Origin: Streptomyces sp. NBC_01803
GTDB taxonomy: Bacteria > Actinomycetota > Actinomycetes > Streptomycetales > Streptomycetaceae
Assembly (NCBI RefSeq): GCF_035917415.1
Contig: NZ_CP109073.1
Coordinates: 4,386,501-4,450,500 of the forward strand
Direction: 5' to 3'
DNA: 64,000 nucleotides
Shown here: piece after piece, positions 1-64,000 of the stretch
How the letters are laid out: every line of letters starts with the position of its first letter
Position numbering within the stretch: position 1 is the stretch's first letter
The notes under the pieces: model-generated
The model's input: only the letters and a program-made list of their open reading frames with translations
Databases searched by the model: none
Told to the model about the DNA's origin: nothing
Made by a program: the position numbers and the translations under genes

Positions 1-54
1 GGACGCCGGCTCCCCGTCCGGCGACGGGTCGTAGTCGTCCTCGAAGGCCGTCAT
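1..54 (-). CDS. 5' end of an acidic protein of unknown function (partial)
   Basis: The first codons of a minus-strand gene that runs off the left edge. From the ATG at 54 it reads MTAFEDDYDPSPDGEPAS, an acidic, Pro-rich start typical of actinobacterial N-termini. A competing ATG at 70, overlapping the stop of the next gene upstream as ATGA, would give a different, Arg-rich frame that looks less protein-like. It is probably co-transcribed with the gene at 70-411. Too little is visible to assign a family. Confidence 0.4.
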   Translation of the reverse strand, partial: MTAFEDDYDPSPDGEPAS

Positions 55-69
55 GTCGGCCTCGGCGCA

Positions 70-411
70 TCAGTCCTCGGCGAAGGCATAGTCCAGCACG
101 GGGTCGTCCGAGGCGCCGGTCACCCCGGTGGCGAACAGCGCTCCGCCCTGCGCGGCGGAGGCGAGCACCACTCCGCCGAGTCCGCACAGCCAGCCGGACG
201 TCCCGCCCCGCGCGCCGCCGCCCCCCGGCCCACCGGGCGAGGGCGGCATCAGCGGCCCGTAGCCGCCGCCCGGCCCCGGCGGGCCGCCGCCGGCCCCGTG
301 GCCCCCGTGGCCTCCGTAACCCGCGTTCGGCGCGGGCCCGTACGGTCGCGGCTGCTGCCCGCCGCCGGACGGCGGGTAGGGGGTGGGCGGCGGTCCCCCC
401 GGTGTCGACAT
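70..411 (-). CDS. Gly/Pro-rich hypothetical protein with one membrane segment
   Basis: A 113-aa protein whose first two thirds are almost only Gly, Pro, Tyr and Ser, a low-complexity tail seen on many actinobacterial membrane proteins. Residues about 73-96 are hydrophobic (WLCGLGGVVLASAAQG then ALFATGV) and could form one transmembrane helix, followed by a short acidic C-terminus. The likely topology is a cytoplasmic Gly/Pro tail anchored by a C-terminal helix. It lies downstream of rpsT on the same strand, separated by 221 bp that hold no other gene. No strong ribosome binding site precedes the ATG at 411, so the start is uncertain. I do not recognise a family. Confidence 0.5.
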   Translation of the reverse strand: MSTPGGPPPTPYPPSGGGQQPRPYGPAPNAGYGGHGGHGAGGGPPGPGGGYGPLMPPSPGGPGGGGARGGTSGWLCGLGGVVLASAAQGGALFATGVTGASDDPVLDYAFAED

Positions 412-608
412 GGCGGCAACGTACCGCGTTCAGCGCGAAGGCCCCAGACCACCGGGGAAGGGCGGAGAGGGGCCTTGCGAAAGATATGCGCCCGACTGTG
501 GGCACCGCGCCCGCGTGGCGAACGTTTGGGATCAACGCGGTGCCGGAGCACGCCGGCCGGAGCGGAGAGAGGGGCCGCGGGAACCGGACCGGTGATGAGC
601 GAGGCTCT

Positions 609-625
609 CCGGGCGGCGCGCCCGG
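609..625 (-). terminator. Short GC hairpin after rpsT
   Basis: CCGGGCG and CGCCCGG arms (7 bp) enclose a 3-nt loop, eight bases beyond the rpsT stop codon. There is no U tract, which is usual for streptomycete terminators. The position makes it the likely rpsT transcription end. Confidence 0.5.
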
Positions 626-632
626 AAGGGGC

Positions 633-899
633 TCAGCTCTGGAGCGCGTTGACCTGCGCGGCCAGCGCGGACTTCTTGTTGGCGGCGTTGTTCGGGTGCA
701 GGACGCCCTTGCTCACGGCCTTGTCGAGCTTGCGGGCGGCCTCCCGGCGCGCGGCCTCGGCCTGCTCGTAGTCACCGGCCGCGGCGGCCTCGCGGGCACG
801 CCGGACGGCGGTCTTGACCTCGGACTTGACGGCCTGGTTCCGCAGACGCGCCTTCTCGTTCGTCTTGATCCGCTTGATCTGGGACTTGATGTTCGCCAC
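633..899 (-). CDS. rpsT: 30S ribosomal protein S20
   Basis: An 88-aa basic protein beginning [18 protein letters not shown], the diagnostic N-terminus of bacterial S20. S20 is a helical hairpin that binds 16S rRNA early in assembly of the small-subunit body. The rest ([17 protein letters not shown], then an acidic-basic helix ending in [13 protein letters not shown]) also follows the family, and the length is standard. It is transcribed away from lepA, sharing a 198-bp divergent control region that contains an unusual 11-bp tandem repeat. The conserved rpsT/lepA divergence is common in streptomycetes. In many relatives holA lies next to rpsT; it is not visible here within 630 bp. Confidence 0.98.
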
Positions 900-942
900 G
901 AATGAGCCTTCTCAGGTTTTTACGGAAGTGGGTGCGCCCTGG

Positions 943-981
943 CAGGACCCCGACAGGACCCCGACAAGACCCCGACAAGAC
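943..981. repeat. 11-bp tandem repeat in the rpsT-lepA divergent promoter region
   Basis: Three consecutive 11-mers (CAGGACCCCGA, CAGGACCCCGA, CAAGACCCCGA) and the start of a fourth (CAAGACA). A related CGACAGGACCCCG recurs at about 1085-1097, just before the lepA start. The period is close to one helical turn, so it could be a bending or protein-binding array or only replication slippage. Confidence 0.75.
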
Positions 982-1097
982 ACAGTGGGCCAGCGTACCA
1001 GCGGCCCCCGCCCCGCTCCCAATCCGGAGGAGCCCCGCCCGCATGGGACGATGGGAGCGACCAAGCGACCCACAGCCATGACCCGACAGGACCCCGC

Positions 1098-2957
1098 GTG
1101 CCCGCGATCCCCTCGAACGCGCCGGAGCCGAGCCGCACCGACCCGGCTCTCCTCCGCAACTTCTGCATCATCGCGCACATCGACCACGGCAAGTCGACGC
1201 TCGCCGACCGGATGCTCCAGCTCACCGGCGTCGTCGAGCAGCGCCAGATGCGTGCCCAGTATCTCGACCGCATGGACATCGAGCGCGAGCGGGGCATCAC
1301 CATCAAGTCCCAGGCCGTCCGCATGCCCTGGGCGGCCGGGGGCACGGCGCACGTGCTGAACATGATCGACACCCCGGGTCACGTCGACTTCACCTACGAG
1401 GTCTCCCGCTCGCTGGCCGCGTGCGAGGGGTGTGTGCTGCTGGTCGACGCCGCCCAGGGCATCGAGGCGCAGACCCTCGCCAACCTCTACCTGGCGATGG
1501 AGAACGACCTCACGATCATCCCCGTGCTCAACAAGATCGACCTGCCCGCCGCCCAGCCCGACAAGTTCGCCGGCGAGCTCGCCCACCTCATCGGCTGCGA
1601 CCCGGGTGACGTGCTGCGCGTCTCCGCCAAGACCGGTGAGGGCGTCGCCGAGCTGCTGGACGAGGTGGTCCGCCTGGTCCCCGCCCCGGTCGGCGAGGCG
1701 GACGCGCCCGCCCGCGCGATGATCTTCGACTCGGTGTACGACGCCTACCGGGGCGTCGTGACCTATGTGAAGGTCGTCGACGGCCGGCTCGGCAAGCGCG
1801 AGCGCATCCAGATGATGTCCACCGGCGCCACCCACGAGCTGCTGGAGATCGGCGTCAGCTCACCGGAGATGACCCCGGCCGACGGCTTGGCCGTCGGCGA
1901 GGTGGGCTATCTGATCACCGGCGTGAAGGACGTGCGGCAGTCCAAGGTCGGTGACACGATCACCGCGCAGCGCCACGGGGCGACCGTGCCGCTCGGCGGC
2001 TACAAGGACCCCAAGCCCATGGTGTTCTCCGGGCTCTACCCGATCGACGGCTCCGAGTACCCGGCGCTGCGCGACGCCCTGGAGAAACTCCAGCTCAACG
2101 ACGCCGCCCTGGTGTACGAGCCGGAGACGTCCGCCGCGCTCGGCTTCGGCTTCCGCGTCGGCTTCCTCGGCCTGCTGCATCTGGAGGTCGTCCGGGAGCG
2201 CCTGGAGCGCGAGTTCGGCCTCGACCTGATCGCCACCGCGCCCAACGTCGTCTACCAGGTGGTCATGGAGGACGGCTCCGAGCACACGGTCACCAACCCG
2301 AGTGAGTACCCCGACGGCAAGATCGCCGAGGTCCGCGAGCCCGTGGTGCGCGCCACCCTGATCGCGCCCAGCGAGTTCATCGGCGCGATCATGGAGCTGT
2401 GCCAGACCCGGCGCGGCGCCATGCGGGGCATGGACTACCTCTCCGAGGAGCGCGTCGAGCTGCGCTACACGCTGCCGCTGGCGGAGATCGTCTTCGACTT
2501 CTTCGACGCGCTGAAGTCCAAGACCCGGGGCTACGCCTCGCTGGACTACGAGCCCGTCGGCGAGCAGGCCGCCGCCCTGGTCAAGGTCGACATCCTGCTG
2601 CACGGCGACAAGGTGGACGCCTTCTCCGCGATCGTGCACAAGGACAAGGCGTACGCCTACGGCGTCAAGATGGCCGCCAAGCTGCGCGAGCTGATCCCCA
2701 GGCAGCAGTTCGAGGTGCCCATCCAGGCCGCGATCGGATCCCGGGTGATCGCCCGCGAGACCGTGCGCGCGATCCGCAAGGACGTCCTCTCCAAGTGCTA
2801 CGGCGGCGACATCTCGCGGAAGCGGAAGCTGCTGGAGAAGCAGAAGGAGGGCAAGAAGCGGATGAAGATGGTCGGCCGCGTCGAGGTGCCCCAGGAGGCG
2901 TTCATCGCCGCTCTCTCCTCCGACTCCGACGGAAGTGACGCGAAGAACAAGAAATAG
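1098..2957 (+). CDS. lepA: Elongation factor 4 (back-translocating GTPase LepA)
   Basis: A 619-aa translational GTPase with the LepA domain order: G domain, domain II, EF-G-like domain III and V, and the LepA-specific C-terminal domain. The P-loop AHIDHGKS is at residues 26-33, the switch I region [10 protein letters not shown] near 64-73, the DTPGHVDF G3 motif near 93 and the NKIDLP G4 motif near 147. The C-terminal [16 protein letters not shown] stretch is the conserved LepA tail. EF4 acts on stalled or mistranslocated ribosomes and in 30S biogenesis. The start is GTG at 1098. Downstream of it, the acyl-CoA synthetase begins after a 99-bp gap with its own operator-like site, so it is probably a separate unit. 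Confidence 0.98.
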
Positions 2958-3009
2958 TCACCCCCTTACAAACGGGCGCCCGTGACCTTTACTCTGAACG
3001 CCACCCGAG

Positions 3010-3025
3010 GTTACTCGTGAGTTAC
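3010..3025 (+). promoter_or_regulatory. Inverted repeat upstream of the acyl-CoA synthetase (operator candidate)
   Basis: GTTACTC-GT-GAGTTAC, a 7-2-7 inverted repeat with one mismatched pair, ends 31 bp before the GTG start at 3057. Palindromes of this kind upstream of fatty-acid genes in actinobacteria are commonly TetR-family operators. Which regulator binds is inference. Confidence 0.5.
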
Positions 3026-3056
3026 CCCCGTTGCAGCGCGGCACCCGGAGGAAGTC

Positions 3057-4934
3057 GTGACCGAGAAGCAGTATTCGCTCAACAACCGGCCGCCGTCGGT
3101 GGCGCACCTCTTTCTGGAGCGGGTCGAGGCCACACCCGAGCGGACGGCGTTCCGCTATCCGGTGCCGTCGGCGGCGAGCGGCCCTGACGACTGGCGGGCC
3201 TACACCTGGGCCGAGGCGGCCGAGCGGGTCTTCGCCATCGCGGCCGGCCTGATGGATCTCGGGGTCCGCCCGGAGGCCCGGGTGGCGATCGCCGGCGCCA
3301 CCAGCGTGGACTGGGTGCTCTCCGACCTGGGCGTCATGTGCGCGGGTGCGGCCACCACCACCGTCTACCCGCAGACCGACGAGGACGAGACCGCGTTCAT
3401 CCTGGCCGACTCCGGCTCCCAGGTGCTGTTCGCCGAGGACGCGGCCCAGCTCGCCAAGGCCCGCGCGCGGCGCGCCGAGCTCCCCGACCTCCGGCACGTC
3501 GTGGTGATCGACCCCGCCGACGCGCTGGCCGCCGAGGGCGACCCGGAGGGCTGGGTGCTCTCCCTGGCCGACCTGGCCGAGCGCGGCGCGGCGTACCTGG
3601 AGAAGAACCCCGACTGCGTGCGGGAGACCGTGGCCGGGCTGCGCGCCGACCAGCTTGCCACGCTCATCTACACCTCGGGCACCACCGGGCGCCCCAAGGG
3701 CGTGCGGCTGAGCCAGGACACCTGGTCCTACATGGGGCTGGCCGTCCAGGCGATCGAGCTGGTGGTGGAGGACGACGACCAGTACCTGTGGCTGCCGCTG
3801 GCCCACGTCTTCGGCAAGATGCTGCTGTCCGCCCACATCGTGATCGGGCATGTGATGTCCGTGGACGGCCGGGTCGACAAGATCATCGAGAACCTTCCGG
3901 TGGTGCGGCCCACCACCATGTGCGCGGTGCCGCGCATCTTCGAGCGCGTCTACAACGGCGTCGCGGCGAAGGCCAAGGCGGCGGGTGGCGCCAAGTCCAA
4001 GATCTTCTCGTGGGCGGCCGAGGTCGCCCGCGAGTACGCCAGGGTCTCGCAGGAGAACTTCCGGCGCACCGGCAAGGAGTCGGTGCCCGCGCGGCTCGCG
4101 GCCAAGCACGCCGTCGCGGACCGGCTGGTCTACAAGAAGCTGCGGGACGCCTTCGGCGGCCGGCTCCGGGGCTGCGTGTCCGGTTCCGCGGCGCTCTCCC
4201 CCGACATCGCGTACTTCTTCTGCGGCGCGGGCATCCCGATCCTGGAGGGCTACGGTCTCACCGAGTCCGCCGCCGCCAGCTCCGTCAACCCGTGGCAGGG
4301 GTTCCGCACCGGCACGATAGGCAAGCCGCTGCCGGGCAACGAGGTGCGGATCGCGGAGGACGGCGAGATCCTGATGCGCGGCCCCGGCATCATGCAGGGC
4401 TACCACGGCCTGCCGGAGAAGACGGCCGAGGTGCTGGAGGCGGACGGCTGGTTCCACACCGGGGACATCGGTGAGCTGTCGGACGACGGGTACCTGCGGA
4501 TCACCGACCGGAAGAAGGACCTCTTCAAGACGGACGGCGGCAAGTACGTGGCGCCGACCGAGATCGAGGGCCGCTTCAAGGCGGTGTGTCCGTACGTGTC
4601 GTCGCTGGTCGTCGTCGGGTCGGGCCGGAAGTACTGCGCGGCGCTGATCGCGCTGGACAGTCAGGCGATCATGGCCTGGGCGGCGGAGAACGGCATCGCC
4701 GGCGAGTACGCCGAGGTGGTCGCGAACGGCAAGACGCGGCAGCTCATCGAGGGGTACGTCGAGGAGCTGAACTCGGGGCTCCAGCGCTGGCAGACGGTGA
4801 AGCAGTTCCAGCTGCTGCCCCGTGAGCTCGACGTCGAGCACGGCGATCTGACCCCGAGTCTGAAGCTGAAGCGGCCGGTGGTGGAGCGGGAGTTCGGCCA
4901 CTTGATCGAGGAGATGTACAAGCCGGTGGCGTGA
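3057..4934 (+). CDS. Long-chain fatty acid--CoA ligase (AMP-forming)
   Basis: A 625-aa adenylate-forming enzyme that activates a carboxylic acid with ATP to an acyl-adenylate, then transfers it to CoA. The AMP-binding P-loop YTSGTTGRPKGV is at residues 205-216. It also has the EGYGLTESA motif near 397, the GWFHTGDIG motif near 463 with the ribose-binding Asp, and the hinge region DRKKDLFKTDGGKYVAP near 485. Overall layout matches the long-chain FadD15-like branch (AMP-dependent synthetase/ligase) of streptomycetes. The GTG start is supported by GGAGGAAG just upstream. It acts at the cytoplasmic face of the membrane in fatty acid import, degradation or lipid remodelling. A palindrome about 40 bp upstream suggests repression by a TetR-type lipid-sensing regulator. 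The exact chain-length preference cannot be read from sequence. Confidence 0.93.
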   Translation: MTEKQYSLNNRPPSVAHLFLERVEATPERTAFRYPVPSAASGPDDWRAYTWAEAAERVFAIAAGLMDLGVRPEARVAIAGATSVDWVLSDLGVMCAGAATTTVYPQTDEDETAFILADSGSQVLFAEDAAQLAKARARRAELPDLRHVVVIDPADALAAEGDPEGWVLSLADLAERGAAYLEKNPDCVRETVAGLRADQLATLIYTSGTTGRPKGVRLSQDTWSYMGLAVQAIELVVEDDDQYLWLPLAHVFGKMLLSAHIVIGHVMSVDGRVDKIIENLPVVRPTTMCAVPRIFERVYNGVAAKAKAAGGAKSKIFSWAAEVAREYARVSQENFRRTGKESVPARLAAKHAVADRLVYKKLRDAFGGRLRGCVSGSAALSPDIAYFFCGAGIPILEGYGLTESAAASSVNPWQGFRTGTIGKPLPGNEVRIAEDGEILMRGPGIMQGYHGLPEKTAEVLEADGWFHTGDIGELSDDGYLRITDRKKDLFKTDGGKYVAPTEIEGRFKAVCPYVSSLVVVGSGRKYCAALIALDSQAIMAWAAENGIAGEYAEVVANGKTRQLIEGYVEELNSGLQRWQTVKQFQLLPRELDVEHGDLTPSLKLKRPVVEREFGHLIEEMYKPVA

Positions 4935-5023
4935 CGCCACCGGGCCCTTCTCCGCCCGCCCGTCCGTCCGCCCGTCCGCCCGCCCCTCCCGGGGTGGGCG
5001 GGCGGCGGCGCGTCCGGGGGCGG

Positions 5024-6274
5024 TCAGTCCACCAGGTCGCGGGTCAGCGCGTCGGCCAGCAGCCGGCCGCGCAGGGTCAGGACGGCGCGGCCCGCGGCGA
5101 AGGGCTCCGGGCGCAGCAGGCCCTCCGCCAGGGCGCGGCGCGCCGTGGCCAGGCCCGCCGGGCGGAGCAGGGACAGCTCGCAGCCCTCCGCCAGGCGCAG
5201 CTCCAGCAGGATCCGCTCGACGCGGACATCTTCGTCCGTGAGCCGCTCCCGGCCCACCCCGGGCGAGCGGCCCTCGGACAGGGCCTGGGCGTAGGCGCCG
5301 GGGTGCTTGGCGTTCCACCACCGCACCCCGCCGACATGGCTGTGCGCCCCCGGGCCCGCGCCCCACCAGTCGGCGCCCGTCCAGTACAGCTCGTTGTGGC
5401 GGCAGCGGGCGGCCCGGGAGGTGGCCCAGTTGGACACCTCGTACCACGTGAAGCCCGCCGCCGACAGGGCCTCCTCGGCGATCAGGTAACGGTCGGCGTG
5501 CACGTCGTCGTCCGGAGCCGTCACCTCGCCGCGCCGCACCCGGCCGGCCAGCCGGGTGCCCTCCTCCACGATCAGCGAGTACGCCGAGACGTGGTCGGGG
5601 CCGGCGCCGATCGCCGCGTCCAGTGAGGCCCGCCAGTCGTCGTCGCTCTCGCCGGGGGTGCCGTAGATCAGGTCCAGGTTGACGTGCTCGAAGCCCGCCG
5701 CCCGCGCCTCGCCGACGCACGCCTGTGGGCGCCCGGGCGTGTGGGTCCGCTCCAGCACGGCCAGCACGTGCCGGCGGGCGCTCTGCATGCCGAACGAGAT
5801 CCGGTTGAAGCCCGCCGCGCGCAGCGCGGACAGCGAGGCGGGGTCCACCGAGTCGGGGTTCGCCTCCGTGGTCACCTCGGCGTCCGCCGCCAGACCGAAC
5901 TCCTGACGCACCGCGTCGAGCATCCGCCCCAGGTCGGCCGGCGGCAGCAGTGTCGGGGTACCGCCGCCGACGAAGACCGTGCTGACCCGGCGCGGGTCGT
6001 TCCCCAGGACCTTGCGGGCCAGCCGGATCTCCTCGGCCAGGGTCTCCGCGTAGTTCTCCCGGGAGGCCAGGGCGCCGCCGGGGCCGCGCAGCTCGCCCGC
6101 CGTGTAGGTGTTGAAGTCGCAGTACCCGCAGCGGGTCGCGCAGTACGGCACGTGCAGGTAGAACGCGAGCGGCCGGTCGGCGGCCCCGGCCAGGGCGGAC
6201 GCGGGCAGCGCGCCGTCCTCGGGGACGGGTTCGCCGTCGGGGAGCGTGGAGGGCATGCGCCCATTGTCCGGCAC
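5024..6274 (-). CDS. hemW: Radical SAM heme chaperone HemW
   Basis: A 416-aa radical SAM protein. HVPYCATRCGYCDF carries the CxxxCxxC [4Fe-4S] motif at Cys45, Cys49 and Cys52, with the extra downstream aromatic typical of HemW. The FVGGGTPTLL motif (SAM-binding GGTP) lies near residue 106, and the C-terminal HemN_C-like winged domain follows. It lacks the features that would make it a true coproporphyrinogen dehydrogenase (HemN), so heme trafficking is the better call. A GTG at 6274 gives the full length; an ATG at 6256 is an alternative. It converges with the acyl-CoA synthetase across an 89-bp hairpin-rich spacer and has only gene debris upstream. Confidence 0.93.
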   Translation of the reverse strand: MPDNGRMPSTLPDGEPVPEDGALPASALAGAADRPLAFYLHVPYCATRCGYCDFNTYTAGELRGPGGALASRENYAETLAEEIRLARKVLGNDPRRVSTVFVGGGTPTLLPPADLGRMLDAVRQEFGLAADAEVTTEANPDSVDPASLSALRAAGFNRISFGMQSARRHVLAVLERTHTPGRPQACVGEARAAGFEHVNLDLIYGTPGESDDDWRASLDAAIGAGPDHVSAYSLIVEEGTRLAGRVRRGEVTAPDDDVHADRYLIAEEALSAAGFTWYEVSNWATSRAARCRHNELYWTGADWWGAGPGAHSHVGGVRWWNAKHPGAYAQALSEGRSPGVGRERLTDEDVRVERILLELRLAEGCELSLLRPAGLATARRALAEGLLRPEPFAAGRAVLTLRGRLLADALTRDLVD

Positions 6275-6351
6275 CGCCGTGCGCGATCACGAGCACGTCG
6301 TGCGGTCCCGCACCGAGCCGGGGGGCGAGCGCGTGCACTCGCGGTCGGCCG

Positions 6352-6460
6352 TCCGGATGGAGGACGAGTCGGGGGGAGCCGCTGGGCGTGCTCTGCAGCG
6401 TCACCGATGTCACGGAGCGCTACCGCTCCCGGTACCGGCTGACCCCGCTGGACCGGGCCG
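6352..6460 (+). pseudogene. PAS-domain fragment of a SpoIIE/PP2C-type phosphatase
   Basis: A plus-strand stretch translating GEPLGVLCSVTDVTERYRSR, then YRL. This is the very characteristic end of the PAS domain that precedes the GAF and PP2C (SpoIIE) domains in streptomycete multidomain serine phosphatases. No start codon, no PP2C domain and no continuation is present. The fragment faces another piece of the same family at 6560-6883 on the opposite strand. I infer a gene destroyed by deletion plus inversion. Confidence 0.6.
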
Positions 6461-6559
6461 CCCGGCCGCCGGGGATGGTGGCCGACCACTCGTGGGCGAC
6501 CGGGTCCAGCCATTCCTGGCGCCACGCCTGCCCGCCGACGGGGGCGCGCGCGGGGGGCG

Positions 6560-6883
6560 ACCAGCGTGGTGGTCGGCCCTCTCGCCGATGCGGACCACCG
6601 CCTCGGGGATGTCTTCGCGCACCGACTGCTGCCCGGCGCGGCTCAGCGGGACGGTGCCGGCCCCGGACCCGGCGGGGCTCGCGGGCTCGCCGCCCCGGAG
6701 CACGGGCTCCAGCAGATCGACGGCGACGAAGTCCGCGAGGTCGGGCACGGCGATGTCGGCGAGGTCCCGCGCGGTCCTGACCACGTCCACGACACAGCGG
6801 GCCAGACGAAGTCGCCCGGTCTCGGTCAGCGGGGCATTACGGTGGGGCACGAGGGCCTCCTCGGGTCGATGTAGATGTCGCAA
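6560..6883 (-). pseudogene. Linker/GAF fragment of a SpoIIE/PP2C-type phosphatase
   Basis: On the minus strand, DVVRTARDLADIAVPDLADF, then VAVDLLEPVLRGGEP, matches the linker and GAF start that in intact proteins follows directly after the PAS segment left on the plus strand at 6352. The homology continues with SRAGQQSVREDIPEAVVRIG and then dissolves into Arg/Pro-rich noise near 6560. No PP2C domain follows. A formal ATG exists at 6883 but the reading frame is not a complete protein. In the ancestral gene the two fragments would have been adjacent and on one strand, so one of them has been inverted. Confidence 0.65.
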
Positions 6884-6958
6884 TCCACACCGAACCGGGA
6901 GGCCCTCACCCGTTCAAGAACCCAGCACGCGTGTCACCAACGTCCCGGGACAACACAC

Positions 6959-7807
6959 CTAGGCGCCCGGTCCGGCCGGGCCGCCGACCGTCACATGGTC
7001 GATGAGGTGCTCGACCGGACCCAGCAGCCCCGGGTCCAGGTCCCGGAAGTCGCGCACCGCGCCGAGGACGCGCCGCCAGGCCGCGCCCGTGTTCTCCGGC
7101 CAGCCCAGCGCCCGGCACACGCCCGTCTTCCAGTCCTGACCGCGCGGCACGTCGGGCCACCGCGCGATGCCGACGGCCGACGGCTTCACCGCCGCCCAGA
7201 TGTCGATGAACGGATGGCCGACGACCAGCACGTGCGGATCGTTGATCTCCGCCGCGATCCGCGACTCCTTCGAGCCCGGTACCAGGTGGTCCACCAGCAC
7301 GCCGAGCCTGGCCCGCGCCGAGGGACCGAAGTCGCGGACCACGGCCGGCAGGTCGTCGACGCCCTCCAGATACTCCACGACCACGCTTTCCACGCGGAGG
7401 TCGTCGCCCCACACCTTCTCGACCAACTCCGCGTCGTGGCGGCCCTCGACATAGATGCGCCCGGCGCGCGCGACCCGGGCGCGGGCGCCGGGGACCGCGA
7501 GCGAGCCGGACGCGGTCCGGGCCGGGGCGGCCATGCCCCGGGTGTCCGGCCGGGGGCCGACCAGGGTCACGACCTGGCCCTCCAGCAGGAAGCCGCGCGG
7601 CTCCATGGGGAAGACCCGGTGCGCGCCGAACCGGTCCTCCAGCGTCACGGTCGGGCCCTGCGCGGTCTTCTCGCACCGGATCACCGCGCCGCAGAAGCCG
7701 GTGCCGGCCTCCTCCACGACGAGGCCCGGGTCGGCGGGCACCTCGGGCGCGGGCTTCGGCCGCTTCCACGGCGGCGTCAGATCGGGACCGTAGTGTCTGC
7801 TGCGCAT
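6959..7807 (-). CDS. DUF3097 family protein
   Basis: A 282-aa protein of the actinobacterial DUF3097 family, recognisable from the HYGPDLTPPWKRPKP start, the YVEGRHDAELVEKVWGDDLR motif near 142 (Toprim-like Glu and Asp-x-Asp arrangement) and the VLVDHLVPGSKESRIA and DPHVLVVGHPFIDIW motifs. The EGRHD...VDHL...HPFID pattern looks like a Toprim fold, which would suggest nucleic-acid or nucleotide chemistry, but no function is established. It sits between hemW and the heat-shock genes, as in other streptomycetes. The gap to the MBL-fold gene upstream is only 26 bp, so the two are probably co-transcribed. Confidence 0.85.
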   Translation of the reverse strand: MRSRHYGPDLTPPWKRPKPAPEVPADPGLVVEEAGTGFCGAVIRCEKTAQGPTVTLEDRFGAHRVFPMEPRGFLLEGQVVTLVGPRPDTRGMAAPARTASGSLAVPGARARVARAGRIYVEGRHDAELVEKVWGDDLRVESVVVEYLEGVDDLPAVVRDFGPSARARLGVLVDHLVPGSKESRIAAEINDPHVLVVGHPFIDIWAAVKPSAVGIARWPDVPRGQDWKTGVCRALGWPENTGAAWRRVLGAVRDFRDLDPGLLGPVEHLIDHVTVGGPAGPGA

Positions 7808-7833
7808 GTCCTCATTCGATCACGCCCGGTCGC

Positions 7834-8556
7834 TCAGGACGAGGCGTCGAAGCGCCGGGCGAGGGCCTCGCGCTGGGCCAGGACGAACGCCGCGTCCACC
7901 ACCGCGCCGTGCCCCGGGACATACCGGGCGTCCGGCCCGCCGAGCGCGAGCAGGCGGTCGAGCGCCGCCGGCCAGCGCGCCGGGGCGGCGTCCGGGCCGG
8001 CCTGCGGCTCCCCGGACTCCTCGACCAGATCGCCGCAGAACACCACGGGCGGCGCGCCGTCGCCGCCGCGCACCAGCACGGCGAGGTCGTGCGGCGAGTG
8101 CGCGGCGCCCAGGTCCGTCAGCACCGCCCGCCGGCCCGCGCCCAGCTCGACGGCGAGTCGCCCGTCCACCTCGTGCCAGACCCGCGTGAGCGCGGGCGCG
8201 TCGGCCGCCGCCGCCCGTTCGTCGGCGCCGTGCCGGGCCGCGTCCGCCACCAGCGCCTCCCGGCCGCCGCCCGCCAGATGCGCGCCGAGGCCGGCCGCGC
8301 CGTACGCCTCGGCCGACGGGAAGGCCGCGAGGCCGAGGATGTGGTCGAAGTGCGGGTGCGTGATCGCCACCCGCGTGACCGGCGCCCCGAGCAGGGCGCG
8401 GAGCTGCCCGGCGAGGCCGGCGGCGGTGGCGCGGGCCGGCCCGGCGTCGACCATCAGCACCCCGTCCGCCCCGGCGATCGCGCCCACCGTCTCGTCCCAG
8501 CCCGGCAGCCGGACTCGAAGGACACCCGGCGCGACCTCTTCCCAACTGGTCTCCAT
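7834..8556 (-). CDS. MBL-fold metallohydrolase
   Basis: A 240-aa metallo-beta-lactamase-fold protein. The metal site ITHPHFDHILG is near residue 71, giving HxHxDH with Phe in the variable place, and further metal ligands are supplied by LGAAHSPHDLAV (His) near 152 and VFCGDLVE (Asp) near 172. Family members hydrolyse esters, thioesters or lactones. The substrate is not evident. It lies just upstream of DUF3097 on the same strand and diverges from hrcA, whose CIRCE operator is 86 bp upstream of its start. Confidence 0.88.
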   Translation of the reverse strand: METSWEEVAPGVLRVRLPGWDETVGAIAGADGVLMVDAGPARATAAGLAGQLRALLGAPVTRVAITHPHFDHILGLAAFPSAEAYGAAGLGAHLAGGGREALVADAARHGADERAAAADAPALTRVWHEVDGRLAVELGAGRRAVLTDLGAAHSPHDLAVLVRGGDGAPPVVFCGDLVEESGEPQAGPDAAPARWPAALDRLLALGGPDARYVPGHGAVVDAAFVLAQREALARRFDASS

Positions 8557-8641
8557 CCTGCGACGTTAACGTCTCGGGATTGCCTTCACTCCGGGCTGCT
8601 CGTTCCCTCGCCGTGCTACCCGGCCGTACACTGGAGCAGGG

Positions 8642-8668
8642 TTGGCACTCGGAGTGGTGGAGTGCCAG
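8642..8668 (+). promoter_or_regulatory. CIRCE operator of hrcA-dnaJ
   Basis: TTGGCACTC, a 9-bp spacer and GAGTGCCAG form the CIRCE inverted repeat, the binding site of the heat-shock repressor HrcA. It lies 43 bp upstream of the hrcA ATG, so HrcA should repress its own operon, with GroEL modulating HrcA activity as in other bacteria. The arms match the consensus at all but the TT-G position. Confidence 0.93.
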
Positions 8669-8710
8669 GGCGGCAGTCGTAGTCGAACGGCCGGACGGGA
8701 GGTGTGCGGC

Positions 8711-9727
8711 ATGCTCAGTGAGCGCAGGCTTGAGGTGTTGCGAGCCATCGTCCAGGACTACGTGGGTACCGAGGAGCCGGTGGGCTCCAAGGCCCTGACC
8801 GAGCGGCACAATCTCCAGGTCTCCCCTGCCACCGTGCGCAACGACATGGCGGCTCTGGAGGAGGAGGGGTATATCGCCCAGCCCCACACGAGCGCCGGCC
8901 GCGTGCCCACCGACAAGGGATACCGGCTGTTCGTCGACAAGCTCGCCGACGTCAAGCCGCTGACCGCCCCCGAGCGCCGCGCCATTCAGAACTTCCTGGA
9001 CGGCGCCGTGGACCTGGACGACGTGGTGGGCCGCACGGTCCGGCTGCTCGCCCAGCTCACGCGGCAGGTCGCCGTCGTGCAGTATCCGTCGCTCAGCCGC
9101 TCGACCGTGCGCCACGTCGAGCTGCTCGCGCTGGCCCCGGCCCGGCTGATGCTGGTGCTGATCACGGACACCGGGCGGGTCGAGCAGCGCATGGTCGACT
9201 GCCCGGCGTCCTTCGGCGAGACCTCGCTGGCCGAGCTGAGGGCCCGGCTGAACAGCCGGATCGCGGGCCAGCGGTTCCCCGAGGTGCCGCGTCTGGTGGC
9301 CGATCTGCCGGACTCGTTCGACGCCGACGAGCGGGGGACGGTCTCGACGGTGCTGTCCACCTTGTTGGAGACTCTGGTGGAGGAGACCGAGGAGCGGCTG
9401 ATGATCGGCGGCACCGCCAATCTGACGCGCTTCGCACAGGATTTCCCGTTGACGATCCGGCCGGTTCTGGAAGCTTTGGAGGAGCAGGTCGTGCTTCTGA
9501 GGCTGCTCGGGGAGGCGAAGGACTCGGGTATGACGGTCCGTATCGGGCATGAGAACGCTCACGAGGGCCTGACGTCCACATCGGTCGTCTCGGTCGGCTA
9601 CGGTTCAGGAGACGAGGCGGTCGCGAAGCTCGGCGTGGTCGGACCGACCCGCATGGACTACCCCGGAACGATGGGAGCGGTGCGCGCAGTGGCACGTTAC
9701 GTCGGACAGATCCTCGCGGAGAACTAA
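8711..9727 (+). CDS. hrcA: Heat-inducible transcription repressor HrcA
   Basis: A 338-aa repressor that binds CIRCE. The N-terminal winged helix ([19 protein letters not shown], with PVGSKAL and [16 protein letters not shown]) is followed by the HrcA-specific motif [14 protein letters not shown] near 70-83 and the GAF-like dimer domain. The ATG at 8711 is preceded by GGGAGGT. An in-frame extension back to 8642 would read through the CIRCE element and is rejected. It is the first gene of a heat-shock operon with dnaJ, which begins one base after the hrcA stop, and possibly rsmE. Regulation is by HrcA itself. Confidence 0.97.
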
Positions 9728-10864
9728 GTGGCGGGCGACTACTACGCGATTCTCGGTGTACAGCGGGACGCCTCCCAGGAAGAGATCAAAAAGGCGTTCC
9801 GCAGGCTGGCGCGTGAGCTGCATCCGGATGTGAACCCGGATCCGAAGACCCAGGAGCGGTTCAAGGAGATCAACACCGCGTACGAGGTGCTCTCCGACCC
9901 GCAGAAGAAGCAGATGTACGACCTGGGCGGGGACCCGCTGGGCGGCGGCGCGTCCGCCGGTGCCGGGCCCGGCTTCGGTGCCGGCTTCGGGAACTTCTCG
10001 GACATCATGGACGCCTTCTTCGGCACCGCCTCGCAGCGCGGCCCGAAGTCGCGCACGCGGCGCGGCCAGGACGCCATGATCCGGCTGGAGATCGACCTCA
10101 ACGAGGCGGCGTTCGGCACCACCAAGGAGATCCAGGTCGACACGGCCACCGTGTGCGCCACCTGCAATGGCGAGGGCGCGGCGCCCGGCACCTCGGCGCA
10201 GACCTGCGACATGTGCCGGGGACGCGGCGAGATCTCCCAGGTCACACGCTCCTTCCTGGGCCAGGTCATGACATCGCGGCCCTGCCCGCAGTGTCAGGGC
10301 TTCGGCACGGTCGTGCCCACGCCGTGCCCCGAGTGCGCGGGCGACGGCCGGGTGCGGTCGCGGCGCACGCTGACGGTGAAGATCCCGGCGGGCGTGGACA
10401 ACGGGACCCGTATCCAGCTCGCGGGCGAGGGCGAGGTCGGCCCGGGCGGCGGTCCCGCCGGCGACCTCTACGTGGAGATCCGCGAGAAGCCGCACGCCGT
10501 CTTCCAGCGCCGTGGCGACGACCTGCACTGCACGGTCACCATCCCCATGACGGCCGCCTCGCTGGGCACCAAGGTGCCGCTGGAGACGCTGGACGGCATG
10601 GAGGAGATCGACATCCGGCCCGGCACGCAATCCGGCCAGTCGATCCCGCTGCACGGCCGGGGCGTCACGCACCTGCGCAGCACCGGGCGCGGCGATCTCG
10701 TGGTGCATGTGGAGGTGCAGACACCCTCCAAGCTGGACCCGGAGCAGGAGGAGCTGCTGCGCCGGCTGGCCAAGCTGCGCGGCGAGGAGCGGCCGATGGG
10801 CCAGTTCCAGCCGGGGCAGCAGGGGCTGTTCTCGCGTCTGAAGGATGCTTTCAACGGCCGGTAG
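9728..10864 (+). CDS. dnaJ: Chaperone protein DnaJ (Hsp40)
   Basis: A 378-aa type I DnaJ. The J domain has the HPD motif at residues 32-34. A short Gly-rich region follows, then four zinc motifs [24 protein letters not shown] and CPECAGDG, and the C-terminal substrate-binding domains. It delivers unfolded clients to DnaK and stimulates ATP hydrolysis. Translation starts at GTG 9728, immediately after the hrcA TAA-G, which implies translational coupling. Streptomycetes carry a dnaK-linked dnaJ1 and an hrcA-linked copy; this is the hrcA-linked one. Confidence 0.97.
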
Positions 10865-10906
10865 GCGAGCGCTGGATGAGCACGGTATGGGCGGTATGAG
10901 CGGCGT

Positions 10907-11659
10907 ATGAGTACGGCACCGGTCTTCCTGGCCGAGCCGGGATCGCTGGCGGCGGCCGGGGTGGGCGGGACGATCGCGCTCGACGGCCCCGAGGGTCGGC
11001 ACGCGGTCTCGGTCCGGCGGCTGCGGGTGGGCGAGGCGGTCGTTCTCACCGACGGCGAGGGCGGCGGCGCGTTCGGCGCGGTGGCGGCGGTCGAGGGCCG
11101 GGACCGGCTCGTGGTGACGGTGACCGAGGTGCGGCACGAGCCGCCGCCACGGCCGGTGCTCACGGTCGTGCAGGCGTTGCCCAAGGGCGACCGGGGCGAG
11201 CTGGCCGTGGAGACCATGACCGAGACCGGTGTGGACGCCGTCGTGCCGTGGGCCGCGTCCCGCTGCGTCACGCGGTGGAAGGGCGAGCGCGGCGAGAAGG
11301 CTTTGGCGAAGTGGCGCGCGACGGCCCGCGAGGCGGCCAAACAGTCCCGGCGCCTGCGCGTCCCCGACGTCACGGCCCCGATGACGACGCGGCAGGTGGC
11401 CCGGACGCTGTCGGCGGCGGCCTTCGCCGCGGTGTTGCATGAGTCGGGCACGGAGCCGCTGTCCACCGCGCCGCTGCCGGCGGACGGCGAGATCGTCCTG
11501 GTGGTCGGCCCGGAGGGCGGCGTCTCACCGGAGGAGCTGGCGGCCTTCGCGGCGGCGGGCGCGAAAGCGTACCGCCTGGGCCCGACAGTCCTGCGCACCT
11601 CGACGGCGGGCACCGCCGCGACCGCGATGCTGCTGGCCCGGACGGGACGCTGGAGCTAG
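10907..11659 (+). CDS. rsmE: 16S rRNA (uracil-1498-N3)-methyltransferase RsmE
   Basis: A 250-aa SPOUT methyltransferase. The N-terminal PUA-like part (GPEGRHAVSVRRLRVGEAV) binds rRNA, and the C-terminal trefoil-knot motifs VVGPEGGVSPEEL and YRLGPTVLRTSTAGTAA bind SAM and are diagnostic for RsmE. It methylates U1498 in helix 44 of the assembled 30S subunit. The gene lies 42 bp after dnaJ on the same strand, an arrangement widely conserved in Gram-positive bacteria, so it is probably the last gene of the CIRCE-controlled operon. The ATG at 10907 is one of several closely spaced candidates. Confidence 0.95.
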   Translation: MSTAPVFLAEPGSLAAAGVGGTIALDGPEGRHAVSVRRLRVGEAVVLTDGEGGGAFGAVAAVEGRDRLVVTVTEVRHEPPPRPVLTVVQALPKGDRGELAVETMTETGVDAVVPWAASRCVTRWKGERGEKALAKWRATAREAAKQSRRLRVPDVTAPMTTRQVARTLSAAAFAAVLHESGTEPLSTAPLPADGEIVLVVGPEGGVSPEELAAFAAAGAKAYRLGPTVLRTSTAGTAATAMLLARTGRWS

Positions 11660-12024
11660 GGCGCGGTGCCCTGCTCGGGCGACGGCGACGGCGACGGCGA
11701 CGGGGCGCGGGCGGCGGCGGGGCGCGGGCGGCGGCGGGGCGCGGGCCGTACCGCCTGACGGCCTCGCGGGGCGCGGGCGGCTTCGCCGTGCGGAGGGCGA
11801 GGTCGCCCTTGGCGTGTGCGGGGTTGGGCTGCCGCGGTGGGCGGGTCGTGAGGTTGGGGCGGTGGCTCGTGCGGAGAGCCCGGTGATGCTGTCCGGCGGT
11901 GAGCTTCTCGGTCGTCGCCACCAACCGCGCACCGCCGTGTGATGGCCTCGCGTGGTTCGTCGGGGCGAGGTGGCCGTTGGTGTGGGGCGTGCTGGGTCGT
12001 CTGACGGGCGCTCGGGGGTGAAGG
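11660..12024. repeat. Gene-free 365 bp with microsatellite-like repeats
   Basis: The stretch between rsmE and the convergent gene at 12025 contains about four copies of a GACGGC hexamer at 11681-11703. These run directly into nearly three copies of a 17-bp unit, CGGGGCGCGGGCGGCGG, at 11701-11747. The rest has reading frames rich in Arg and Pro with no recognisable protein. It may serve as the termination zone between two convergent genes. I see no RNA gene in it. Confidence 0.7.
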
Positions 12025-13395
12025 TCAGAGGCGGGCGCTCTCCTCGTAGCGGCGGAGTCTGCGGCGGGCCCAGGCGAGGAGCTCTGTCGTGAGGGGGGTG
12101 TCGTGGCGGTTCAGGCGGGCGCGGATCAGGCGTTCCGCCTCGTCCGCGGCTTCGCCGCCGGCGGTGATGTCCTGGCCCCGGACCAGGAGTTCGGCCACCG
12201 CGCGTTTGGTGGCGTCCAGCCGGTACACGTGCTCGTGCCGCAGCAGCTCCTGGGCCAGCGCGCAGCGGTCGTCCGTGATCTCGCCGGGGCGGCTCAGCCA
12301 GGACGTCAGCCACAGGTGCAGGCGGGCGGCGACGACCAGCTCGGGTGGGCAGGTGCGGGCGATCTCCAGCGCGCCCTTGAGGTCGGGGCCCGCCGTGCCC
12401 CAGACCAGCTCGTACATCAGGAGGAGCGTGTCCGGGTCGGTCGGTCCGCCGTTCGGCAGGCGGGCGGCCAGCACCCGGTAGAGGCCGGTGCCGTGGAGCT
12501 GGTGGGGGCGTCCGCGCAGCCGTTCCGCCGCGAGGCGCAGCCGTTCCGGCGTGCTGGGCGGCGGGCTCTGCGGCACCGGGCCGGCGCGTCCGGGCAGCTC
12601 GCGCAGCCAGACGCGGGCCGCCTTCGCCACCCATGGGTCCGGCTCGGGCCGGCTGCCGTCGCCGCCGAGGCCGTCGTGTACCCGGTAGCGCGTCAGGAGG
12701 TCGAGGTCCTTGCGGTCGAAGTCGGTGTCCGGGCCGATGCCCACGATCTGCTGGGGCGCCTCGTACGGGCGCCGGGCGCGGGTGGTGAACGTCAGGGAGC
12801 GGGCGTGCGACTCGTCCACGAACCGGTGCAGGAAGCGGCAGGCGAGCGCGATCCACAGTGCGACGGCCGCCTGGTCCTCCTCGGCGACGACGATCCGCGG
12901 CCCGGGGGCCGACCCGGTGAACAGGCGGCGGACGTCGCTGAGGAAGGCGATCATGCGGGCCTGCCGGGCCCGCGCGAAGTCGGCCAGCCGGCCGTCGGTG
13001 ATCTCCATGGCCGGGCGCGGCACGGTGTCCTCACCCAGCCGCCGGCCGGGAGCCGTTCCCAGCCGGGCCGGGCGCCAGGTGGGGGAGCGCCACAGGTCGA
13101 TGGGCCACATCGCGGGCAGGTCACCGGCGGCGCCGTTCGGCAGGAACAGCACGTCGGCCTCGCCGCCCTTGGGCGGGGTGTGGCACAGCACCGCGCCGTC
13201 GTCGCCCGGCAGCCGGGCGTAGCTCAGGGAGTCGCCGGGAGCCGGGGCCGAGGCGGCCACCAGGGGCGCCAGCGCGATCGGCAGGCCGTCCGGGGCGGGT
13301 GGCCCCAACGGGATATGGCGCGCGGAGACTTCACCGTTACCGGGATCGACGGCGATGGTGAAGCGGAGCCTTCGGATGACGTGGCTCCCGTGCAT
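12025..13395 (-). CDS. GTPase-associated protein 1 (GAP1)-like protein
   Basis: A 456-aa protein that I assign to the GAP1-related family of NTP-dependent conflict systems. The middle holds the hallmark series RIVVAEEDQAAVALWIALAC, then SLTFTTRARRPYEAPQQIVG and a TDFD acidic turn, seen in GAP1 middle domains next to the arginine-rich RRPY segment. The N-terminal 130 residues (RRLRFTIAVDPGNGEV, SLSYARLPGDDGAVLCHT) match the style of the family's beta-rich N-terminal domain; the C-terminal 200 are helical. In known systems GAP1 is encoded next to a TRAFAC-like GTPase and other conflict components. No such partner is visible here, so it is an orphan or a remnant. Its neighbours are the HTTM gene (upstream, same strand) and convergent rsmE. 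Confidence 0.6.
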   Translation of the reverse strand: MHGSHVIRRLRFTIAVDPGNGEVSARHIPLGPPAPDGLPIALAPLVAASAPAPGDSLSYARLPGDDGAVLCHTPPKGGEADVLFLPNGAAGDLPAMWPIDLWRSPTWRPARLGTAPGRRLGEDTVPRPAMEITDGRLADFARARQARMIAFLSDVRRLFTGSAPGPRIVVAEEDQAAVALWIALACRFLHRFVDESHARSLTFTTRARRPYEAPQQIVGIGPDTDFDRKDLDLLTRYRVHDGLGGDGSRPEPDPWVAKAARVWLRELPGRAGPVPQSPPPSTPERLRLAAERLRGRPHQLHGTGLYRVLAARLPNGGPTDPDTLLLMYELVWGTAGPDLKGALEIARTCPPELVVAARLHLWLTSWLSRPGEITDDRCALAQELLRHEHVYRLDATKRAVAELLVRGQDITAGGEAADEAERLIRARLNRHDTPLTTELLAWARRRLRRYEESARL

Positions 13396-13512
13396 CAGCT
13401 CAGTACCCTCCTGGGCCGCGGTGTCGACTGTGACGCCGCGCTGGGGTCCAGTTTCGCGAAAGCATCGCGGAATCCGCAGGTCCTTGGCGGAATCTTTTCC
13501 GAGTGGTAATCC

Positions 13513-14922
13513 TCAGGGCCCCGGAAGCGGCTCGTCGAGCGGCAGGATCCAGTCCGCGTGACCCCACCACGGCACGGGGATCCGGGACAGGTCCACGTCC
13601 GGGTCGATCAGCAGGGCGGGGTCGCGGCCATTGAGGGCCACCCACGCGCGCACCCTGACCTCGGCGCCGTCGAACTCCTCGGAGAGGAAGTGGGCGAAGA
13701 GCACGAGGCGCTCGGGGTGGCCCGCCAGCCGGGCCTCCTGTTCGGGGGTCAGATAGTCGGCGTTGTCGATCCGCCACACCCGGCGGCCGTCGGTGAGGAT
13801 GAAGGCGGCGGTGCCCTCCTTGGCGCGCAGCATCATGTGCCAGGCGTAACGGTGGCCCTCCTCCGTCCAGTTGGCCGGGCCGGGGATGAGGAGGTGGCGC
13901 AGCGGCAGCAGCATCTGGACCGTCGCCCAGGCGGCGAGGCACAGGGCCAGGGCGGGGCGCACGGCCGCTCGCCGGGCGGCGACGGGGGCGGCGACGGGGA
14001 CAGGGACGGGGGCGGTGACGGGGACAGGGACGGGGACAGGGACGGGAACGAGCGCGGGCGCGGGCGCGGGCGTGGGTTCGCGGACGCGGTGGAGCAGCCG
14101 CCGGGGCCAGTCGGGTGGGAAGAAGACGGTGGTCGCCGGGATCATCAGCCACGGGAAGATGAACAGGCCCCACAGCCGGGCGTTGGCCAGGTGGAAGCAG
14201 ACGGCCGCGGCGAACGCCCAGGCGCGCGTGCGGCGGTGCGACAGGAGACCGGCGACCGTCAGATCGAAGACGAGCGAGCCGTAGGCCATCGCGAGAACGA
14301 CCGGCTCCTCGGTGAAGAAGCGACCGACAAGGGGGAAGTCGGCGCGTTCGGCGAGCCAGCCCCGCAGCGGCTCGCCGCGCAGCCAGTCGCCGTTGAGCTT
14401 GGCGAGGCCGCCGAAGACGTACGGCACGCCGATCTGGAAGCGCAGCAGCCACACCACCCAGGCGGGCACGGTCGGCGACGCGACGGCCGGGCGCAATCGC
14501 GCGTCCAGCGACCAACTGCTGTGCAGAGGAAGGAAGATCATCAGGAATGACAGCAGCGACAGCAGGTACTCGTGGTTCTGGTAGAACGAGGAGTCCAGCA
14601 GGAACACATAGGTGGTCAGCGTGAAGAACGCCGCGCACGCCGCGCGGTACCACAGCCCGGCCGCGATCAGCAGGCCGGCGACGACCATCCCCGCGTAGAC
14701 CAGACGTAACCACGGTCCGGGCGGCGGCTGGACGAACGTCAGTGGGGGATAGCCGAAGTGAAAGGCGGCGTCGGCGTAGTAGGCGTCCGCCAGATCCGGC
14801 AGGTACATCAGCGCGTTCACGGTGACGGCGATCCCGAACGCGCAGCGGAAGACGGCCGGACCGGCCCCGCTCACCCCGCGCGCCCCCGCGACGCGCACCC
14901 GCTCCCCCCACACCCGCCGCAT
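13513..14922 (-). CDS. HTTM-domain (vitamin K-dependent carboxylase-like) membrane protein
   Basis: An integral membrane protein of 469 aa from the ATG at 14922. It has several hydrophobic helices and the HTTM signatures FRCAFGIAVTVNALMYLPDL near the start, DSSFYQNHEYLLSLLSFLMI and LLRFQIGVPYVFGGLAKLNG with the conserved Gly-Leu-Ala-Lys-Leu. The family is related to vitamin K-dependent gamma-glutamyl carboxylase, but the bacterial function is not established. A Val-Pro/Ala-Pro repeat (VPVPVPVPVT type, encoded by a GGGACAGGGACG tandem repeat near 14000-14055) separates the HTTM region from a soluble C-terminal domain of about 150 aa. A longer reading frame to 15117 runs antisense through the HIT gene and is rejected. 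Confidence 0.82.
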   Translation of the reverse strand: MRRVWGERVRVAGARGVSGAGPAVFRCAFGIAVTVNALMYLPDLADAYYADAAFHFGYPPLTFVQPPPGPWLRLVYAGMVVAGLLIAAGLWYRAACAAFFTLTTYVFLLDSSFYQNHEYLLSLLSFLMIFLPLHSSWSLDARLRPAVASPTVPAWVVWLLRFQIGVPYVFGGLAKLNGDWLRGEPLRGWLAERADFPLVGRFFTEEPVVLAMAYGSLVFDLTVAGLLSHRRTRAWAFAAAVCFHLANARLWGLFIFPWLMIPATTVFFPPDWPRRLLHRVREPTPAPAPALVPVPVPVPVPVTAPVPVPVAAPVAARRAAVRPALALCLAAWATVQMLLPLRHLLIPGPANWTEEGHRYAWHMMLRAKEGTAAFILTDGRRVWRIDNADYLTPEQEARLAGHPERLVLFAHFLSEEFDGAEVRVRAWVALNGRDPALLIDPDVDLSRIPVPWWGHADWILPLDEPLPGP

Positions 14923-15010
14923 CCTAGAGCGTGCCGTCCGGGAGGGGCGCGCAGCGGGTAGCATCCGGTGGGTATTCGTTCGATGACGCTTCGGAGGAGG
15001 GCCCCCGGCG

Positions 15011-15370
15011 ATGGCGGGAGAACCCCAGGCCGACTGCCTGTTCTGCAAGATCGTGTCGGGCGACGTGCCGGCGACGATCGTCCGGGAGACAGAGACCACC
15101 GTCGCCTTCCGGGACATAAACCCGCAGGCGCCGTGCCACGTGCTGGTGATCCCCCGGGCCCACTACCCGGACGGGGCCGCGCTGGCCACCGCCGCGCCGG
15201 AGGTGGCCGCCGACGTGCTGCGCGAGGCGGGTGAGGTGGCCGCGCAGGAGAAGGTGGACGGCCACGGGTACCGCGTCGTGTTCAATACCGGAGCGGGCGC
15301 GGGCCAGACGGTCTTCCACGCGCACGCCCACCTGCTGGCGGGACGCGGTCTGACCTGGCCGCCGGGCTAG
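15011..15370 (+). CDS. HIT family nucleotide hydrolase/transferase
   Basis: A 119-aa HINT-type protein. The zinc or structural Cys pair CLFCKIV is at residues 9-12, and the catalytic histidine triad HAHAHLL (HxHxH) is near 105. HIT proteins hydrolyse nucleoside phosphoramidates and acyl-adenylates. The ATG at 15011 has an AGGAGGG upstream. It diverges from the HTTM gene over an 88-bp intergenic region. Its stop is only 7 bp from the start of rnz, so the two form an operon. Confidence 0.94.
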
Positions 15371-15377
15371 GCGCCCG

Positions 15378-16283
15378 TTGTCCGCCCGCGAGCTGGTCGT
15401 GCTCGGCACGGCCAGCCAGGTGCCCACGCGGCACCGCAACCACAACGGCTATGTGCTGCGCTGGGACGCCGAGACCATCCTGTTCGACCCCGGCGAGGGC
15501 ACCCAGCGGCAGATGCTGCTGGCCGGGGTCAGCGCGCACGACCTCACCCGGATCTGCGTCACGCACTTCCACGGCGACCACTCGCTCGGCCTGGCCGGGG
15601 TGATCCAGCGCATCAGCCTCGACCAGGTGCCGCACCCGGTCGCCGCCCACTACCCGGCGAGCGGGCAGGAGTTCTTCGACCGGCTGCGGTACGCCACCGC
15701 CTACCGCGAGGCCGCGCGCCTGCTGCCGCGGCCGGTGGCCGGGGAAGGGGTGCTGGCGGAGTCTTCCGCGTTCACGCTGACGGCCCGCCGGCTGTCCCAC
15801 CCGGTCGAGTCCTTCGGCTACCGGCTGGTCGAGCCGGACGGCCGCCGGATGCTGCCGGACCGGCTCGCGGCGCACGGCGTCTCCGGTCCCGACGTGGGCC
15901 TGCTGCGGCGCGCGGGGCGGCTGCGCGGCGTCACGCTGGAGGAGGTGAGCGTGCGGCGGCCGGGCCAGCGCTTCGCGTTCGTCATGGACACCCGGCTGTG
16001 CGACGGCGTCTACGCGCTGGCCGAGGGCTGCGATCTGCTGGTCATCGAGGCCACCTTCCTGGCCGCGGACCTCGCGCTGGCCCACGAGTACGGCCATCTC
16101 ACCGCCGGGCAGGCGGCCCGCGCCGCCGCCGAGAGCGGGGTACGGCACCTGGTGCTGACGCACTTCTCGCAGCGCTACCCCGACCCGGAGCCGTTCGCCC
16201 GGGAGGCGAGGGAAGCCGGCTTCGAGGGCGAACTGACGGTGGCCGAAGACCTCATGCGGGTGCCGCTCCCGTCGCGGCGCTGA
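15378..16283 (+). CDS. rnz: Ribonuclease Z
   Basis: A 301-aa MBL-fold tRNase. The motif [10 protein letters not shown] (HxHxDH) supplies the catalytic zinc site, the PxKxRN-like region and the flexible arm are in the middle, and the [13 protein letters not shown] and LTHFSQRY motifs supply the remaining His ligands. It cleaves the 3' trailer of tRNA precursors. It begins at TTG 15378 directly after the HIT gene, a strong case for translational coupling. Its last 32 bp overlap, tail to tail, with the GH4 gene on the other strand. Confidence 0.95.
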
Positions 16284-17586
16284 GCATCCGGGCGGCGGTG
16301 GTGGGGGAGTCGACCAGCGGGTGCAGGGCGAGGGCGCGCAGGGCCGCCGCGCCGGAGCCGGTGGTCGCGGCCTCGATCGTGGCCCGCTCCACCGCCTTGA
16401 CCTGGAGCATCAGGCCCAGCTCCGGCAGCCCCGGCGACAGGCACGGCACGGGGTGGGCGCCGTGGGCGTCCACATCGCAGACGGTCTCGATGATCCCGTC
16501 GTCGGGGAGCGCCGGGACCGCGCCCGCGTTGCGGACGTTCAGGATCAGGCGGGCGCGCCGGTCCGTGGCGATCGCGCGCATCAGGTCGAGCGCGACCCGC
16601 TCGTAGCCGCCGCCCTCCAGGTCGCAACTGTCGCGCTGCCAGCCGCCGGTGGCCGCGCGGCCCTCGGCGCCGTACGTCTCCTCGCGCTCCAGCCGGGCGC
16701 GTTCCCACAGCCGGGCCGCGCGCTCGGGGTCGCGCCCGGCCGCCGCGAAGAACGCGCTCTGCTGCCGGTCGAGGAACTCCCCGCGCGTCTCGGCGGCCAC
16801 GCGGGCCGCCGCCAGGGTCTCGCGGCCGAAGTAGTAGTAGTGCAGGTACTCGTTGGGGAGGATGCCGAGCGCCCGCAGCCAGTCCGCGCCGAACAGCCGG
16901 CCCTCCTCGAACGACGCCAGCGCCGCGTCGTCCGCCAGCAGCCCCGGCAGCAGGTCGGTGCCGTGGTGCGTCAACGACTGGAGCCAACCCAGGTGGTTGA
17001 GGCCGACATAGCCGAACGTCACCTCGTCCGGGTCGGCGCCCGCCGCCCGCGCCGCGCGCCGGACCAGGCCGACCGGCGAGTCGCAGATGCCGATCACCCG
17101 GTGGCCCAGCTCGGACGCCATCGCCTCGGTCACCATCCCGGCCGGGTTGGTGAAGTTGATCAGCCACGCCTCGGGCGCCAGCTCGCGGACGCGCGCCGCG
17201 ATCCGCAGCGCCACCGGGATGGTGCGCAGCCCGTACAGCACGCCGCCCGCGCCGACCGTCTCCTGGCCCAGTACCCCTTCGGCCAGCGGCACCCGCTCGT
17301 CGCGGGTCCGGCCGGCCGTGCCGCCCACCCGCACCGCGCAGAAGACGAAGTCCGCGCCGCGCACCGCGTCGTCCAGCGACTCGGCGATCCGCACGGCGGG
17401 CGCGTCCGGCAGGCCGGCCGCGTCGGCGGCGAGGACCGTGGCGATCACCCGGGCGCGACCGGGGTCGGTGTCGTACAGCGTCACCTCGGAGCAGCGGCCG
17501 GCCGCGTCGCGATCGGCCGTTGTCAGTAGCGCCCGGTATACCAGGGGAACGCGGAACCCGCCGCCGCCGATGATCGAGAGCCTCAT
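16252..17586 (-). CDS. GH4 family 6-phospho-glycosidase
   Basis: A 444-aa member of glycoside hydrolase family 4. The N-terminal Rossmann fold [10 protein letters not shown] binds NAD+. The substrate and metal region includes [30 protein letters not shown] (Asn-Pro of the active site) and CDSPVGL (the metal-binding Cys), then VGLNHLGWL (metal-binding His). GH4 enzymes use an unusual NAD+/Mn2+ redox mechanism; the closest type here is 6-phospho-beta-glucosidase. The ATG at 17586 fits the family start [12 protein letters not shown]; an upstream extension is rejected. It diverges from a PfkB kinase, with only 50 bp between starts, so one promoter region serves both, as in other streptomycetes. 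Confidence 0.92.
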
Positions 17587-17636
17587 GAGCCGGAACGTAC
17601 CGTAGACACCGGCCACAACCACGACCGGAGCCACTG

Positions 17637-18728
17637 GTGACCATCGAGAAAGTTGACCCGCTCGCCGCGGTGCGCGTCCCCGGGGACCCGGGGTGCGACG
17701 TCTATCTGACCGGGACCGTGTTCCTGGACATCATCTTCACGGGGCTGGACTCCGCGCCCGTGCGCGGCACCGAGTCCTGGGCACGGGGGATGGGGTCGAG
17801 CCCCGGCGGGGTGGCGAACATGGCGACGGCGCTGGCCCGGCTCGGCCTGCGCACCAGCCTGGCGGCGGCGTTCGGGGACGACAAGTACGGGGAGTACTGC
17901 TGGGAGACGCTGGAGCGGGGCGAGGGCATCGATCTGTCCCGGTCCCGGATGGTCCCCGGCTGGCATTCGCCGGTGACGGTCTCCATGGCCTACGACGGCG
18001 AGCGGACCATGGTCTCGCACGGTCACGAGGCGCCGCTGCCGCAGGAGGTGCCGGGGGAACGGTGCCCGCCGCCGGCCCGTTCCTGTGTCGCCTCGCTGCG
18101 GGCGGGGGAGCGGCAGGAGTGGATCGGCGAGGCCGCCGGCGCCGGCAGCCTGATCTTCGCCGACACCGGGTGGGACGAGACCGGCGCCTGGGACCTGGCG
18201 GCGCTGCCGGATCTGGCGCACTGCGAGGCGTTCCTGCCGAACGCGGGCGAGGCCATGCGCTACACGCGCGCCGACTCGCCCCGGGCCGCCGCGCACGCGC
18301 TGACCGAGGTGGTGCCGCTGGCCGTGGTCACCATGGGCGCCGAGGGGGCGTACGCGGTGGACGGCCGCACCGGGGAGACCGCCGAGGTGCCGGCCATCCT
18401 CGTGGAGCCCCTGGACACCACGGGCGCGGGGGACGTCTTCATGGCCGGGTTCGTCACCGGCACGCTGGCCGGCTGGCCGTTGGCCGACCGGCTGGCGCTG
18501 GCCGGGCTGACGGCGGCGCTGTCCGTGCGGGAGTTCGGCGGTTCGCTCTCCGCGCCCGACTGGGGCGAGGTGGCGGCCTGGTGGCAGGAGGTGCGCGCCC
18601 TCACCCCTGAGGACGGGCCGATGGGCGGGAGCCTCACGCGGTACGGGTTCCTGTCGGGGCTGCTGTCGGCCGCCGGCCGGCCGTGCGCGCGGCGGCGCGC
18701 GGTGCCCACGCTGGGGTTCCGCGGCTGA
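17637..18728 (+). CDS. PfkB family sugar kinase
   Basis: A 363-aa ribokinase-type carbohydrate kinase. The N-terminal SSPGGVANMATALARLGL (substrate-binding Gly-Gly) and the C-terminal PLDTTGAGDVFMAGFVTG (ATP/anion hole with the catalytic Asp) are both present. PfkB members phosphorylate hexoses, ribose or nucleosides. The protein has an extra tail of about 40 aa beyond the usual C-terminus, Arg-rich at the very end. Translation starts at GTG 17637, divergent from the GH4 phosphoglycosidase; together they suggest uptake and catabolism of a beta-glucoside. The exact substrate is unknown. Confidence 0.9.
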   Translation: MTIEKVDPLAAVRVPGDPGCDVYLTGTVFLDIIFTGLDSAPVRGTESWARGMGSSPGGVANMATALARLGLRTSLAAAFGDDKYGEYCWETLERGEGIDLSRSRMVPGWHSPVTVSMAYDGERTMVSHGHEAPLPQEVPGERCPPPARSCVASLRAGERQEWIGEAAGAGSLIFADTGWDETGAWDLAALPDLAHCEAFLPNAGEAMRYTRADSPRAAAHALTEVVPLAVVTMGAEGAYAVDGRTGETAEVPAILVEPLDTTGAGDVFMAGFVTGTLAGWPLADRLALAGLTAALSVREFGGSLSAPDWGEVAAWWQEVRALTPEDGPMGGSLTRYGFLSGLLSAAGRPCARRRAVPTLGFRG

Positions 18729-18763
18729 CCGGCGGGAGCGCCGTCACGGGTGCCGCCGCGCTG

Positions 18764-18815
18764 ACCGGCGCGGCGCGCGCCGGCGTGACGCATACCGGCG
18801 CGGCGCGCACCGGCG
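18764..18815. repeat. 22-bp direct repeat downstream of the PfkB gene
   Basis: ACCGGCGCGGCGCGC, then (G/A)CCGGCG, occurs at 18764-18785 and again at 18794-18815 with one difference. Each copy is itself able to fold into a hairpin (CCGGCGCG/CGCGCCGG). It most likely acts as the terminator of the PfkB gene. Confidence 0.55.
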
Positions 18816-18949
18816 AGGCGGCCAAGGCCGCAGCGAACAGGGGTGATCGCGCTCCGTAATTTCCTACGGCTCTGTCGGTCCCGCGTCGTACCCTGGGAAT
18901 CCGGTACTCCAGTGCAGAGAGGGATGAGCAGGTCCGCAGCGGGCCGCCC

Positions 18950-19972
18950 ATGACACAAACACCGACACACCAGCCAGCGGCCCCCGCCGCTGAAGCGACC
19001 GCCCGGTTCACCGTGCCGGCGAAGCACCCGATGGTCACGGTGCTGGGCTCCGGCGACGCGCTGCTGCGCGTCATCGAGAAGGCGTTCCCCGCCACGGACA
19101 TCCACGTCCGGGGCAACGAGATCACCGCCACCGGCGACCGCGCCGAGGTGGAGCTGATCCAGCGCCTCTTCGACGAGATGATGATCGTCCTGCGCACTGG
19201 CCAGCCCCTGACGGAGGACGCCGTCGAGCGGTCGATCGCGATGCTGCGGGGCACGGAGGGCAGCGGCGCCACCAGCCCCGCGCAGGTCCTCACGCAGAAC
19301 ATCCTGTCGAACCGCGGCAAGACGATCCGCCCGAAGACGCTGAACCAGAAGCACTACGTCGACGCGATCGACACCCACACGATTGTCTTCGGCATCGGCC
19401 CGGCGGGCACCGGCAAGACGTACCTGGCGATGGCCAAGGCGGTGCAGGCCCTCCAGTCCAAGCAGGTCACCCGGATCATCCTGACCCGCCCGGCCGTCGA
19501 GGCGGGGGAGCGGCTCGGCTTCCTGCCCGGCACGCTGTACGAGAAGATCGACCCGTATCTGCGCCCGTTGTACGACGCGCTGCACGACATGCTCGACCCG
19601 GACTCGATCCCGCGGCTGCTCAGCGCGGGCACGATCGAGGTGGCGCCGCTGGCGTACATGCGGGGCCGGACGCTCAACGACGCCTTCATCATCCTGGACG
19701 AGGCGCAGAACACGAACGCCGAGCAGATGAAGATGTTCCTGACCCGGCTCGGCTTCGAATCCAAGATCGTGATCACCGGCGACGTCACCCAGGTCGACCT
19801 GCCCACCGGCACGAAGAGCGGCCTGCGGCAGGTGCAGGACATCCTCCAGGGCGTGGACGACGTGCACTTCTCTCGGCTCACCAGCCAGGACGTGGTCCGC
19901 CACAAGCTGGTCGGCCGGATCGTCGACGCCTACGAGCGCTTCGACGACCGGAACGACCGGAACGGAAAGTAG
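18950..19972 (+). CDS. PhoH family ATPase
   Basis: A 340-aa PhoH/YbeZ-type P-loop protein. The Walker A GPAGTGKT is near residue 148, Walker B FIILDEAQN near 247, and the sensor region SKIVITGDVTQVDLP near 270. PhoH binds ATP and RNA and works with YbeY in rRNA maturation and quality control. It begins the cluster PhoH-ybeY-CNNM, with ybeY starting 12 bp after its stop. The ATG at 18950 gives a Pro/Ala-rich N-terminus before the conserved start; an internal start near 19030 cannot be excluded. Confidence 0.95.
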   Translation: MTQTPTHQPAAPAAEATARFTVPAKHPMVTVLGSGDALLRVIEKAFPATDIHVRGNEITATGDRAEVELIQRLFDEMMIVLRTGQPLTEDAVERSIAMLRGTEGSGATSPAQVLTQNILSNRGKTIRPKTLNQKHYVDAIDTHTIVFGIGPAGTGKTYLAMAKAVQALQSKQVTRIILTRPAVEAGERLGFLPGTLYEKIDPYLRPLYDALHDMLDPDSIPRLLSAGTIEVAPLAYMRGRTLNDAFIILDEAQNTNAEQMKMFLTRLGFESKIVITGDVTQVDLPTGTKSGLRQVQDILQGVDDVHFSRLTSQDVVRHKLVGRIVDAYERFDDRNDRNGK

Positions 19973-19984
19973 CCGCCCGTCATC

Positions 19985-20482
19985 ATGGCGATCGAGGTCA
20001 ACAACGAATCCGGCGTGGAGATCGACGAGCGGTCCGTTCTGGACATCGCCCGCTACGCCCTCGCCCGGATGCGCATTCATCCGCTCTCCGAGCTCTCGGT
20101 GATCGCGGTCGACGAGGCGGCCATGGAGCAGCTCCATCTCCAGTGGATGGAGCTGCCCGGACCGACGGACGTGATGTCGTTCCCGATGGACGAGCTGCGG
20201 CCCCCCTCCCGGGACGACGAGGAGCCCATCCAGGGCCTGCTGGGGGACATCGTGCTCTGCCCCCAGGTGGCCAGAAAGCAGGGTGAGCAGGCCCCCACCC
20301 AGCACTCCATGGACGACGAGCTCGCGCTGCTCACCGTGCACGGCGTGCTGCACCTGCTCGGGTACGACCACGAGGAGCCCGTCGAGAAGGCCGAGATGTT
20401 CGGCCTCCAGAAGGCCATCGTCGACGGCTGGCGCGCCGAGCGCGGCCTGACGGGGCCGTCCCCGGCCCCGACCACGACATGA
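19985..20482 (+). CDS. ybeY: Endoribonuclease YbeY
   Basis: A 165-aa zinc endoribonuclease required for 16S rRNA 3'-end maturation and ribosome quality control. The zinc motif [14 protein letters not shown] (H-x3-H-x5-H) is near residue 119. The [15 protein letters not shown] segment is the other family signature. It lies between PhoH and the CNNM/CBS protein, the classic bacterial order, and its stop overlaps the next start as ATGA. Confidence 0.97.
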
Positions 20483-21843
20483 CCGGCTCCCTGCTCGTCG
20501 CCGTCGTGGCCCTGCTCGCCGTGGCCTGGCTGGCCTCCTGCGCGGAGGCCGGCCTCGCGGTGATCACCGGCTTCCGCGCCGAGGAGGCCGTGCGCGCCGG
20601 TCGGCGCGGCGCGGCCCGCCTCGCCGTGGCCGCCGCCGACCCGACCCGCTATCTGAACCTGGCACTGCTGCTGCGCGTCGCCAGCGAGATGGGCGCGGCG
20701 GTGCTGGTGGCGTACGCCTGCCTGAAGGAGTTCGGCGAGGTCTGGCAGGCGCTGACGGTGGCGTTCGGCGTGATGGTGCTGCTGTCGTTCGTGGCGGTCG
20801 GGGTCTCGCCGCGCACGATCGGCCGCCAGCATCCGCTGAACACGACGACGGCGGCGGCGTACGTGCTGGTGCCGCTGGCGCGGGTGCTGGGCCCGCTGAC
20901 GCAGTTCCTGATCATCCTGGGCAACGCGCTGACACCGGGCAAGGGTTTCCGCAAGGGGCCGTTCGCGTCGGAGGCCGAGCTGCGGGCGATGGTCGACCTG
21001 GCCGAGCGGGAGTCGCTGATCGAGGACGAGGAGCGCCGGATGGTGCACTCGGTCTTCGAGCTGGGCGACACCCTGGTGCGCGAGGTGATGGTGCCGCGCA
21101 CCGACCTGGTCACGATCGATCGGCACAAGACGCTGCGGCAGGCGCTGACGCTGGCGCTGCGCTCGGGCTTCTCGCGGATTCCGGTCACTGGGGAGAGCGA
21201 CGACGACATCGTCGGCATCGCGTATCTGAAGGACCTGACCCGGAAGGTGCACGACAGCCGGGCGGCGGAGGCCGAGCTGGTGGAGACGGTGATGCGGCCG
21301 GCGACGTTCGTGCCCGACACGAAGAACGCGGGCGATCTGCTGCGCGAGATGCAGCGGGACCACACGCACGCGGCGGTGGTGATCGACGAGTACGGCGGCA
21401 CGGCCGGGCTGGTGACCATCGAGGACATCCTGGAGGAGATCGTCGGGGAGATCACCGACGAGTACGACACGGAGCTGCCGCCGGTCGAGGCGCTCGGCGA
21501 CGGCGCGTACCGGGTCACCGCCCGGCTCGACCTCGGCGCGCTGGGAGAGTTGTACGGGCTGTGGCTGGACGACGAGGACGTGGAGACGGTCGGTGGCCTG
21601 CTGGCCAAGGCCCTGGGCCGGGTGCCGATCGCCGGCGCGCGGGCCGTCGTGGACATGTCGTCGGAGCAGAGCCGCACCCCCGCCGCCCCGCCCCTGGCGG
21701 CCCTCCGCCTGACGGCGGAGTCGGCGGCGGGCCGCCGCAACCGGATCGACCGTGTCCTGGTCGAGCCCATCCCGGCCGAGCCGGCCACCAACGGCGAGCC
21801 CCCCGGCTCCTCCCCATCCCGCCGCGACCACGGCCACCCCTGA
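20479..21843 (+). CDS. CNNM/CBS-domain ion transporter (hemolysin C family)
   Basis: A 454-aa DUF21-CBS-CorC_HlyC protein. Three to four membrane helices lie in residues 1-145 ([19 protein letters not shown] at the start). Then come two CBS domains, with [18 protein letters not shown] and [20 protein letters not shown], and a C-terminal CorC-type domain. The family exports Mg2+/Co2+ or regulates Mg2+ homeostasis. The start overlaps the ybeY stop by 4 bp. The Ala/Arg-rich tail beyond about 415 is lineage-specific. It is the last gene of the PhoH-ybeY unit; era lies 1.6 kb further on. Confidence 0.93.
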
Positions 21844-22230
21844 GCCGCCGCACGGGTGGGTGTGGCGGGGGACGGCTCGCGCCGCCGGTCGCGTCCTTCC
21901 GGGGCCGGACGGCCGGACGGCCGTAGGGGCATGGGGCTGAGCCGCCGTGCCGGTGACGTGCCGACGGGAAGCGGCTGGCGGGCGCCGTGGTGGTCCCGCC
22001 CGCGGCCTGCTCACGCCCGGCGGTCGCGTCCCTCCGGGGCCGGACGGGCCGGGCCGTTCGTTCCGCCGTGGTATCCGTCGGTGCCGATGTGCCGCATCGG
22101 CACCAGCCCGCGCTGCCGGTCCCGTGCCGCCGTGAGGCGGACGTGCTGAGGGGGCCGGGGCGCCGGCGCCCCGGCGTGCGTTCACTCGAATGGGGGTGTG
22201 CAGTGGCCGTACGGGCGTTCGGGTGGCGCC
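21844..22230. repeat. Gene-free 387 bp with a 27-bp repeat
   Basis: Between the CNNM gene and the secreted protein I see no gene. The sequence CGGTCGCGTCC(T/C)TCCGGGGC followed by CGGACGG occurs at 21886-21912 and 22021-22047, 135 bp apart, and the text around both copies is related. The frames are Arg/Pro/Gly-rich. The 3' end must hold the promoter of the 22231 gene. Confidence 0.6.
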
Positions 22231-23004
22231 ATGGGAGGCATGTACGCACACCACCTTCGGACGCTGCGGACCGCCGTCGTCGCCGGGCTGGCCGTGCTGA
22301 GTCTGGCCCTGGCGCCGGGGCGGCCGACCGCCGGGGAGGCGCTCAGTGAGCACCAGTTGCACGAGGCCCTGCTCGACGCCGTGGACTTCCCCGAGGGCTG
22401 GGCCGGCGACAGCGAGGAGAGCGCCGAGAAGCGCGGCTTCGGCGTTCCCCGGCCGACCGAGCCCGCCTGTGACGGCCTCTTCGACTTCAGCGAGGGCGAG
22501 GGCGAGGGAGAGGGCGGGAGCGACGGCGACGGCGACGACACCGTGGCCCGGGCCGGGTTCGCCAAGACCCGCAGCGGCCCGTTCGTCACCACCGTCGCCG
22601 CCGCGCACCGGGACGCCGGGGCGGCCGGAGACGATCTGGACGCGTTCCGCGCCGCGCTCGACGAGTGCGCCACCCTCCACACCCCGGAGGGGCCGGCGGA
22701 CAAGGCCGTCTCCGTCGCCTACGACGCGGCGCCGCTGGAGGTGAGGCGGCTGGGCGAGGAGTCCGTGGCCGTCCGCTTCCACCGGCGGCTGGACGGCGAG
22801 AGCGCCACCACGCCGGTGGTGGCCGATCTGGTGATCGTCCGGGTCGGCGCCCAGACCCTCCGCGTCGCCCAGGCCGGGCGCGACGACGGCGATACGGGCG
22901 ACGTCGAGAAGATCGCGGACCGGGCGGTGGAGAAGCTCGAACAGGTCGCCGCCGGCCGGGTGCCCGCGCCGCCCGCGGACCAGCCGGGGACCACGGAACT
23001 GTGA
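22231..23004 (+). CDS. Secreted or membrane-anchored protein of unknown function
   Basis: About 257 aa from the ATG at 22231 (ATG 22240 and GTG 22198 are alternatives). A signal peptide follows: basic HHLRTLRT, then the hydrophobic AVVAGLAVLSLALAPG and a likely cleavage after PTAGEA. A very acidic Glu-Gly/Asp-Gly run (EGEGEGEGG then SDGDGDD) near residue 92 separates two conserved halves. The rest resembles the sensor-like extracellular proteins common in streptomycetes (QLHEALLDAVDFPEGW, VVADLVIVRVGAQTLRV), for which no function is known. It is upstream of the cytidine-deaminase-like gene on the same strand. Confidence 0.75.
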   Translation: MGGMYAHHLRTLRTAVVAGLAVLSLALAPGRPTAGEALSEHQLHEALLDAVDFPEGWAGDSEESAEKRGFGVPRPTEPACDGLFDFSEGEGEGEGGSDGDGDDTVARAGFAKTRSGPFVTTVAAAHRDAGAAGDDLDAFRAALDECATLHTPEGPADKAVSVAYDAAPLEVRRLGEESVAVRFHRRLDGESATTPVVADLVIVRVGAQTLRVAQAGRDDGDTGDVEKIADRAVEKLEQVAAGRVPAPPADQPGTTEL

Positions 23005-23032
23005 GCTCGGCGGAGCACATAAGCTCGGTCGT

Positions 23033-23404
23033 ATGACTGACGCCGCCTCCGCCGACGCTCTCGATCCCGAGGACCGCAAGATCATCACGCTGGCCCGCAG
23101 CGCCCGCGCCCGCAACGGTGTCCCCGAGGGAGCGGCCGTGCGCGACGACACCGGCCGCACCTACGTGGCCACCACGGTCGCGCTCGACTCGCTGCGGCTG
23201 AGCGCGCTCCGGACGGCGGTGGCGATGGCGGTGGCCAGCGGGGCGGCGGCCCTGGAGGCGGCGGCCGTGGTGAGCGAGGCGGCGGCCGTGCCGGACGGCG
23301 ATCTGGCGGCCGTCCGGGACCTCGGTGGCCCGGGGGGCAAGGACGTCCCCGTTCTCCTGGCTGGCCCCGACGGGCGGCTTCGTGCGACCATCGCCGGGTC
23401 ATGA
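23033..23404 (+). CDS. Cytidine deaminase-like protein lacking the catalytic residues
   Basis: A 123-aa protein with the fold pattern of the small cytidine deaminases (LDPEDRKIITLARSARARNG at the start, then GRTYVATTV). However, the zinc and catalytic motifs are gone. Where active enzymes have the Cys/His-Ala-Glu motif this reads LSALRTAVAMAV, and where they have Pro-Cys-x2-Cys it reads VPDGDLAAVRDLG. It therefore cannot be a zinc deaminase. Its conserved place immediately before era, with a 4-bp ATGA overlap, is typical of actinobacteria and suggests a non-enzymatic role tied to Era or ribosome assembly. Confidence 0.75.
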   Translation: MTDAASADALDPEDRKIITLARSARARNGVPEGAAVRDDTGRTYVATTVALDSLRLSALRTAVAMAVASGAAALEAAAVVSEAAAVPDGDLAAVRDLGGPGGKDVPVLLAGPDGRLRATIAGS

Positions 23405-24351
23405 GCACCCCTGAGCCGAGCCCGCAGACCACGACCAGCCCGCACCGTTCCGGATTCGCCTGTTTCGTCGGCCGTCCCAACGCGGGCAAGTCCACGCTGA
23501 CCAACGCCCTGGTGGGCACGAAGGTCGCGATCACCTCCAACCGCCCGCAGACCACCCGCCACTCGGTGCGCGGCATCGTGCACCGCCCGGAAGCGCAGCT
23601 CATCCTGGTGGACACCCCGGGCCTGCACCGGCCGCGCACACTGCTCGGCCAGCGGCTGAACGACGTCGTGCGCGCCACGTGGGCCGAGGTGGACGTGATC
23701 GGCTTCTGCCTCCCGGCGAACGAGAAGATCGGCCCCGGCGACCGTTTCATCGCCAAGGAGCTGTCCCAGATCAAGCGGACGCCGAAGGTGGCGGTCGTCA
23801 CCAAGACCGACCTGGTGGACAACGAGGCGCTCGCCGAGCAGCTCATCGCCGTGGACCAGCTCGGCAAGGAGGTCGGCGTCGAGTGGGCGGAGATCGTCCC
23901 GGTCTCCGCCACCGCCGGCCGACAGGTGGGGCTGCTGGCCGATCTGTTGGTGCCGCTGCTGCCCGAGGGCCCGCCGCTGTACCCGGAGGGCGACCTCACC
24001 GACGAGCCCGAGCAGGTGATGATCGCGGAGCTGATCCGCGAGGCCGCGCTGGAGGGCGTGCGGGACGAGCTGCCGCACTCGATCGCGGTGGTGGTCGAGG
24101 AGATGCTGCCGCGCGAGGACCGCCCGGCCGACCGGCCGCTGCTGGACATCCACGCCTTCCTCTACATCGAACGCACCAGCCAGAAGGGCATCGTGATCGG
24201 CCCGAAGGGCGCCCGCCTGAAGGACGTCGGCACGAAGGCCCGCCGCCAGATCGAGGCCCTGCTGGGCACGCCGGTCTTTCTCGACCTGCATGTGAAGGTC
24301 GCCAAGGACTGGCAGCGCGACCCCAAGCAGCTGCGCAAGCTGGGCTTCTGA
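23401..24351 (+). CDS. era: GTPase Era
   Basis: A 316-aa Ras-like GTPase with a C-terminal KH domain. The P-loop GRPNAGKST is near residue 22, DTPGLHRP (G3) near 70, and TKTDLVD (G4) near 135, followed by VSATAG (G5). The KH part contains ERTSQKGIVIGPKGARLKDV. Era binds the 3' end of 16S rRNA and chaperones 30S maturation, which fits the nearby PhoH and YbeY. Its start overlaps the preceding gene by 4 bp. Confidence 0.97.
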   Translation: MSTPEPSPQTTTSPHRSGFACFVGRPNAGKSTLTNALVGTKVAITSNRPQTTRHSVRGIVHRPEAQLILVDTPGLHRPRTLLGQRLNDVVRATWAEVDVIGFCLPANEKIGPGDRFIAKELSQIKRTPKVAVVTKTDLVDNEALAEQLIAVDQLGKEVGVEWAEIVPVSATAGRQVGLLADLLVPLLPEGPPLYPEGDLTDEPEQVMIAELIREAALEGVRDELPHSIAVVVEEMLPREDRPADRPLLDIHAFLYIERTSQKGIVIGPKGARLKDVGTKARRQIEALLGTPVFLDLHVKVAKDWQRDPKQLRKLGF

Positions 24352-24412
24352 CGGACCGTCCGGGCGGTTGATCCGGTCGCCGGGAATGCCGCGCGGTGGC
24401 AGGGTGCGGCGC

Positions 24413-24790
24413 ATGGCGCCCGCATACGAGATCCGTGCCGACCACGACGCCCGGACGATCGTGGTCCACCGGGCGTACGCGCCGACGATCGCCGGACCGG
24501 CCCCGGCGGTCGTGGTCCGTGCCGACGCGCGTGTCCAGTGGGATCCCGAACGGTCGCCGCGGGGCGCGGCGTTGACCACGACTGCATCCAGGTCGGCGTC
24601 GGCCGGAGCCTGATCCGCACCTTCGTCGAGGAGTGGATCACCGGCCTCACCGGCGGATGCGCGCGATCGCGGCGCGGGCGCGGAGCGGGCGGACCGCCGG
24701 GGCCCGGCGGCTGATCCGCCCGAGCGCCCCTGTCCCGTGCCTCGGGCGATCGCCGAACGCCTGCACGTCGGCGCCCGTCAGCCGAGCCCG
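24413..24790 (+). pseudogene. DUF4291 family pseudogene
   Basis: The ATG at 24413 begins MAPAYEIRADHDARTIVVHR, then AYAPTIAGPA, the normal start of DUF4291 proteins. It then jumps to ADARVQWDPERSPRGAA, skipping what in family members is about 90-100 residues with FVPPF and tryptophan motifs. A frameshift near 24570 follows, after which the second frame reads DHDCIQVGVGRSLIRTFVEE, then WITGLTGG. A further shift leads to ERPCPVPRAIAERLHVGA near 24730-24775. The pieces are in the family's order but cannot be translated as one protein. Confidence 0.8.
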
Positions 24791-24839
24791 CACCCTCCGG
24801 AACGTCAACGATTCGGCCAGCCATGGACGTTGCCTCTAT

Positions 24840-24857
24840 ATGTCATGTCTATGACAT
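24840..24857. promoter_or_regulatory. Perfect 18-bp inverted repeat upstream of the subtilisin gene
   Basis: ATGTCAT-GTCT-ATGACAT, a perfect 7-4-7 inverted repeat, lies 169 bp before the subtilisin start in an AT-richer stretch. It looks like an operator for a dimeric regulator. No protein can be named. Confidence 0.5.
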
Positions 24858-25026
24858 TCAGTGGACGGTCTTGCCGTCGTCGCCGCGCTCCGCGAATCTT
24901 TCGACGGCGGGAATCCGAACGTATGACCAATACCCCGGGCCTCGCCCGTGCGCACCACCCCGTGCGCGCACCCCCACACTGGCGTGCCGCACCCACGGCG
25001 CCCACCGATGAAGAGGACAACCCCAC

Positions 25027-26253
25027 ATGGCATTGACGCGCTCCGCACAGAGCCCCGCACGCTCTCCGAGACGCGGTGTCGCCACGGTCATAGCGGCCGT
25101 CGCCACGGCCGCGATAGCCGCGGTCGGCGCGCTTCCGGCGGAGGCAGCCCCCGCCGAAGGCGTCGTCATCGGGGCCGGCTCCCCCAACGCCGTCTCCGGC
25201 AGTTACATCGTCACCCTGGAGGAGAGCGCCGGCGTCGCGTCCGCCTCCGGCCAGGGCCGGAACCTCATCTCCGAGTACGGCGGCACGGTGGAGCGCACCT
25301 ACCGGGCCGCGCTCAACGGCTACGCGGCCCAGCTCAGCCCCGCCGAGGCCCGGCGCCTGGCGGCGGACCCCGCCGTCGCATCCGTCGTCCAGGACGTCGA
25401 GGTGCACGTCGACGCCACCCAGACCAACGCTCCCTGGGGCCTGGACCGGATCGACCAGGCCGCGCTGCCGCTCAACGGCACCTACACGTACCCCGACTCG
25501 GCGGGCAGCGGCGTGACGGTCTACGTCATCGACACCGGCGTGCGCGTCACCCACACCGACATCGCCGGCCGCGCCTTCAACGGCTACGACTTCGTCAGCA
25601 ACGACTCCGTCGCCCAGGACGGCAACGGCCACGGCACGCACGTCGCGACGACCGCCGCCGGCACCACGTACGGCGTGGCGAAGAGCGCGCGGGTCGTCGG
25701 CGTCCGGGTCCTCAACAACTCCGGCTCCGGCACCACCGCGGGCGTGATCGCGGGCATCGACTGGGTGACCCAGAACCACTCCGGCCCGTCCGTCGCCAAC
25801 ATGTCGCTGGGCGGCGGCGTCAGCACGGCCCTGGACAACGCGGTCCGCAACTCCATCGCCAGCGGCGTCACCTACGCCATCGCGGCCGGCAACAGCGGTG
25901 CGGACGCCTCGACCGCGTCCCCGGCCCGCGTCACCGAGGCGATCACCGTCGGTGCCACCGACCGGAACGACGCCAAGCCGAGCTGGTCCAACTACGGCCC
26001 GATCGTGGACATCTTCGCCCCGGGCGTGGACATCACGGCCGGCTGGAAGACCTCGGACACCTCCACCAACACCATCTCCGGGACATCGATGGCCACGCCG
26101 CACGTCGCGGGCGCGGCGGCGGTCTACCTGGCCGGTCACCCCGGCTCCACGCCGTCGCAGGTCGCCACCGCCCTCGTCAACGGCGCCACCAGCGGCGTGC
26201 TGACCGGCCTCGGCGGCGGCTCCCCGAACAAGCTGCTGCGGCTCGTCCCGTAA
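25027..26253 (+). CDS. Secreted S8 family serine protease (subtilisin/proteinase K type)
   Basis: A 408-aa preproprotease. A signal peptide (RRGVATVIAAVATAAIAAVG, cleavage after PAEA at about 40) is followed by an I9 inhibitor-type propeptide to about residue 129 (GSYIVTLEE...GYAAQLSPAEARRL). The mature peptidase then starts near TQTNAPWGLDRI. The catalytic triad is Asp169 in VYVIDTGV, His202 in GNGHGTHVA and Ser354 in SGTSMATPHVAG, with the oxyanion Asn in AIAAGNSG. This is the proteinase K subfamily, exported and autoprocessed. There is no C-terminal carbohydrate-binding or P domain. The palindrome at 24840 may control it. Confidence 0.95.
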   Translation: MALTRSAQSPARSPRRGVATVIAAVATAAIAAVGALPAEAAPAEGVVIGAGSPNAVSGSYIVTLEESAGVASASGQGRNLISEYGGTVERTYRAALNGYAAQLSPAEARRLAADPAVASVVQDVEVHVDATQTNAPWGLDRIDQAALPLNGTYTYPDSAGSGVTVYVIDTGVRVTHTDIAGRAFNGYDFVSNDSVAQDGNGHGTHVATTAAGTTYGVAKSARVVGVRVLNNSGSGTTAGVIAGIDWVTQNHSGPSVANMSLGGGVSTALDNAVRNSIASGVTYAIAAGNSGADASTASPARVTEAITVGATDRNDAKPSWSNYGPIVDIFAPGVDITAGWKTSDTSTNTISGTSMATPHVAGAAAVYLAGHPGSTPSQVATALVNGATSGVLTGLGGGSPNKLLRLVP

Positions 26254-26357
26254 CTCCTGGCACCACCGAAGGCCCCTCCGCCGTGGACCGGCTCCCCCCG
26301 CCGGTCCGCGGCGGAGGCGTGTCCGGGCGCGGGCGGTCCGGGCGCGGCGGCCGGGGC

Positions 26358-26660
26358 TCAGGAAGCCGGGGCGGTGAAGCGGGTGAGGACGGCCATCACG
26401 ATGGTGTGCGCGTTGGACACCAGCGCCTCGATCTGCTGGGCCCGCTCGCCCAGGACCCACCGCCGCGCGAACAGCACCACGGCCCCGAGCACCCGATGGC
26501 GAGGATCTCCGGATCGGACTCCGAGAGCCCGGCGGTGTCCAGGTAAGGCTTGGTGAACTGGAGGATCGTGTCCACGAACGTCGTGTTGACCGTCTGCCAG
26601 GCGCCGTCGATCGTCGCGCTCACCGCGAGGATCTCCACGAACGCGATCCGGGCCAGGCGT
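26358..26660 (-). pseudogene. 5'-truncated, frameshifted TetR-family regulator
   Basis: Only the C-terminal ligand-binding part survives: LARIAFVEILAVSATIDGAW and then TAGLSESDPEILAIG. After a frameshift near 26493 it continues as GAVVLFARRWVLGERAQQIE, then ALVSNAHTIVMAVL. The N-terminal helix-turn-helix is missing. At about 26660 it meets, back to back, a flavin monooxygenase that has also lost its 5' end. In intact relatives the two are divergent, with the shared promoter between them; that region and both N-termini are deleted here. Confidence 0.78.
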
Positions 26661-26999
26661 GTGCCCGACTTCGCCTTCACCGTGGGCTACACCAACGCCT
26701 CCTGGACGCTCAAGGCCGACCTGGTCAGCCCATACGTCTGCCGCCTTCTGGCGCACATGGACGAGCGCGGCTACCGTCAGTGCGTCCCCGAACGGGACCC
26801 GTCCGTCGCGGAGGAGCCGTTTCTCGACTTCACCGCCGGGTATGTGCTCCGCTCCATCGACGCCTTCCCCAAGCAGGGCGCGCGGGCGCCGTGGCGGCTG
26901 CGGATGAACTACCTGTACGACATCCGCTCGCTGCGCCGGGGCTCGGTCGAGGAGGAGATGAGATGCAGCGCGTCCCCGCGCGCGTCTTCGCGCGTGTGA
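26658..26999 (+). pseudogene. C-terminal fragment of a flavin-containing monooxygenase
   Basis: Reads VPDFAFTVGYTNASWTLKAD, then LVSPYVCRLLAHMDERGY, then EEPFLDFTAGYVLRSIDAFP and RAPWRLRMNY. This is the C-terminal quarter of the FAD-dependent monooxygenase (Baeyer-Villiger/FMO-like) proteins, as found beside esterases. The Rossmann FAD and NADPH motifs are absent and the fragment has no suitable start. It is directly followed, overlapping, by an HSL-type hydrolase, so the original operon was probably monooxygenase plus esterase for ketone or ester catabolism, controlled by the truncated TetR. Confidence 0.8.
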
Positions 27000-27919
27000 G
27001 TCAGGTGAGGGAGAGCATGACCAGCGCTCAGCAGGCGGCGTTCGTCGCGGCCCTGCGGCTCTACGCGATGAAGAGCCGCCTGTCCGACGGCGAGCGGACC
27101 CTGGCCGGGGCCCGCAGGCTCCAGGCCGGGGGCCCCGCCCGGCCGCCGGGTCGGCTCGGTGCCAAGGTCCACCTCTCCCGCGACGACGCCCTCGGCTTCC
27201 CCGTCCACACGCTGCGCCCGAAACGGCCCGCGATGGCGCCGGGCCGCACGGTCCTCTACCTCCACGGCGGCGGGTACGTCAACGACTTCGTCTCCCAGCA
27301 CTGGGCGTTCATGGCATCGCTGGCCGACCGGACCGGCGCCACGGTGATCGCCCCGCAGTACCCGCTGGCCCCGGACCACACCTGGCGCGACTCGTTCCCG
27401 CGGGTTCTGGACCTGGCCCGGGGCCCGGGCGGCCCGCCGCCTGTCCTGATGGGCGACTCGGCGGGCGGCGGCTACGCCCTGGCCCTGGCCCAGGCCCTCG
27501 CCGCCGAGGGCGGGCACGCGCCGGAGACGGTGCTGATCTCCCCGTTCGTCGACGCCACCCTCTCCCACCCGGACACCGCCGAGCACGACCGCGCCGATCC
27601 CTGGCTGGCCACCGAGGGGCTGCGCGCCTGCGGGCGCGCGTGGGCCGGCGCCGACGACCCGGCCCGCCCGGAGATCAGCCCCCTCTTCGGCGACTTCACG
27701 GGCCTGGGCCGCATGCTGGTCTTCACCGGCACCCGGGACACGCTCCACCCCCAGATCCGCGACCTGGCCCACCGCGCCCGCGCGGCGGGCGTCCCCTGCG
27801 ACCTGGTCGTCGCGCCCGACTGCGTCCACGTCTACCCGATCCTCGCCATCCCGGAGGCCCGGGCCCCGCGCGAGGCGATCGCCGCCTTCCTGGCCGGAAC
27901 CCCGTCTAGCGGCTGCTGA
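26963..27919 (+). CDS. HSL-type alpha/beta hydrolase (esterase)
   Basis: A 318-aa hormone-sensitive-lipase-family esterase. The oxyanion motif HGGGY is at 101-105, the nucleophile elbow GDSAGG is near 162, the Asp is in FTGTRDTLH near 258 and the His in APDCVHVYP near 287. It starts at ATG 26963 behind a GGAGGAG site inside the last codons of the monooxygenase remnant; ATG 27017 is an alternative. The gene itself looks intact but its native promoter, upstream of the monooxygenase, is gone. Expression, if any, depends on a fortuitous promoter. Confidence 0.87.
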   Translation: MQRVPARVFARVSQVRESMTSAQQAAFVAALRLYAMKSRLSDGERTLAGARRLQAGGPARPPGRLGAKVHLSRDDALGFPVHTLRPKRPAMAPGRTVLYLHGGGYVNDFVSQHWAFMASLADRTGATVIAPQYPLAPDHTWRDSFPRVLDLARGPGGPPPVLMGDSAGGGYALALAQALAAEGGHAPETVLISPFVDATLSHPDTAEHDRADPWLATEGLRACGRAWAGADDPARPEISPLFGDFTGLGRMLVFTGTRDTLHPQIRDLAHRARAAGVPCDLVVAPDCVHVYPILAIPEARAPREAIAAFLAGTPSSGC

Positions 27920-28039
27920 GTGTCCCACGCCCCGAATTCATCGCTGTCGCGCATCATCGCGAACGCCGACGGCCGGTCGGGGTGATCCCGCATAGCGTCT
28001 CGCCACGTCAGCCTGGTCCAGCGGGAGTCGAGGGAGCGG

Positions 28040-28900
28040 ATGATGGCAGCAGCGGCGAGCCTGCCGGAGGCACTGGCGGGAGTGGGTACGACGGCGATCG
28101 GAGTCGCCCTGATCCGGGCCAGAGAGACCGGCCGCGACGACCGGCTGTACGAGGACCCCTTCGCCCAGGCGTTCGCCGACGTGGCGCGGGACGCATTCCT
28201 CGCCCCCTCGGCGCCCTCGGGCTCAGCGGACACCTGGGCGACGGTGCGGCGGCTGGTGGACGTGTTCTACGAGGGCCGCACCCTGGCCACCCGCTTCTTC
28301 GACGGCTGTCTGCTCGACGCCGTCACCGCCGGCTGCGAACAGGTCGTGCTGCTCGGGGCAGGACTGGACACCCGCGCGTTCCGGCTGGCGTGGCCGCGAC
28401 AGATCGACCTGTTCGAGGTCGACCTTCCGGAGATGTTCGCCTTCAAGGAACAAGTCCTGAACGCCCGGGCCGCCGCCCCCGCGTGCCGGCGCGCCGTCGT
28501 CCCCACCGACCTGCGGGAGGACTGGCGAGCCGCCCTGTACGGCGCGGGGTTCCGGGACGGGGTACCCACCGCCTGGGTCGCCGAGGGGCTGCTCGGCTAT
28601 CTGCCCCGGGACGCCGCCCGGCGGGTGCTGACCACCGTGGGCGCCATGTCGGTCCCCGGCAGCCGGTTCGCCTGCGAGCACATCCGGCCGGACACGCCGG
28701 GCCTTGAGGGCATCCGAGAGCTGCTGGGCCGGGAGGAGACCGCCCGTCCGGCCGGCGGGCTCGGACCGGACGCGCCGGAGTGGCTGGAGGGCCAGGGCTG
28801 GCGGACCCGGTTCGCCGCCAACGACGACCTGGCCGCGTCCTACGGCCGGCCGCCGTCCGGCGGTCCGCACAACGGCTATCTCTCCGCCGAGCGCGCGTAG
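28040..28900 (+). CDS. Class I SAM-dependent methyltransferase (LCM/TIGR00027 type)
   Basis: A 286-aa methyltransferase of the leucine carboxyl methyltransferase-like family that is expanded in actinobacteria. The motifs GVALIRARETGRDDRLYEDP at the start, VVLLGAGLDTRAFRL (motif I) near 104, FEVDLPEMFAFKEQVL near 126 and TAWVAEGLLGYLP near 176 are all diagnostic. The substrate is unknown; some relatives act in polyketide or mycobacterial pathways. The ATG at 28040 is preceded by GAGGGAGCGG. A strong hairpin follows the gene. Confidence 0.93.
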   Translation: MMAAAASLPEALAGVGTTAIGVALIRARETGRDDRLYEDPFAQAFADVARDAFLAPSAPSGSADTWATVRRLVDVFYEGRTLATRFFDGCLLDAVTAGCEQVVLLGAGLDTRAFRLAWPRQIDLFEVDLPEMFAFKEQVLNARAAAPACRRAVVPTDLREDWRAALYGAGFRDGVPTAWVAEGLLGYLPRDAARRVLTTVGAMSVPGSRFACEHIRPDTPGLEGIRELLGREETARPAGGLGPDAPEWLEGQGWRTRFAANDDLAASYGRPPSGGPHNGYLSAERA

Positions 28901-28959
28901 CCCGGCCCCTCTGGCCCGCCGGCCGTCGGTGTGTGCCGCCCCCGGCCGGTGAGGCCGGG

Positions 28960-29007
28960 GCCGTCACCACGCGCCGTCCGCTCTCCCGGACCGCGCGTGG
29001 TGACGGC
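28960..29007 (+). terminator. 14-bp stem hairpin after the methyltransferase gene
   Basis: GCCGTCACCACGCG at 28960-28973 pairs perfectly with CGCGTGGTGACGGC at 28994-29007 around a 20-nt loop, 60 bp past the methyltransferase stop. It is followed by a T/C-rich tract. It should end transcription before the ABC transporter genes. Confidence 0.75.
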
Positions 29008-29130
29008 GCCCGGTCTGTCTCCTCACCTCTTCCTGACCTCTTCCCCACCTCCTCCTGGGGGTGCTCGACGCGCGGAATCATCCGGCATCGGGTGGAATTG
29101 GGGGTGAAGAGGACAGGGGGTGTCTGACCC

Positions 29131-29865
29131 ATGACCCAGGAATCGCGGACCGCCATTGTGGCGCGCGGGCTCCGTGTCGTGCGGGGTGGGAAGGAAGTGC
29201 TCAGAGAGCTGGACTTCACGGTGCCGAAAGGCAGCGTCACCGGGCTGCTCGGCCCCTCCGGATGCGGCAAGACCACGCTGATGCGGGCCGTCGTCGGCGC
29301 GCAGGCCAAGGTCACCGGCACCCTGGAGGTCCTCGGCCGCCCGGCAGGCAGCCCGCCGCTGCGGCACCGGCTCGGCTATGTGACGCAGGCGCCGTCCGTC
29401 TACGACGACCTGACCGTCCGCCAGAACCTCGACTACTACGCGGCCGTCCTCGGCATCGGCCACTCCGACCGCCGCGACAACGTGGACTCCGTGCTGGCCG
29501 ACGTCGACCTCGCCGGGGACGACGGCGTCCTCGCCGCGAACCTCTCCGGCGGCCAGCGCGCCCGCGTCTCGCTCGCCGTCGCGCTCCTCGGCACGCCCGA
29601 GCTGCTGGTCCTGGACGAGCCGACCGTCGGTCTCGACCCGGTGCTGCGGCGCCGCCTGTGGGACCTGTTCCACCGCCTCGCCGCCGACCGCGGCGCCACC
29701 CTGCTGATCTCCTCGCACGTCATGGACGAGGCCGACCGCTGCCACCGCCTGCTGCTGATGCGCGACGGCGCCATCCTCGCCGACGACACCCCCGACAAGC
29801 TGCGCGAACGCACCGGCGGCGACTCGATCGAGGAGGCGTTCCTGCGCCTCGTCGAGGAGGAGTGA
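29131..29865 (+). CDS. ABC transporter ATP-binding protein
   Basis: A 244-aa ATPase of the drug/lipid exporter (DrrA/CcmA-like) type. Walker A LLGPSGCGKTT is near 42, the Q-loop in YVTQAPSVYDDLTV near 88, the signature LSGGQRARVS near 138, Walker B LLVLDEPTVGLDP near 160 and the H-loop in LISSHVMDEADR near 193. It is paired with the permease 6 bp downstream. Together they form a two-gene ABC-2 exporter; the cargo cannot be told from sequence. Confidence 0.95.
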   Translation: MTQESRTAIVARGLRVVRGGKEVLRELDFTVPKGSVTGLLGPSGCGKTTLMRAVVGAQAKVTGTLEVLGRPAGSPPLRHRLGYVTQAPSVYDDLTVRQNLDYYAAVLGIGHSDRRDNVDSVLADVDLAGDDGVLAANLSGGQRARVSLAVALLGTPELLVLDEPTVGLDPVLRRRLWDLFHRLAADRGATLLISSHVMDEADRCHRLLLMRDGAILADDTPDKLRERTGGDSIEEAFLRLVEEE

Positions 29866-29871
29866 CCGGCC

Positions 29872-30609
29872 ATGAACGCCGCCCGGACCCTCGCCACGGC
29901 GCGCCGCGTGCTGCGGCAGCTCAGCCACGATCCGCGCACCATCGCGCTCCTGCTGGCCGTCCCGCTGTTCCTGCTGGTCCTGCTGCGCTACGTCTTCGAG
30001 TCCGACCCGCGCCTCTTCGACCGGGTCGGCTCCTCGCTGCTGGGCATCTTCCCGATGATCACGATGTTCCTGGTCGCCTCGATCACCACCCTGCGCGAGC
30101 GCGCCTCCGGCACCCTGGAGCGGCTGCTGACCATGCCGCTGGGCAAGGGCGACCTGCTCGTCGGCTACGCCCTCGCGCTCGGCGCGTTCGCCGTCGTCCA
30201 GGCCGGGATGGCGACCGCCCTCGCCATCTGGTTCCTCGATCTCGACGTCGCCGGGTCGCCATGGCTGCTGCTGGTGGCGGCGCTGCTCACCGCCCTGCTC
30301 GGCATCGCGCTCGGCCTGCTCGTCTCGGCCTTCGCCGCCACCGAGTTCCAGGCGGTGCAGTTCCTGCCCGCGCTGCTGATCCCGCAGATCCTGCTGTGCG
30401 GGCTCTTCACGCCGCGCGACACCATGCAGCCGGTCCTGGAGTACGTGTCCAACGTGCTGCCCATGTCGTACTCGGTGGACGCCATGACGGAGGTCCTGCA
30501 CGGCGGTGGCGTCGCGGGCGACTTCCCGCGCGACGTGATCGTCGTGGCCGGCGTCGCCCTCGGCGTCCTGGCCCTGGGCTCGATCACCCTCCGCCGCCGC
30601 ACCGCCTGA
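29872..30609 (+). CDS. ABC-2 type transporter permease
   Basis: A 245-aa membrane protein with six hydrophobic segments, starting with TIALLLAVPLFLLVLLRYVF and LLGIFPMITMFLVASITTLR. It has the ABC-2 signature TTLRERASGTLERLLTMPLGK in the coupling loop and FTPRDTMQPVLEYVSNVLPM before the last helices. It is the membrane partner of the preceding ATPase. A 17-18-bp tandem repeat follows the stop. Confidence 0.94.
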   Translation: MNAARTLATARRVLRQLSHDPRTIALLLAVPLFLLVLLRYVFESDPRLFDRVGSSLLGIFPMITMFLVASITTLRERASGTLERLLTMPLGKGDLLVGYALALGAFAVVQAGMATALAIWFLDLDVAGSPWLLLVAALLTALLGIALGLLVSAFAATEFQAVQFLPALLIPQILLCGLFTPRDTMQPVLEYVSNVLPMSYSVDAMTEVLHGGGVAGDFPRDVIVVAGVALGVLALGSITLRRRTA

Positions 30610-30614
30610 CGGAC

Positions 30615-30665
30615 CTCTTGCCCCGGACGGACTCCTTGCCCCGGACGGACTCCTTGCCCGGACGG
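30615..30665. repeat. 17-18-bp tandem repeat after the ABC permease gene
   Basis: Three imperfect consecutive copies of CTCCTTGCCCCGGACGGA, at 30615-30631 (one base short), 30632-30649 and 30650-30665 (partly degenerate), with a fourth, weaker copy following. They lie in a 268-bp non-coding spacer between convergent genes. The remaining spacer shows nothing else. Confidence 0.75.
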
Positions 30666-30877
30666 CTTCTCGCCCCGGAGCACCCGGCCCAGACCCGAGC
30701 GCGCCGGGTGCCTGTCCGTGGCTCGCCCCGGTGGTCGCCGTCGGTCGACGGCGCGGGCCCGAGCGCGTTTGGGGGGTCCCGGACCGCTCCTCTTCCGGGG
30801 CATGTTCGCTCGGGGCGTCCTGTCGGTCGTCCGGCCCGGGCCCCGCGGGTGCTCACGCGGGGTGCTCACGCGGGGTC

Positions 30878-31525
30878 TCAGTGGGGGAGGGCCGCTGCCG
30901 CGAGGAGGCGTCGCGTGTCGGCCGGGGGGATGCGCAGGGCCTCGCCGACGGCCGTCAGCATCTCGCGTTCCGCCGCGCCGTAGGGGCCGTCCGCCAGGGC
31001 GATACGCGCTCCGTGGAGAAGTAAGCTTTCCCGGCCGGGGGCCGCGAGGTGCGGCGTCAGCGCGGTCAGCGCCTCGCGGACCTCGCGGTCCAGCAGCGGC
31101 AGGCTCCGCACACCCATCGCGGCCTGGAGCGTCAATAAACGTTCCTCCGTACAGTCCCCGAACCCGGCGGCCCGCACCGACGCCACCGCCGTCCGGCGCG
31201 CGGCGGCGGCGTCGTCGCCCCCGGCGGCGAGCAGCGCGAGGGCGACGGTGTGCACACCGTCGCACAGCAGCGCGGACAGCCGGGTGGTCGTCGGTTCGTC
31301 CAGGGCCGAGAGCGGGAAACGGCCACGGCACGACACACACTCCACGACCGGCTCGGCCGCTCCGCGTGTCAGCACCGGCAGACCCAGCAGGGTGAACCTG
31401 CGCCGCCCGTCGAGCCGCTGGTAGCAGCGGTCCCCGCCACAGGCGGCGCAGAAGAAGTCACCGTCGTCGACCACCCGCCAGGCCGTCCGGACTCCCGCCA
31501 GCCGGGCCATCCTGGAGCGCACCAC
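30878..31525 (-). CDS. TerB family protein with an N-terminal zinc ribbon
   Basis: A 215-aa protein. Two CxxC pairs, FFCAACGGD near 25 and VECVSCRGRF near 61, form a zinc ribbon. The C-terminal 140 residues are helical and match the TerB-like tellurite resistance fold (LLCDGVHTVALALLAAGG, LHGARIALADGPYGAAEREM, with the acidic turn that binds metal). Its function is unproven; TerB modules are linked to stress and conflict responses. The start is GTG at 31525, with a second GTG next to it. It sits head to tail downstream of leuA but 107 bp away. Confidence 0.8.
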   Translation of the reverse strand: MVRSRMARLAGVRTAWRVVDDGDFFCAACGGDRCYQRLDGRRRFTLLGLPVLTRGAAEPVVECVSCRGRFPLSALDEPTTTRLSALLCDGVHTVALALLAAGGDDAAAARRTAVASVRAAGFGDCTEERLLTLQAAMGVRSLPLLDREVREALTALTPHLAAPGRESLLLHGARIALADGPYGAAEREMLTAVGEALRIPPADTRRLLAAAALPH

Positions 31526-31632
31526 GCCGTACCTCCGTTACCGTTTGGCAACCTTGCCGTGGGCGTGATGCTAGCCATATCCGGTCGTCCGCGTCAGTAG
31601 TGCGTCGGCAAAACCGGTCCGGAAGCAAGGGG

Positions 31633-33504
<1,872 letters not shown>

Positions 33505-33552
33505 CTACAGACCCTCGCCGCGGCGGCTAAGAAGGAGCATCCCGATACGCAT
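33505..33552 (-). CDS. leuA leader peptide
   Basis: A 15-codon frame reading MRIGMLLLSRRGEGL, with three consecutive Leu codons (CTC CTT CTT), starting at ATG 33552 (or 33540) and stopping with TAG about 100 bp before leuA. Streptomycetes are known to carry Leu-rich leader peptides ahead of leuA. Stalling of the ribosome at the Leu codons when charged tRNA-Leu is scarce would change folding of the downstream hairpin and allow leuA expression. The gene is too short to verify by homology alone. Confidence 0.75.
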   Translation of the reverse strand: MRIGMLLLSRRGEGL

Positions 33553-33941
33553 CGCGAACGTAAGCCTAACCCCGGCCGCGCCACCGGCCCCCGCCGTATC
33601 AGCATCCGAGACACAGGCCACACCTCATCACCGCGTTACTCACCGGGGAGTACGGGGAGTGACGGCCGCCCCTGGCCACCGTACGCAGTGCCCGGGACCT
33701 CGGTCCGCCGGGTGACGAAACGGCTCCCGCGCGTCGGACGTCCGGAGACGTCAGCCCGTGACGACGACCGAGAAGGAGACCCGACCAGGGGGCACCGGCC
33801 GTGGAGACACCACCCGCACCGGACCGGCGGGCGCCACCGCCCCGGCGCGGGAGAGCACGCGCCCTGCCGAGGGCGCTCCTCGCGCCGTGGGCGGCGCCGC
33901 TCGCCGCCGCCGTATCGTCCCGCTTTCCTGAGCCCCGGTGC
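33553..33941. other. Gene-free 389 bp between leuA leader and lipoprotein gene
   Basis: This stretch should contain the leuA promoter near its left end and the terminator of the lipoprotein gene near its right end. The frames here are Arg/Pro-rich with no recognisable protein. I see no RNA gene and no clear repeat. Confidence 0.5.
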
Positions 33942-34835
33942 TCAGAGCTGCGACAGCGTCAGCATCAGCCCGACATCCGTGCTCAGCAGCCGCCCCGGCA
34001 CCTGCTCGGGAGCGGTGTCGGGGACCGTGACCCGCACGCCGTCCGCGCCGTCCAGCGAGGTGACCTCGGCGTCCGGGTACGTCTCCGGGTGGGCCTCGAT
34101 CGTGTCCCGCAGCAACCCGGCCGCCTCGTCGGCCGTCCCGCCGTCGTCGGTCAGCACGCACAGCACCGTCGCCGTCTCCTCGGGGGAGTCCGCCACGTGT
34201 CCGTAGGCGTACAGCGGGATCGCCGCGCCCTCCTCGCCCTGGATGAAGTCGGCCCGGTAGACGTCGCCCAAGCAGTCCGTCACCTCGCCGTAGGCGGGCT
34301 CGTCGGCCAGGGATTCGCCCTCCGACAGCCGGGCGGGCGTGAAGTCCTCGTCGCCCCAGGCGATCTGGCCACCGGAGACCTGGAACGTGATCCCGGCCTC
34401 CTCGTCGCGCCAGAGCCCGTCCTCCCGCTCGAACCCGTCGTCCTCCAGGGCCTCGGTGACATCGTCCTCGTCGAAGCGGCCCACCCAGTACCCGTAGTGG
34501 TCGTGGAAGCCGACCGTCACGGTCGCCTCCGCGCCGGCCGGGTCGAGGCCGTAGCGGTTCCCCGGCAGGTCGTAGCCGGCCAGCAACGGGGTGCCGAGGT
34601 CCGCGACGAACGCGAAGCGCTCGGGGTCCTCGTCCACCAGCTCGTTCGCCCGCTCCGCGTCCACGAACGTCACCCCGTCCGGCGGCAGGACCGTGTACCG
34701 CACCTGCTCCAGCACCCCCGGCAGCGCCGTTTCGGCGCCCCCCGCGCCCATGCAGCCCGTCGCGGTCAGCAGAACGGAGATCGCCGCGCCCGCGCCCGCG
34801 GCCGACCGGTATCCGCGGCACCTGTCGCTCGACAT
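33942..34835 (-). CDS. Predicted lipoprotein, acidic, unknown function
   Basis: A 297-aa exported protein. The signal peptide AGAGAAISVLLTATGCMG ends with a lipobox-like LTATGC, so Cys28 should be lipidated. The mature part is very acidic (DEDDVTEALEDDGFERED, DEEAGITF) and carries a pair of Cys (VTDCLGDVY and TVLCVLTDD) that could form a disulfide. Proteins of this type are scattered through streptomycetes without assigned roles. It is followed by non-coding sequence and preceded by a phosphatase remnant. Confidence 0.8.
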   Translation of the reverse strand: MSSDRCRGYRSAAGAGAAISVLLTATGCMGAGGAETALPGVLEQVRYTVLPPDGVTFVDAERANELVDEDPERFAFVADLGTPLLAGYDLPGNRYGLDPAGAEATVTVGFHDHYGYWVGRFDEDDVTEALEDDGFEREDGLWRDEEAGITFQVSGGQIAWGDEDFTPARLSEGESLADEPAYGEVTDCLGDVYRADFIQGEEGAAIPLYAYGHVADSPEETATVLCVLTDDGGTADEAAGLLRDTIEAHPETYPDAEVTSLDGADGVRVTVPDTAPEQVPGRLLSTDVGLMLTLSQL

Positions 34836-34849
34836 GGACGGAGCCTAGT

Positions 34850-35134
34850 TCCCCCGGCCTCCTGCGGCACACGCCCCCCAGTCGTCCGCCGCACCGCCAG
34901 GATCGCGGTGTCGTCCGCGAGTCTGCCGCGCGTGTGGGCCACGACGGCCTCCTCCCCCCGTGCCACCACCGCGCCCGGCGCCGGATCGCCGCCCCGCGCC
35001 AGATGATCGGACAGCCGCGGGAACGCGCCGTCCGGGTCGCGGGCCTCCGTGACGTCGTCGGTGACCAGCGGCAGTGTCTCGTCGGCGGCGAACGGCACCC
35101 GCAGTACCGGCGGCAGCCCGCCGGTCAGCGTCGT
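34850..35134 (-). pseudogene. C-terminal fragment of a SpoIIE/PP2C-type phosphatase
   Basis: The minus strand reads PPVLRVPFAADETLPLVTDD, then VTEARDPDGAFPRLSDHL, and AVVAHTRGRLADDTAILAVR. This matches the last 90 residues of PP2C (SpoIIE) phosphatases of streptomycetes, including the metal Asp-Asp of LADDTAIL. The glycine of the usual LVTDGVTEARD has become Asp (LVTDDVTEARD), so a metal-site neighbour is altered. There is no PP2C start, no GAF or PAS domain and no start codon context. A second, unrelated piece of the same family lies at 6352-6883. Confidence 0.72.
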
Positions 35135-35292
35135 TCCAGCGGCCGATGCGCGGCACCGGCTCGTTGGGGGAACAGCAGGCTGCGGTGCCACCGTTGGCGC
35201 GGGAGCGAGGGGCTCACGGGTTCACCATCCGGGAACGCCGCCGGACCGCCCGGCGGAGGTGGGCCGCTCGGGGCATGGGCCAGAATGGCGGC

Positions 35293-36042
35293 ATGAGTCT
35301 GTTCCGCGACGACGGCATCGTGCTGCGCACCCAGAAGCTGGGTGAAGCGGACCGGATCATCACGCTGCTCACGCGCGGACACGGCCGGGTGCGGGCGGTG
35401 GCGCGCGGGGTGCGGCGGACGAAGTCGAAGTTCGGGGCCCGCCTGGAGCCGTTCTCCCACGTCGACGTCCAGTTCTTCGCGCGGGGCAGCGCCCTGATCG
35501 GGCGCGGGCTGCCGCTGTGCACGCAGACCGAGACCATCGCGCCCTACGGCCGGCACATCGTCGACGACTACGGCCGGTACACGGCGGGCACGGCGATGCT
35601 GGAGACGGCGGAACGATTCACCGACCACGAGGGCGAGCCGAACGTGCAGCAGTACCTGCTGCTGATCGGTGCGCTGCGAACCCTGGCCGCCGAGGCGCAC
35701 GCGCCCGGGCTCGTGCTGGACGCGTTCCTGCTGCGCTCGCTCGCCGTCGGCGGCTACGCGCCGAGCTTCGCCGACTGCGCGCGCTGCGGACTGCCGGGAC
35801 CCAACCGGTTCTTCTCACTGGCCGCGGGCGGTTCGGTGTGCGGCGACTGCCGAGTGCCGGGCAGCGTCGTGCCGTCCCCCGAGGCGCTGCGGCTGCTCGG
35901 CGCGCTGCTGACCGGGGACTGGGAGACGGCCGACGGCGCGGAGCCGCGCCACGTCCGGGAGGGCAGCGGCCTGGTCTCCGCGTATCTGCACTGGCATCTG
36001 GAGCGCGGACTGCGATCCCTGAGGTTCGTCGAGAAGGGCTGA
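35293..36042 (+). CDS. recO: DNA repair protein RecO
   Basis: A 249-aa recombination mediator that works with RecF and RecR to load RecA on SSB-coated DNA. The N-terminal OB fold starts MSLFRDDGIVLRTQKLGEAD and includes RIITLLTRGHGRVRAVARGV. The zinc-binding C-terminal half has CARCGLP and CGDCRVP (CxxC pairs) near 178 and 195. The ATG at 35293 fits the family start. uppS follows 48 bp downstream, the conserved actinobacterial order. Confidence 0.96.
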   Translation: MSLFRDDGIVLRTQKLGEADRIITLLTRGHGRVRAVARGVRRTKSKFGARLEPFSHVDVQFFARGSALIGRGLPLCTQTETIAPYGRHIVDDYGRYTAGTAMLETAERFTDHEGEPNVQQYLLLIGALRTLAAEAHAPGLVLDAFLLRSLAVGGYAPSFADCARCGLPGPNRFFSLAAGGSVCGDCRVPGSVVPSPEALRLLGALLTGDWETADGAEPRHVREGSGLVSAYLHWHLERGLRSLRFVEKG

Positions 36043-36090
36043 CCGGGATACGCTCGACGGCAGGACCGCACCGACTACTGGAGTTCTCCT

Positions 36091-36969
36091 ATGGCCCCCC
36101 GCGGAATGCTGTCGTCGCGGCAGCGTCGCGAGTACCGTGCCCCCGATCCGCACCCGTCCGGCGCTCGCCCGCCCAAGCTGCCCGGCGAGCTCGTGCCCTC
36201 GCATGTGGCGGTCGTCATGGACGGGAACGGCCGGTGGGCCAAGGAGCGCGGACTGCCCCGCACCGAGGGGCACAAGCGGGGCGAGGCCGTGGTCCTCGAA
36301 GTGGTCAAGGGCTGCCTGGAGATCGGGGTGAAGAACCTCTCGCTCTACGCCTTCTCCACGGAGAACTGGAAGCGCTCCCCGGAGGAGGTGCGCTTCCTGA
36401 TGGGCTTCAACCGGGACGTCATCGACCGCCGCACCGACGAGCTGCACGCGATGGGCGTGCGCGTGCGGTGGGCGGGGCGCGAGCCGAAGCTGTGGAAGTC
36501 GGTGATCCGCAAGCTCCAGACGGCTGAGGAGCGCACCCGGGACAACGACGCGATGACGCTCTACATGTGCGTCAACTACGGCGGGCGCGCGGAGATCGCG
36601 GACGCGGCGGCGCGGCTGGCCCACGACGTGCGGGCCGGGCGGATAGCGCCGGAGAAGGTCACCGAGAAGACCCTGGCCGAGTACATGTACTTCCCGGACA
36701 TGCCGGACGTGGATCTCTTCCTGCGGCCCTCGGGGGAGCAGCGCGTCTCCAACTACCTGATCTGGCAGAGCGCCTACGCCGAGATGGTCTTCCAGGACGT
36801 CCTGTGGCCGGACTTCGACCGCCGCGACCTGTGGAACGCCTGTCTCCAGTACGCCTCCCGCGACCGCCGCTTCGGTGGCGCCATCCCCAACGAGGTCGCC
36901 TTCCCCGATCGGATGGGCCCGACCGATCAGGCGAGTCCGACCGATCAGGCGGGTCCGATCGCCGGGTGA
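36091..36969 (+). CDS. uppS: Isoprenyl transferase (undecaprenyl/decaprenyl diphosphate synthase)
   Basis: A 292-aa cis-prenyltransferase making the polyprenyl diphosphate carrier for cell-wall synthesis. The catalytic Asp and diphosphate loop [20 protein letters not shown] is near 44, the [11 protein letters not shown] motif near 91 and [20 protein letters not shown] near 208. The extreme C-terminus has a short duplicated tail, [13 protein letters not shown], encoded by a 15-bp tandem repeat (GTCCGACCGATCAGGC type). Beyond the family core this tail is unlikely to matter. Zur follows on the other strand, converging. Confidence 0.97.
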
Positions 36970-37012
36970 TGCCGCCGCCGGGCCGCCGGCGGCGTGCGCG
37001 CGCCGCGGACGG

Positions 37013-37441
37013 TCAGCCGCGCCGCGGGTCGGGGCAGCCGGCGCAGTCGCCGCAGGTGCCGACGATCTCCACGGTGTGGTCCACGTCCACGAAGCCGTGC
37101 TCGCTGGCGACGGCGTCCGCCCACTTCTCCACGACCGGGCCGGCCACTTCCACCGCCTTGCCGCAGGAGCGGCAGACCAGATGGTGGTGGTGCTCCCCGG
37201 TGCTGCACCTGCGGTAGACGGCCTCGCCCTCGCTGGTGCGCAGAACGTCGACCTCACCCGCGTCGGCGAGGGACTGGAGCGTGCGGTAGACGGTCGTCAG
37301 ACCGACCGAGTCGCCGCGGTGCTTGAGCATGTCGTGCAGCTCCTGCGCGCTGCGGAACTCGTCGACCTCGGCGAGCGCGGCCGCCACCGCCGCGCGCTGG
37401 CGCGTCGACCGGCCGCGCACCGGCGGTTCTGCCGTCCCCAC
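37013..37441 (-). CDS. zur: Zinc uptake regulator Zur (Fur family)
   Basis: A 142-aa Fur-family repressor. It has a winged helix (STRQRAAVAAALAEVDEFRS, LTTVYRTLQSLADAGEVDVL), the HHHHLVCRSCGKAVEV metal-site region near 84 and a second CxxC pair in CGDCAGC at the end for structural zinc. Together with the adjacent znuBCA genes and the Zur boxes in front of znuA, this identifies it as Zur rather than Fur. In the zinc-replete state it represses znuA and alternative ribosomal protein genes. The start GTG 37441 has GGAGGC upstream. Confidence 0.94.
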   Translation of the reverse strand: MGTAEPPVRGRSTRQRAAVAAALAEVDEFRSAQELHDMLKHRGDSVGLTTVYRTLQSLADAGEVDVLRTSEGEAVYRRCSTGEHHHHLVCRSCGKAVEVAGPVVEKWADAVASEHGFVDVDHTVEIVGTCGDCAGCPDPRRG

Positions 37442-37500
37442 GAGTGGGCCTCCTTGCGTCTGCCGTCCCTGCCTGGCCAGGGTATCCGCTTTCCCGGGGG

Positions 37501-38379
37501 TCACGGACGGGCGGCCAGGGCGGGCTCCCCACCCGGCTGCTCCGCCCCGGCGGCGGCCCGGCGGGCCCGGTGCCGGGCGAGGGGGAGGGCGAGCAGAGAG
37601 ATCACGACGAACAGGCCGAGCGCGAAGAGCACGATCGTGGCCCCGGGCGGGACGTCGGCGTAGAACGAGGTGACCGTCCCGGAGACCGACACCAGCAGGC
37701 CGATGACCATCGCCATCACCAGGGTCAGTGCGAAGCCGCGCGTCGCCTGCTGGGCCGCCACCACCGGGATCACCATCAGGGCGCTGACCAGCAGCAGACC
37801 GACGACCCGCATGGCGATGGTGACCGTGGCCGCCGCGGTGACGGCCAGCAGGAGGTTGAGCGCGCGCACCGGCAGGCCGGTGACGCGGGCGAACTCCTCG
37901 TCCTGGCAGACCGCGAAGAGCTGGCGGCGCAGACCGAGGGAGACCAGCAGCACGAACGCCGCGAGCCCGGTGATCGCGGTGATGTCGGAGGGGGAGACGG
38001 TGGTGACCGAGCCCCAGAGGTAGGACGTCAGATTCGCCGTGGAGCCGCCGGGCGCCAGGTTGATGATCATCACGCCGCCCGCCATGCCGCCGTAGAAAAG
38101 CATGGCCAGGGCGATGTCGCCGCGCGCCCGGCCCGAGGAGCGCAGCAGCTCCATGGCGACCGCGCCGATCGCGGAGACGGCGACCGCCATCCACACCGGG
38201 TTGGTGCTGAGCAGGAAGCCGAGGGCGACGCCGGTCAGGGCGACGTGTCCGATGCCGTCGCCCATCAGGGCCTGGCGGCGCTGCACGAGGTAGATCCCGA
38301 CGGCCGGGGCGGCGACGCCGATCAGCAGCGCGGCCAGCAGGGCCCGCTGCATGAAGGGGTAGTCCAGGACTTCGAACAT
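37501..38379 (-). CDS. znuB: Zinc ABC transporter permease ZnuB
   Basis: A 292-aa membrane protein of the metal ABC-3 permease family, with about eight hydrophobic helices (FMQRALLAALLIGVAAPAVG at the N-terminus, then LMGDGIGHVALTGVALGFLL). It ends with the ABC-3 TM signature VSALMVIPVVAAQQATRGF. It is the membrane channel for zinc import with ZnuC and ZnuA. The start ATG at 38379 is 7 bp from the znuC stop. Transcription runs znuA to znuC to znuB and towards zur. Confidence 0.95.
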   Translation of the reverse strand: MFEVLDYPFMQRALLAALLIGVAAPAVGIYLVQRRQALMGDGIGHVALTGVALGFLLSTNPVWMAVAVSAIGAVAMELLRSSGRARGDIALAMLFYGGMAGGVMIINLAPGGSTANLTSYLWGSVTTVSPSDITAITGLAAFVLLVSLGLRRQLFAVCQDEEFARVTGLPVRALNLLLAVTAAATVTIAMRVVGLLLVSALMVIPVVAAQQATRGFALTLVMAMVIGLLVSVSGTVTSFYADVPPGATIVLFALGLFVVISLLALPLARHRARRAAAGAEQPGGEPALAARP

Positions 38380-38386
38380 CAGGGCA

Positions 38387-39142
38387 TCACAGGATCCCGG
38401 TCTGGAGCGTGGGCTCGGCGGACGGTTCCACGGCATCCGCCGGGTGGCAGGCGTGGTTCTCGGGAAGCTGGGCCGGGTGCTCGACCGTGCGCTCCACCCG
38501 GCCGTGGGAGAGGATCACGGCCCGGTCGATCAGCGGCTCCAGCGGTCCCAGCTCGTGCAGCACGAGGAGTACCGCGACGCCCGCGTCGAGCTGTGCGCGG
38601 AGGGTGCCGGCCAGTACCCGCTGACTGGCCAGATCGACGCCGGCCAGCGGCTCGTCCATGATCAGCAGCTCCGGCTCGCCGGTCAGCGCGCGGGCGATCA
38701 GCACCCGCTGGTGCTGCCCGCCGGACAGGGCGCCCACCGACTCCCCGGCGCGGTCCGCGAGCCCCACCAGCTCCAGGGCGCGGTCCACGGCGGCCCGGTC
38801 GGCGCGGCCGAGCGGGCGCAGCCGGCGCCGGGCGAGGCGGCCGGCGGAGACCACCTCGCGGACGGTGGCGGGCACGCCGCCGGCCGCGGTCGAGCGCTGC
38901 GGGACATAGCCGACGCGGGCCCAGTCCCGGAACCGGCGCACGGGGGTGCCGAACAAGGCCAGCTCACCGTCGGTGATCGGGACCTGACCGACCGCGGCGC
39001 GCACCGCCGTCGACTTCCCCGATCCGTTGGCGCCCAGCAGGGCCAGCGCCTCTCCCGGGCGCACGGCCAGGTCGACGCCGCGCAGCACCGGGCGTCCGCC
39101 GAGCTCGGCGGTCACTCCGGTCAGGGATATGACGGGCTCCAT
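38387..39142 (-). CDS. znuC: Zinc ABC transporter ATP-binding protein ZnuC
   Basis: A 251-aa ABC ATPase. Walker A LLGANGSGKST is near 35, the signature LSGGQHQRVL near 137 and Walker B LLIMDEPLAGVDL near 160. The C-terminus is His/Cys-bearing (ENHACHPAD), possibly a metal-sensing tail. It energises the ZnuB channel. The gene is 104 bp downstream of znuA and 7 bp ahead of znuB. Confidence 0.95.
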   Translation of the reverse strand: MEPVISLTGVTAELGGRPVLRGVDLAVRPGEALALLGANGSGKSTAVRAAVGQVPITDGELALFGTPVRRFRDWARVGYVPQRSTAAGGVPATVREVVSAGRLARRRLRPLGRADRAAVDRALELVGLADRAGESVGALSGGQHQRVLIARALTGEPELLIMDEPLAGVDLASQRVLAGTLRAQLDAGVAVLLVLHELGPLEPLIDRAVILSHGRVERTVEHPAQLPENHACHPADAVEPSAEPTLQTGIL

Positions 39143-39246
39143 GTCGGTGCTTCCTTTCCGGCCCCTGCGAGGGGGTCTGACCACCTGGCTCCTGGCCGCG
39201 CGGCGGTTGGGTCGGCGCCGGGGTCGGCGCCGGGTCGGCCCAGCGG

Positions 39247-40221
39247 TCAGGCCGTGCCCAGGGCCGCGCGGAGGGCCTGGAGGTTCGCGCGCATCACCTC
39301 GAAGTAGTCAGCGCCGGCGGAATCCTCGGTGATTCCCTCGACGGGGTCGAGAACCGCCGTTTCCAGGCCGAGGTCACCGGCGAGGGTACGCGCGGTCTCG
39401 TCGCTGACCAGGGTCTCGAAGAACACGGTGGTCACGTTGTCATCCTCCGCGATCTCCTGGAGCTCGCGCATCCTGGCGGCGCTCGGCTCGGACTCCGGGT
39501 CGAGGCCGGTGATGGCCTCCTCGTGCAGGCCGTAGCGGGCCGCGAGGTAGCCGAAGGCGGCATGGGTGGTGATGAACGTGTCGTTCTCGGCCGTCGCCAG
39601 GCCCTCGGTGAATTCCTGGTCCAGGGTGGTCAACTCGTCGGTGAGCCGCGTGGTGTTCCGCTCGTAGTCGGCGGCGTGATCCGGATCGGCCTCGGCGAGG
39701 GCGGCGCCGACGCCCTCGGCGACCTCCGCGTACTTCAGCGGGTCCAGCCAGACGTGCGGGTCGAGGCCCTCCTCGCCGTGGTCGTGCTCCTCGTGCTCCT
39801 CCTCCCCGCCCTCCTCGCCATGGACCTCCTCGCCGTGGGACTCCAGCTCGGTGAACGAGGTGGCCTCCACGACGTGTTCCACGCCGGACTGCTCGACGGC
39901 CTCGTCCACGGCGGGCTGGAACCCGGCCAGATAGACGACGAGATCGGCCTCGGTGAGGTCGGCGGTGCGGCGCGGGCTGATGTCCAGGTCGTGCGGCTCG
40001 ACACCGGGCTCGGTGAGGGTGTCCACCGTGACGTGCTCCCCGCCGATCCGCTCGACGAGGAACTGCATCGGGTAGAAGGAGGTGACCACGTCGAGCCCGT
40101 CCCCGCCTCCGTCGTCGGAGCCACAGCCGGTCAGGGCGAGCGTCCCCAGGGCGGTGGCACCGGCGGCGAGGGCGGCGGCGGATATTCGGGCGCGGGAACG
40201 GGTGCTACGTCTTACGGTCAT
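39247..40221 (-). CDS. znuA: Zinc ABC transporter substrate-binding lipoprotein ZnuA
   Basis: A 324-aa periplasmic-binding-type lipoprotein from the ATG at 40221 (a TTG at 40236 and an ATG at 40230 are in frame). The lipobox LALTGC follows a hydrophobic signal. The metal ligands are in [12 protein letters not shown] (His), the His/Glu/Asp-rich loop [20 protein letters not shown] typical of zinc ZnuA, DPHVWLDP (His) and the C-terminal DPVEGIT (Asp). It captures Zn2+ outside the membrane. Two Zur boxes overlap the promoter and start, so it is repressed by zinc-bound Zur. Confidence 0.95.
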
Positions 40222-40235
40222 GACAGCCATTTTCA
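40221..40235 (-). promoter_or_regulatory. Zur box 1 (znuA-proximal)
   Basis: On the minus strand TGAAAATGGCTGTCA, 12 of 15 positions of the TGAAAATGATTTTCA Zur consensus of streptomycetes. It touches the znuA ATG. Together with the second box 22 bp upstream it implies co-operative Zur binding. Confidence 0.65.
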
Positions 40236-40242
40236 AGTCAAC

Positions 40243-40257
40243 TGGAAATCATTGTCA
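40243..40257 (-). promoter_or_regulatory. Zur box 2 (znuA-distal)
   Basis: TGACAATGATTTCCA on the minus strand differs from the 15-bp Zur consensus palindrome at two positions. It is centred 22 bp (two helical turns) from the first box. The stretch is notably AT-rich against its surroundings. Confidence 0.8.
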
Positions 40258-40425
40258 AATGTGTCAACAGGGCGTGACGGAAGATGTGACCGAAGTGACG
40301 CTCGGGGGCCGACGGGGCGGGCGGTGCGGGACCGGCGGATTCCCGCTCACCGATTTGCTGCGGCCCCCTCGGACGCCGGTAACCTGAGGCAATTCCATCT
40401 CGTCCTTCGTCCCGAAGAGAGCACC

Positions 40426-41808
<1,383 letters not shown>

Positions 41809-42020
41809 CCCCCGGCCACGCCCGGTCCGGTCCCCTCGGGGGCCGGACCGTCAGGCGTGCCGGCCGACGAGGAGTCCCGCGAGCGGCTGGCGGTGCCGCA
41901 CGCGCTGATCCGCGGGCCGGAGACGGCCGGAGCGGCGACCGCGCCACGGGCGGTGTGGCCCGGGGGAGAATGGGAATCCGTGCCGCACCCGTCCCTGTCC
42001 GAGCCCGTGAAGGACCGCCC

Positions 42021-43166
42021 ATGATCCAGCCGTTGCAGATCGGCCCCCACACGGTCGACCCGCCGGTGGTTCTCGCGCCCATGGCCGGGATCACCAACGC
42101 GCCGTTCCGCACGCTGTGCCGGGAGTTCAGCGGCGGGCGCGGGCTGTTCGTCAGCGAGATGATCACCACCAGGGCGCTGGTCGAGCGGAACGACAAGACC
42201 ATGCGGCTGATCCACTTCGACGCCGCCGAGAAGCCCCGGTCCGTCCAGCTCTACGGCGTCGACCCGGAGACGGTCGGCCGCGCCGCCCGCATGATCGCGG
42301 AGGAGGACCTGGCCGACCACATCGATCTGAACTTCGGCTGTCCCGTCCCCAAGGTGACCCGCCGCGGCGGTGGCTCCGCCCTGCCGTACAAGCGCCCGCT
42401 GCTCCGGGCCATCCTGCGCGCCGCGGTGGGGAACGCGGGCGGGCTGCCGGTGACGATGAAGATGCGCAAGGGCATCGACGACGATCACCTGACGTATCTC
42501 GACGCGGGCCGGATCGCGGTCGAGGAGGGTGTGACGGCCATCGCCCTGCACGGCCGCACCGCCGCGCAGCACTACGGCGGCCAGGCCGACTGGTCGGCCA
42601 TCGCCCGGCTGAAGGAGGCCGTCCCCGAGATCCCGGTGCTGGGGAACGGGGACATCTGGTCGGCGGACGACGCGGTGCGCATGGTGCGTGAGACCGGCTG
42701 CGACGGCGTGGTGGTCGGGCGCGGCTGCCTGGGGCGGCCGTGGCTGTTCGGCGATCTCGTCGCCGCGTTCGACGGCGGTGACGGCGGCGGGCCGGAGGCG
42801 TACGCGCGGCCGTCGCTGCGCGAGGTCGCGGACGTGATGCTGCGGCACGCCGCCCTGCTGGGGGAGTGGCTGGCGGACGAGTCGCGCGGCGTCATCGACT
42901 TCCGCAAGCACGTCGCCTGGTACACCAAGGGCTTCTCGGTCGGCTCCGAGGCGCGGCGACGGCTGGCGGTGGCCGCCTCCCTGGACGAGCTGGCGGCGCT
43001 GCTGGCGGAGCTGGACCTCGACCAGCCGTGGCCGGCGAGCGCCGACGGCCCGCGCGGCCGGACCTCCGGCCGGAGCCGGGTGGTCCTGCCGGACGGCTGG
43101 CTGGCCGACCCGTACGACGAGGCGGCCGTGAGCGCCGAGGCCGAACAGGACACCTCGGGCGGCTGA
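42021..43166 (+). CDS. dusB: tRNA-dihydrouridine synthase (DusB type)
   Basis: A 381-aa flavoenzyme. The FMN-binding TIM barrel starts VVLAPMAGITNAPFRTLC, with the catalytic Cys in LNFGCPVPKVTRRGGGSAL near 104, the substrate region in IALHGRTAAQHYGG near 182 and PVLGNGDIWSADDA near 215. It reduces uridines in tRNA D-loops with NADPH. The start ATG at 42021 fits MIQPLQIGPHTVDPPVVLAP. It is in the same orientation as glyS, 212 bp away. Confidence 0.95.
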   Translation: MIQPLQIGPHTVDPPVVLAPMAGITNAPFRTLCREFSGGRGLFVSEMITTRALVERNDKTMRLIHFDAAEKPRSVQLYGVDPETVGRAARMIAEEDLADHIDLNFGCPVPKVTRRGGGSALPYKRPLLRAILRAAVGNAGGLPVTMKMRKGIDDDHLTYLDAGRIAVEEGVTAIALHGRTAAQHYGGQADWSAIARLKEAVPEIPVLGNGDIWSADDAVRMVRETGCDGVVVGRGCLGRPWLFGDLVAAFDGGDGGGPEAYARPSLREVADVMLRHAALLGEWLADESRGVIDFRKHVAWYTKGFSVGSEARRRLAVAASLDELAALLAELDLDQPWPASADGPRGRTSGRSRVVLPDGWLADPYDEAAVSAEAEQDTSGG

Positions 43167-43479
43167 GCCGCCCGACGCCTGCGGCCGGGCACCGCGCGTG
43201 GTGGTGCGCGGCGGCTCCCGCGTGCCCGGCCTCGGGCCGGGCGGGGCGTCGTGGTGCGGGTCGGCCACCCGAGGGGATGGGTGGTGCTCGTGGCCCGGAG
43301 GCGGGCAGGGCGCCTTGGGCGGGGGGCGTCCGACACCTTGGCCGCCCCGTCAGGGAGACGGTGGCGGTCGGGCTGGTTGCCCGCCGCCGGGCGGGCACCG
43401 CGCGTGGTGGTGCGCGGCGGCTCCCGCGTGCCCGGCCTCGGGCCGGGCGGGGTGTCGGGCGACGCCATGCGTGCCGGTG
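43167..43479. repeat. Intergenic region with a perfect 60-bp direct repeat
   Basis: Positions 43187-43246 and 43393-43452 are identical over 60 bp (beginning GGGCACCGCGCGTGG, ending GGGCCGGGCGGGG) and are 206 bp apart. Each copy can fold: CCGGGCAC pairs with GTGCCCGG. The region lies between convergent dusB and the glycoside hydrolase gene and contains no gene I can recognise. The repeat may be a REP-like element or part of a terminator. Confidence 0.85.
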
Positions 43480-45417
43480 TCAGCGGTCCGAGGGGTCCTG
43501 ACCGTCGCCGGTCACGGCCGTCAGCAGGGCGAACGGTGAGGCCGCCGACCATGCCTGGGGTGAGCAGGCGTGCGGGTAGGGCACCGGGTCGGGGTGATCG
43601 GCGCGCGCGTAGCCCGCGATGACCTCCGGCATCCGGTATTCGTGCCGGGCGGCCATGTCGAGGATGCCGCGCGCGAGCGCCCGGGCGTGGTCGTGCAGGC
43701 CGTAACGGGCCAGGCCCAGCGCCGCGATCGCGCTGTCGTGCGGCCAGACGCTGCCCCGGTGATACGACAGCGGGTGGTACGCCTCCTGGCCCGCCGCCAG
43801 TGTCCTGATGCCCCAGCCGGTGAAGAACTCGGCGGACAGCAGCCGCTCGGCCACCGCTTCGCCGTGCTCCTGGCTGAGGATGCCCGTCCACAGCAGGTGG
43901 CCCGCGTCCGAACCGAGGGCGTCGGCCCGGCGGCCGTCGCCGTCCAGCGCCAGCGCCGGGAAGTCGTGCTCGCGCAGCCAGAAGTCCGCCAGGAAGCGGA
44001 GCCGCAGCCGGTGCGCGGCGTCCTCCAGCCGGTCCGCGTACCCGGCGTCGTCCCACGCCGTGCGGGCCAGCCGGGCGGTGCGGCGCAGCGCGTCGTAGGC
44101 ATACCCCTGGGCGGCGGCGGCCCTGATCACGCCCTTGGCCGGGGTGCCGTCGGCGAAGCAGATCGCGCCCGCCGAGTCCTTCCAGCTCTGGTTGGCCAGG
44201 CCGCCCGCGTCCGCCCGGTACAGCAGATAGCCATGCTCCCGCAGCCCGCCGTACTCGAACATCCAGTCGATCGCCGCCCGCGCGTTGCGCTCCAGGCGGT
44301 GGGCGAGCTTGTCGTCGGCGGTCGCCTCCGCGTGCGCGCCGAGCAGCATCAGGAAGAGGGGAGTGCTGTCGACCGATCCGAAATACCGGCCGTAGGGCAC
44401 CTGCCGGAAGTGCGCCAGCTCGCCGTGGCGCAGCTCGTGCACGATCTTGCCGGGTTGCGCGATCCGGTCGGTGTCCTCGGCCGTCGCCTGGGTCGCGGCC
44501 AGGGCCAGCAGGGTGGCGGCGGCGTGCTCGGGACGGCTCGGCAGCGCGAAGAGCGAGGTGATCAGCGCGTGCCGGCCCAGCAGCGTCAGGAACCATGGCA
44601 CGCCCGCCGCCGGGACCCGCAGCGCCTCGCCGTCGGGCCCGGTGGCCGCGACCCGCAGCCCGGACAGGTCGGCGGACCCCTGGGCGCAGGCCCGCGCCAG
44701 CTCCGGCCAGCCGTCGGGGATCTCCGTCTCACTGGCGGCGGTGGACGGGAAGACGGCGGCGGCCTCGGCGGGGTGCGGCTCGGGCGCGCCGTTGGGGTGG
44801 GCCTCGACGCGCAGCGTCAGCTCGGCGGAGCCGTGCGGCGGCAGGTCGAGCAGCCAGCACAGGCGCCGGGCGCCGCTGCCGGTCTCCTCCACCGCGTCGG
44901 GCGCGGGCCGGGCGGTGACCACCGTCCGGGAGGACCACTCGCGGCGCCGGTACCCGAACTCGACGCCGTCCGGCAGGGAGGCGCGGGTGCGTACCGCGTA
45001 CGACTTGTCGTACCAGCGGTGGTCCCAGCGCAGCTCGAACTGGTCGGCGAAGTCGGCGTTCACGGTGAGCGCGACCAGGGCGCTGGAGGCGTCCCCCCGG
45101 TTGCTGCTGAGGCGGATCCGCTCGGTCAGGGTGCCGTCGCTCACCGTCTGCTCGCGGAACACGGTGAGCGCGGGAGCCTCGGCGCGCGAGCCGCGCGGGG
45201 TCAGCACGGCGGTCGCCGAGGAGCCGGCCGAGGCGGCGGGCACCAGCACGGTCGGGGTGGAGCCGTCCACGGTGAGCTGCCAGCGGCTGAGGTGCCGGGC
45301 GTCGCGTGCGAACAGCCCGAGGGGATGGGAGCCGCGCTCGTCGGTGATGTCCCCGGACGGCCCGACCGCGACGAAGGTGCCGTCCCGGACGAGCAGACAG
45401 TGGTTCGTCGTGATCAC
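43480..45417 (-). CDS. Amylo-alpha-1,6-glucosidase-like protein (GDE family)
   Basis: A 645-aa protein. The N-terminal region of about 200 residues is the GDE_N-type beta-sandwich (NHCLLVRDGTFVAVGPSGDI, DARHLSRWQLTVDG). An (alpha/alpha)6 catalytic domain follows (SVDSTPLFLMLLGAHAEATA, PLSYHRGSVWPHDSAIAALG, where the Trp-Pro-His-Asp motif is the glycogen-debranching signature). It is best described as a GDE-family glycosidase; whether it acts on glycogen or another alpha-glucoside cannot be told. GTG 45417 overlaps the stop of the preceding gene by 4 bp, so the two are translationally coupled. Confidence 0.85.
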   Translation of the reverse strand: MITTNHCLLVRDGTFVAVGPSGDITDERGSHPLGLFARDARHLSRWQLTVDGSTPTVLVPAASAGSSATAVLTPRGSRAEAPALTVFREQTVSDGTLTERIRLSSNRGDASSALVALTVNADFADQFELRWDHRWYDKSYAVRTRASLPDGVEFGYRRREWSSRTVVTARPAPDAVEETGSGARRLCWLLDLPPHGSAELTLRVEAHPNGAPEPHPAEAAAVFPSTAASETEIPDGWPELARACAQGSADLSGLRVAATGPDGEALRVPAAGVPWFLTLLGRHALITSLFALPSRPEHAAATLLALAATQATAEDTDRIAQPGKIVHELRHGELAHFRQVPYGRYFGSVDSTPLFLMLLGAHAEATADDKLAHRLERNARAAIDWMFEYGGLREHGYLLYRADAGGLANQSWKDSAGAICFADGTPAKGVIRAAAAQGYAYDALRRTARLARTAWDDAGYADRLEDAAHRLRLRFLADFWLREHDFPALALDGDGRRADALGSDAGHLLWTGILSQEHGEAVAERLLSAEFFTGWGIRTLAAGQEAYHPLSYHRGSVWPHDSAIAALGLARYGLHDHARALARGILDMAARHEYRMPEVIAGYARADHPDPVPYPHACSPQAWSAASPFALLTAVTGDGQDPSDR

Positions 45418-46748
45418 CGGGCCGCCTCCGCGATCAGGTCGATGGTGAGAGCGGCCGTCCAGCTGAAGTCGCGGCTGCCGCGTGCCTCGCCGGTGAACGG
45501 GTCCACGTACTCGGCGAAGCTGGAGTCCCGGGCGGCCTGGAGCATGGTGGCGCGCAGGGCGTCGGCCGGCTGGAGCGCGCCGTGCCGCCGCAGGCCGCGC
45601 TCCAGCAGCCAGTTGACGTTGAACCAGGCGGGTCCCCGCCAGTACCGCGCGGGGTCGAACGCGCAGCCGGTCAGGTCGTAGCTCGGCACCAGCCGGGTGG
45701 TGGAGCCGAGGCCGAAGTGCTCGCCGGCCGCCGTGCGCAGCAGGGTGTCGACGATGTCCTCCGGCAGGCCGGGCAGGATCAGCGGGAGCAGCCCGGCGGC
45801 GCTGCGCTCGGGGATCGGCTCGCCGGTGATCACGTCCTGGCACAGGAAGAGGCCGGCCTCCGGATTCCACAGGCGCTTGAGCAGCGTGTTGGTGAGCTGC
45901 TCGGCGCGGACCTGGTGGTCGGAGGGGTCGTCGCCGAGGGCGACGGCGATCTCGCCGAGGGCGTGCTCGGAGGCGATCAGCAGGGCGTTGAGCCCGGGGT
46001 CCTCGACGGCGAACAGATGGCGCGCGGCGTCGTCGCGGTACCCGAGGTCGCGGTAGTGCGCCGCGAGCCGCACATACCGGCCGTAGTCGAGGTCGGTCGG
46101 CCGGTCGGCCGGGCAGCCGTGGTCGAGGTCGGCGCGGTGGAACGTGTGGGTGGCGGCCGGCTCGACGCGGGACAGCGGCGGGTCCCAGCACGGACTGTTG
46201 TCCATGCCCGATTCCCAGGGGTGCACGATGGACGCCAGGCCCCGGCCGCCGAGGTCGCGGTTGTCGGTCAGATACCGCTGCCAGGCCATGAGGCGCGGGT
46301 AGACCCGGCGCAGGAAGCCCCGGCGCGCGGAGGCGGCGGGATCGGCCTGGTGCACCAGCCAGGCGGCCAGCGCGTGGATGGGCGGCTGGACGATGCCGGA
46401 GGTCTCGACGGCCGCCGGCGCGCCCGCCTTGCTCCCGGCGGACGAGGAGCGCCAGAAGTCGGGACTGGGGAAGTACGCCGTGAGGGGGACGTCGGGATTG
46501 AACACGATGTGCGGGATGCGTCCGTCCGACCACTGGGCGTCGAGGAGGGTCTCCAGCTCCAGCTGGGCCCGGAAGGCCGACAGATGGCGCAGCCCGATGG
46601 CGATGAAGCCCGAGTCCCAGCTCCACTGATGGGGGTACAGGGTGCGGGAGGGGACCGTGGAGGCACCCGTCCAGTTGCCGGAGAGAACACTGCGTGCGCT
46701 GTTGTATGCGATCGTTGCGGGTCTTGGCGGCTGATCAGCGCGATCCAC
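45414..46748 (-). CDS. MGH1-type (mannosyl/glucosylglycerate hydrolase-like) glycoside hydrolase
   Basis: A 444-aa alpha/alpha-barrel glycosidase. QWSWDSGFIAIGLRHL near 42 (Trp-Asp-Ser signature of the GH63/MGH fold) and SIVHPWESGMDNSPCWDPPL near 173 (acid residues around Glu and Asp) are the family signature, and RGPAWFNVNWLLERGL closes the barrel. Known homologues release glucose or mannose from glycerate glycosides, compatible solutes of actinobacteria. It is the first gene of the operon with the GDE-like enzyme and diverges from a ROK repressor. GTG 46748 is the start. Confidence 0.83.
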   Translation of the reverse strand: MDRADQPPRPATIAYNSARSVLSGNWTGASTVPSRTLYPHQWSWDSGFIAIGLRHLSAFRAQLELETLLDAQWSDGRIPHIVFNPDVPLTAYFPSPDFWRSSSAGSKAGAPAAVETSGIVQPPIHALAAWLVHQADPAASARRGFLRRVYPRLMAWQRYLTDNRDLGGRGLASIVHPWESGMDNSPCWDPPLSRVEPAATHTFHRADLDHGCPADRPTDLDYGRYVRLAAHYRDLGYRDDAARHLFAVEDPGLNALLIASEHALGEIAVALGDDPSDHQVRAEQLTNTLLKRLWNPEAGLFLCQDVITGEPIPERSAAGLLPLILPGLPEDIVDTLLRTAAGEHFGLGSTTRLVPSYDLTGCAFDPARYWRGPAWFNVNWLLERGLRRHGALQPADALRATMLQAARDSSFAEYVDPFTGEARGSRDFSWTAALTIDLIAEAAR

Positions 46749-46817
46749 GTGGGCTCCGATGGGACGTTGGCTTTGCCGCTGCCACGCGGCTTCACCGTTT
46801 GTTTTGTCGAAGGTACC

Positions 46818-46833
46818 GTAGAGTTACGTCTAC
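46818..46833. promoter_or_regulatory. Inverted repeat in the divergent glycosidase/ROK promoter region
   Basis: GTAGA-GTTACG-TCTAC (5-6-5) in an AT-rich 166-bp intergenic region between the glycosidase operon (start 46748) and the ROK gene (start 46915). The position fits a ROK-family operator that could control both directions. Confidence 0.55.
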
Positions 46834-46914
46834 TTAACACGCAAAAGTACCCCTGTAATATCGACTTCACAAGCTAAAGGGGGGAGAAAATCCAGCCCGG
46901 CCGGGAAGGCAGTC

Positions 46915-48114
46915 ATGAACCAGGCGAGCGCGGGGCACCTGCTGTGGCTGATCCGCAGGGGGCAGGCCACGACGCGCGGCGAGCTGCAACGGATCACCGG
47001 GCTCTCCCGGTCGACGGTCGGCCACCGCCTCGATCAGCTCTTCCGCGCCGGATGGATCCGGGAGACCGCGGCCGATCCCGTTGACGTGCCGACCGTGGGC
47101 CGACCCGCGCTGCGGCTGGAGTTCGACGCCTCGCACGCGGTGGTCCTCTGCGCCGACCTGGAGACCCGCCATGCCCGCGCGGCCGTTCTCGACCTGAGCG
47201 GCGCGGTGCTGGCCGAGCACTCCGGGTCGTTGATCATCAACCAGGGGCCGGGTGAGGTGCTGGACCGGCTGGCGCAGTGGTTCGGGATGCTGCTGGACAA
47301 GGCCGGGGTGGCGGCCACCTCGGTGTGCGGTATCGGGCTGTCCGTGCCGGGGCCGGTGGATCCCGTCTCCGGGCAGGTGGTGCAGCCGCCGATCATGCCG
47401 GGCTGGGACCGGTATCCGGTGCCCGAGCGGATGCGCCGGTCGTTCGCCGCTCAGGTGAGCGGCGGCGGCGAGGACATACCGGTGCTGGTGGGCAACGACG
47501 CCAACCTGATGGCGTACGCGGAGCAGCGCCTGGGTTTCCCGGACTGTTCCGCTTTTCTGTTGATCAAGGTCTCCACCGGCATCGGCGCCGGGGTCGTGGT
47601 GGACGGCGAGATGTACCGGGGGATCGACGGGGCGGCGGGGGACATCGGTCACATCCGGCTCAGCGACCATCCGCACGCGCTGTGCCGTTGCGGGTCCTAC
47701 GGCTGTCTGGCCGCCGTCGCCAGCGGGCGGGCGCTGGCCGAGCAGCTCACGGGGTCCGGGGTGCCGACGACCTCGGGGTCCGGGGTGCGCGACCAGCTCT
47801 CGATCGGCCAGCCGGACGCGCTGCGGCTGGCGCGGGACGCGGGCCGGCTGGTGGGCGAGGTGCTGGCCACGGTCGTCACGCTGCTCAATCCCGGGGTGCT
47901 GATGATCGCCGGGGACCTGGCCGGGCCGCCGTTCCTGACCGGGGTGCGCGAGCTGCTCTACCAGCGGGCGATGCCCCGCACGACGGCCTATCTCCAGGTC
48001 GTCACCTCCCGCCTCGGCGACCGGGCGGGCCTGATCGGGGCCGCCGCGATGGTGGTCGAGTCGCTCTACGGGCCGGACCGGGCCGATGCGCGGCTGAACG
48101 GTCTCGCCGCCTGA
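46915..48114 (+). CDS. ROK family transcriptional regulator
   Basis: A 399-aa NagC/XylR-type regulator. The N-terminal winged helix RRGQATTRGELQRITGLSRS is followed by the sugar-kinase-like ROK domain. GIGLSVPGPVDPVSGQVVQP, VLVGNDANLMAYAEQRLG and ISTGIGAG-type motifs are conserved, as is the zinc motif CRCGSYGCLAAVASG. It probably represses the divergent glycosidase operon and is released by a sugar. Kinase-like residues are present, but the HTH marks it as a regulator. It is followed by 294 bp of non-coding sequence before ppdK. Confidence 0.92.
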   Translation: MNQASAGHLLWLIRRGQATTRGELQRITGLSRSTVGHRLDQLFRAGWIRETAADPVDVPTVGRPALRLEFDASHAVVLCADLETRHARAAVLDLSGAVLAEHSGSLIINQGPGEVLDRLAQWFGMLLDKAGVAATSVCGIGLSVPGPVDPVSGQVVQPPIMPGWDRYPVPERMRRSFAAQVSGGGEDIPVLVGNDANLMAYAEQRLGFPDCSAFLLIKVSTGIGAGVVVDGEMYRGIDGAAGDIGHIRLSDHPHALCRCGSYGCLAAVASGRALAEQLTGSGVPTTSGSGVRDQLSIGQPDALRLARDAGRLVGEVLATVVTLLNPGVLMIAGDLAGPPFLTGVRELLYQRAMPRTTAYLQVVTSRLGDRAGLIGAAAMVVESLYGPDRADARLNGLAA

Positions 48115-48408
48115 CTCCCTTACTGTCCTACATCACTTGAACGTCCGGCGGTGCGGCGGCGCGTGCCGGGGGTGGCCCTGGGTGCCACCCGTTTGTGAGG
48201 CGTGGATCCGGGGGTATTGAGGGCTCTAAGGCCCGTTGGCCGGGGTCTTGATGGCACTGAGTGCCGAGGTGAATCGCTGCACTTTGGCCCCTGATGTCCC
48301 TTCTGTGGGCGTGATGCCCCTCACGTATGAAGACGGAAACGCTCAGATGAGCAGTCGGCGGGGTAACCTCCCGCTGTCAGGGCAGCCGTTCACGAGGAGT
48401 CGAGTCCC

Positions 48409-51123
48409 GTGCCGGATACGCAAATCACGTCCGTCATCCAGCCGCCGATAGCCGCCACGGAGCCCACGGTGAAGTACGTCTACGACTTCACCGAGGGCCA
48501 CAAGGACCTCAAGGACCTGCTGGGCGGCAAAGGCGCCAACCTCGCCGAGATGACCAGGCTCGGCCTGCCCGTACCCCCGGGCTTCACCATCACCACCGAC
48601 GCGTGTCGGGAGTACCTGCGCACCGGGTCCGAGCCGGCCGCCCTGCGTGACGAGGTGAGTGCGCACCTCGCCGCGCTGGAGGAGCGGATGGGCAAGCGGC
48701 TCGGCAAGGGTGCCGACCCGCTGCTGGTCTCGGTCCGCTCCGGAGCGAAGTTCTCCATGCCGGGCATGATGGACACCGTCCTCAACATCGGCCTCACGGA
48801 CGAGTCCGTGGGCGCGCTCGCCACCCAGGCGGGAGACGAGCGCTTCGCCTGGGACTCCTACCGGCGGCTCATCCAGATGTTCGGGAAGACCGTCCTGGGT
48901 ATCGAGGGCGACCTCTTCGAGGACCGTCTGGAGGAGATGCGCAAGACCGCCGGTGTGGCCACCGATGTCGAGCTGACCGCGGGCGAACTCCAGAAGCTCG
49001 TCACGCAGTTCAAGGACATCGTGCGCGATGCCACCGGCCGCGAGTTCCCCCAGGACCCGCGCGAGCAGATGGACTTGGCCATCCACGCCGTCTTCGACTC
49101 GTGGAACGGCGACCGCGCCAAGCTCTACCGCCGCCAGGAGCGCATCGCGCACGACCTGGGCACGGCGGTCAACATCTGCTCCATGGTCTTCGGCAACCTG
49201 GGCCCCGACTCCGGCACCGGCGTCGCGTTCACCCGCGACCCCGCCTCGGGCCACCAGGGCGTGTACGGCGACTACCTCCAGAACGCCCAGGGCGAGGACG
49301 TGGTGGCCGGCATCCGCAACACCGTTCCGCTGGCCGAGCTGGAGCGCCTGGACCCGGCCTCCTACACCGAGCTGATGCGGATCATGCAGGTGCTGGAGAC
49401 CCACTACAAGGACCTGTGCGACATCGAGTTCACCATCGAGCGCGGGACCCTGTGGATGCTCCAGACCCGGGTCGGCAAGCGCACGGCGGCGGCGGCGTTC
49501 CGCATCGCCACGCAGCTCGTCGACCAGGGCCTGATCGACGAGACCGAGGCGCTGCGCCGGGTCACCGGCGGCCAGTTGGCGCACCTGATGTTCCCGCGCT
49601 TCGACGCGGAGGCGAAGGCCGAGCGCCTCGTCACCGGCATCGCGGCCTCCCCCGGCGCGGCCGTGGGCGCGGCCGTCTTCGACTCCGCGACCGCCGTGGC
49701 CAGGGCCGCGGCCGGTGAACGGGTCATCCTGGTACGGCGGGAGACCAACCCCGACGACCTGGACGGCATGATCGCCGCGCAGGGCATCCTTACCTCCCGG
49801 GGCGGCAAGACCTCGCACGCGGCCGTGGTCGCCCGCGGCATGGGCAAGACCTGTGTGTGCGGCGCCGAGGAGCTGCGCGTCGACGCCGCGCGGCGTGAAC
49901 TCACCACCGCCGACGGGACGGTGATCCGCGAGGGCGAGCTGCTGTCGATCGACGGCACCAGCGGCAAGGTCTACCGGGGCGAGGTCCCGGTGGTCCCGTC
50001 GCCCGTGATGGAGTACTTCGAGGGCACCGTCACCGCCGACTCCGACGAGCTGGTCGCGGCCGTGCACCGTTTGATGAACGTGGCGGACGACGCCCGGCGG
50101 ATGACCGTGCGCGCCAACGCCGACACCGCCGAGGACGCGGCCCGGGCCCGCCGCTTCGGCGCCCAGGGGATCGGTCTTTGCCGTACCGAGCACATGTTCC
50201 TGGGCGAACGCCGTGAGCTGGTCGAGCGGTTGATCCTCGCCGAGTCCGACGACGAGCGGGAGGCCGCGCTGGCGTCCCTGCTGCCGTTGCAGAAGGGCGA
50301 CTTCCTCGACCTCTTCGAGGCGATGGACGGCCTGCCGGTCACGGTGCGGCTGCTGGACCCGCCGTTGCACGAGTTCCTGCCCGACCTCACCGAACTGTCG
50401 GTGCGGGTCGCCCTGGAGAAGGACGAGAACGACATCAAGCTGCTGGCCGCCGTGCGCAGGCTGCACGAGCAGAACCCCATGCTGGGGCTGCGCGGCGTAC
50501 GCCTCGGCCTGGTCGTACCCGGTCTCTTCAGCATGCAGGTACGGGCGATCGCCGAGGCCACGGCCGAGCGGCGGCTCGCGGGCGGCACACCGCTGCCGGA
50601 GATCATGATTCCGCTGGTGGGCACCGTCCAGGAGCTGGAGATCGTCCGGGACGAGTCCGAGAACGTCGTCGCGGAGGTCGAGCGCGAACACGGTGTCGAA
50701 CTCACCATCCCCATCGGCACGATGATCGAGCTTCCCCGTGCCGCTCTGACGGCTGGTCAGATAGCCGAGAGCGCGGACTTCTTCTCCTTCGGTACCAACG
50801 ATCTCACCCAGACCGTCTGGGGTTTCTCCCGCGACGACGTGGAGGCGAGCTTCTTCACCGCGTACCTGGAGAAGGGCATCTTCGGGGTCTCTCCGTTCGA
50901 GACCATCGACGCCGATGGCGTCGGCTCCCTGGTCCGGGCCGCCGCGACCGCAGGCCGGGCAACCCGCCCCGACCTCAAGCTCGGCGTCTGCGGCGAGCAC
51001 GGCGGCGACCCGGAGTCGGTGCACTTCTTCCATGGGGTGGGTCTGGACTACGTGTCCTGCTCACCGTTCCGAATCCCCATCGCCCGGCTCGAAGCCGGCC
51101 GGGCGGCAACGGCGGCTTCCTGA
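48409..51123 (+). CDS. ppdK: Pyruvate, phosphate dikinase
   Basis: A 904-aa enzyme interconverting pyruvate, Pi and ATP with PEP, PPi and AMP. The N-terminal ATP-grasp domain begins KYVYDFTEGHKDLKDLLGGK near 21. The swivelling phospho-His domain has GGKTSHAAVVARGMGKTCVC near 465, with the catalytic His. The C-terminal PEP/pyruvate TIM barrel has ARRFGAQGIGLCRTEHMF near 583 and the catalytic Cys in LGVCGEHGGDP near 863. GTG 48409 follows GAGGAG. Its stop is 86 bp from a strong hairpin that is also the attachment site of the integrated element. Confidence 0.97.
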   Translation: MPDTQITSVIQPPIAATEPTVKYVYDFTEGHKDLKDLLGGKGANLAEMTRLGLPVPPGFTITTDACREYLRTGSEPAALRDEVSAHLAALEERMGKRLGKGADPLLVSVRSGAKFSMPGMMDTVLNIGLTDESVGALATQAGDERFAWDSYRRLIQMFGKTVLGIEGDLFEDRLEEMRKTAGVATDVELTAGELQKLVTQFKDIVRDATGREFPQDPREQMDLAIHAVFDSWNGDRAKLYRRQERIAHDLGTAVNICSMVFGNLGPDSGTGVAFTRDPASGHQGVYGDYLQNAQGEDVVAGIRNTVPLAELERLDPASYTELMRIMQVLETHYKDLCDIEFTIERGTLWMLQTRVGKRTAAAAFRIATQLVDQGLIDETEALRRVTGGQLAHLMFPRFDAEAKAERLVTGIAASPGAAVGAAVFDSATAVARAAAGERVILVRRETNPDDLDGMIAAQGILTSRGGKTSHAAVVARGMGKTCVCGAEELRVDAARRELTTADGTVIREGELLSIDGTSGKVYRGEVPVVPSPVMEYFEGTVTADSDELVAAVHRLMNVADDARRMTVRANADTAEDAARARRFGAQGIGLCRTEHMFLGERRELVERLILAESDDEREAALASLLPLQKGDFLDLFEAMDGLPVTVRLLDPPLHEFLPDLTELSVRVALEKDENDIKLLAAVRRLHEQNPMLGLRGVRLGLVVPGLFSMQVRAIAEATAERRLAGGTPLPEIMIPLVGTVQELEIVRDESENVVAEVEREHGVELTIPIGTMIELPRAALTAGQIAESADFFSFGTNDLTQTVWGFSRDDVEASFFTAYLEKGIFGVSPFETIDADGVGSLVRAAATAGRATRPDLKLGVCGEHGGDPESVHFFHGVGLDYVSCSPFRIPIARLEAGRAATAAS

Positions 51124-51209
51124 CCGCCGCCGGGGACCGCTGACGGCTCTCCCCGCTCCCCGGAAACCCTCACCGGCGGAGAGGCCCAGCGGTCCCAGGG
51201 GAAACACCC

Positions 51210-51241
51210 GGGGGCGGCGCCTGTGCGGAGGCGCCGCCCCC
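51210..51241 (+). terminator. ppdK terminator hairpin (12-bp stem)
   Basis: GGGGGCGGCGCC at 51210-51221 pairs perfectly with GGCGCCGCCCCC at 51230-51241 around the 8-nt loop TGTGCGGA. It terminates ppdK, and on the other strand it lies within the 3' end of the ancestral DUF2617 gene. The right arm, loop and half of the left arm form the attachment-site core. Confidence 0.85.
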
Positions 51242-51246
51242 ACCTT
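51215..51246. repeat. attL: 32-bp direct repeat of the integrated element
   Basis: The 32 bp from CGGCGCCTG to CCCCACCTT are identical to 55983-56014 at the other end of the element. The copy here abuts the chromosomal half of the ppdK terminator. An integrase-type pair of GTGCCC motifs lies 93 bp inside. Confidence 0.85.
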
Positions 51247-51338
51247 CTGTGACCTGTGGATGAGCGCCCAACTGGCGGCTGAGCTGCGGGAACTACTCTC
51301 AGTGTTTCCCATGGTTTCGGGTCGTTTTCCGGTACCGT

Positions 51339-51364
51339 GTGCCCTCCTTGTGCCCCGGGGCACA
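51339..51364. repeat. Paired GTGCCC motifs and a palindrome near attL (arm-site candidate)
   Basis: GTGCCC at 51339-51344 and 51350-51355, an 11-bp period, the second inside a perfect 16-bp palindrome TGTGCCCCGGGGCACA at 51349-51364. Same motif pair as beside attR. Confidence 0.5.
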
Positions 51365-51459
51365 CCCCGTCCGCACGCCGGGAAGGTAGGCGTGCGGGCG
51401 GGGGCGCGGGCCATGGTGGATTGCGGCGGTCGATGTTGGTGGCGGCGTCTTGGCGCAGG

Positions 51460-51663
51460 TCACTGCTCGCGCTTATCGGCTTCGCGGAGCCGTGCGGCTT
51501 CCTTGCGTCCCCTGAGTGGGACCTGCCATTCCTTGAAGAGTTTGGTGAGGTAGGGGGCGGATACTCCATAGTCGCGGGCGAGGGCGTTGACGGAGATTTT
51601 CTGGTCCAGGTAGAGCCGGGTGGCTTCGTTCCTGGGGATCGCGGGCATACGCCGCGTGGGCAT
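51460..51663 (-). CDS. Small helix-turn-helix protein
   Basis: A 67-aa basic protein. ISVNALARDYGVSAPYLTKL forms a clear helix-turn-helix with a recognition helix PYLTKLFKEWQV; flanks are Arg/Lys/Glu-rich (MPTRRMPAIPRNEATR, LRGRKEAARLREADKREQ). An AAAGGAAG Shine-Dalgarno supports the ATG at 51663. Its size and place at the end of an integrated element suggest an excisionase-like or copy-control role, but the fold is also close to transposase/resolvase HTH modules. I do not know its family. Confidence 0.72.
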   Translation of the reverse strand: MPTRRMPAIPRNEATRLYLDQKISVNALARDYGVSAPYLTKLFKEWQVPLRGRKEAARLREADKREQ

Positions 51664-51726
51664 ATCGCTTCCTTTGGTTTCTGAGTTCAGGCGGGCCCGT
51701 CGGGGCCCCGGCCGGGCGGGAGTCCG

Positions 51727-52155
51727 TCAGTCGGCCCGTGCTCCTCCGGGTGTCCGGCGGGCTCCCAGTCGGGGCAGGCACCGTGCGGACACGGTCAGAA
51801 CCAGCGCGCCCGCTAAGCGCCCTGCGCGCGTCGTCAGGCGCCGGAGTCTGCGGGCCGGTGGCCGTGCGTGAGCCCCGGGGGGCCGATCACCGGGGCGGGT
51901 GCTGGGGCCGTGTCCGGGGCGCACGGGGTCTACGCGCCAGTGCTGCTGTGCCGTACTGAGGAACTGACTGTGTGTCAGTCCGTGCCGGTAGGTGTGGTCG
52001 AGGGCCCACATGCCCACCGGCTTGGGGTCGTTGTCCACCCAGGGTGAAGCCTCGCCGCACGTCATGCACTCCGCCGCGTACATCCCGGCCGGGGCGCCCT
52101 CGGCCCGTTCTGCGGTGAGCATCCATTCGGCGCCCCTGATGATCGTGTGCGTCAC
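51727..52155 (-). CDS. Small Cys-containing protein of the mobile element (DUF7848-like)
   Basis: A 142-aa protein. The N-terminal 75 residues (THTIIRGAEWMLTAERAEGA, YAAECMTCGEASPW, VGMWALDHTYRHGL) resemble the short DUF7848-type proteins common in streptomycete mobile elements, with a CxxC pair and an interspersed His. The remaining 65 residues are Arg/Ala/Gly-rich and may be a read-through tail. GTG 52155 overlaps the stop of the gene before it as GTGA, so the two are coupled. Role unknown. Confidence 0.62.
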   Translation of the reverse strand: MTHTIIRGAEWMLTAERAEGAPAGMYAAECMTCGEASPWVDNDPKPVGMWALDHTYRHGLTHSQFLSTAQQHWRVDPVRPGHGPSTRPGDRPPGAHARPPARRLRRLTTRAGRLAGALVLTVSARCLPRLGARRTPGGARAD

Positions 52156-52391
52156 TGCCACTCCCCGGCCGTGAAGCGGTAGGGGCGGGTGACGTGCTCC
52201 CGGTAGGCCAGATGCCCGGGGTTCCCCTTCACGTGCCGGGCCGCCCACGCCGTACCGTCCCCGGGGTCCGTGGCGGTCGGCCCGGTCTCCTCGCACACCC
52301 GGCACTGCATCGTGTGGGTGACCGGTTCGGCGTCCGCGCACGGTGTCGGGGCCGATGGTGTCTCACGGAACCGGTATGTCGCGCGGGTCAC
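52152..52391 (-). CDS. DUF7848-like small protein
   Basis: A 79-aa protein reading MTRATYRFRETPSAPTPCAD, then VTHTMQCRVCEETGPTATDP, with a CxxC pair, HVKGNPGHLAYREHVTRPYR and a C-terminal aromatic. Such zinc-ribbon-like proteins are common on actinobacterial plasmids and integrative elements. It lies between two genes with GTGA overlaps on both sides. Function unknown. Confidence 0.72.
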   Translation of the reverse strand: MTRATYRFRETPSAPTPCADAEPVTHTMQCRVCEETGPTATDPGDGTAWAARHVKGNPGHLAYREHVTRPYRFTAGEWQ

Positions 52392-52750
52392 TCCCCGCTC
52401 CCTTCCGCCAGCCGCGCGCCCCGGGACTCCGCAACCCGCAGCGCATCCGACAGGCACTCGGCAAGCCGGGTGGCCGCAAACCGTAACTCCCGTGCGGTCG
52501 CGGCCGGATCGGCGAGCAGTTCGCGGGCGCAGCGCAGCACCTCGGCCCCGGTAGCAAGCTGCGCACCCTCCAACTCATCAGCGAGTCCGGTCAGTTGCTC
52601 GCCCGCGCTGTCCGGCGCGAGGTAGGCCGGACCGCCATCGGTGTCCGGCCACGGCAACAGCCGCGCCCCGCTCCCGGGGTCGGCGGGCCCGTGCCGGGTC
52701 CCCTCTAGTGGGGACCCCCGGTCAATTCTGGTTGACGTAGGCTCCGGCAT
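52388..52750 (-). CDS. Hypothetical protein at the head of the element's small-gene operon
   Basis: A 120-aa protein. The C-terminal two thirds form amphipathic helices (AGEQLTGLADELEGAQLATG, VLRCARELLADPAATAREL, RFAATRLAECLSDALRVAES) and could be a coiled coil or helical bundle. The N-terminal 45 residues are Pro/Gly/Asp-rich. It starts at ATG 52750 and diverges from the XRE regulator gene by 143 bp, so the regulator probably controls this operon. I do not recognise a family. Confidence 0.65.
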   Translation of the reverse strand: MPEPTSTRIDRGSPLEGTRHGPADPGSGARLLPWPDTDGGPAYLAPDSAGEQLTGLADELEGAQLATGAEVLRCARELLADPAATARELRFAATRLAECLSDALRVAESRGARLAEGSGE

Positions 52751-52893
52751 GGCTGCCTGCCTTTCTCAGGTGGTCCAAGCCCCCGGGCCGTCGCCACGGT
52801 CGCGGGGGTCCTGCTTGCCGTGCCCACCGTCCCGCCGGTGGTGACGCCGGCATAGCGGCCCGGTGTCGGCCAACTGTCGGCCACAATGGGGAC

Positions 52894-54072
52894 ATGACCA
52901 GCGTCATTGGGGCCAACATCCGCCGTCTGCGCCAAGATCGGGGCTGGAGTCAGGCACGCCTTGCTCGCGAGACATGCCGCGCGGCAGGCATCCCAGGCGA
53001 CCCGATCGGACGGCAGGAGATCAGCCGTTACGAGACCGGCAAGCGCACCCCCCGTGAATGGCTACCGTTCATCGCTCGGGCGCTGGGCGTGACCGTGAAC
53101 GACCTCAAGGCGCAGCGGGGAAGCACTCAGCTACCCGTTCCGCTTCCTGATCAGGATGACGCGAGAGGCGATGATTACGCGCACGCCATCCGTCGAATGT
53201 CGAGACGACTTATCGTCCTCGATAATGAGATGAACGGCCTTCCGATCGCGGACATGGCTGCACGTGCTTTCAAAGCCGTACATCGCCGCCTTGGCGAAGG
53301 CGCCTACGAACCACGCTATGAGCGGGACATTCGCGCCGCAGCAGCAGAATTGGCGGAAATCGCAGGCTGGGCACTCTTCAACGCGGGAAAATTCAATGAA
53401 TCCCGGCGCTTCAACCAAGAAGCTCTTTTCCTCACGAAGCTCTCTGGGGACCGTTCGACGGAACTACTCATTCTACAGAACATGGGGATGCTCGCCGGAT
53501 GGGTCGGGCGTGCGCGTGAGGAATTTTCCATTGCGCGGTCAGTAATAGATCAGGGCCGTCTGACTCCGCGAGTTGAGGCTATGTTCCGAGCCAGGGAGGC
53601 ACAGGGGCTAGCAGGGCTGGGCCGTAGTTCTGAGGCGGATCATTCCTTCGGACGTGCGCGCTCCCTACTTGAAGACAGTGCCCCGGATGATGCGCCGCGC
53701 TGGGCGTGGTGGATCACTGACAGCGAAATCGATAGACAGCAAGGGCGGGTACTCCATGAAACTGAGCAATGGGGCGCAGCCATCCCGATTCTTCAACGAG
53801 CTATGCAACCGGACTCGGGAACTGTGGGATATCGAAACGTCGCATCCGTCCGGCTGCTCGCCTGCTTGCTGGCGGTGAAGGCGTGGCAAGCGGCAGAAGA
53901 GGAAACGGAAAAGCTCATCCCGGCAGTGAGTGAAATGTCTTCAAACGTGACCCTTCATCTGCTCGCACGGGTGGCCAATAGAGGTGAGGCACTGGACGAT
54001 GCACCCAGTAGCCTCCGCGACGCCCTGCGCCATATCGGGGAAGCGGTAAACGAAGATCCGTACATTCTATGA
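52894..54072 (+). CDS. XRE family regulator with TPR-like C-terminal domain
   Basis: A 392-aa regulator. The N-terminal HTH (IGANIRRLRQDRGWSQARLA, then GRQEISRYETGKRTP) is residues 5-72. The remaining 300 residues are helical TPR-like repeats (ELAEIAGWALFNAGKFNESR, TELLILQNMGMLAGWVGRAR, ARSLLEDSAPDDAPRWAWWI). This architecture occurs in regulators of streptomycete mobile elements and in peptide-sensing regulators. Its GC content is visibly lower than the flanking genes, with many A/T third positions, a mark of horizontal acquisition. It diverges from the small-gene operon and likely controls it. Confidence 0.85.
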   Translation: MTSVIGANIRRLRQDRGWSQARLARETCRAAGIPGDPIGRQEISRYETGKRTPREWLPFIARALGVTVNDLKAQRGSTQLPVPLPDQDDARGDDYAHAIRRMSRRLIVLDNEMNGLPIADMAARAFKAVHRRLGEGAYEPRYERDIRAAAAELAEIAGWALFNAGKFNESRRFNQEALFLTKLSGDRSTELLILQNMGMLAGWVGRAREEFSIARSVIDQGRLTPRVEAMFRAREAQGLAGLGRSSEADHSFGRARSLLEDSAPDDAPRWAWWITDSEIDRQQGRVLHETEQWGAAIPILQRAMQPDSGTVGYRNVASVRLLACLLAVKAWQAAEEETEKLIPAVSEMSSNVTLHLLARVANRGEALDDAPSSLRDALRHIGEAVNEDPYIL

Positions 54073-54437
54073 GAGGCCGCGCAATACAGGTCCCATTCCC
54101 CCGGGAGCGGCGGGTTCGGGGGTGGGTGGTTGGTGGGGTCGTTCATGTCGTCTGGGATTGGCTCGCTGCTGTGGCTGTGGGCTGAGTCCGTCCGGGGGCG
54201 CGCGGGTGTCGGGGCGGGTGTGGGTTGTTGTCACAGGGGGTTGCGGGTACGGCGGTTGGTGAAACTTGGCAGGGCGGGAGGCGGCTCACCCCCGCGTTCC
54301 GCGTTCCCTTCCGCCAGGGATACGGGCCCCCCTACCCGTGACACGGCGTGATGATGGGCGCCCTTTGAACTTGACAGACCCCCGAGCGCCCTCCCCCGCG
54401 TTCCGGACCCCCGACCGTCCGGGGGGCGCCCCCCACC
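54073..54437. other. Non-coding region of the element
   Basis: About 365 bp after the regulator with no gene I can recognise. It contains a G-rich GGTGGGTGGTTGGTGGGG-type run near 54120-54140 and short CACGGCGTGA-type repeats. Together with the strong hairpin that follows it may hold a replication or transfer locus, which is only a suggestion. Confidence 0.4.
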
Positions 54438-54485
54438 CGGCCGTCACGCGGCGTGCCCGTTCTGGGCAACGCCGCGTGACGGCCG
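54438..54485. terminator. 16-bp stem hairpin, terminator of the 264-aa gene
   Basis: CGGCCGTCACGCGGCG at 54438-54453 pairs perfectly with CGCCGCGTGACGGCCG at 54470-54485. The 16-nt loop sits 6 bp beyond the stop of the minus-strand gene at 54491. Confidence 0.8.
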
Positions 54486-54490
54486 TGCGG

Positions 54491-55285
54491 TCAGAAGGTG
54501 AGCGGCCCGATGGCCTCTCCCAGAACGGTGGGCGCGGCAGGGCGGCGGGGGTCGCGCGGTGTGGCTGTGTCGGCCCGGGGTGCGCCGTAGTGCTCCCGCA
54601 TGGACTGGAGCAGCATGCTGGCTGTCTGCATGGCCGCGTCCCGGATGCCGAGCAGCGATTCGGCTGCCCTCGCTCCGCGCGCCGCCGCTGAGCGTTCCTG
54701 GTCGGCGTTCTGGTCGGCGGCGCCGTTGAGCGCGTGCCCGATGATCACCTGCTGGGCCAACTCGATGTCCCGGTCATCGCATCCCCGGGAGCGCAGGTAG
54801 TCCGCGCCCCACTGGGTGACCGCCAGGGCGCCGACGTCGTCCTGTCGCAGGGCCAGACGGCCGAGCGCGGTAACGGGGTCGTCCTCCTTGTCGAGGATCA
54901 TCCGGGCGTTCTCGCGTGCGACGAGTTCCCGCCCCTTGGTGAGCGTGGGCAGTGCGGCCACGATGAACGAGGCGCGGGCCACGGTGGCGTTGGCGTCGAT
55001 CTGGTTGACCTTCTGCTGTGCCTTCTCCTCGGCATCGGTCAGCACGTCGCCCATCATGCGCTTGCGGCCATCCGGGTACAGCGTGTCGTCCCAGCGGAGC
55101 TTCTCCAGCGTGGTGTGGGCCGAGGTGATCAGCGTTCCTACGGTCGAGGCCGTGTTCGTGCCGGTGCGGATCTGCGCGCGGCCGGGGGACGGCAGGGTCC
55201 CGGTGGGGTGTTCGCTGCTGTGGTTGTCGATGGCCGTGCGCAGCGCGGCCAGCATGGTGTTGATCTCGTTCGCGAGCATGTCCAT
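54491..55285 (-). CDS. Hypothetical helical protein of the integrated element
   Basis: A 264-aa, largely helical acidic-basic protein beginning MDMLANEINTMLAALRTAID. Features: Asp/Glu and Arg/Lys heptads from about 65 to 210 (AEEKAQQKVNQIDANATVAR, LVARENARMILDKEDDPVTA), then a Pro/Arg-rich tail. No catalytic motif or membrane segment is visible. It is adjacent to the primase remnant, 18 bp away, and likely belonged to the element's replication or transfer module. I do not recognise a family. Confidence 0.7.
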   Translation of the reverse strand: MDMLANEINTMLAALRTAIDNHSSEHPTGTLPSPGRAQIRTGTNTASTVGTLITSAHTTLEKLRWDDTLYPDGRKRMMGDVLTDAEEKAQQKVNQIDANATVARASFIVAALPTLTKGRELVARENARMILDKEDDPVTALGRLALRQDDVGALAVTQWGADYLRSRGCDDRDIELAQQVIIGHALNGAADQNADQERSAAARGARAAESLLGIRDAAMQTASMLLQSMREHYGAPRADTATPRDPRRPAAPTVLGEAIGPLTF

Positions 55286-55303
55286 GGGGTTGTTCCTCTC
55301 GGT

Positions 55304-55759
55304 TCAGGATGCTGTGTCGCAGCCGGGGTGTGTGGTCTGGCCCGGTTCGGTGACCGTCATCGGCTCCCCGCAGACGGCGCAGGCCGGTGCGCTCTGGCGT
55401 TGGGGCCGCAGTGGGCTGGGTCGCGTCTCAACGCGTCTCAGCGGCTCGCCATCGGGTGTGAGTCGCGTTGAGTCGCGACCCGTGCCGCTGTAAGCGTCAC
55501 CGGGCTGGGCTTTGAAGGTGATGCCCGAGTAGGTGGGCACCTGTCGGCCGTCCGCGCCGCGTGGGCGGGTTCGGCGCACCTGGGGGACGACCGATTGGAG
55601 GTTGCGGCCGAACATCGGCTTGGTGCCCGGCCGGATGCCGCTGTCCTCTGTCCAGGAGCGCCAGGCCGCCCACAACGCGTCCACCGTGATTGCCCGGCCG
55701 GGGCCGGTCTCGCAGTGCTCACGGACGAACGCGGAGGTGGGCGAAGCCGTGTCCGGCAC
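55304..55759 (-). pseudogene. C-terminal fragment of a phage/plasmid primase-helicase
   Basis: The translation from near 55759 reads TASPTSAFVREHCETGPGRA, then ITVDALWAAWRSWTEDSGIR, PGTKPMFGRNLQSVVPQVRR and a Cys pair ACAVCGEPMTV near the end. This is the C-terminal winged-helix region of P4/D5-type phage and plasmid primases found in actinobacterial integrative elements. The primase and helicase domains are missing. Its broken 5' end coincides with the broken 5' end of the integrase on the other strand. Confidence 0.72.
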
Positions 55760-55918
55760 TTCTACGCTTCGGTGCTGATCAAGCACGGGGCGAGCGTGAA
55801 GAAGGTACAGCGGCGCTTGGGCCACGCGAAGCCGTCGATCACCCTCGACCTGTACGTGCACCTCTGGGAGGACGACGAGGACGACACGGCCGAACTCATC
55901 GACAAGATCATCGGCTAG
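55745..55918 (+). pseudogene. C-terminal fragment of a tyrosine-type site-specific integrase
   Basis: Reads VRHFYASVLIKHGASVKKVQ, then RRLGHAKPSITLDLYVHLWE. It carries the RHxxAS (box II), the RLGH histidine and the nucleophile Tyr in TLDLYVHLW, then a short tail ending near the attR core. Everything N-terminal is missing, including the catalytic Arg region of box I. It normally ends 50-100 bp before the attachment site, as here. It cannot be active alone. Confidence 0.85.
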
Positions 55919-55919
55919 T

Positions 55920-55936
55920 GTGCCCTTAAAGTGCCC
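55920..55936. repeat. Paired GTGCCC motifs near attR (arm-site candidate)
   Basis: GTGCCC at 55920-55925 and 55931-55936, an 11-bp period. The left end of the element has the same pair at 51339-51344 and 51350-51355 with the same period and orientation. That is the layout expected for integrase arm-type sites, though a chance match is possible in GC-rich DNA. Confidence 0.45.
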
Positions 55937-55967
55937 TCTGAGCGTCGGTGGGCGCTCATCTACCAGC

Positions 55968-56603
55968 TCAGGGCCAGTGAGTCGGCGCCTGTGCGGAGGC
56001 GCCGCCCCCACCTTTCTGTTCGCCCGGTGGCCCGCTCGGTGGCCCGCTCGTCCGGCCGCCCGCTGTCTCGGGCTCTCTCCCGGGGAGCGGCGCCTCGGCT
56101 TCCTCGCCCGGCACCCGCAGCATGGTGCGGGTCTCCACGATCTGCCCGGCCTGCGGATAGGTGTGCCAGGTGCGCCAGGAGATGACGTCCCCGGTGCGCA
56201 GCACGGCGAGCGCGGAGATCGCGTCCGGCGAGCCCGGGAAGGTGCCGTACAGCGAGGCCGGGTGCGCGGCCAGCTCCGCGCGCAGCCGGGCGGTCCGGAC
56301 GGCGAACTCGCGCCACTCGTGGTGGCGCAGCTCCGAGGTGAACCGGTAGGCCCAGCCGTCGATCTCCTCCGTCACGACGGCGGGCGGGCCGCCGCCGGGT
56401 GACCCCGGGAGGCAGGCGAGCGTCTCGGTCACCGGCCCGGCGAGCACCTGGTGGGAGGCGCCCAGCAAACGGAGTTCGACGGTGACGCCGCCGAGTCCGA
56501 CCGCGGTGACGGCGAGCGCGTCCCGGGCGGGCGTCGTCAGGGAGAACGAGAGCTGGTCGGCGCTCGTGTCGAGGTACGGGGTCGTGAGACGCACCCGGTT
56601 CAC
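55968..56603 (-). CDS. DUF2617 family protein, 3' end re-formed by the integrated element
   Basis: A 211-aa protein of the DUF2617 family (VRLTTPYLDTSADQLSFSLT, VTVELRLLGASHQVLAGPVT, DGWAYRFTSELRHHE, PASLYGTFPGSPDAISAL, ISWRTWHTYPQAGQIVETRT). The start is GTG 56603. The conserved domain ends near residue 174 and is followed by a Gly/Pro-rich tail. The last residues, APTHWP then TGA at 55968, are encoded across attR inside the element. In the reconstructed empty site the reading frame would continue APPPGVSPGTAGPLRR and stop about 50 bp beyond ppdK. Function unknown. Confidence 0.83.
   Translation of the reverse strand: MNRVRLTTPYLDTSADQLSFSLTTPARDALAVTAVGLGGVTVELRLLGASHQVLAGPVTETLACLPGSPGGGPPAVVTEEIDGWAYRFTSELRHHEWREFAVRTARLRAELAAHPASLYGTFPGSPDAISALAVLRTGDVISWRTWHTYPQAGQIVETRTMLRVPGEEAEAPLPGREPETAGGRTSGPPSGPPGEQKGGGGASAQAPTHWP
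55983..56014. repeat. attR: 32-bp direct repeat of the integrated element
   Basis: Identical to attL at 51215-51246. On the minus strand it encodes the last residues of the DUF2617 protein, and the element supplies a new stop codon at 55968. Confidence 0.85.
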
Positions 56604-56712
56604 GCGCCGCCGCCCGGGCACACCGCGATCCCCACCACGGCAGGCAAAGGCTCCATCGCGCTTCCCCCGGTCACTCGGTCCCCGTCGATCGGCGCCGAGT
56701 ATGGCACACATA

Positions 56713-56757
56713 CGACCGCCCCGGCCCCGGGAGAGAAACCCGGGGCCGGGGCGGTCG
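56713..56757. terminator. Strong 19-bp stem hairpin after the lipase gene
   Basis: CGACCGCCCCGGCCCCGGG pairs with CCCGGGGCCGGGGCGGTCG around a 7-nt AGAGAAA loop; 56713-56731 and 56739-56757. It lies 10 bp past the lipase stop (56768) and should terminate it. Confidence 0.9.
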
Positions 56758-56767
56758 AAGGGTGTGC

Positions 56768-58009
56768 TCAGAACTGTCCGCAGTTGCTGGTCGCGGGCCG
56801 CTCCGCGAAGCGGTCGGCCAGCCACGTCGCGGAGTTGCCCGAGGCCGGAAGGGCCGCCGAGACGTGTGAGAGGAGGAGCGGAAGGGTGTGCACGTCGCGG
56901 AACTGGACCTCGGCGCCCAACTCGCACCAGTCACGGGCCATCTGCTTGCCCTGGGCGTAGGGGACCAGGTCGTCGGTCGGGGTGTGCTCGACGAGGGTCG
57001 GCACGGTCGGCGCGATGTTCCCGATCCGCTGCTCCTCGACCACCGTGCTGTACGGCTCCTCGGCCAGGTACTCGGAGATGGGCCGGCCGTCGGCGGTCAT
57101 GTCCTTGGTGTTGAGGAACGGGTACCGCAACACGCCGTCCACCAGGCACAGTTCGGCCGCATCGTCCAGCGCCTGCCGGCCCCGGTCGTTGAGCAGCGCG
57201 TCGATGTCCAGCTCCGGGTACGCGGCCCGCGCGCCGTAGACCGCCAGGCCGACGACGGCACCGGCGTAACCGCCGTCCGCGCTCGCGCCCACCGCCGCGA
57301 GGTCGGCGGGCGGGGCGCCGACGTAGGCGCCCCTGACGTCCAGCTCCGGCGCGTAGCTCGCGGCGAGTTCGGCCGCGGCGGCCGAGGCGCCGCCGCCCTG
57401 CGAGTAGCCGGTGATGCCGACCGGGCCGTCGCTCGGCAGGCCGGTGCCGGGGAGGCGCTGGGCGGCGCGGATGACGTCGAGCACGGCGTGCGCCTGCGGT
57501 TCGCGCATCATGTAGGTGTGGTCACCGGGGGTGCCCAGGCCCTGGTAGTCGGTCTGCGCGACCGCGATGCCCTTGTCCAGCAGCGGGTTGATGAACAGGC
57601 TGTGGGCGACGGAGAGCAGGCTCGCCTGGCCCTCACCCGCCATCGTCTTCGACGGCGCGCACTGGTCGCCCGCGCCGACCGTGGGCGTCGCGTACGCCAC
57701 GATGGGCCGCGGACCCGGGCCGTTCCAGGGCTTGTCGGGGACGAGGACGGTGCCGGTGACCGCCATCGGCTCCTCGTTGATGTCCTGCGAGAGGTACATG
57801 ATGCGCGTGGCCCGGGCGCCGCTGAAGGTGGAGGGCTCGGACCTGATCACATCGCCGGCCTCACCCGCCGGCAGGGGTGAGGGCGGTTGATAGAACTCCT
57901 CCGTCGCGCCGGCCGAGGGGCCGCCGATGACCAGAGCCGTGACGGCTCCGGCGGCGATGAGCACCGGGGCTATGGTGACGGCGATGCCGCGCCGCATCGA
58001 ACCGAGCAT
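56768..58009 (-). CDS. Secreted lipase (LIP family)
   Basis: A 413-aa protein from ATG 58009, supported by GGAGAG five bases upstream (a GTG at 58015 is in frame). A signal peptide (MRRGIAVTIAPVLIAAGAVT, cleavage after SAGA) leads into a secretory-lipase-family alpha/beta hydrolase: VAQTDYQGLGTPGDHTYMMR, the nucleophile elbow GITGYSQGGGAS near 201, LVEHTPTDDLVPY with the catalytic Asp near 353 and the His in RDVHTLPLLLSHV near 386. It hydrolyses extracellular esters or triacylglycerols. It has a strong terminator after it. Confidence 0.93.
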   Translation of the reverse strand: MLGSMRRGIAVTIAPVLIAAGAVTALVIGGPSAGATEEFYQPPSPLPAGEAGDVIRSEPSTFSGARATRIMYLSQDINEEPMAVTGTVLVPDKPWNGPGPRPIVAYATPTVGAGDQCAPSKTMAGEGQASLLSVAHSLFINPLLDKGIAVAQTDYQGLGTPGDHTYMMREPQAHAVLDVIRAAQRLPGTGLPSDGPVGITGYSQGGGASAAAAELAASYAPELDVRGAYVGAPPADLAAVGASADGGYAGAVVGLAVYGARAAYPELDIDALLNDRGRQALDDAAELCLVDGVLRYPFLNTKDMTADGRPISEYLAEEPYSTVVEEQRIGNIAPTVPTLVEHTPTDDLVPYAQGKQMARDWCELGAEVQFRDVHTLPLLLSHVSAALPASGNSATWLADRFAERPATSNCGQF

Positions 58010-58476
58010 GGACACTCTCCGTTGAGTTGTTACTGACGAGTCAGGCAGACAGCAGCGTGACGCCGGTCACGGTGAAGGTCAACACTCATGACCTGCGTGC
58101 ACCCGAATCCCACATCTCGCGCAGAATCTTCTCGTCGGGGAGTGAGCGATTCCCGGTCGGCGGGCCGGTGGTGCCCGGCGATGCTCCGTCGGTGATCAAG
58201 CGCCGGTGATCAAGTGCCGGTGATCGGGTACCGGTCACCGGCCGGGCCGTCGGCGACCGCTCGGGGGCCACGCGAAGTGCGGAAGAGGCGGCTCCGCGAG
58301 AGCCCTCGGCGTGGCACACGGTCACCAGCGCACGCCGTAGCGGTCCGCTGGTCCCCCCGTCCCCGAGCGGCGCCGAGCGTCCCCACCTTTCCCGATGGGC
58401 GCCCGCCCACGCGAACACTTTTCGTTCCGGGCCGAAAGCCGCCGGAAGTCACGTGTGGAGCGCGCTGCGCGCGCCG
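58010..58476. repeat. Non-coding 467 bp with a 14-bp triple repeat
   Basis: Between the lipase and the SDR gene I see no gene. GGTGATCAAGCGCC, GGTGATCAAGTGCC and GGTGATCGGGTACC occur in tandem at 58191-58232, followed by a related GGTCACCGG. The TGATCA palindromic core in each copy may be a protein site. The lipase promoter must lie at the left end of this region; the SDR gene ends at its right edge. Confidence 0.65.
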
Positions 58477-59400
58477 TCAGGCGTGCCTGACGTAGCGGAC
58501 GCCGGTCAGCTCCTCCGAGGCGCTCCACAGCCGGGCGGAGACGGCGTCGTCGCGGGTCCACGGCGCGCGCAGCGGACCGCCCGGCCCGCCGCGCAGCGTG
58601 CGGCGGCCCAGGATGCTGGGGCCGGTGAACGAGTCGGGCGCGACGTCCGGGGCCGTGGCCGCGAACAGCGTGGGTGCGGCGCCGACATCGGGGGAGGAGG
58701 CGACCAGCCGGGTGAGCAGGGCCGTGCCGCGCTCCTGGAAGGAGCTGCCGGCCAAGCGCGGGCCCTTGGTCTGCAACTCGGTCTCCGCGTAACCGGGATG
58801 GACGGCGGCGGCCACCACGCCGGAGCCGCTCAGGCGCCGCGCCAGCTCGTGCGTGAACAGCAGGTTCGCCGTCTTGGAGCGGCCGTATGCCACCCAACGA
58901 CGGTACTTCCGCTCGGCGTTGAGGTCGCGCAGGTCGACGTTGGCGACCCAGTGCAGGAGGCTGGAGACCGTCACCACGCGCGCGGCGGGGGCGGCGAGCA
59001 GGCCCTCCAGCAGCAGACCGGTCAGGGCGAAGTGCCCCAAGTGATTGACGCCGAACTGTGTTTCGAAGCCGTCCGCCGTCCGGGAGCGCGGGATGGCCAT
59101 CAGGCCCGCGTTGTTGACGAGGATGTCCAGGCGCCGGCCACCCCAGTCCTCGGCGAACGCCCGCACCGACGCCAGATCGGCCAGGTCCAGCAGCCGCAAC
59201 TCGGCGTCGGCCTCCGGGACTTCGCCCAGCAGCCGGTCCAACGCGGCCTGCCCGCGCCGCTGATCGCGGCAGGCAAGCACCACTCGCGCGCCGTGCCGGG
59301 CCAGCTCCAGCGCGGTGACGTAGCCCAGGCCGCTGTTGGCGCCGGTGACCACCGCCGCGCGGCCCTTGAGCTCGGGGATGTCGCGTACTGTCCAGCCCAT
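58477..59400 (-). CDS. Short-chain dehydrogenase/reductase
   Basis: A 307-aa SDR of the retinol-dehydrogenase-like/protochlorophyllide type. TGANSGLGYVTALEL near 20 binds NAD(P)H, DILVNNAGLM near 95 is the stabilising NNAG, the catalytic Ser is in VTVSSLLHW and the YxxxK in AYGRSKTANLLF near 172. It has C-terminal motifs PGYAETEL. Start ATG at 59400. It lies downstream of a truncated TetR gene on the same strand, probably once its target operon. The substrate is unknown. Confidence 0.93.
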   Translation of the reverse strand: MGWTVRDIPELKGRAAVVTGANSGLGYVTALELARHGARVVLACRDQRRGQAALDRLLGEVPEADAELRLLDLADLASVRAFAEDWGGRRLDILVNNAGLMAIPRSRTADGFETQFGVNHLGHFALTGLLLEGLLAAPAARVVTVSSLLHWVANVDLRDLNAERKYRRWVAYGRSKTANLLFTHELARRLSGSGVVAAAVHPGYAETELQTKGPRLAGSSFQERGTALLTRLVASSPDVGAAPTLFAATAPDVAPDSFTGPSILGRRTLRGGPGGPLRAPWTRDDAVSARLWSASEELTGVRYVRHA

Positions 59401-59426
59401 GCGCCCAAGAGTAGGCCCAACCCGGC

Positions 59427-59660
59427 TCAGGGCAGGCCCGCATCCCGGGCCAACCGCCGCACCGCGTGGGTGAAGAATTCCGCGCGGGCGGCCCCCACCA
59501 CGCCGTTGAACTGGCCGAAGACCTCGAAGCCGATCAGGCCGATGAGCTGTGCCCATGAGGTGACCAGCACCGCGATCACCGGCCCCGGCAGGCCCGGCGC
59601 GTGCTCGGCGGCCAGCTCCTCGGCCTCCGCGCGCACCGGCCCGGGCAGCGGGTCCCCGGG
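59427..59660 (-). pseudogene. 5'-truncated TetR-family regulator
   Basis: Only the C-terminal ligand domain remains: VRAEAEELAAEHAPGLPGPV, then IAVLVTSWAQLIGLIGFEVF and GQFNGVV...FFTHAVRRLARDAGLP, a TetR_C-type domain. The HTH part is gone. At about 59660 it meets a 5'-truncated plus-strand oxidoreductase, back to back, the same geometry as the scar at 26.66 kb. The SDR at 58477 is 27 bp downstream on the same strand. Confidence 0.78.
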
Positions 59661-59671
59661 GGCACGTCCAG

Positions 59672-59911
59672 TGGACGTACAACATGCGGGCGGCCGGCGG
59701 CGGTGAGCTCCACCTCGGTAAAAAGGTGGAGCCTTTCACCGCCGAGGAGATCTCCGACGATCAAAAGCCGGAGCTGCTGCGCGCCTATCTCCAGCGCTGG
59801 AAGGCGGAGGTCGGGATCTTCTTCGACGGCGTCGGCCCGGATTCCCCGGCGGAGGACCTGCGCCATATCGCCCCCGACCACCCCGTTTTCCGGATCACGA
59901 CGACCGGTTGA
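59672..59911 (+). pseudogene. C-terminal fragment of a deazaflavin-dependent nitroreductase-family protein
   Basis: From 59672 it reads WTYNMRAAGGGELHLGKKVE, then PFTAEEISDDQKPELLRAYL, QRWKAEVGIFFDGVGPDS and IAPDHPVFRI. This is the C-terminal half of the DUF385/Ddn-like F420-dependent oxidoreductases of actinobacteria (WVRNLRAAGGGEL is the usual entry). The F420-binding N-terminal half is missing. An internal ATG at 59684 would allow a 75-aa product, so an expressed fragment cannot be excluded. Confidence 0.75.
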
Positions 59912-59927
59912 CGGAATGCCGCACCCG

Positions 59928-60215
59928 TCACACGCCGTCGAGAATCAGGACCTTGCCCTTGGTGTTGCGCAGCCGGATCGGAAGGATGTCCTGGTAGGCG
60001 TCGGAGGCGTACCAGGCGCGAACGGCGTCGACGCTGGGGAATTCCAGCACGCCGATGAACCCGGCGCTCTCGCCGTCGAGCACCTCGACCGGCGCGCCCC
60101 GCACCACGTATTTCCCGCCGTGCGGCTCTATGGTCGAAACCAGCTTGGCGCTGTATTCGCCCAACTCCGCAGGGTCCCCCGTCAATTGCGCTTCAGCAAT
60201 CACATAAGCGGTCAT
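59928..60215 (-). CDS. DUF1330 domain-containing protein
   Basis: A 95-aa small dimeric alpha/beta-barrel protein. MTAYVIAEAQLTGDPAELGE, PHGGKYVVRGAPVEVLDGES and LEFPSVDAVRAWYASDAYQD, then a conserved IR motif, match the DUF1330 family. Members are of unknown biochemical function, and the ferredoxin-like fold resembles ABM monooxygenases. ATG 60215 has an AAAACGACT-type weak site upstream. It is separate from the surrounding broken genes. Confidence 0.88.
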   Translation of the reverse strand: MTAYVIAEAQLTGDPAELGEYSAKLVSTIEPHGGKYVVRGAPVEVLDGESAGFIGVLEFPSVDAVRAWYASDAYQDILPIRLRNTKGKVLILDGV

Positions 60216-60439
60216 GAAAACGACTTTACGCGGGCGGAACGTGCTCATATATGTCACATCCATCCAAGGTGACAGCCGCCGGCCTGAGGTCTCCGACAAG
60301 GGCGCGGAGGGGCGCGGAAGAACGGGCAGACGCCCCTTGTCACTTCCCTCCAACGCCGAAGGCGTCCGCATGTGCCTTCGCCCACCGCCCGAAGGTCCGG
60401 GACTCGCGACCGGCGGCGGCCTCGCCCGGCTCGCCGCCG

Positions 60440-60675
60440 TCACCGGACCGGGCGTCGGCTACGGCACGTTGGTCACGCCACTGCTGGTGTCGGGCATCGG
60501 CGTCCCGATGGTCTTCCCGCCCGTCGCGAACCGGGTCGTCATCGGTCCCGGCCGAGGACGTGGGCGTCGCCTCCGGCGTCGACAACGCGATGCGCGAGCT
60601 GGGCGCGGTCTTCTGCGTCGCGATCCTGTCGGCCGTCGCGGTAGACCTCGGCCGGCGCGGGGGCCGGCTCAGCGG
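60440..60675 (+). pseudogene. Fragment of an MFS (DHA2) drug exporter
   Basis: A plus-strand segment reading GVGYGTLVTPLLVSGIGVPM, then VFPPVANRVV. After a frameshift near 60545 it continues in another frame as PAEDVGVASGVDNAMRELGA, then VFCVAILSAVAVDL. This is the helix 12-14 end of a DHA2-family multidrug efflux transporter. The rest of the gene is absent, and the fragment runs directly into the 3' end of the WD40 gene. Confidence 0.75.
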
Positions 60676-63600
60676 TCGGGGCGTGCCTCCTCGACGCATA
60701 CGAGGACGACCACTTCGTTGTACATGCCGATGACGATGTACGGGCCGCAGGTCGCGACCGCATGTCCGGGCAGCGGCAGGGTGATGGTGTCCACGAGCTG
60801 GTGCACCGCCAGGTCCCAGACCCGTGTGGTGTGGTCGTCGCTGGTGGTGATGGCGTGCGGACGGCCGTTGACGGTGGTGTGGGCGACGGCGTTCACCCAG
60901 TCGTTGTGGCCTCTGAGGGTGGTGTGTTCGGTGCCGTCTTCGAGGTTCCAGACCCGGACCGTGTGGTCGTTGCTGGTGGTGATGGCGTGCGGACGGCCGT
61001 TGACGGTGGTGTGGGCGACGGCGTTCACCCAGTCGTTGTGGCCTCTGAGGGTGGTGTGTTCGGTGCCGTCTTCGAGGTTCCAGACCCGGACGGTCTGGTC
61101 GTTGCTGGTGGTGATGGCGTGCGGACGGCCATCCAGAGTGGTGCCGACGACGGACGTCACCGCGTCATCGTGCCCGGAGAGAATCGTGCGAAGAGCCTCC
61201 TCTTCGAGGTTCCAGACCCGGGCGGTGTGGTCGTCGCTGGTGGTGATGGCGTGGGGCACGCCGTCGATCGTGGTGCAGGCGACGGCGTTCACCCAGTTCG
61301 TGTGGCCGGTGAGGACGGCGCGTTGAGTTCCGTCCTTGAGGTTCCAGACGCGGACGGTGTGGTCGTTGCTGGTGGTGACGGCGTGGGGAATGCCGTCGAT
61401 CGTGGTGCAGGCGACCGAGGTCACGGCGTCGGTGTGGCCGGTGAGGACGGCGTGTTGGGTGCCGGCTTTCAGGTCCCAGACCCGGGCGGTGTGGTCGTCA
61501 CTGGTGGTGATGGCGTGGGGGTGGTCGCGGATGGTGGTGCAGGCGACGGCGTTCACCCAGTTCGTGTGGCCGGTGAGGACGGCGTGTTGGGTGCCGTCTT
61601 CGAGGTTCCACACCCGGGCGGTGTGGTCGTCACTGGTGGTGATGGCGTGGGGGTGGTCGCGGATGGTGGTGCAGGCGACGGCGTTCACCCAACTCGTGTG
61701 GCCGGTGAGGACGGCGCGTTGAGTCCCGTCCTTGAGGTCCCAGACGCGGACGGTGTGGTCGTTGCTGGTGGTGATGGCGTGGGGCACGCCGTCGATCGTG
61801 GTGCAGGCGACCGAGGTCACCGCGTCGGTGTGGCCGGTGAGGACGGCGCGTTGGGTGCCGGCTTTCAGGTCCCAGACGCGGACGGTGTGATCGTGTCCGG
61901 TGGTGACGGCGTGGGGAATGCCGTCGATGGCGGCGCAAGCCACGGCGGTCACGGCGTCGGTGTGGCCGGTGAGGACAGCGCGTCGGACTCCTTCTCCGAG
62001 GTTCCAGACGCGGACGGTGTGGTCGTGGCTCGTGGTGACGGCGTGGGGCACGCCGTTGATCGTGGTGCAGGCGACGGCGTTCACCCAGTCCGTGTGGCCG
62101 TTCAGGACGGCGCGCTGGGTGCCGTCTTCGAGGTGCCAGAGGCGGACCGTTTTGTCGTTGCTGGTGGTCACGGCGTGCGGCTGGTCGCCGATGACGGTAC
62201 AGGCGACCGACGTCACGGCGTTCGTGTGGCCGGTGAGTGTGGCGCGTTGGGTGCTGTCTTCGAGGTTCCACACCCGGGCGGTGTAGTCATGGCTGCCGGT
62301 GATGGCGTGGGGGCGGCCCTTGAGCGTGGTGCAGGCGACGGCGGTCACCGCGTTCGTGTGGCCGGTGAGGGCGGCGTGTTGGGTGCCGTCTTCCAGGTTC
62401 CACACCCGGATGGTGATGTCGTGGCTCGTGGTGACGGCGTGGGGCACGCCGTTGATCGTGACGCAGGCGACGGCGTTCACCCAGTTGGTGTGTCCCGTCA
62501 GTGTGTTCCGCAGGGCGGGGTGCACGAGGGAGCCGGTGGCCCAACGGGGCCTCCAGTGGCGATCGCGGGTGAGGTCCTCGGCGAGGTCGCGGTGGCCGTA
62601 GCGGGTGGCGTCGATGGCGAGGATGTCGGCGCGCTGCCGCGGTGTCGACCGGGGAAAGGCGTGCGCGGACGTGCGATAGATGGCGCTGCGCAGCCGGGCT
62701 TCCGTGCTCGTGGCGGTGTTCAGCGCGGGCGCGAGGTGGGCTGGGTTGGCGTGGGTGAGGTAGTCGGCGTCGTTCAGCAGGGGGTCGAGGGACCCCGCTG
62801 CCGCGTGCGTGGCGAGGTGGTCGCGGATGTACGGGTGGGCGGTCGTCCAGTCGCGGGGGTTGTCAGGCACGAGGGAGACGAGAGCTTCGGTGATGGCCCG
62901 ATGCGTGTCGGTGTCTCGGTCCCGCACCCGGAGGTGTTCGGCCATGGTCTCGTGGAACAGGCGGTAGACGGAGCCGTCGGGGGTCGGGGTCTCGACCACG
63001 TAGGCGCCGGCGTGTTCGTGCAGCCAGCGGATGTCGTCCTCGGGGCAGGGCACGCCGGAGATGGCCGAGGCGACGCGTGCCCACACCGCGGACCATGGAA
63101 GTCCCGCTCCCTGCGCGTAGGCCAGCGGGCGCAGCAGCCGTTCCACCTTCGGCTGATCGGGGCCGAAGCGCGCGAGGTAGGCGGCGAACGCCTGGGCGGC
63201 GTCGCTGGGAAGCGCCTTCTCCCAGCCGGGAATCGTCGTGTCGATGAGCGTCTGACCGTGCACGAGGGCACGGGCGGTCATACGGGCGACGAGGTAGCAG
63301 GTGCCGGCACGGGTGGCGATGCCGCGGGCGACGGTCTCCGCCTGTTCCGGGCGGTCCCGGTAGGGGGAGACGCTGTCGGGGTCGGCCGCGTCGAGCAGTA
63401 CGGCGCGCGCGAAGGCGGTGACGTCCTCGTGCGTCACGTGCTGGGCGTCGTCCATGTCCAGGACCGTGACGGCGTGGCCGAGCGCGGGAATGAGGGGGCG
63501 ACGGGTGCCGACGACCAACCGGAGCGCGGGCAGGCTGGTCAGCGGCTGGAGCAGCTCTCGGGCGATGCGTGCGCCCTCACGGGAGTCGCCGGCTGTGCCC

Positions 63601-64000
63601 GCCTCATCCAAGGCGTCCACGATCAGCAGCAGCGGTTCGGTGCGTTCGCTCAGCGCCGCCAGTACCGAGTCCACGTCGCCTTCCGGCAGGTTCAGGGCGG
63701 TGGCGAGGTCGGCGGTCAGGCGCTCCAGATTGGTGCGGCGGGCGTGCAAGGGCACAACGGGCAGGCCCGGTGGGGGGAGGGCGGAGGCCGGGGTGGAGTC
63801 GCGGGCCGGGTGATCGGGATCGGCGAGCATCAACAGGCGTCCGACGAAGGCGGACTTGCCCGAGCCCGGGTCGCCGGTGATCACACGGGCCTTGCGGTCA
63901 TGTCGTTCGGCCTTCAGCCACGTCGCCAGCTTGGTCAGCGCGGTGGTGCGGCCCGTGAAGTAGTCGCCCCGCTGCCCGAGATGGTCCAGTCCCCGGGCAC
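60669..64000 (-). CDS. STAND ATPase (NACHT-type) with WD40 repeats (partial, runs off right edge)
   Basis: At least 1,110 aa on the minus strand; the start lies beyond 64000. The NACHT/STAND ATPase has Walker A VITGDPGSGKSAFVGRLL near 63890, Walker B LLLIVDALDEAG near 63620 and sensor motif LRLVVGTRRPLIP near 63500. A helical linker follows (VYRLFHETMAEHLRVRDRDT). Then come 13 WD40 repeats of 44 residues at about 60780-62510 and a degenerate last blade, which fit two seven-bladed propellers. The repeats are nearly identical to each other (consensus LTGHTDAVTSVACTT, then HAITTSDDHTVRVWDL). The sequence before 63890 continues as a helical region (FTGRTTALTKLATWLKAERH), so an effector or sensor domain probably lies outside the window. 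Confidence 0.88.
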   Translation of the reverse strand, partial: ARGLDHLGQRGDYFTGRTTALTKLATWLKAERHDRKARVITGDPGSGKSAFVGRLLMLADPDHPARDSTPASALPPPGLPVVPLHARRTNLERLTADLATALNLPEGDVDSVLAALSERTEPLLLIVDALDEAGTAGDSREGARIARELLQPLTSLPALRLVVGTRRPLIPALGHAVTVLDMDDAQHVTHEDVTAFARAVLLDAADPDSVSPYRDRPEQAETVARGIATRAGTCYLVARMTARALVHGQTLIDTTIPGWEKALPSDAAQAFAAYLARFGPDQPKVERLLRPLAYAQGAGLPWSAVWARVASAISGVPCPEDDIRWLHEHAGAYVVETPTPDGSVYRLFHETMAEHLRVRDRDTDTHRAITEALVSLVPDNPRDWTTAHPYIRDHLATHAAAGSLDPLLNDADYLTHANPAHLAPALNTATSTEARLRSAIYRTSAHAFPRSTPRQRADILAIDATRYGHRDLAEDLTRDRHWRPRWATGSLVHPALRNTLTGHTNWVNAVACVTINGVPHAVTTSHDITIRVWNLEDGTQHAALTGHTNAVTAVACTTLKGRPHAITGSHDYTARVWNLEDSTQRATLTGHTNAVTSVACTVIGDQPHAVTTSNDKTVRLWHLEDGTQRAVLNGHTDWVNAVACTTINGVPHAVTTSHDHTVRVWNLGEGVRRAVLTGHTDAVTAVACAAIDGIPHAVTTGHDHTVRVWDLKAGTQRAVLTGHTDAVTSVACTTIDGVPHAITTSNDHTVRVWDLKDGTQRAVLTGHTSWVNAVACTTIRDHPHAITTSDDHTARVWNLEDGTQHAVLTGHTNWVNAVACTTIRDHPHAITTSDDHTARVWDLKAGTQHAVLTGHTDAVTSVACTTIDGIPHAVTTSNDHTVRVWNLKDGTQRAVLTGHTNWVNAVACTTIDGVPHAITTSDDHTARVWNLEEEALRTILSGHDDAVTSVVGTTLDGRPHAITTSNDQTVRVWNLEDGTEHTTLRGHNDWVNAVAHTTVNGRPHAITTSNDHTVRVWNLEDGTEHTTLRGHNDWVNAVAHTTVNGRPHAITTSDDHTTRVWDLAVHQLVDTITLPLPGHAVATCGPYIVIGMYNEVVVLVCVEEARPDR
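60789..62510 (-). repeat. 132-bp tandem repeat array encoding WD40 blades
   Basis: Thirteen 132-bp units in one reading frame. Some neighbours are almost identical at DNA level; the stretch with GACGGTGGTGTGGGCGACGG occurs twice at 60870-60890 and about 61000-61020. Identity between units is highest in the middle and 3' units, pointing to recent gene conversion or unequal exchange. Confidence 0.85.

Follow-up and report, generated by a model that had tools for sequence, protein, structure and literature searches.

Integrative elements of Streptomyces, as far as the accessible parts of two reports go (PMC9513070, PMC3218068), are found mostly in tRNA genes. The AICE sites given in the accessible text of the first comprise 36 tRNA genes, 14 protein genes and one intergenic position (PMC9513070), and the pSLS subfamily is described, in the available part of Ghinet et al., as using sites outside tRNA genes. 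The tRNA stem-loop islands of the Islander set (the sublocations of Williams 2002) resemble the locus presented here in their direct repeats, their end-adjacent integrase and the restoration of their target, and the crossover is thought, in the portions of PMC4383910 and PMC8371274 open to us, to take place in the loop between palindromic arms. For tRNA anticodon stem-loops in particular, the review (PMC8371274, available text) gives the same arms-and-loop geometry that we consider below. The difference lies in the target, which here is the probable intrinsic terminator of a protein gene and not a tRNA or tmRNA gene. PAISt, also a Streptomyces element, has a palindromic target at a gene end, but according to the available part of its description this is a short palindrome of 8 bp ending the coding gene bacA (PMC4057263), whereas the hairpin described here lies downstream of its gene. 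Our searches of the open-access literature turned up no paper in which a terminator hairpin, or ppdK, is identified as an attB.

An insert between repeated copies of a hairpin after ppdK

The stretch of DNA analysed, here called the window, is 64,000 nucleotides long and comes from Streptomyces sp. NBC_01803 (G000). Its pyruvate phosphate dikinase gene ppdK (48409..51123, plus strand; Pfam PEP-utilizers_C, PPDK_N and PEP-utilizers) forms the left flank and lies upstream of the target hairpin, attL (51210..51241, plus strand), in which a perfect 13-bp stem closes on the 6-nt loop GTGCGG. The original prediction had recognised this perfect hairpin, with a stem of 12 bp, one pair shorter than measured. 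Its folding energy is −34.5 kcal/mol (z −4.2), and the hairpin pattern has one match in the window against none in 100 shuffles. The left copy of a 32-bp direct repeat (51215..51246) and the right copy, attR (55983..56014), both on the plus strand and identical as predicted, enclose an insert of 4.77 kb; attR retains 8 bp of stem. Widespread copies outside any element, which the original prediction had named as evidence against an insertion, were not seen: a search of the entire 5.85-Mb genome allowing up to three mismatches gave just the two copies of the repeat, and among 295 Streptomyces genomes its pattern was found in G000 and in one other, G121.

Rejoining the outer flanks yields a single full hairpin, and the ending of the DUF2617 gene on the right flank (55968..56603, minus strand; Pfam DUF2617, start codon inferred), whose tail crosses the right repeat into the insert, changes in the way foreseen, from ...AQAPTHWP with the insert to ...AQAPPPGVSPGTAGPLRR in the rejoined frame. 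In essence, the direct repeats bound the insert and re-form an intact site on rejoining, and the sequence comparisons support an att core that coincides with the hairpin after ppdK. This hairpin has a stable, structurally conserved stem directly after the gene, a feature of intrinsic terminators, and is probably the terminator of ppdK, which may end transcription in one direction or in both. The T-run after the stem is weak in G000, where neither side of the rejoined site has a strong one, and clear in some relatives, for example G120 and G335.

Conservation of the ppdK hairpin

Most Streptomyces loci examined have the same hairpin downstream of ppdK. With the loop left unconstrained, GTGCGG was the loop of the best hairpin after the gene at 29 of 34 loci (top-scoring ppdK matches together with retrieved regions, three of them repeats of the same genome); this is the fair figure, since the invariant loop of our hairpin alignment A3 arises by construction, its rows having been picked by a search for GTGCGG. 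The loop is kept in genomes in which no element was seen as well. In 21 chosen rows, 99.2% of the stem cells pair, and 7 of the 12 stem pairs have compensatory changes in both partners, compared with a mean of 3.5 after shuffling. Pairing together with changes on both sides of the stem argues that the hairpin is kept as a structure. A search of six genomes for similar loops gave counts near those of the reversed control, and the only perfect hairpins in G000 were its two att copies.

Most actinomycete elements use tRNA 3′ ends, according to the accessible part of PMC3218068, and the hairpin could in principle be what is left of a tRNA or other known RNA gene, which would make this an ordinary tRNA-type site. 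ARAGORN, however, found no tRNA or tmRNA in the window, an Rfam scan of 50900–56300 returned no family at the gathering score, and the stem is perfect and terminator-like after ppdK in other species too; we regard an RNA-gene origin as improbable in the extreme.

Gene content and decay of the insert

The G+C content of the insert is 0.678, against 0.722 for the window. Just inside attL lies TGACCTG (51250..51256, plus strand), a candidate integrase arm site that most family members share on the element side of attL. On the minus strand there follow a 67-aa ORF that has the appearance of a small helix-turn-helix protein (51460..51663), two ORFs each with a DUF7848 domain in Pfam (51727..52341 and 52152..52457), and a 120-aa ORF with no Pfam match (52388..52750). 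A 392-aa XRE-type regulator with a G+C content of 0.60 (52894..54072, plus strand; Pfam HTH_31) is followed by a 264-aa ORF with no significant Pfam match (54491..55285, minus strand) and by a sequence that may encode the C-terminal part of a phage or plasmid primase (55307..55750, minus strand), for which Pox_D5 scores 20.3 bits, below the cut-off of 21.4, and which gave no match to phage sequences. This possible primase piece lies upstream of, and on the opposite strand to, a C-terminal fragment of a tyrosine integrase (55751..55918, plus strand), whose 55 aligned residues are 85% identical to residues 356–410 of the intact 413-residue integrase of G159. The integrase fragment adjoins attR, and the motif CAGCTCA (55964..55970, plus strand) occupies the element side of attR, as it does in most family members.

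Among the window ORFs scanned there was no tra gene and no phage structural gene, and none of the three genes expected of an AICE (FtsK-type transfer, replication and integrase) was present in complete form. The exact core had no match among viral contigs, and the insert DNA had a single match to plasmids, covering 2%. To judge from its sequence, the insert is a decayed remnant of an integrative element without a complete integrase, and the simplest reading of the cut integrase is an internal deletion. Decay of this kind, with a partial integrase and retained repeats, is also described for AICEs in the available text of PMC9513070. AICEs share the Streptomyces hosts as well, and FtsK-type genes occur in two related inserts, those of G159 and G067, as FtsK domains; unlike AICEs, the window has no visible tra gene, and one member of the ppdK family is a prophage.

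Related integrases at the same hairpin

Related elements at ppdK, which the original prediction had suggested looking for, are present in other Streptomyces with the same integrase clade, and several of their integrases are open and full-length. In the genus sample of 392 genomes this clade (clade A) occurs in at least 16: G000, G010, G036, G055, G063, G067, G159, G191, G195, G252, G255, G256, G267, G282, G335 and G400. The count comes from comparing the places of ppdK with the places of integrases and is a lower bound, because each integrase search was represented by its best 30 loci; G000 itself is in the ppdK sample and in one integrase sample, and absent from the integrase search centred on G121. 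Fifteen of the 16 lie at the ppdK hairpin, the exception being G282. In 14 genomes of the genus sample an integrase or a fragment lies downstream of ppdK on the same contig and strand, while G256, with broken contigs, was placed by matching an attL after ppdK to an attR after the integrase. Nine clade A integrases are open and full-length, six are fragments or partial (the fragments were put in the clade by similarity, with their position already known) and that of G256 is split over contigs. On the tree the nine full-length members form one side of a branch with support of 100/100. Adding 147 genomes of the order contributed three more, G427, G483 and G448, all at ppdK. One further candidate, G265, was rejected as an occupied site, its integrase match being a short stretch only.

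The inserts are diverse. Where both ends lay on retrieved sequence their sizes ran from 3.9 to 36.6 kb; in G055 the insert is a prophage, encoding capsid, portal and amidase, and the G282 insert has a phage capsid gene. The common module is the integrase with its att site, not the cargo. Several side observations concern these inserts. Those of G335 (L168:3556–5254) and G191 (L170) share genes for a CYTH-domain protein and a radical SAM protein at 93% and 91% identity; a viral contig in IMG/VR (L194:10001–11340) has an integrase and a hairpin junction resembling the one in G055; and in G055 itself a third similar hairpin (C3:8772613–8772634) lies on the same strand 10 kb past the prophage attR, perhaps as part of a tandem second element.

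The sister integrase clade (clade B) is about 53–58% identical to clade A and has, by eye, the same GCAGGTCA motif. It is separate from clade A, with its own fork supported at 89/94 on the full tree, and it differs in its target: in 11 genomes (L143, L144, L146–L152, L156, L157; L212–L222) it lies at the coding 3′ end of a DUF520 gene, which we take to be yajQ. The 330 bases after 11 clade B integrases held no terminator hairpin of at least 8 bp. Relatives of the integrase in plasmid and phage records were all below 60% identity over the integrase, so that a link to the pSLS subfamily is not supported.

Empty sites, flanks and rejoined stems

The right flanks of eight insertions were compared with 35 ppdK loci, and three led to clean insert-free sites starting at the hairpin: the G055 flank matches an empty site in G096 over 1323 bases at 89%, and the G036 and G191 flanks match one in G373 at 78% and 84%. 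The other five had no clean empty-site match among these loci. G137 was rejected as a clean empty site on account of two ppdK-type hairpins 79 bp apart (L120:2050–2170); the pair is possibly the scar of a deleted element, and there too the right-flank match began at the hairpin. Of the empty site expected in relatives, then, the hairpin with clean flanks was found in other species, but an insert-free genome with exactly the flanks of the window, ppdK, hairpin and DUF2617, was not.

The nearest relative found, G121, has a ppdK 96% identical to that of G000 and is the one other genome in which ppdK and DUF2617 occur together. It was rejected as an empty site, the same hairpin being occupied by an insert with different genes and a 21-bp repeat, in which we saw no integrase; neither G000 nor G121 thus shows the site empty. 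Two genes of this insert (L084:7800–11720), a helix-turn-helix regulator and its neighbour, are 34–36% related to a pair in the G010 element, and both pairs presumably resemble those of whiJ type. The proposal that the 3′ end of DUF2617 is part of the target did not hold, since the feature shared across the family is the ppdK hairpin and DUF2617 was seen beside it in no genomes other than G000 and G121. Of 80 named DUF2617 loci, several of which have truncated flanks, not one had ppdK within 10 kb, and in 39 short ppdK loci, each reaching about 1.5 kb past the match, no DUF2617 was seen. We regard the gene as incidental.

Twenty insertions (19 with an integrase, plus G121) were rejoined, with attP reconstructed. 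The rejoined stem is at least as long as those of attL, attR and attP in all 20; its length exceeds that of attR in 16, of attP likewise in 16 and of attL in six. All stems are equal in G335, G036, G191 and G055, so that for these four the comparison does not discriminate. The rejoined stem of G427 has 17 bp against 12 and 4, and that of the inverted G448 has 16 against 11 and 11. Recurrent motifs mark the element sides of the junctions: 18 of 20 have a CAG(G/C/A)T-type motif at the left and 17 of 20 have TGACC at the right, compared with 0 and 1 on the host sides. The patterns were picked after the sequences were seen.

Alternatively, duplicated hairpins could have recombined homologously, or some other route could have brought the insert in, with a repeat that is not an att site; the window does lack a complete integrase, as does, to all appearances, the G121 insert. 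Yet the integrase remnant adjoins the right repeat, intact relatives occupy the same position by the same hairpin in other species, and G000 has the element-side motifs, as does G121 on one side, all of which leaves such an origin with very little probability. We consider it highly probable that an integrative element recombined with the hairpin downstream of ppdK by means of its tyrosine integrase, and that the insert is what remains of it.

Exceptions and a proposed mechanism

Two exceptions bear on how the hairpin may be recognised. The integrase of G282 is 86% identical to that of G159, and the repeats of its element correspond to another hairpin, GGCGGCACCC-CACCAG-GGGTGCCGCC, which follows an FHA-ABC transporter gene and keeps the stem while its loop differs. 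This hairpin is native there, being found at 21 of 24 loci (20 of 23 without G282); the arm GGCGGCACCC is present in 19 of the 21 loci bearing it, and the loops vary. In G448, a 15.6-kb element lies inverted at the ppdK hairpin, so that the integrase adjoins ppdK and the loop is reversed in both copies. The loop swap of G282 and the inversion of G448 suggest that the stem probably consists of paired recombinase core sites with the loop as overlap, as in tRNA stem-loops. Additionally, most of the left arm is often missing from attR, which would place the crossover in the loop or the right arm and have the element supply the right half of ppdK's hairpin. The right arms of attL and attR are equal even at host-specific positions, for example in G010 and G483, and attP was seemingly already matched to its host. 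This observation, like the retention of the loop in genomes that have no element, sits awkwardly with the model.

In the proposed mechanism, a tyrosine integrase would recombine the element with the hairpin after ppdK, which would be the intrinsic terminator of that gene. The two stem arms would serve as binding sites for integrase protomers, and strands would be exchanged in the loop, an overlap that attP and attB need to have in common. With a copy of the loop and right arm in attP, integration would leave attL, next to ppdK, as a complete hairpin and attR, at the opposite end, as an incomplete one. In the window, a later internal deletion would have taken most of the integrase.

The integrase might instead read a conserved sequence after ppdK, the palindrome being incidental. 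The inner stem and loop are well conserved, which makes sequence and structure hard to separate, and the identity of the att copies is lopsided, greater in the loop and right arm than in the left arm, as such reading would have it. Against this, G282 uses the terminator of a different gene with which the arms are shared and the loop is not, and G448 inserted the opposite way at the same hairpin; we therefore consider it unlikely that sequence alone is read. At somewhat less than even confidence, we suggest that tyrosine integrases may use intrinsic terminator hairpins as a general kind of target, on a par with tRNA stem-loops, with arms as paired core sites and loop as overlap, such that a loop change in attP alone would move an integrase to another terminator and the loop alone would set orientation.

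Implications for Streptomyces elements

From the genomes compared, the ppdK hairpin is evidently a landing site for related phages and islands, much as tRNA genes are for many others. A simple reason can be offered for why some elements land between genes, namely that a terminator has the geometry of recombinase core sites. Landing at a terminator and restoring its hairpin could cost the host little. Under the model of arms versus loop, targets would be predictable from the integrase sequence, and the loop swap of G282 and the inversion of G448 make this model directly testable. Finally, because the ppdK hairpin is present in most Streptomyces loci examined, the intact integrases might serve as integration tools.
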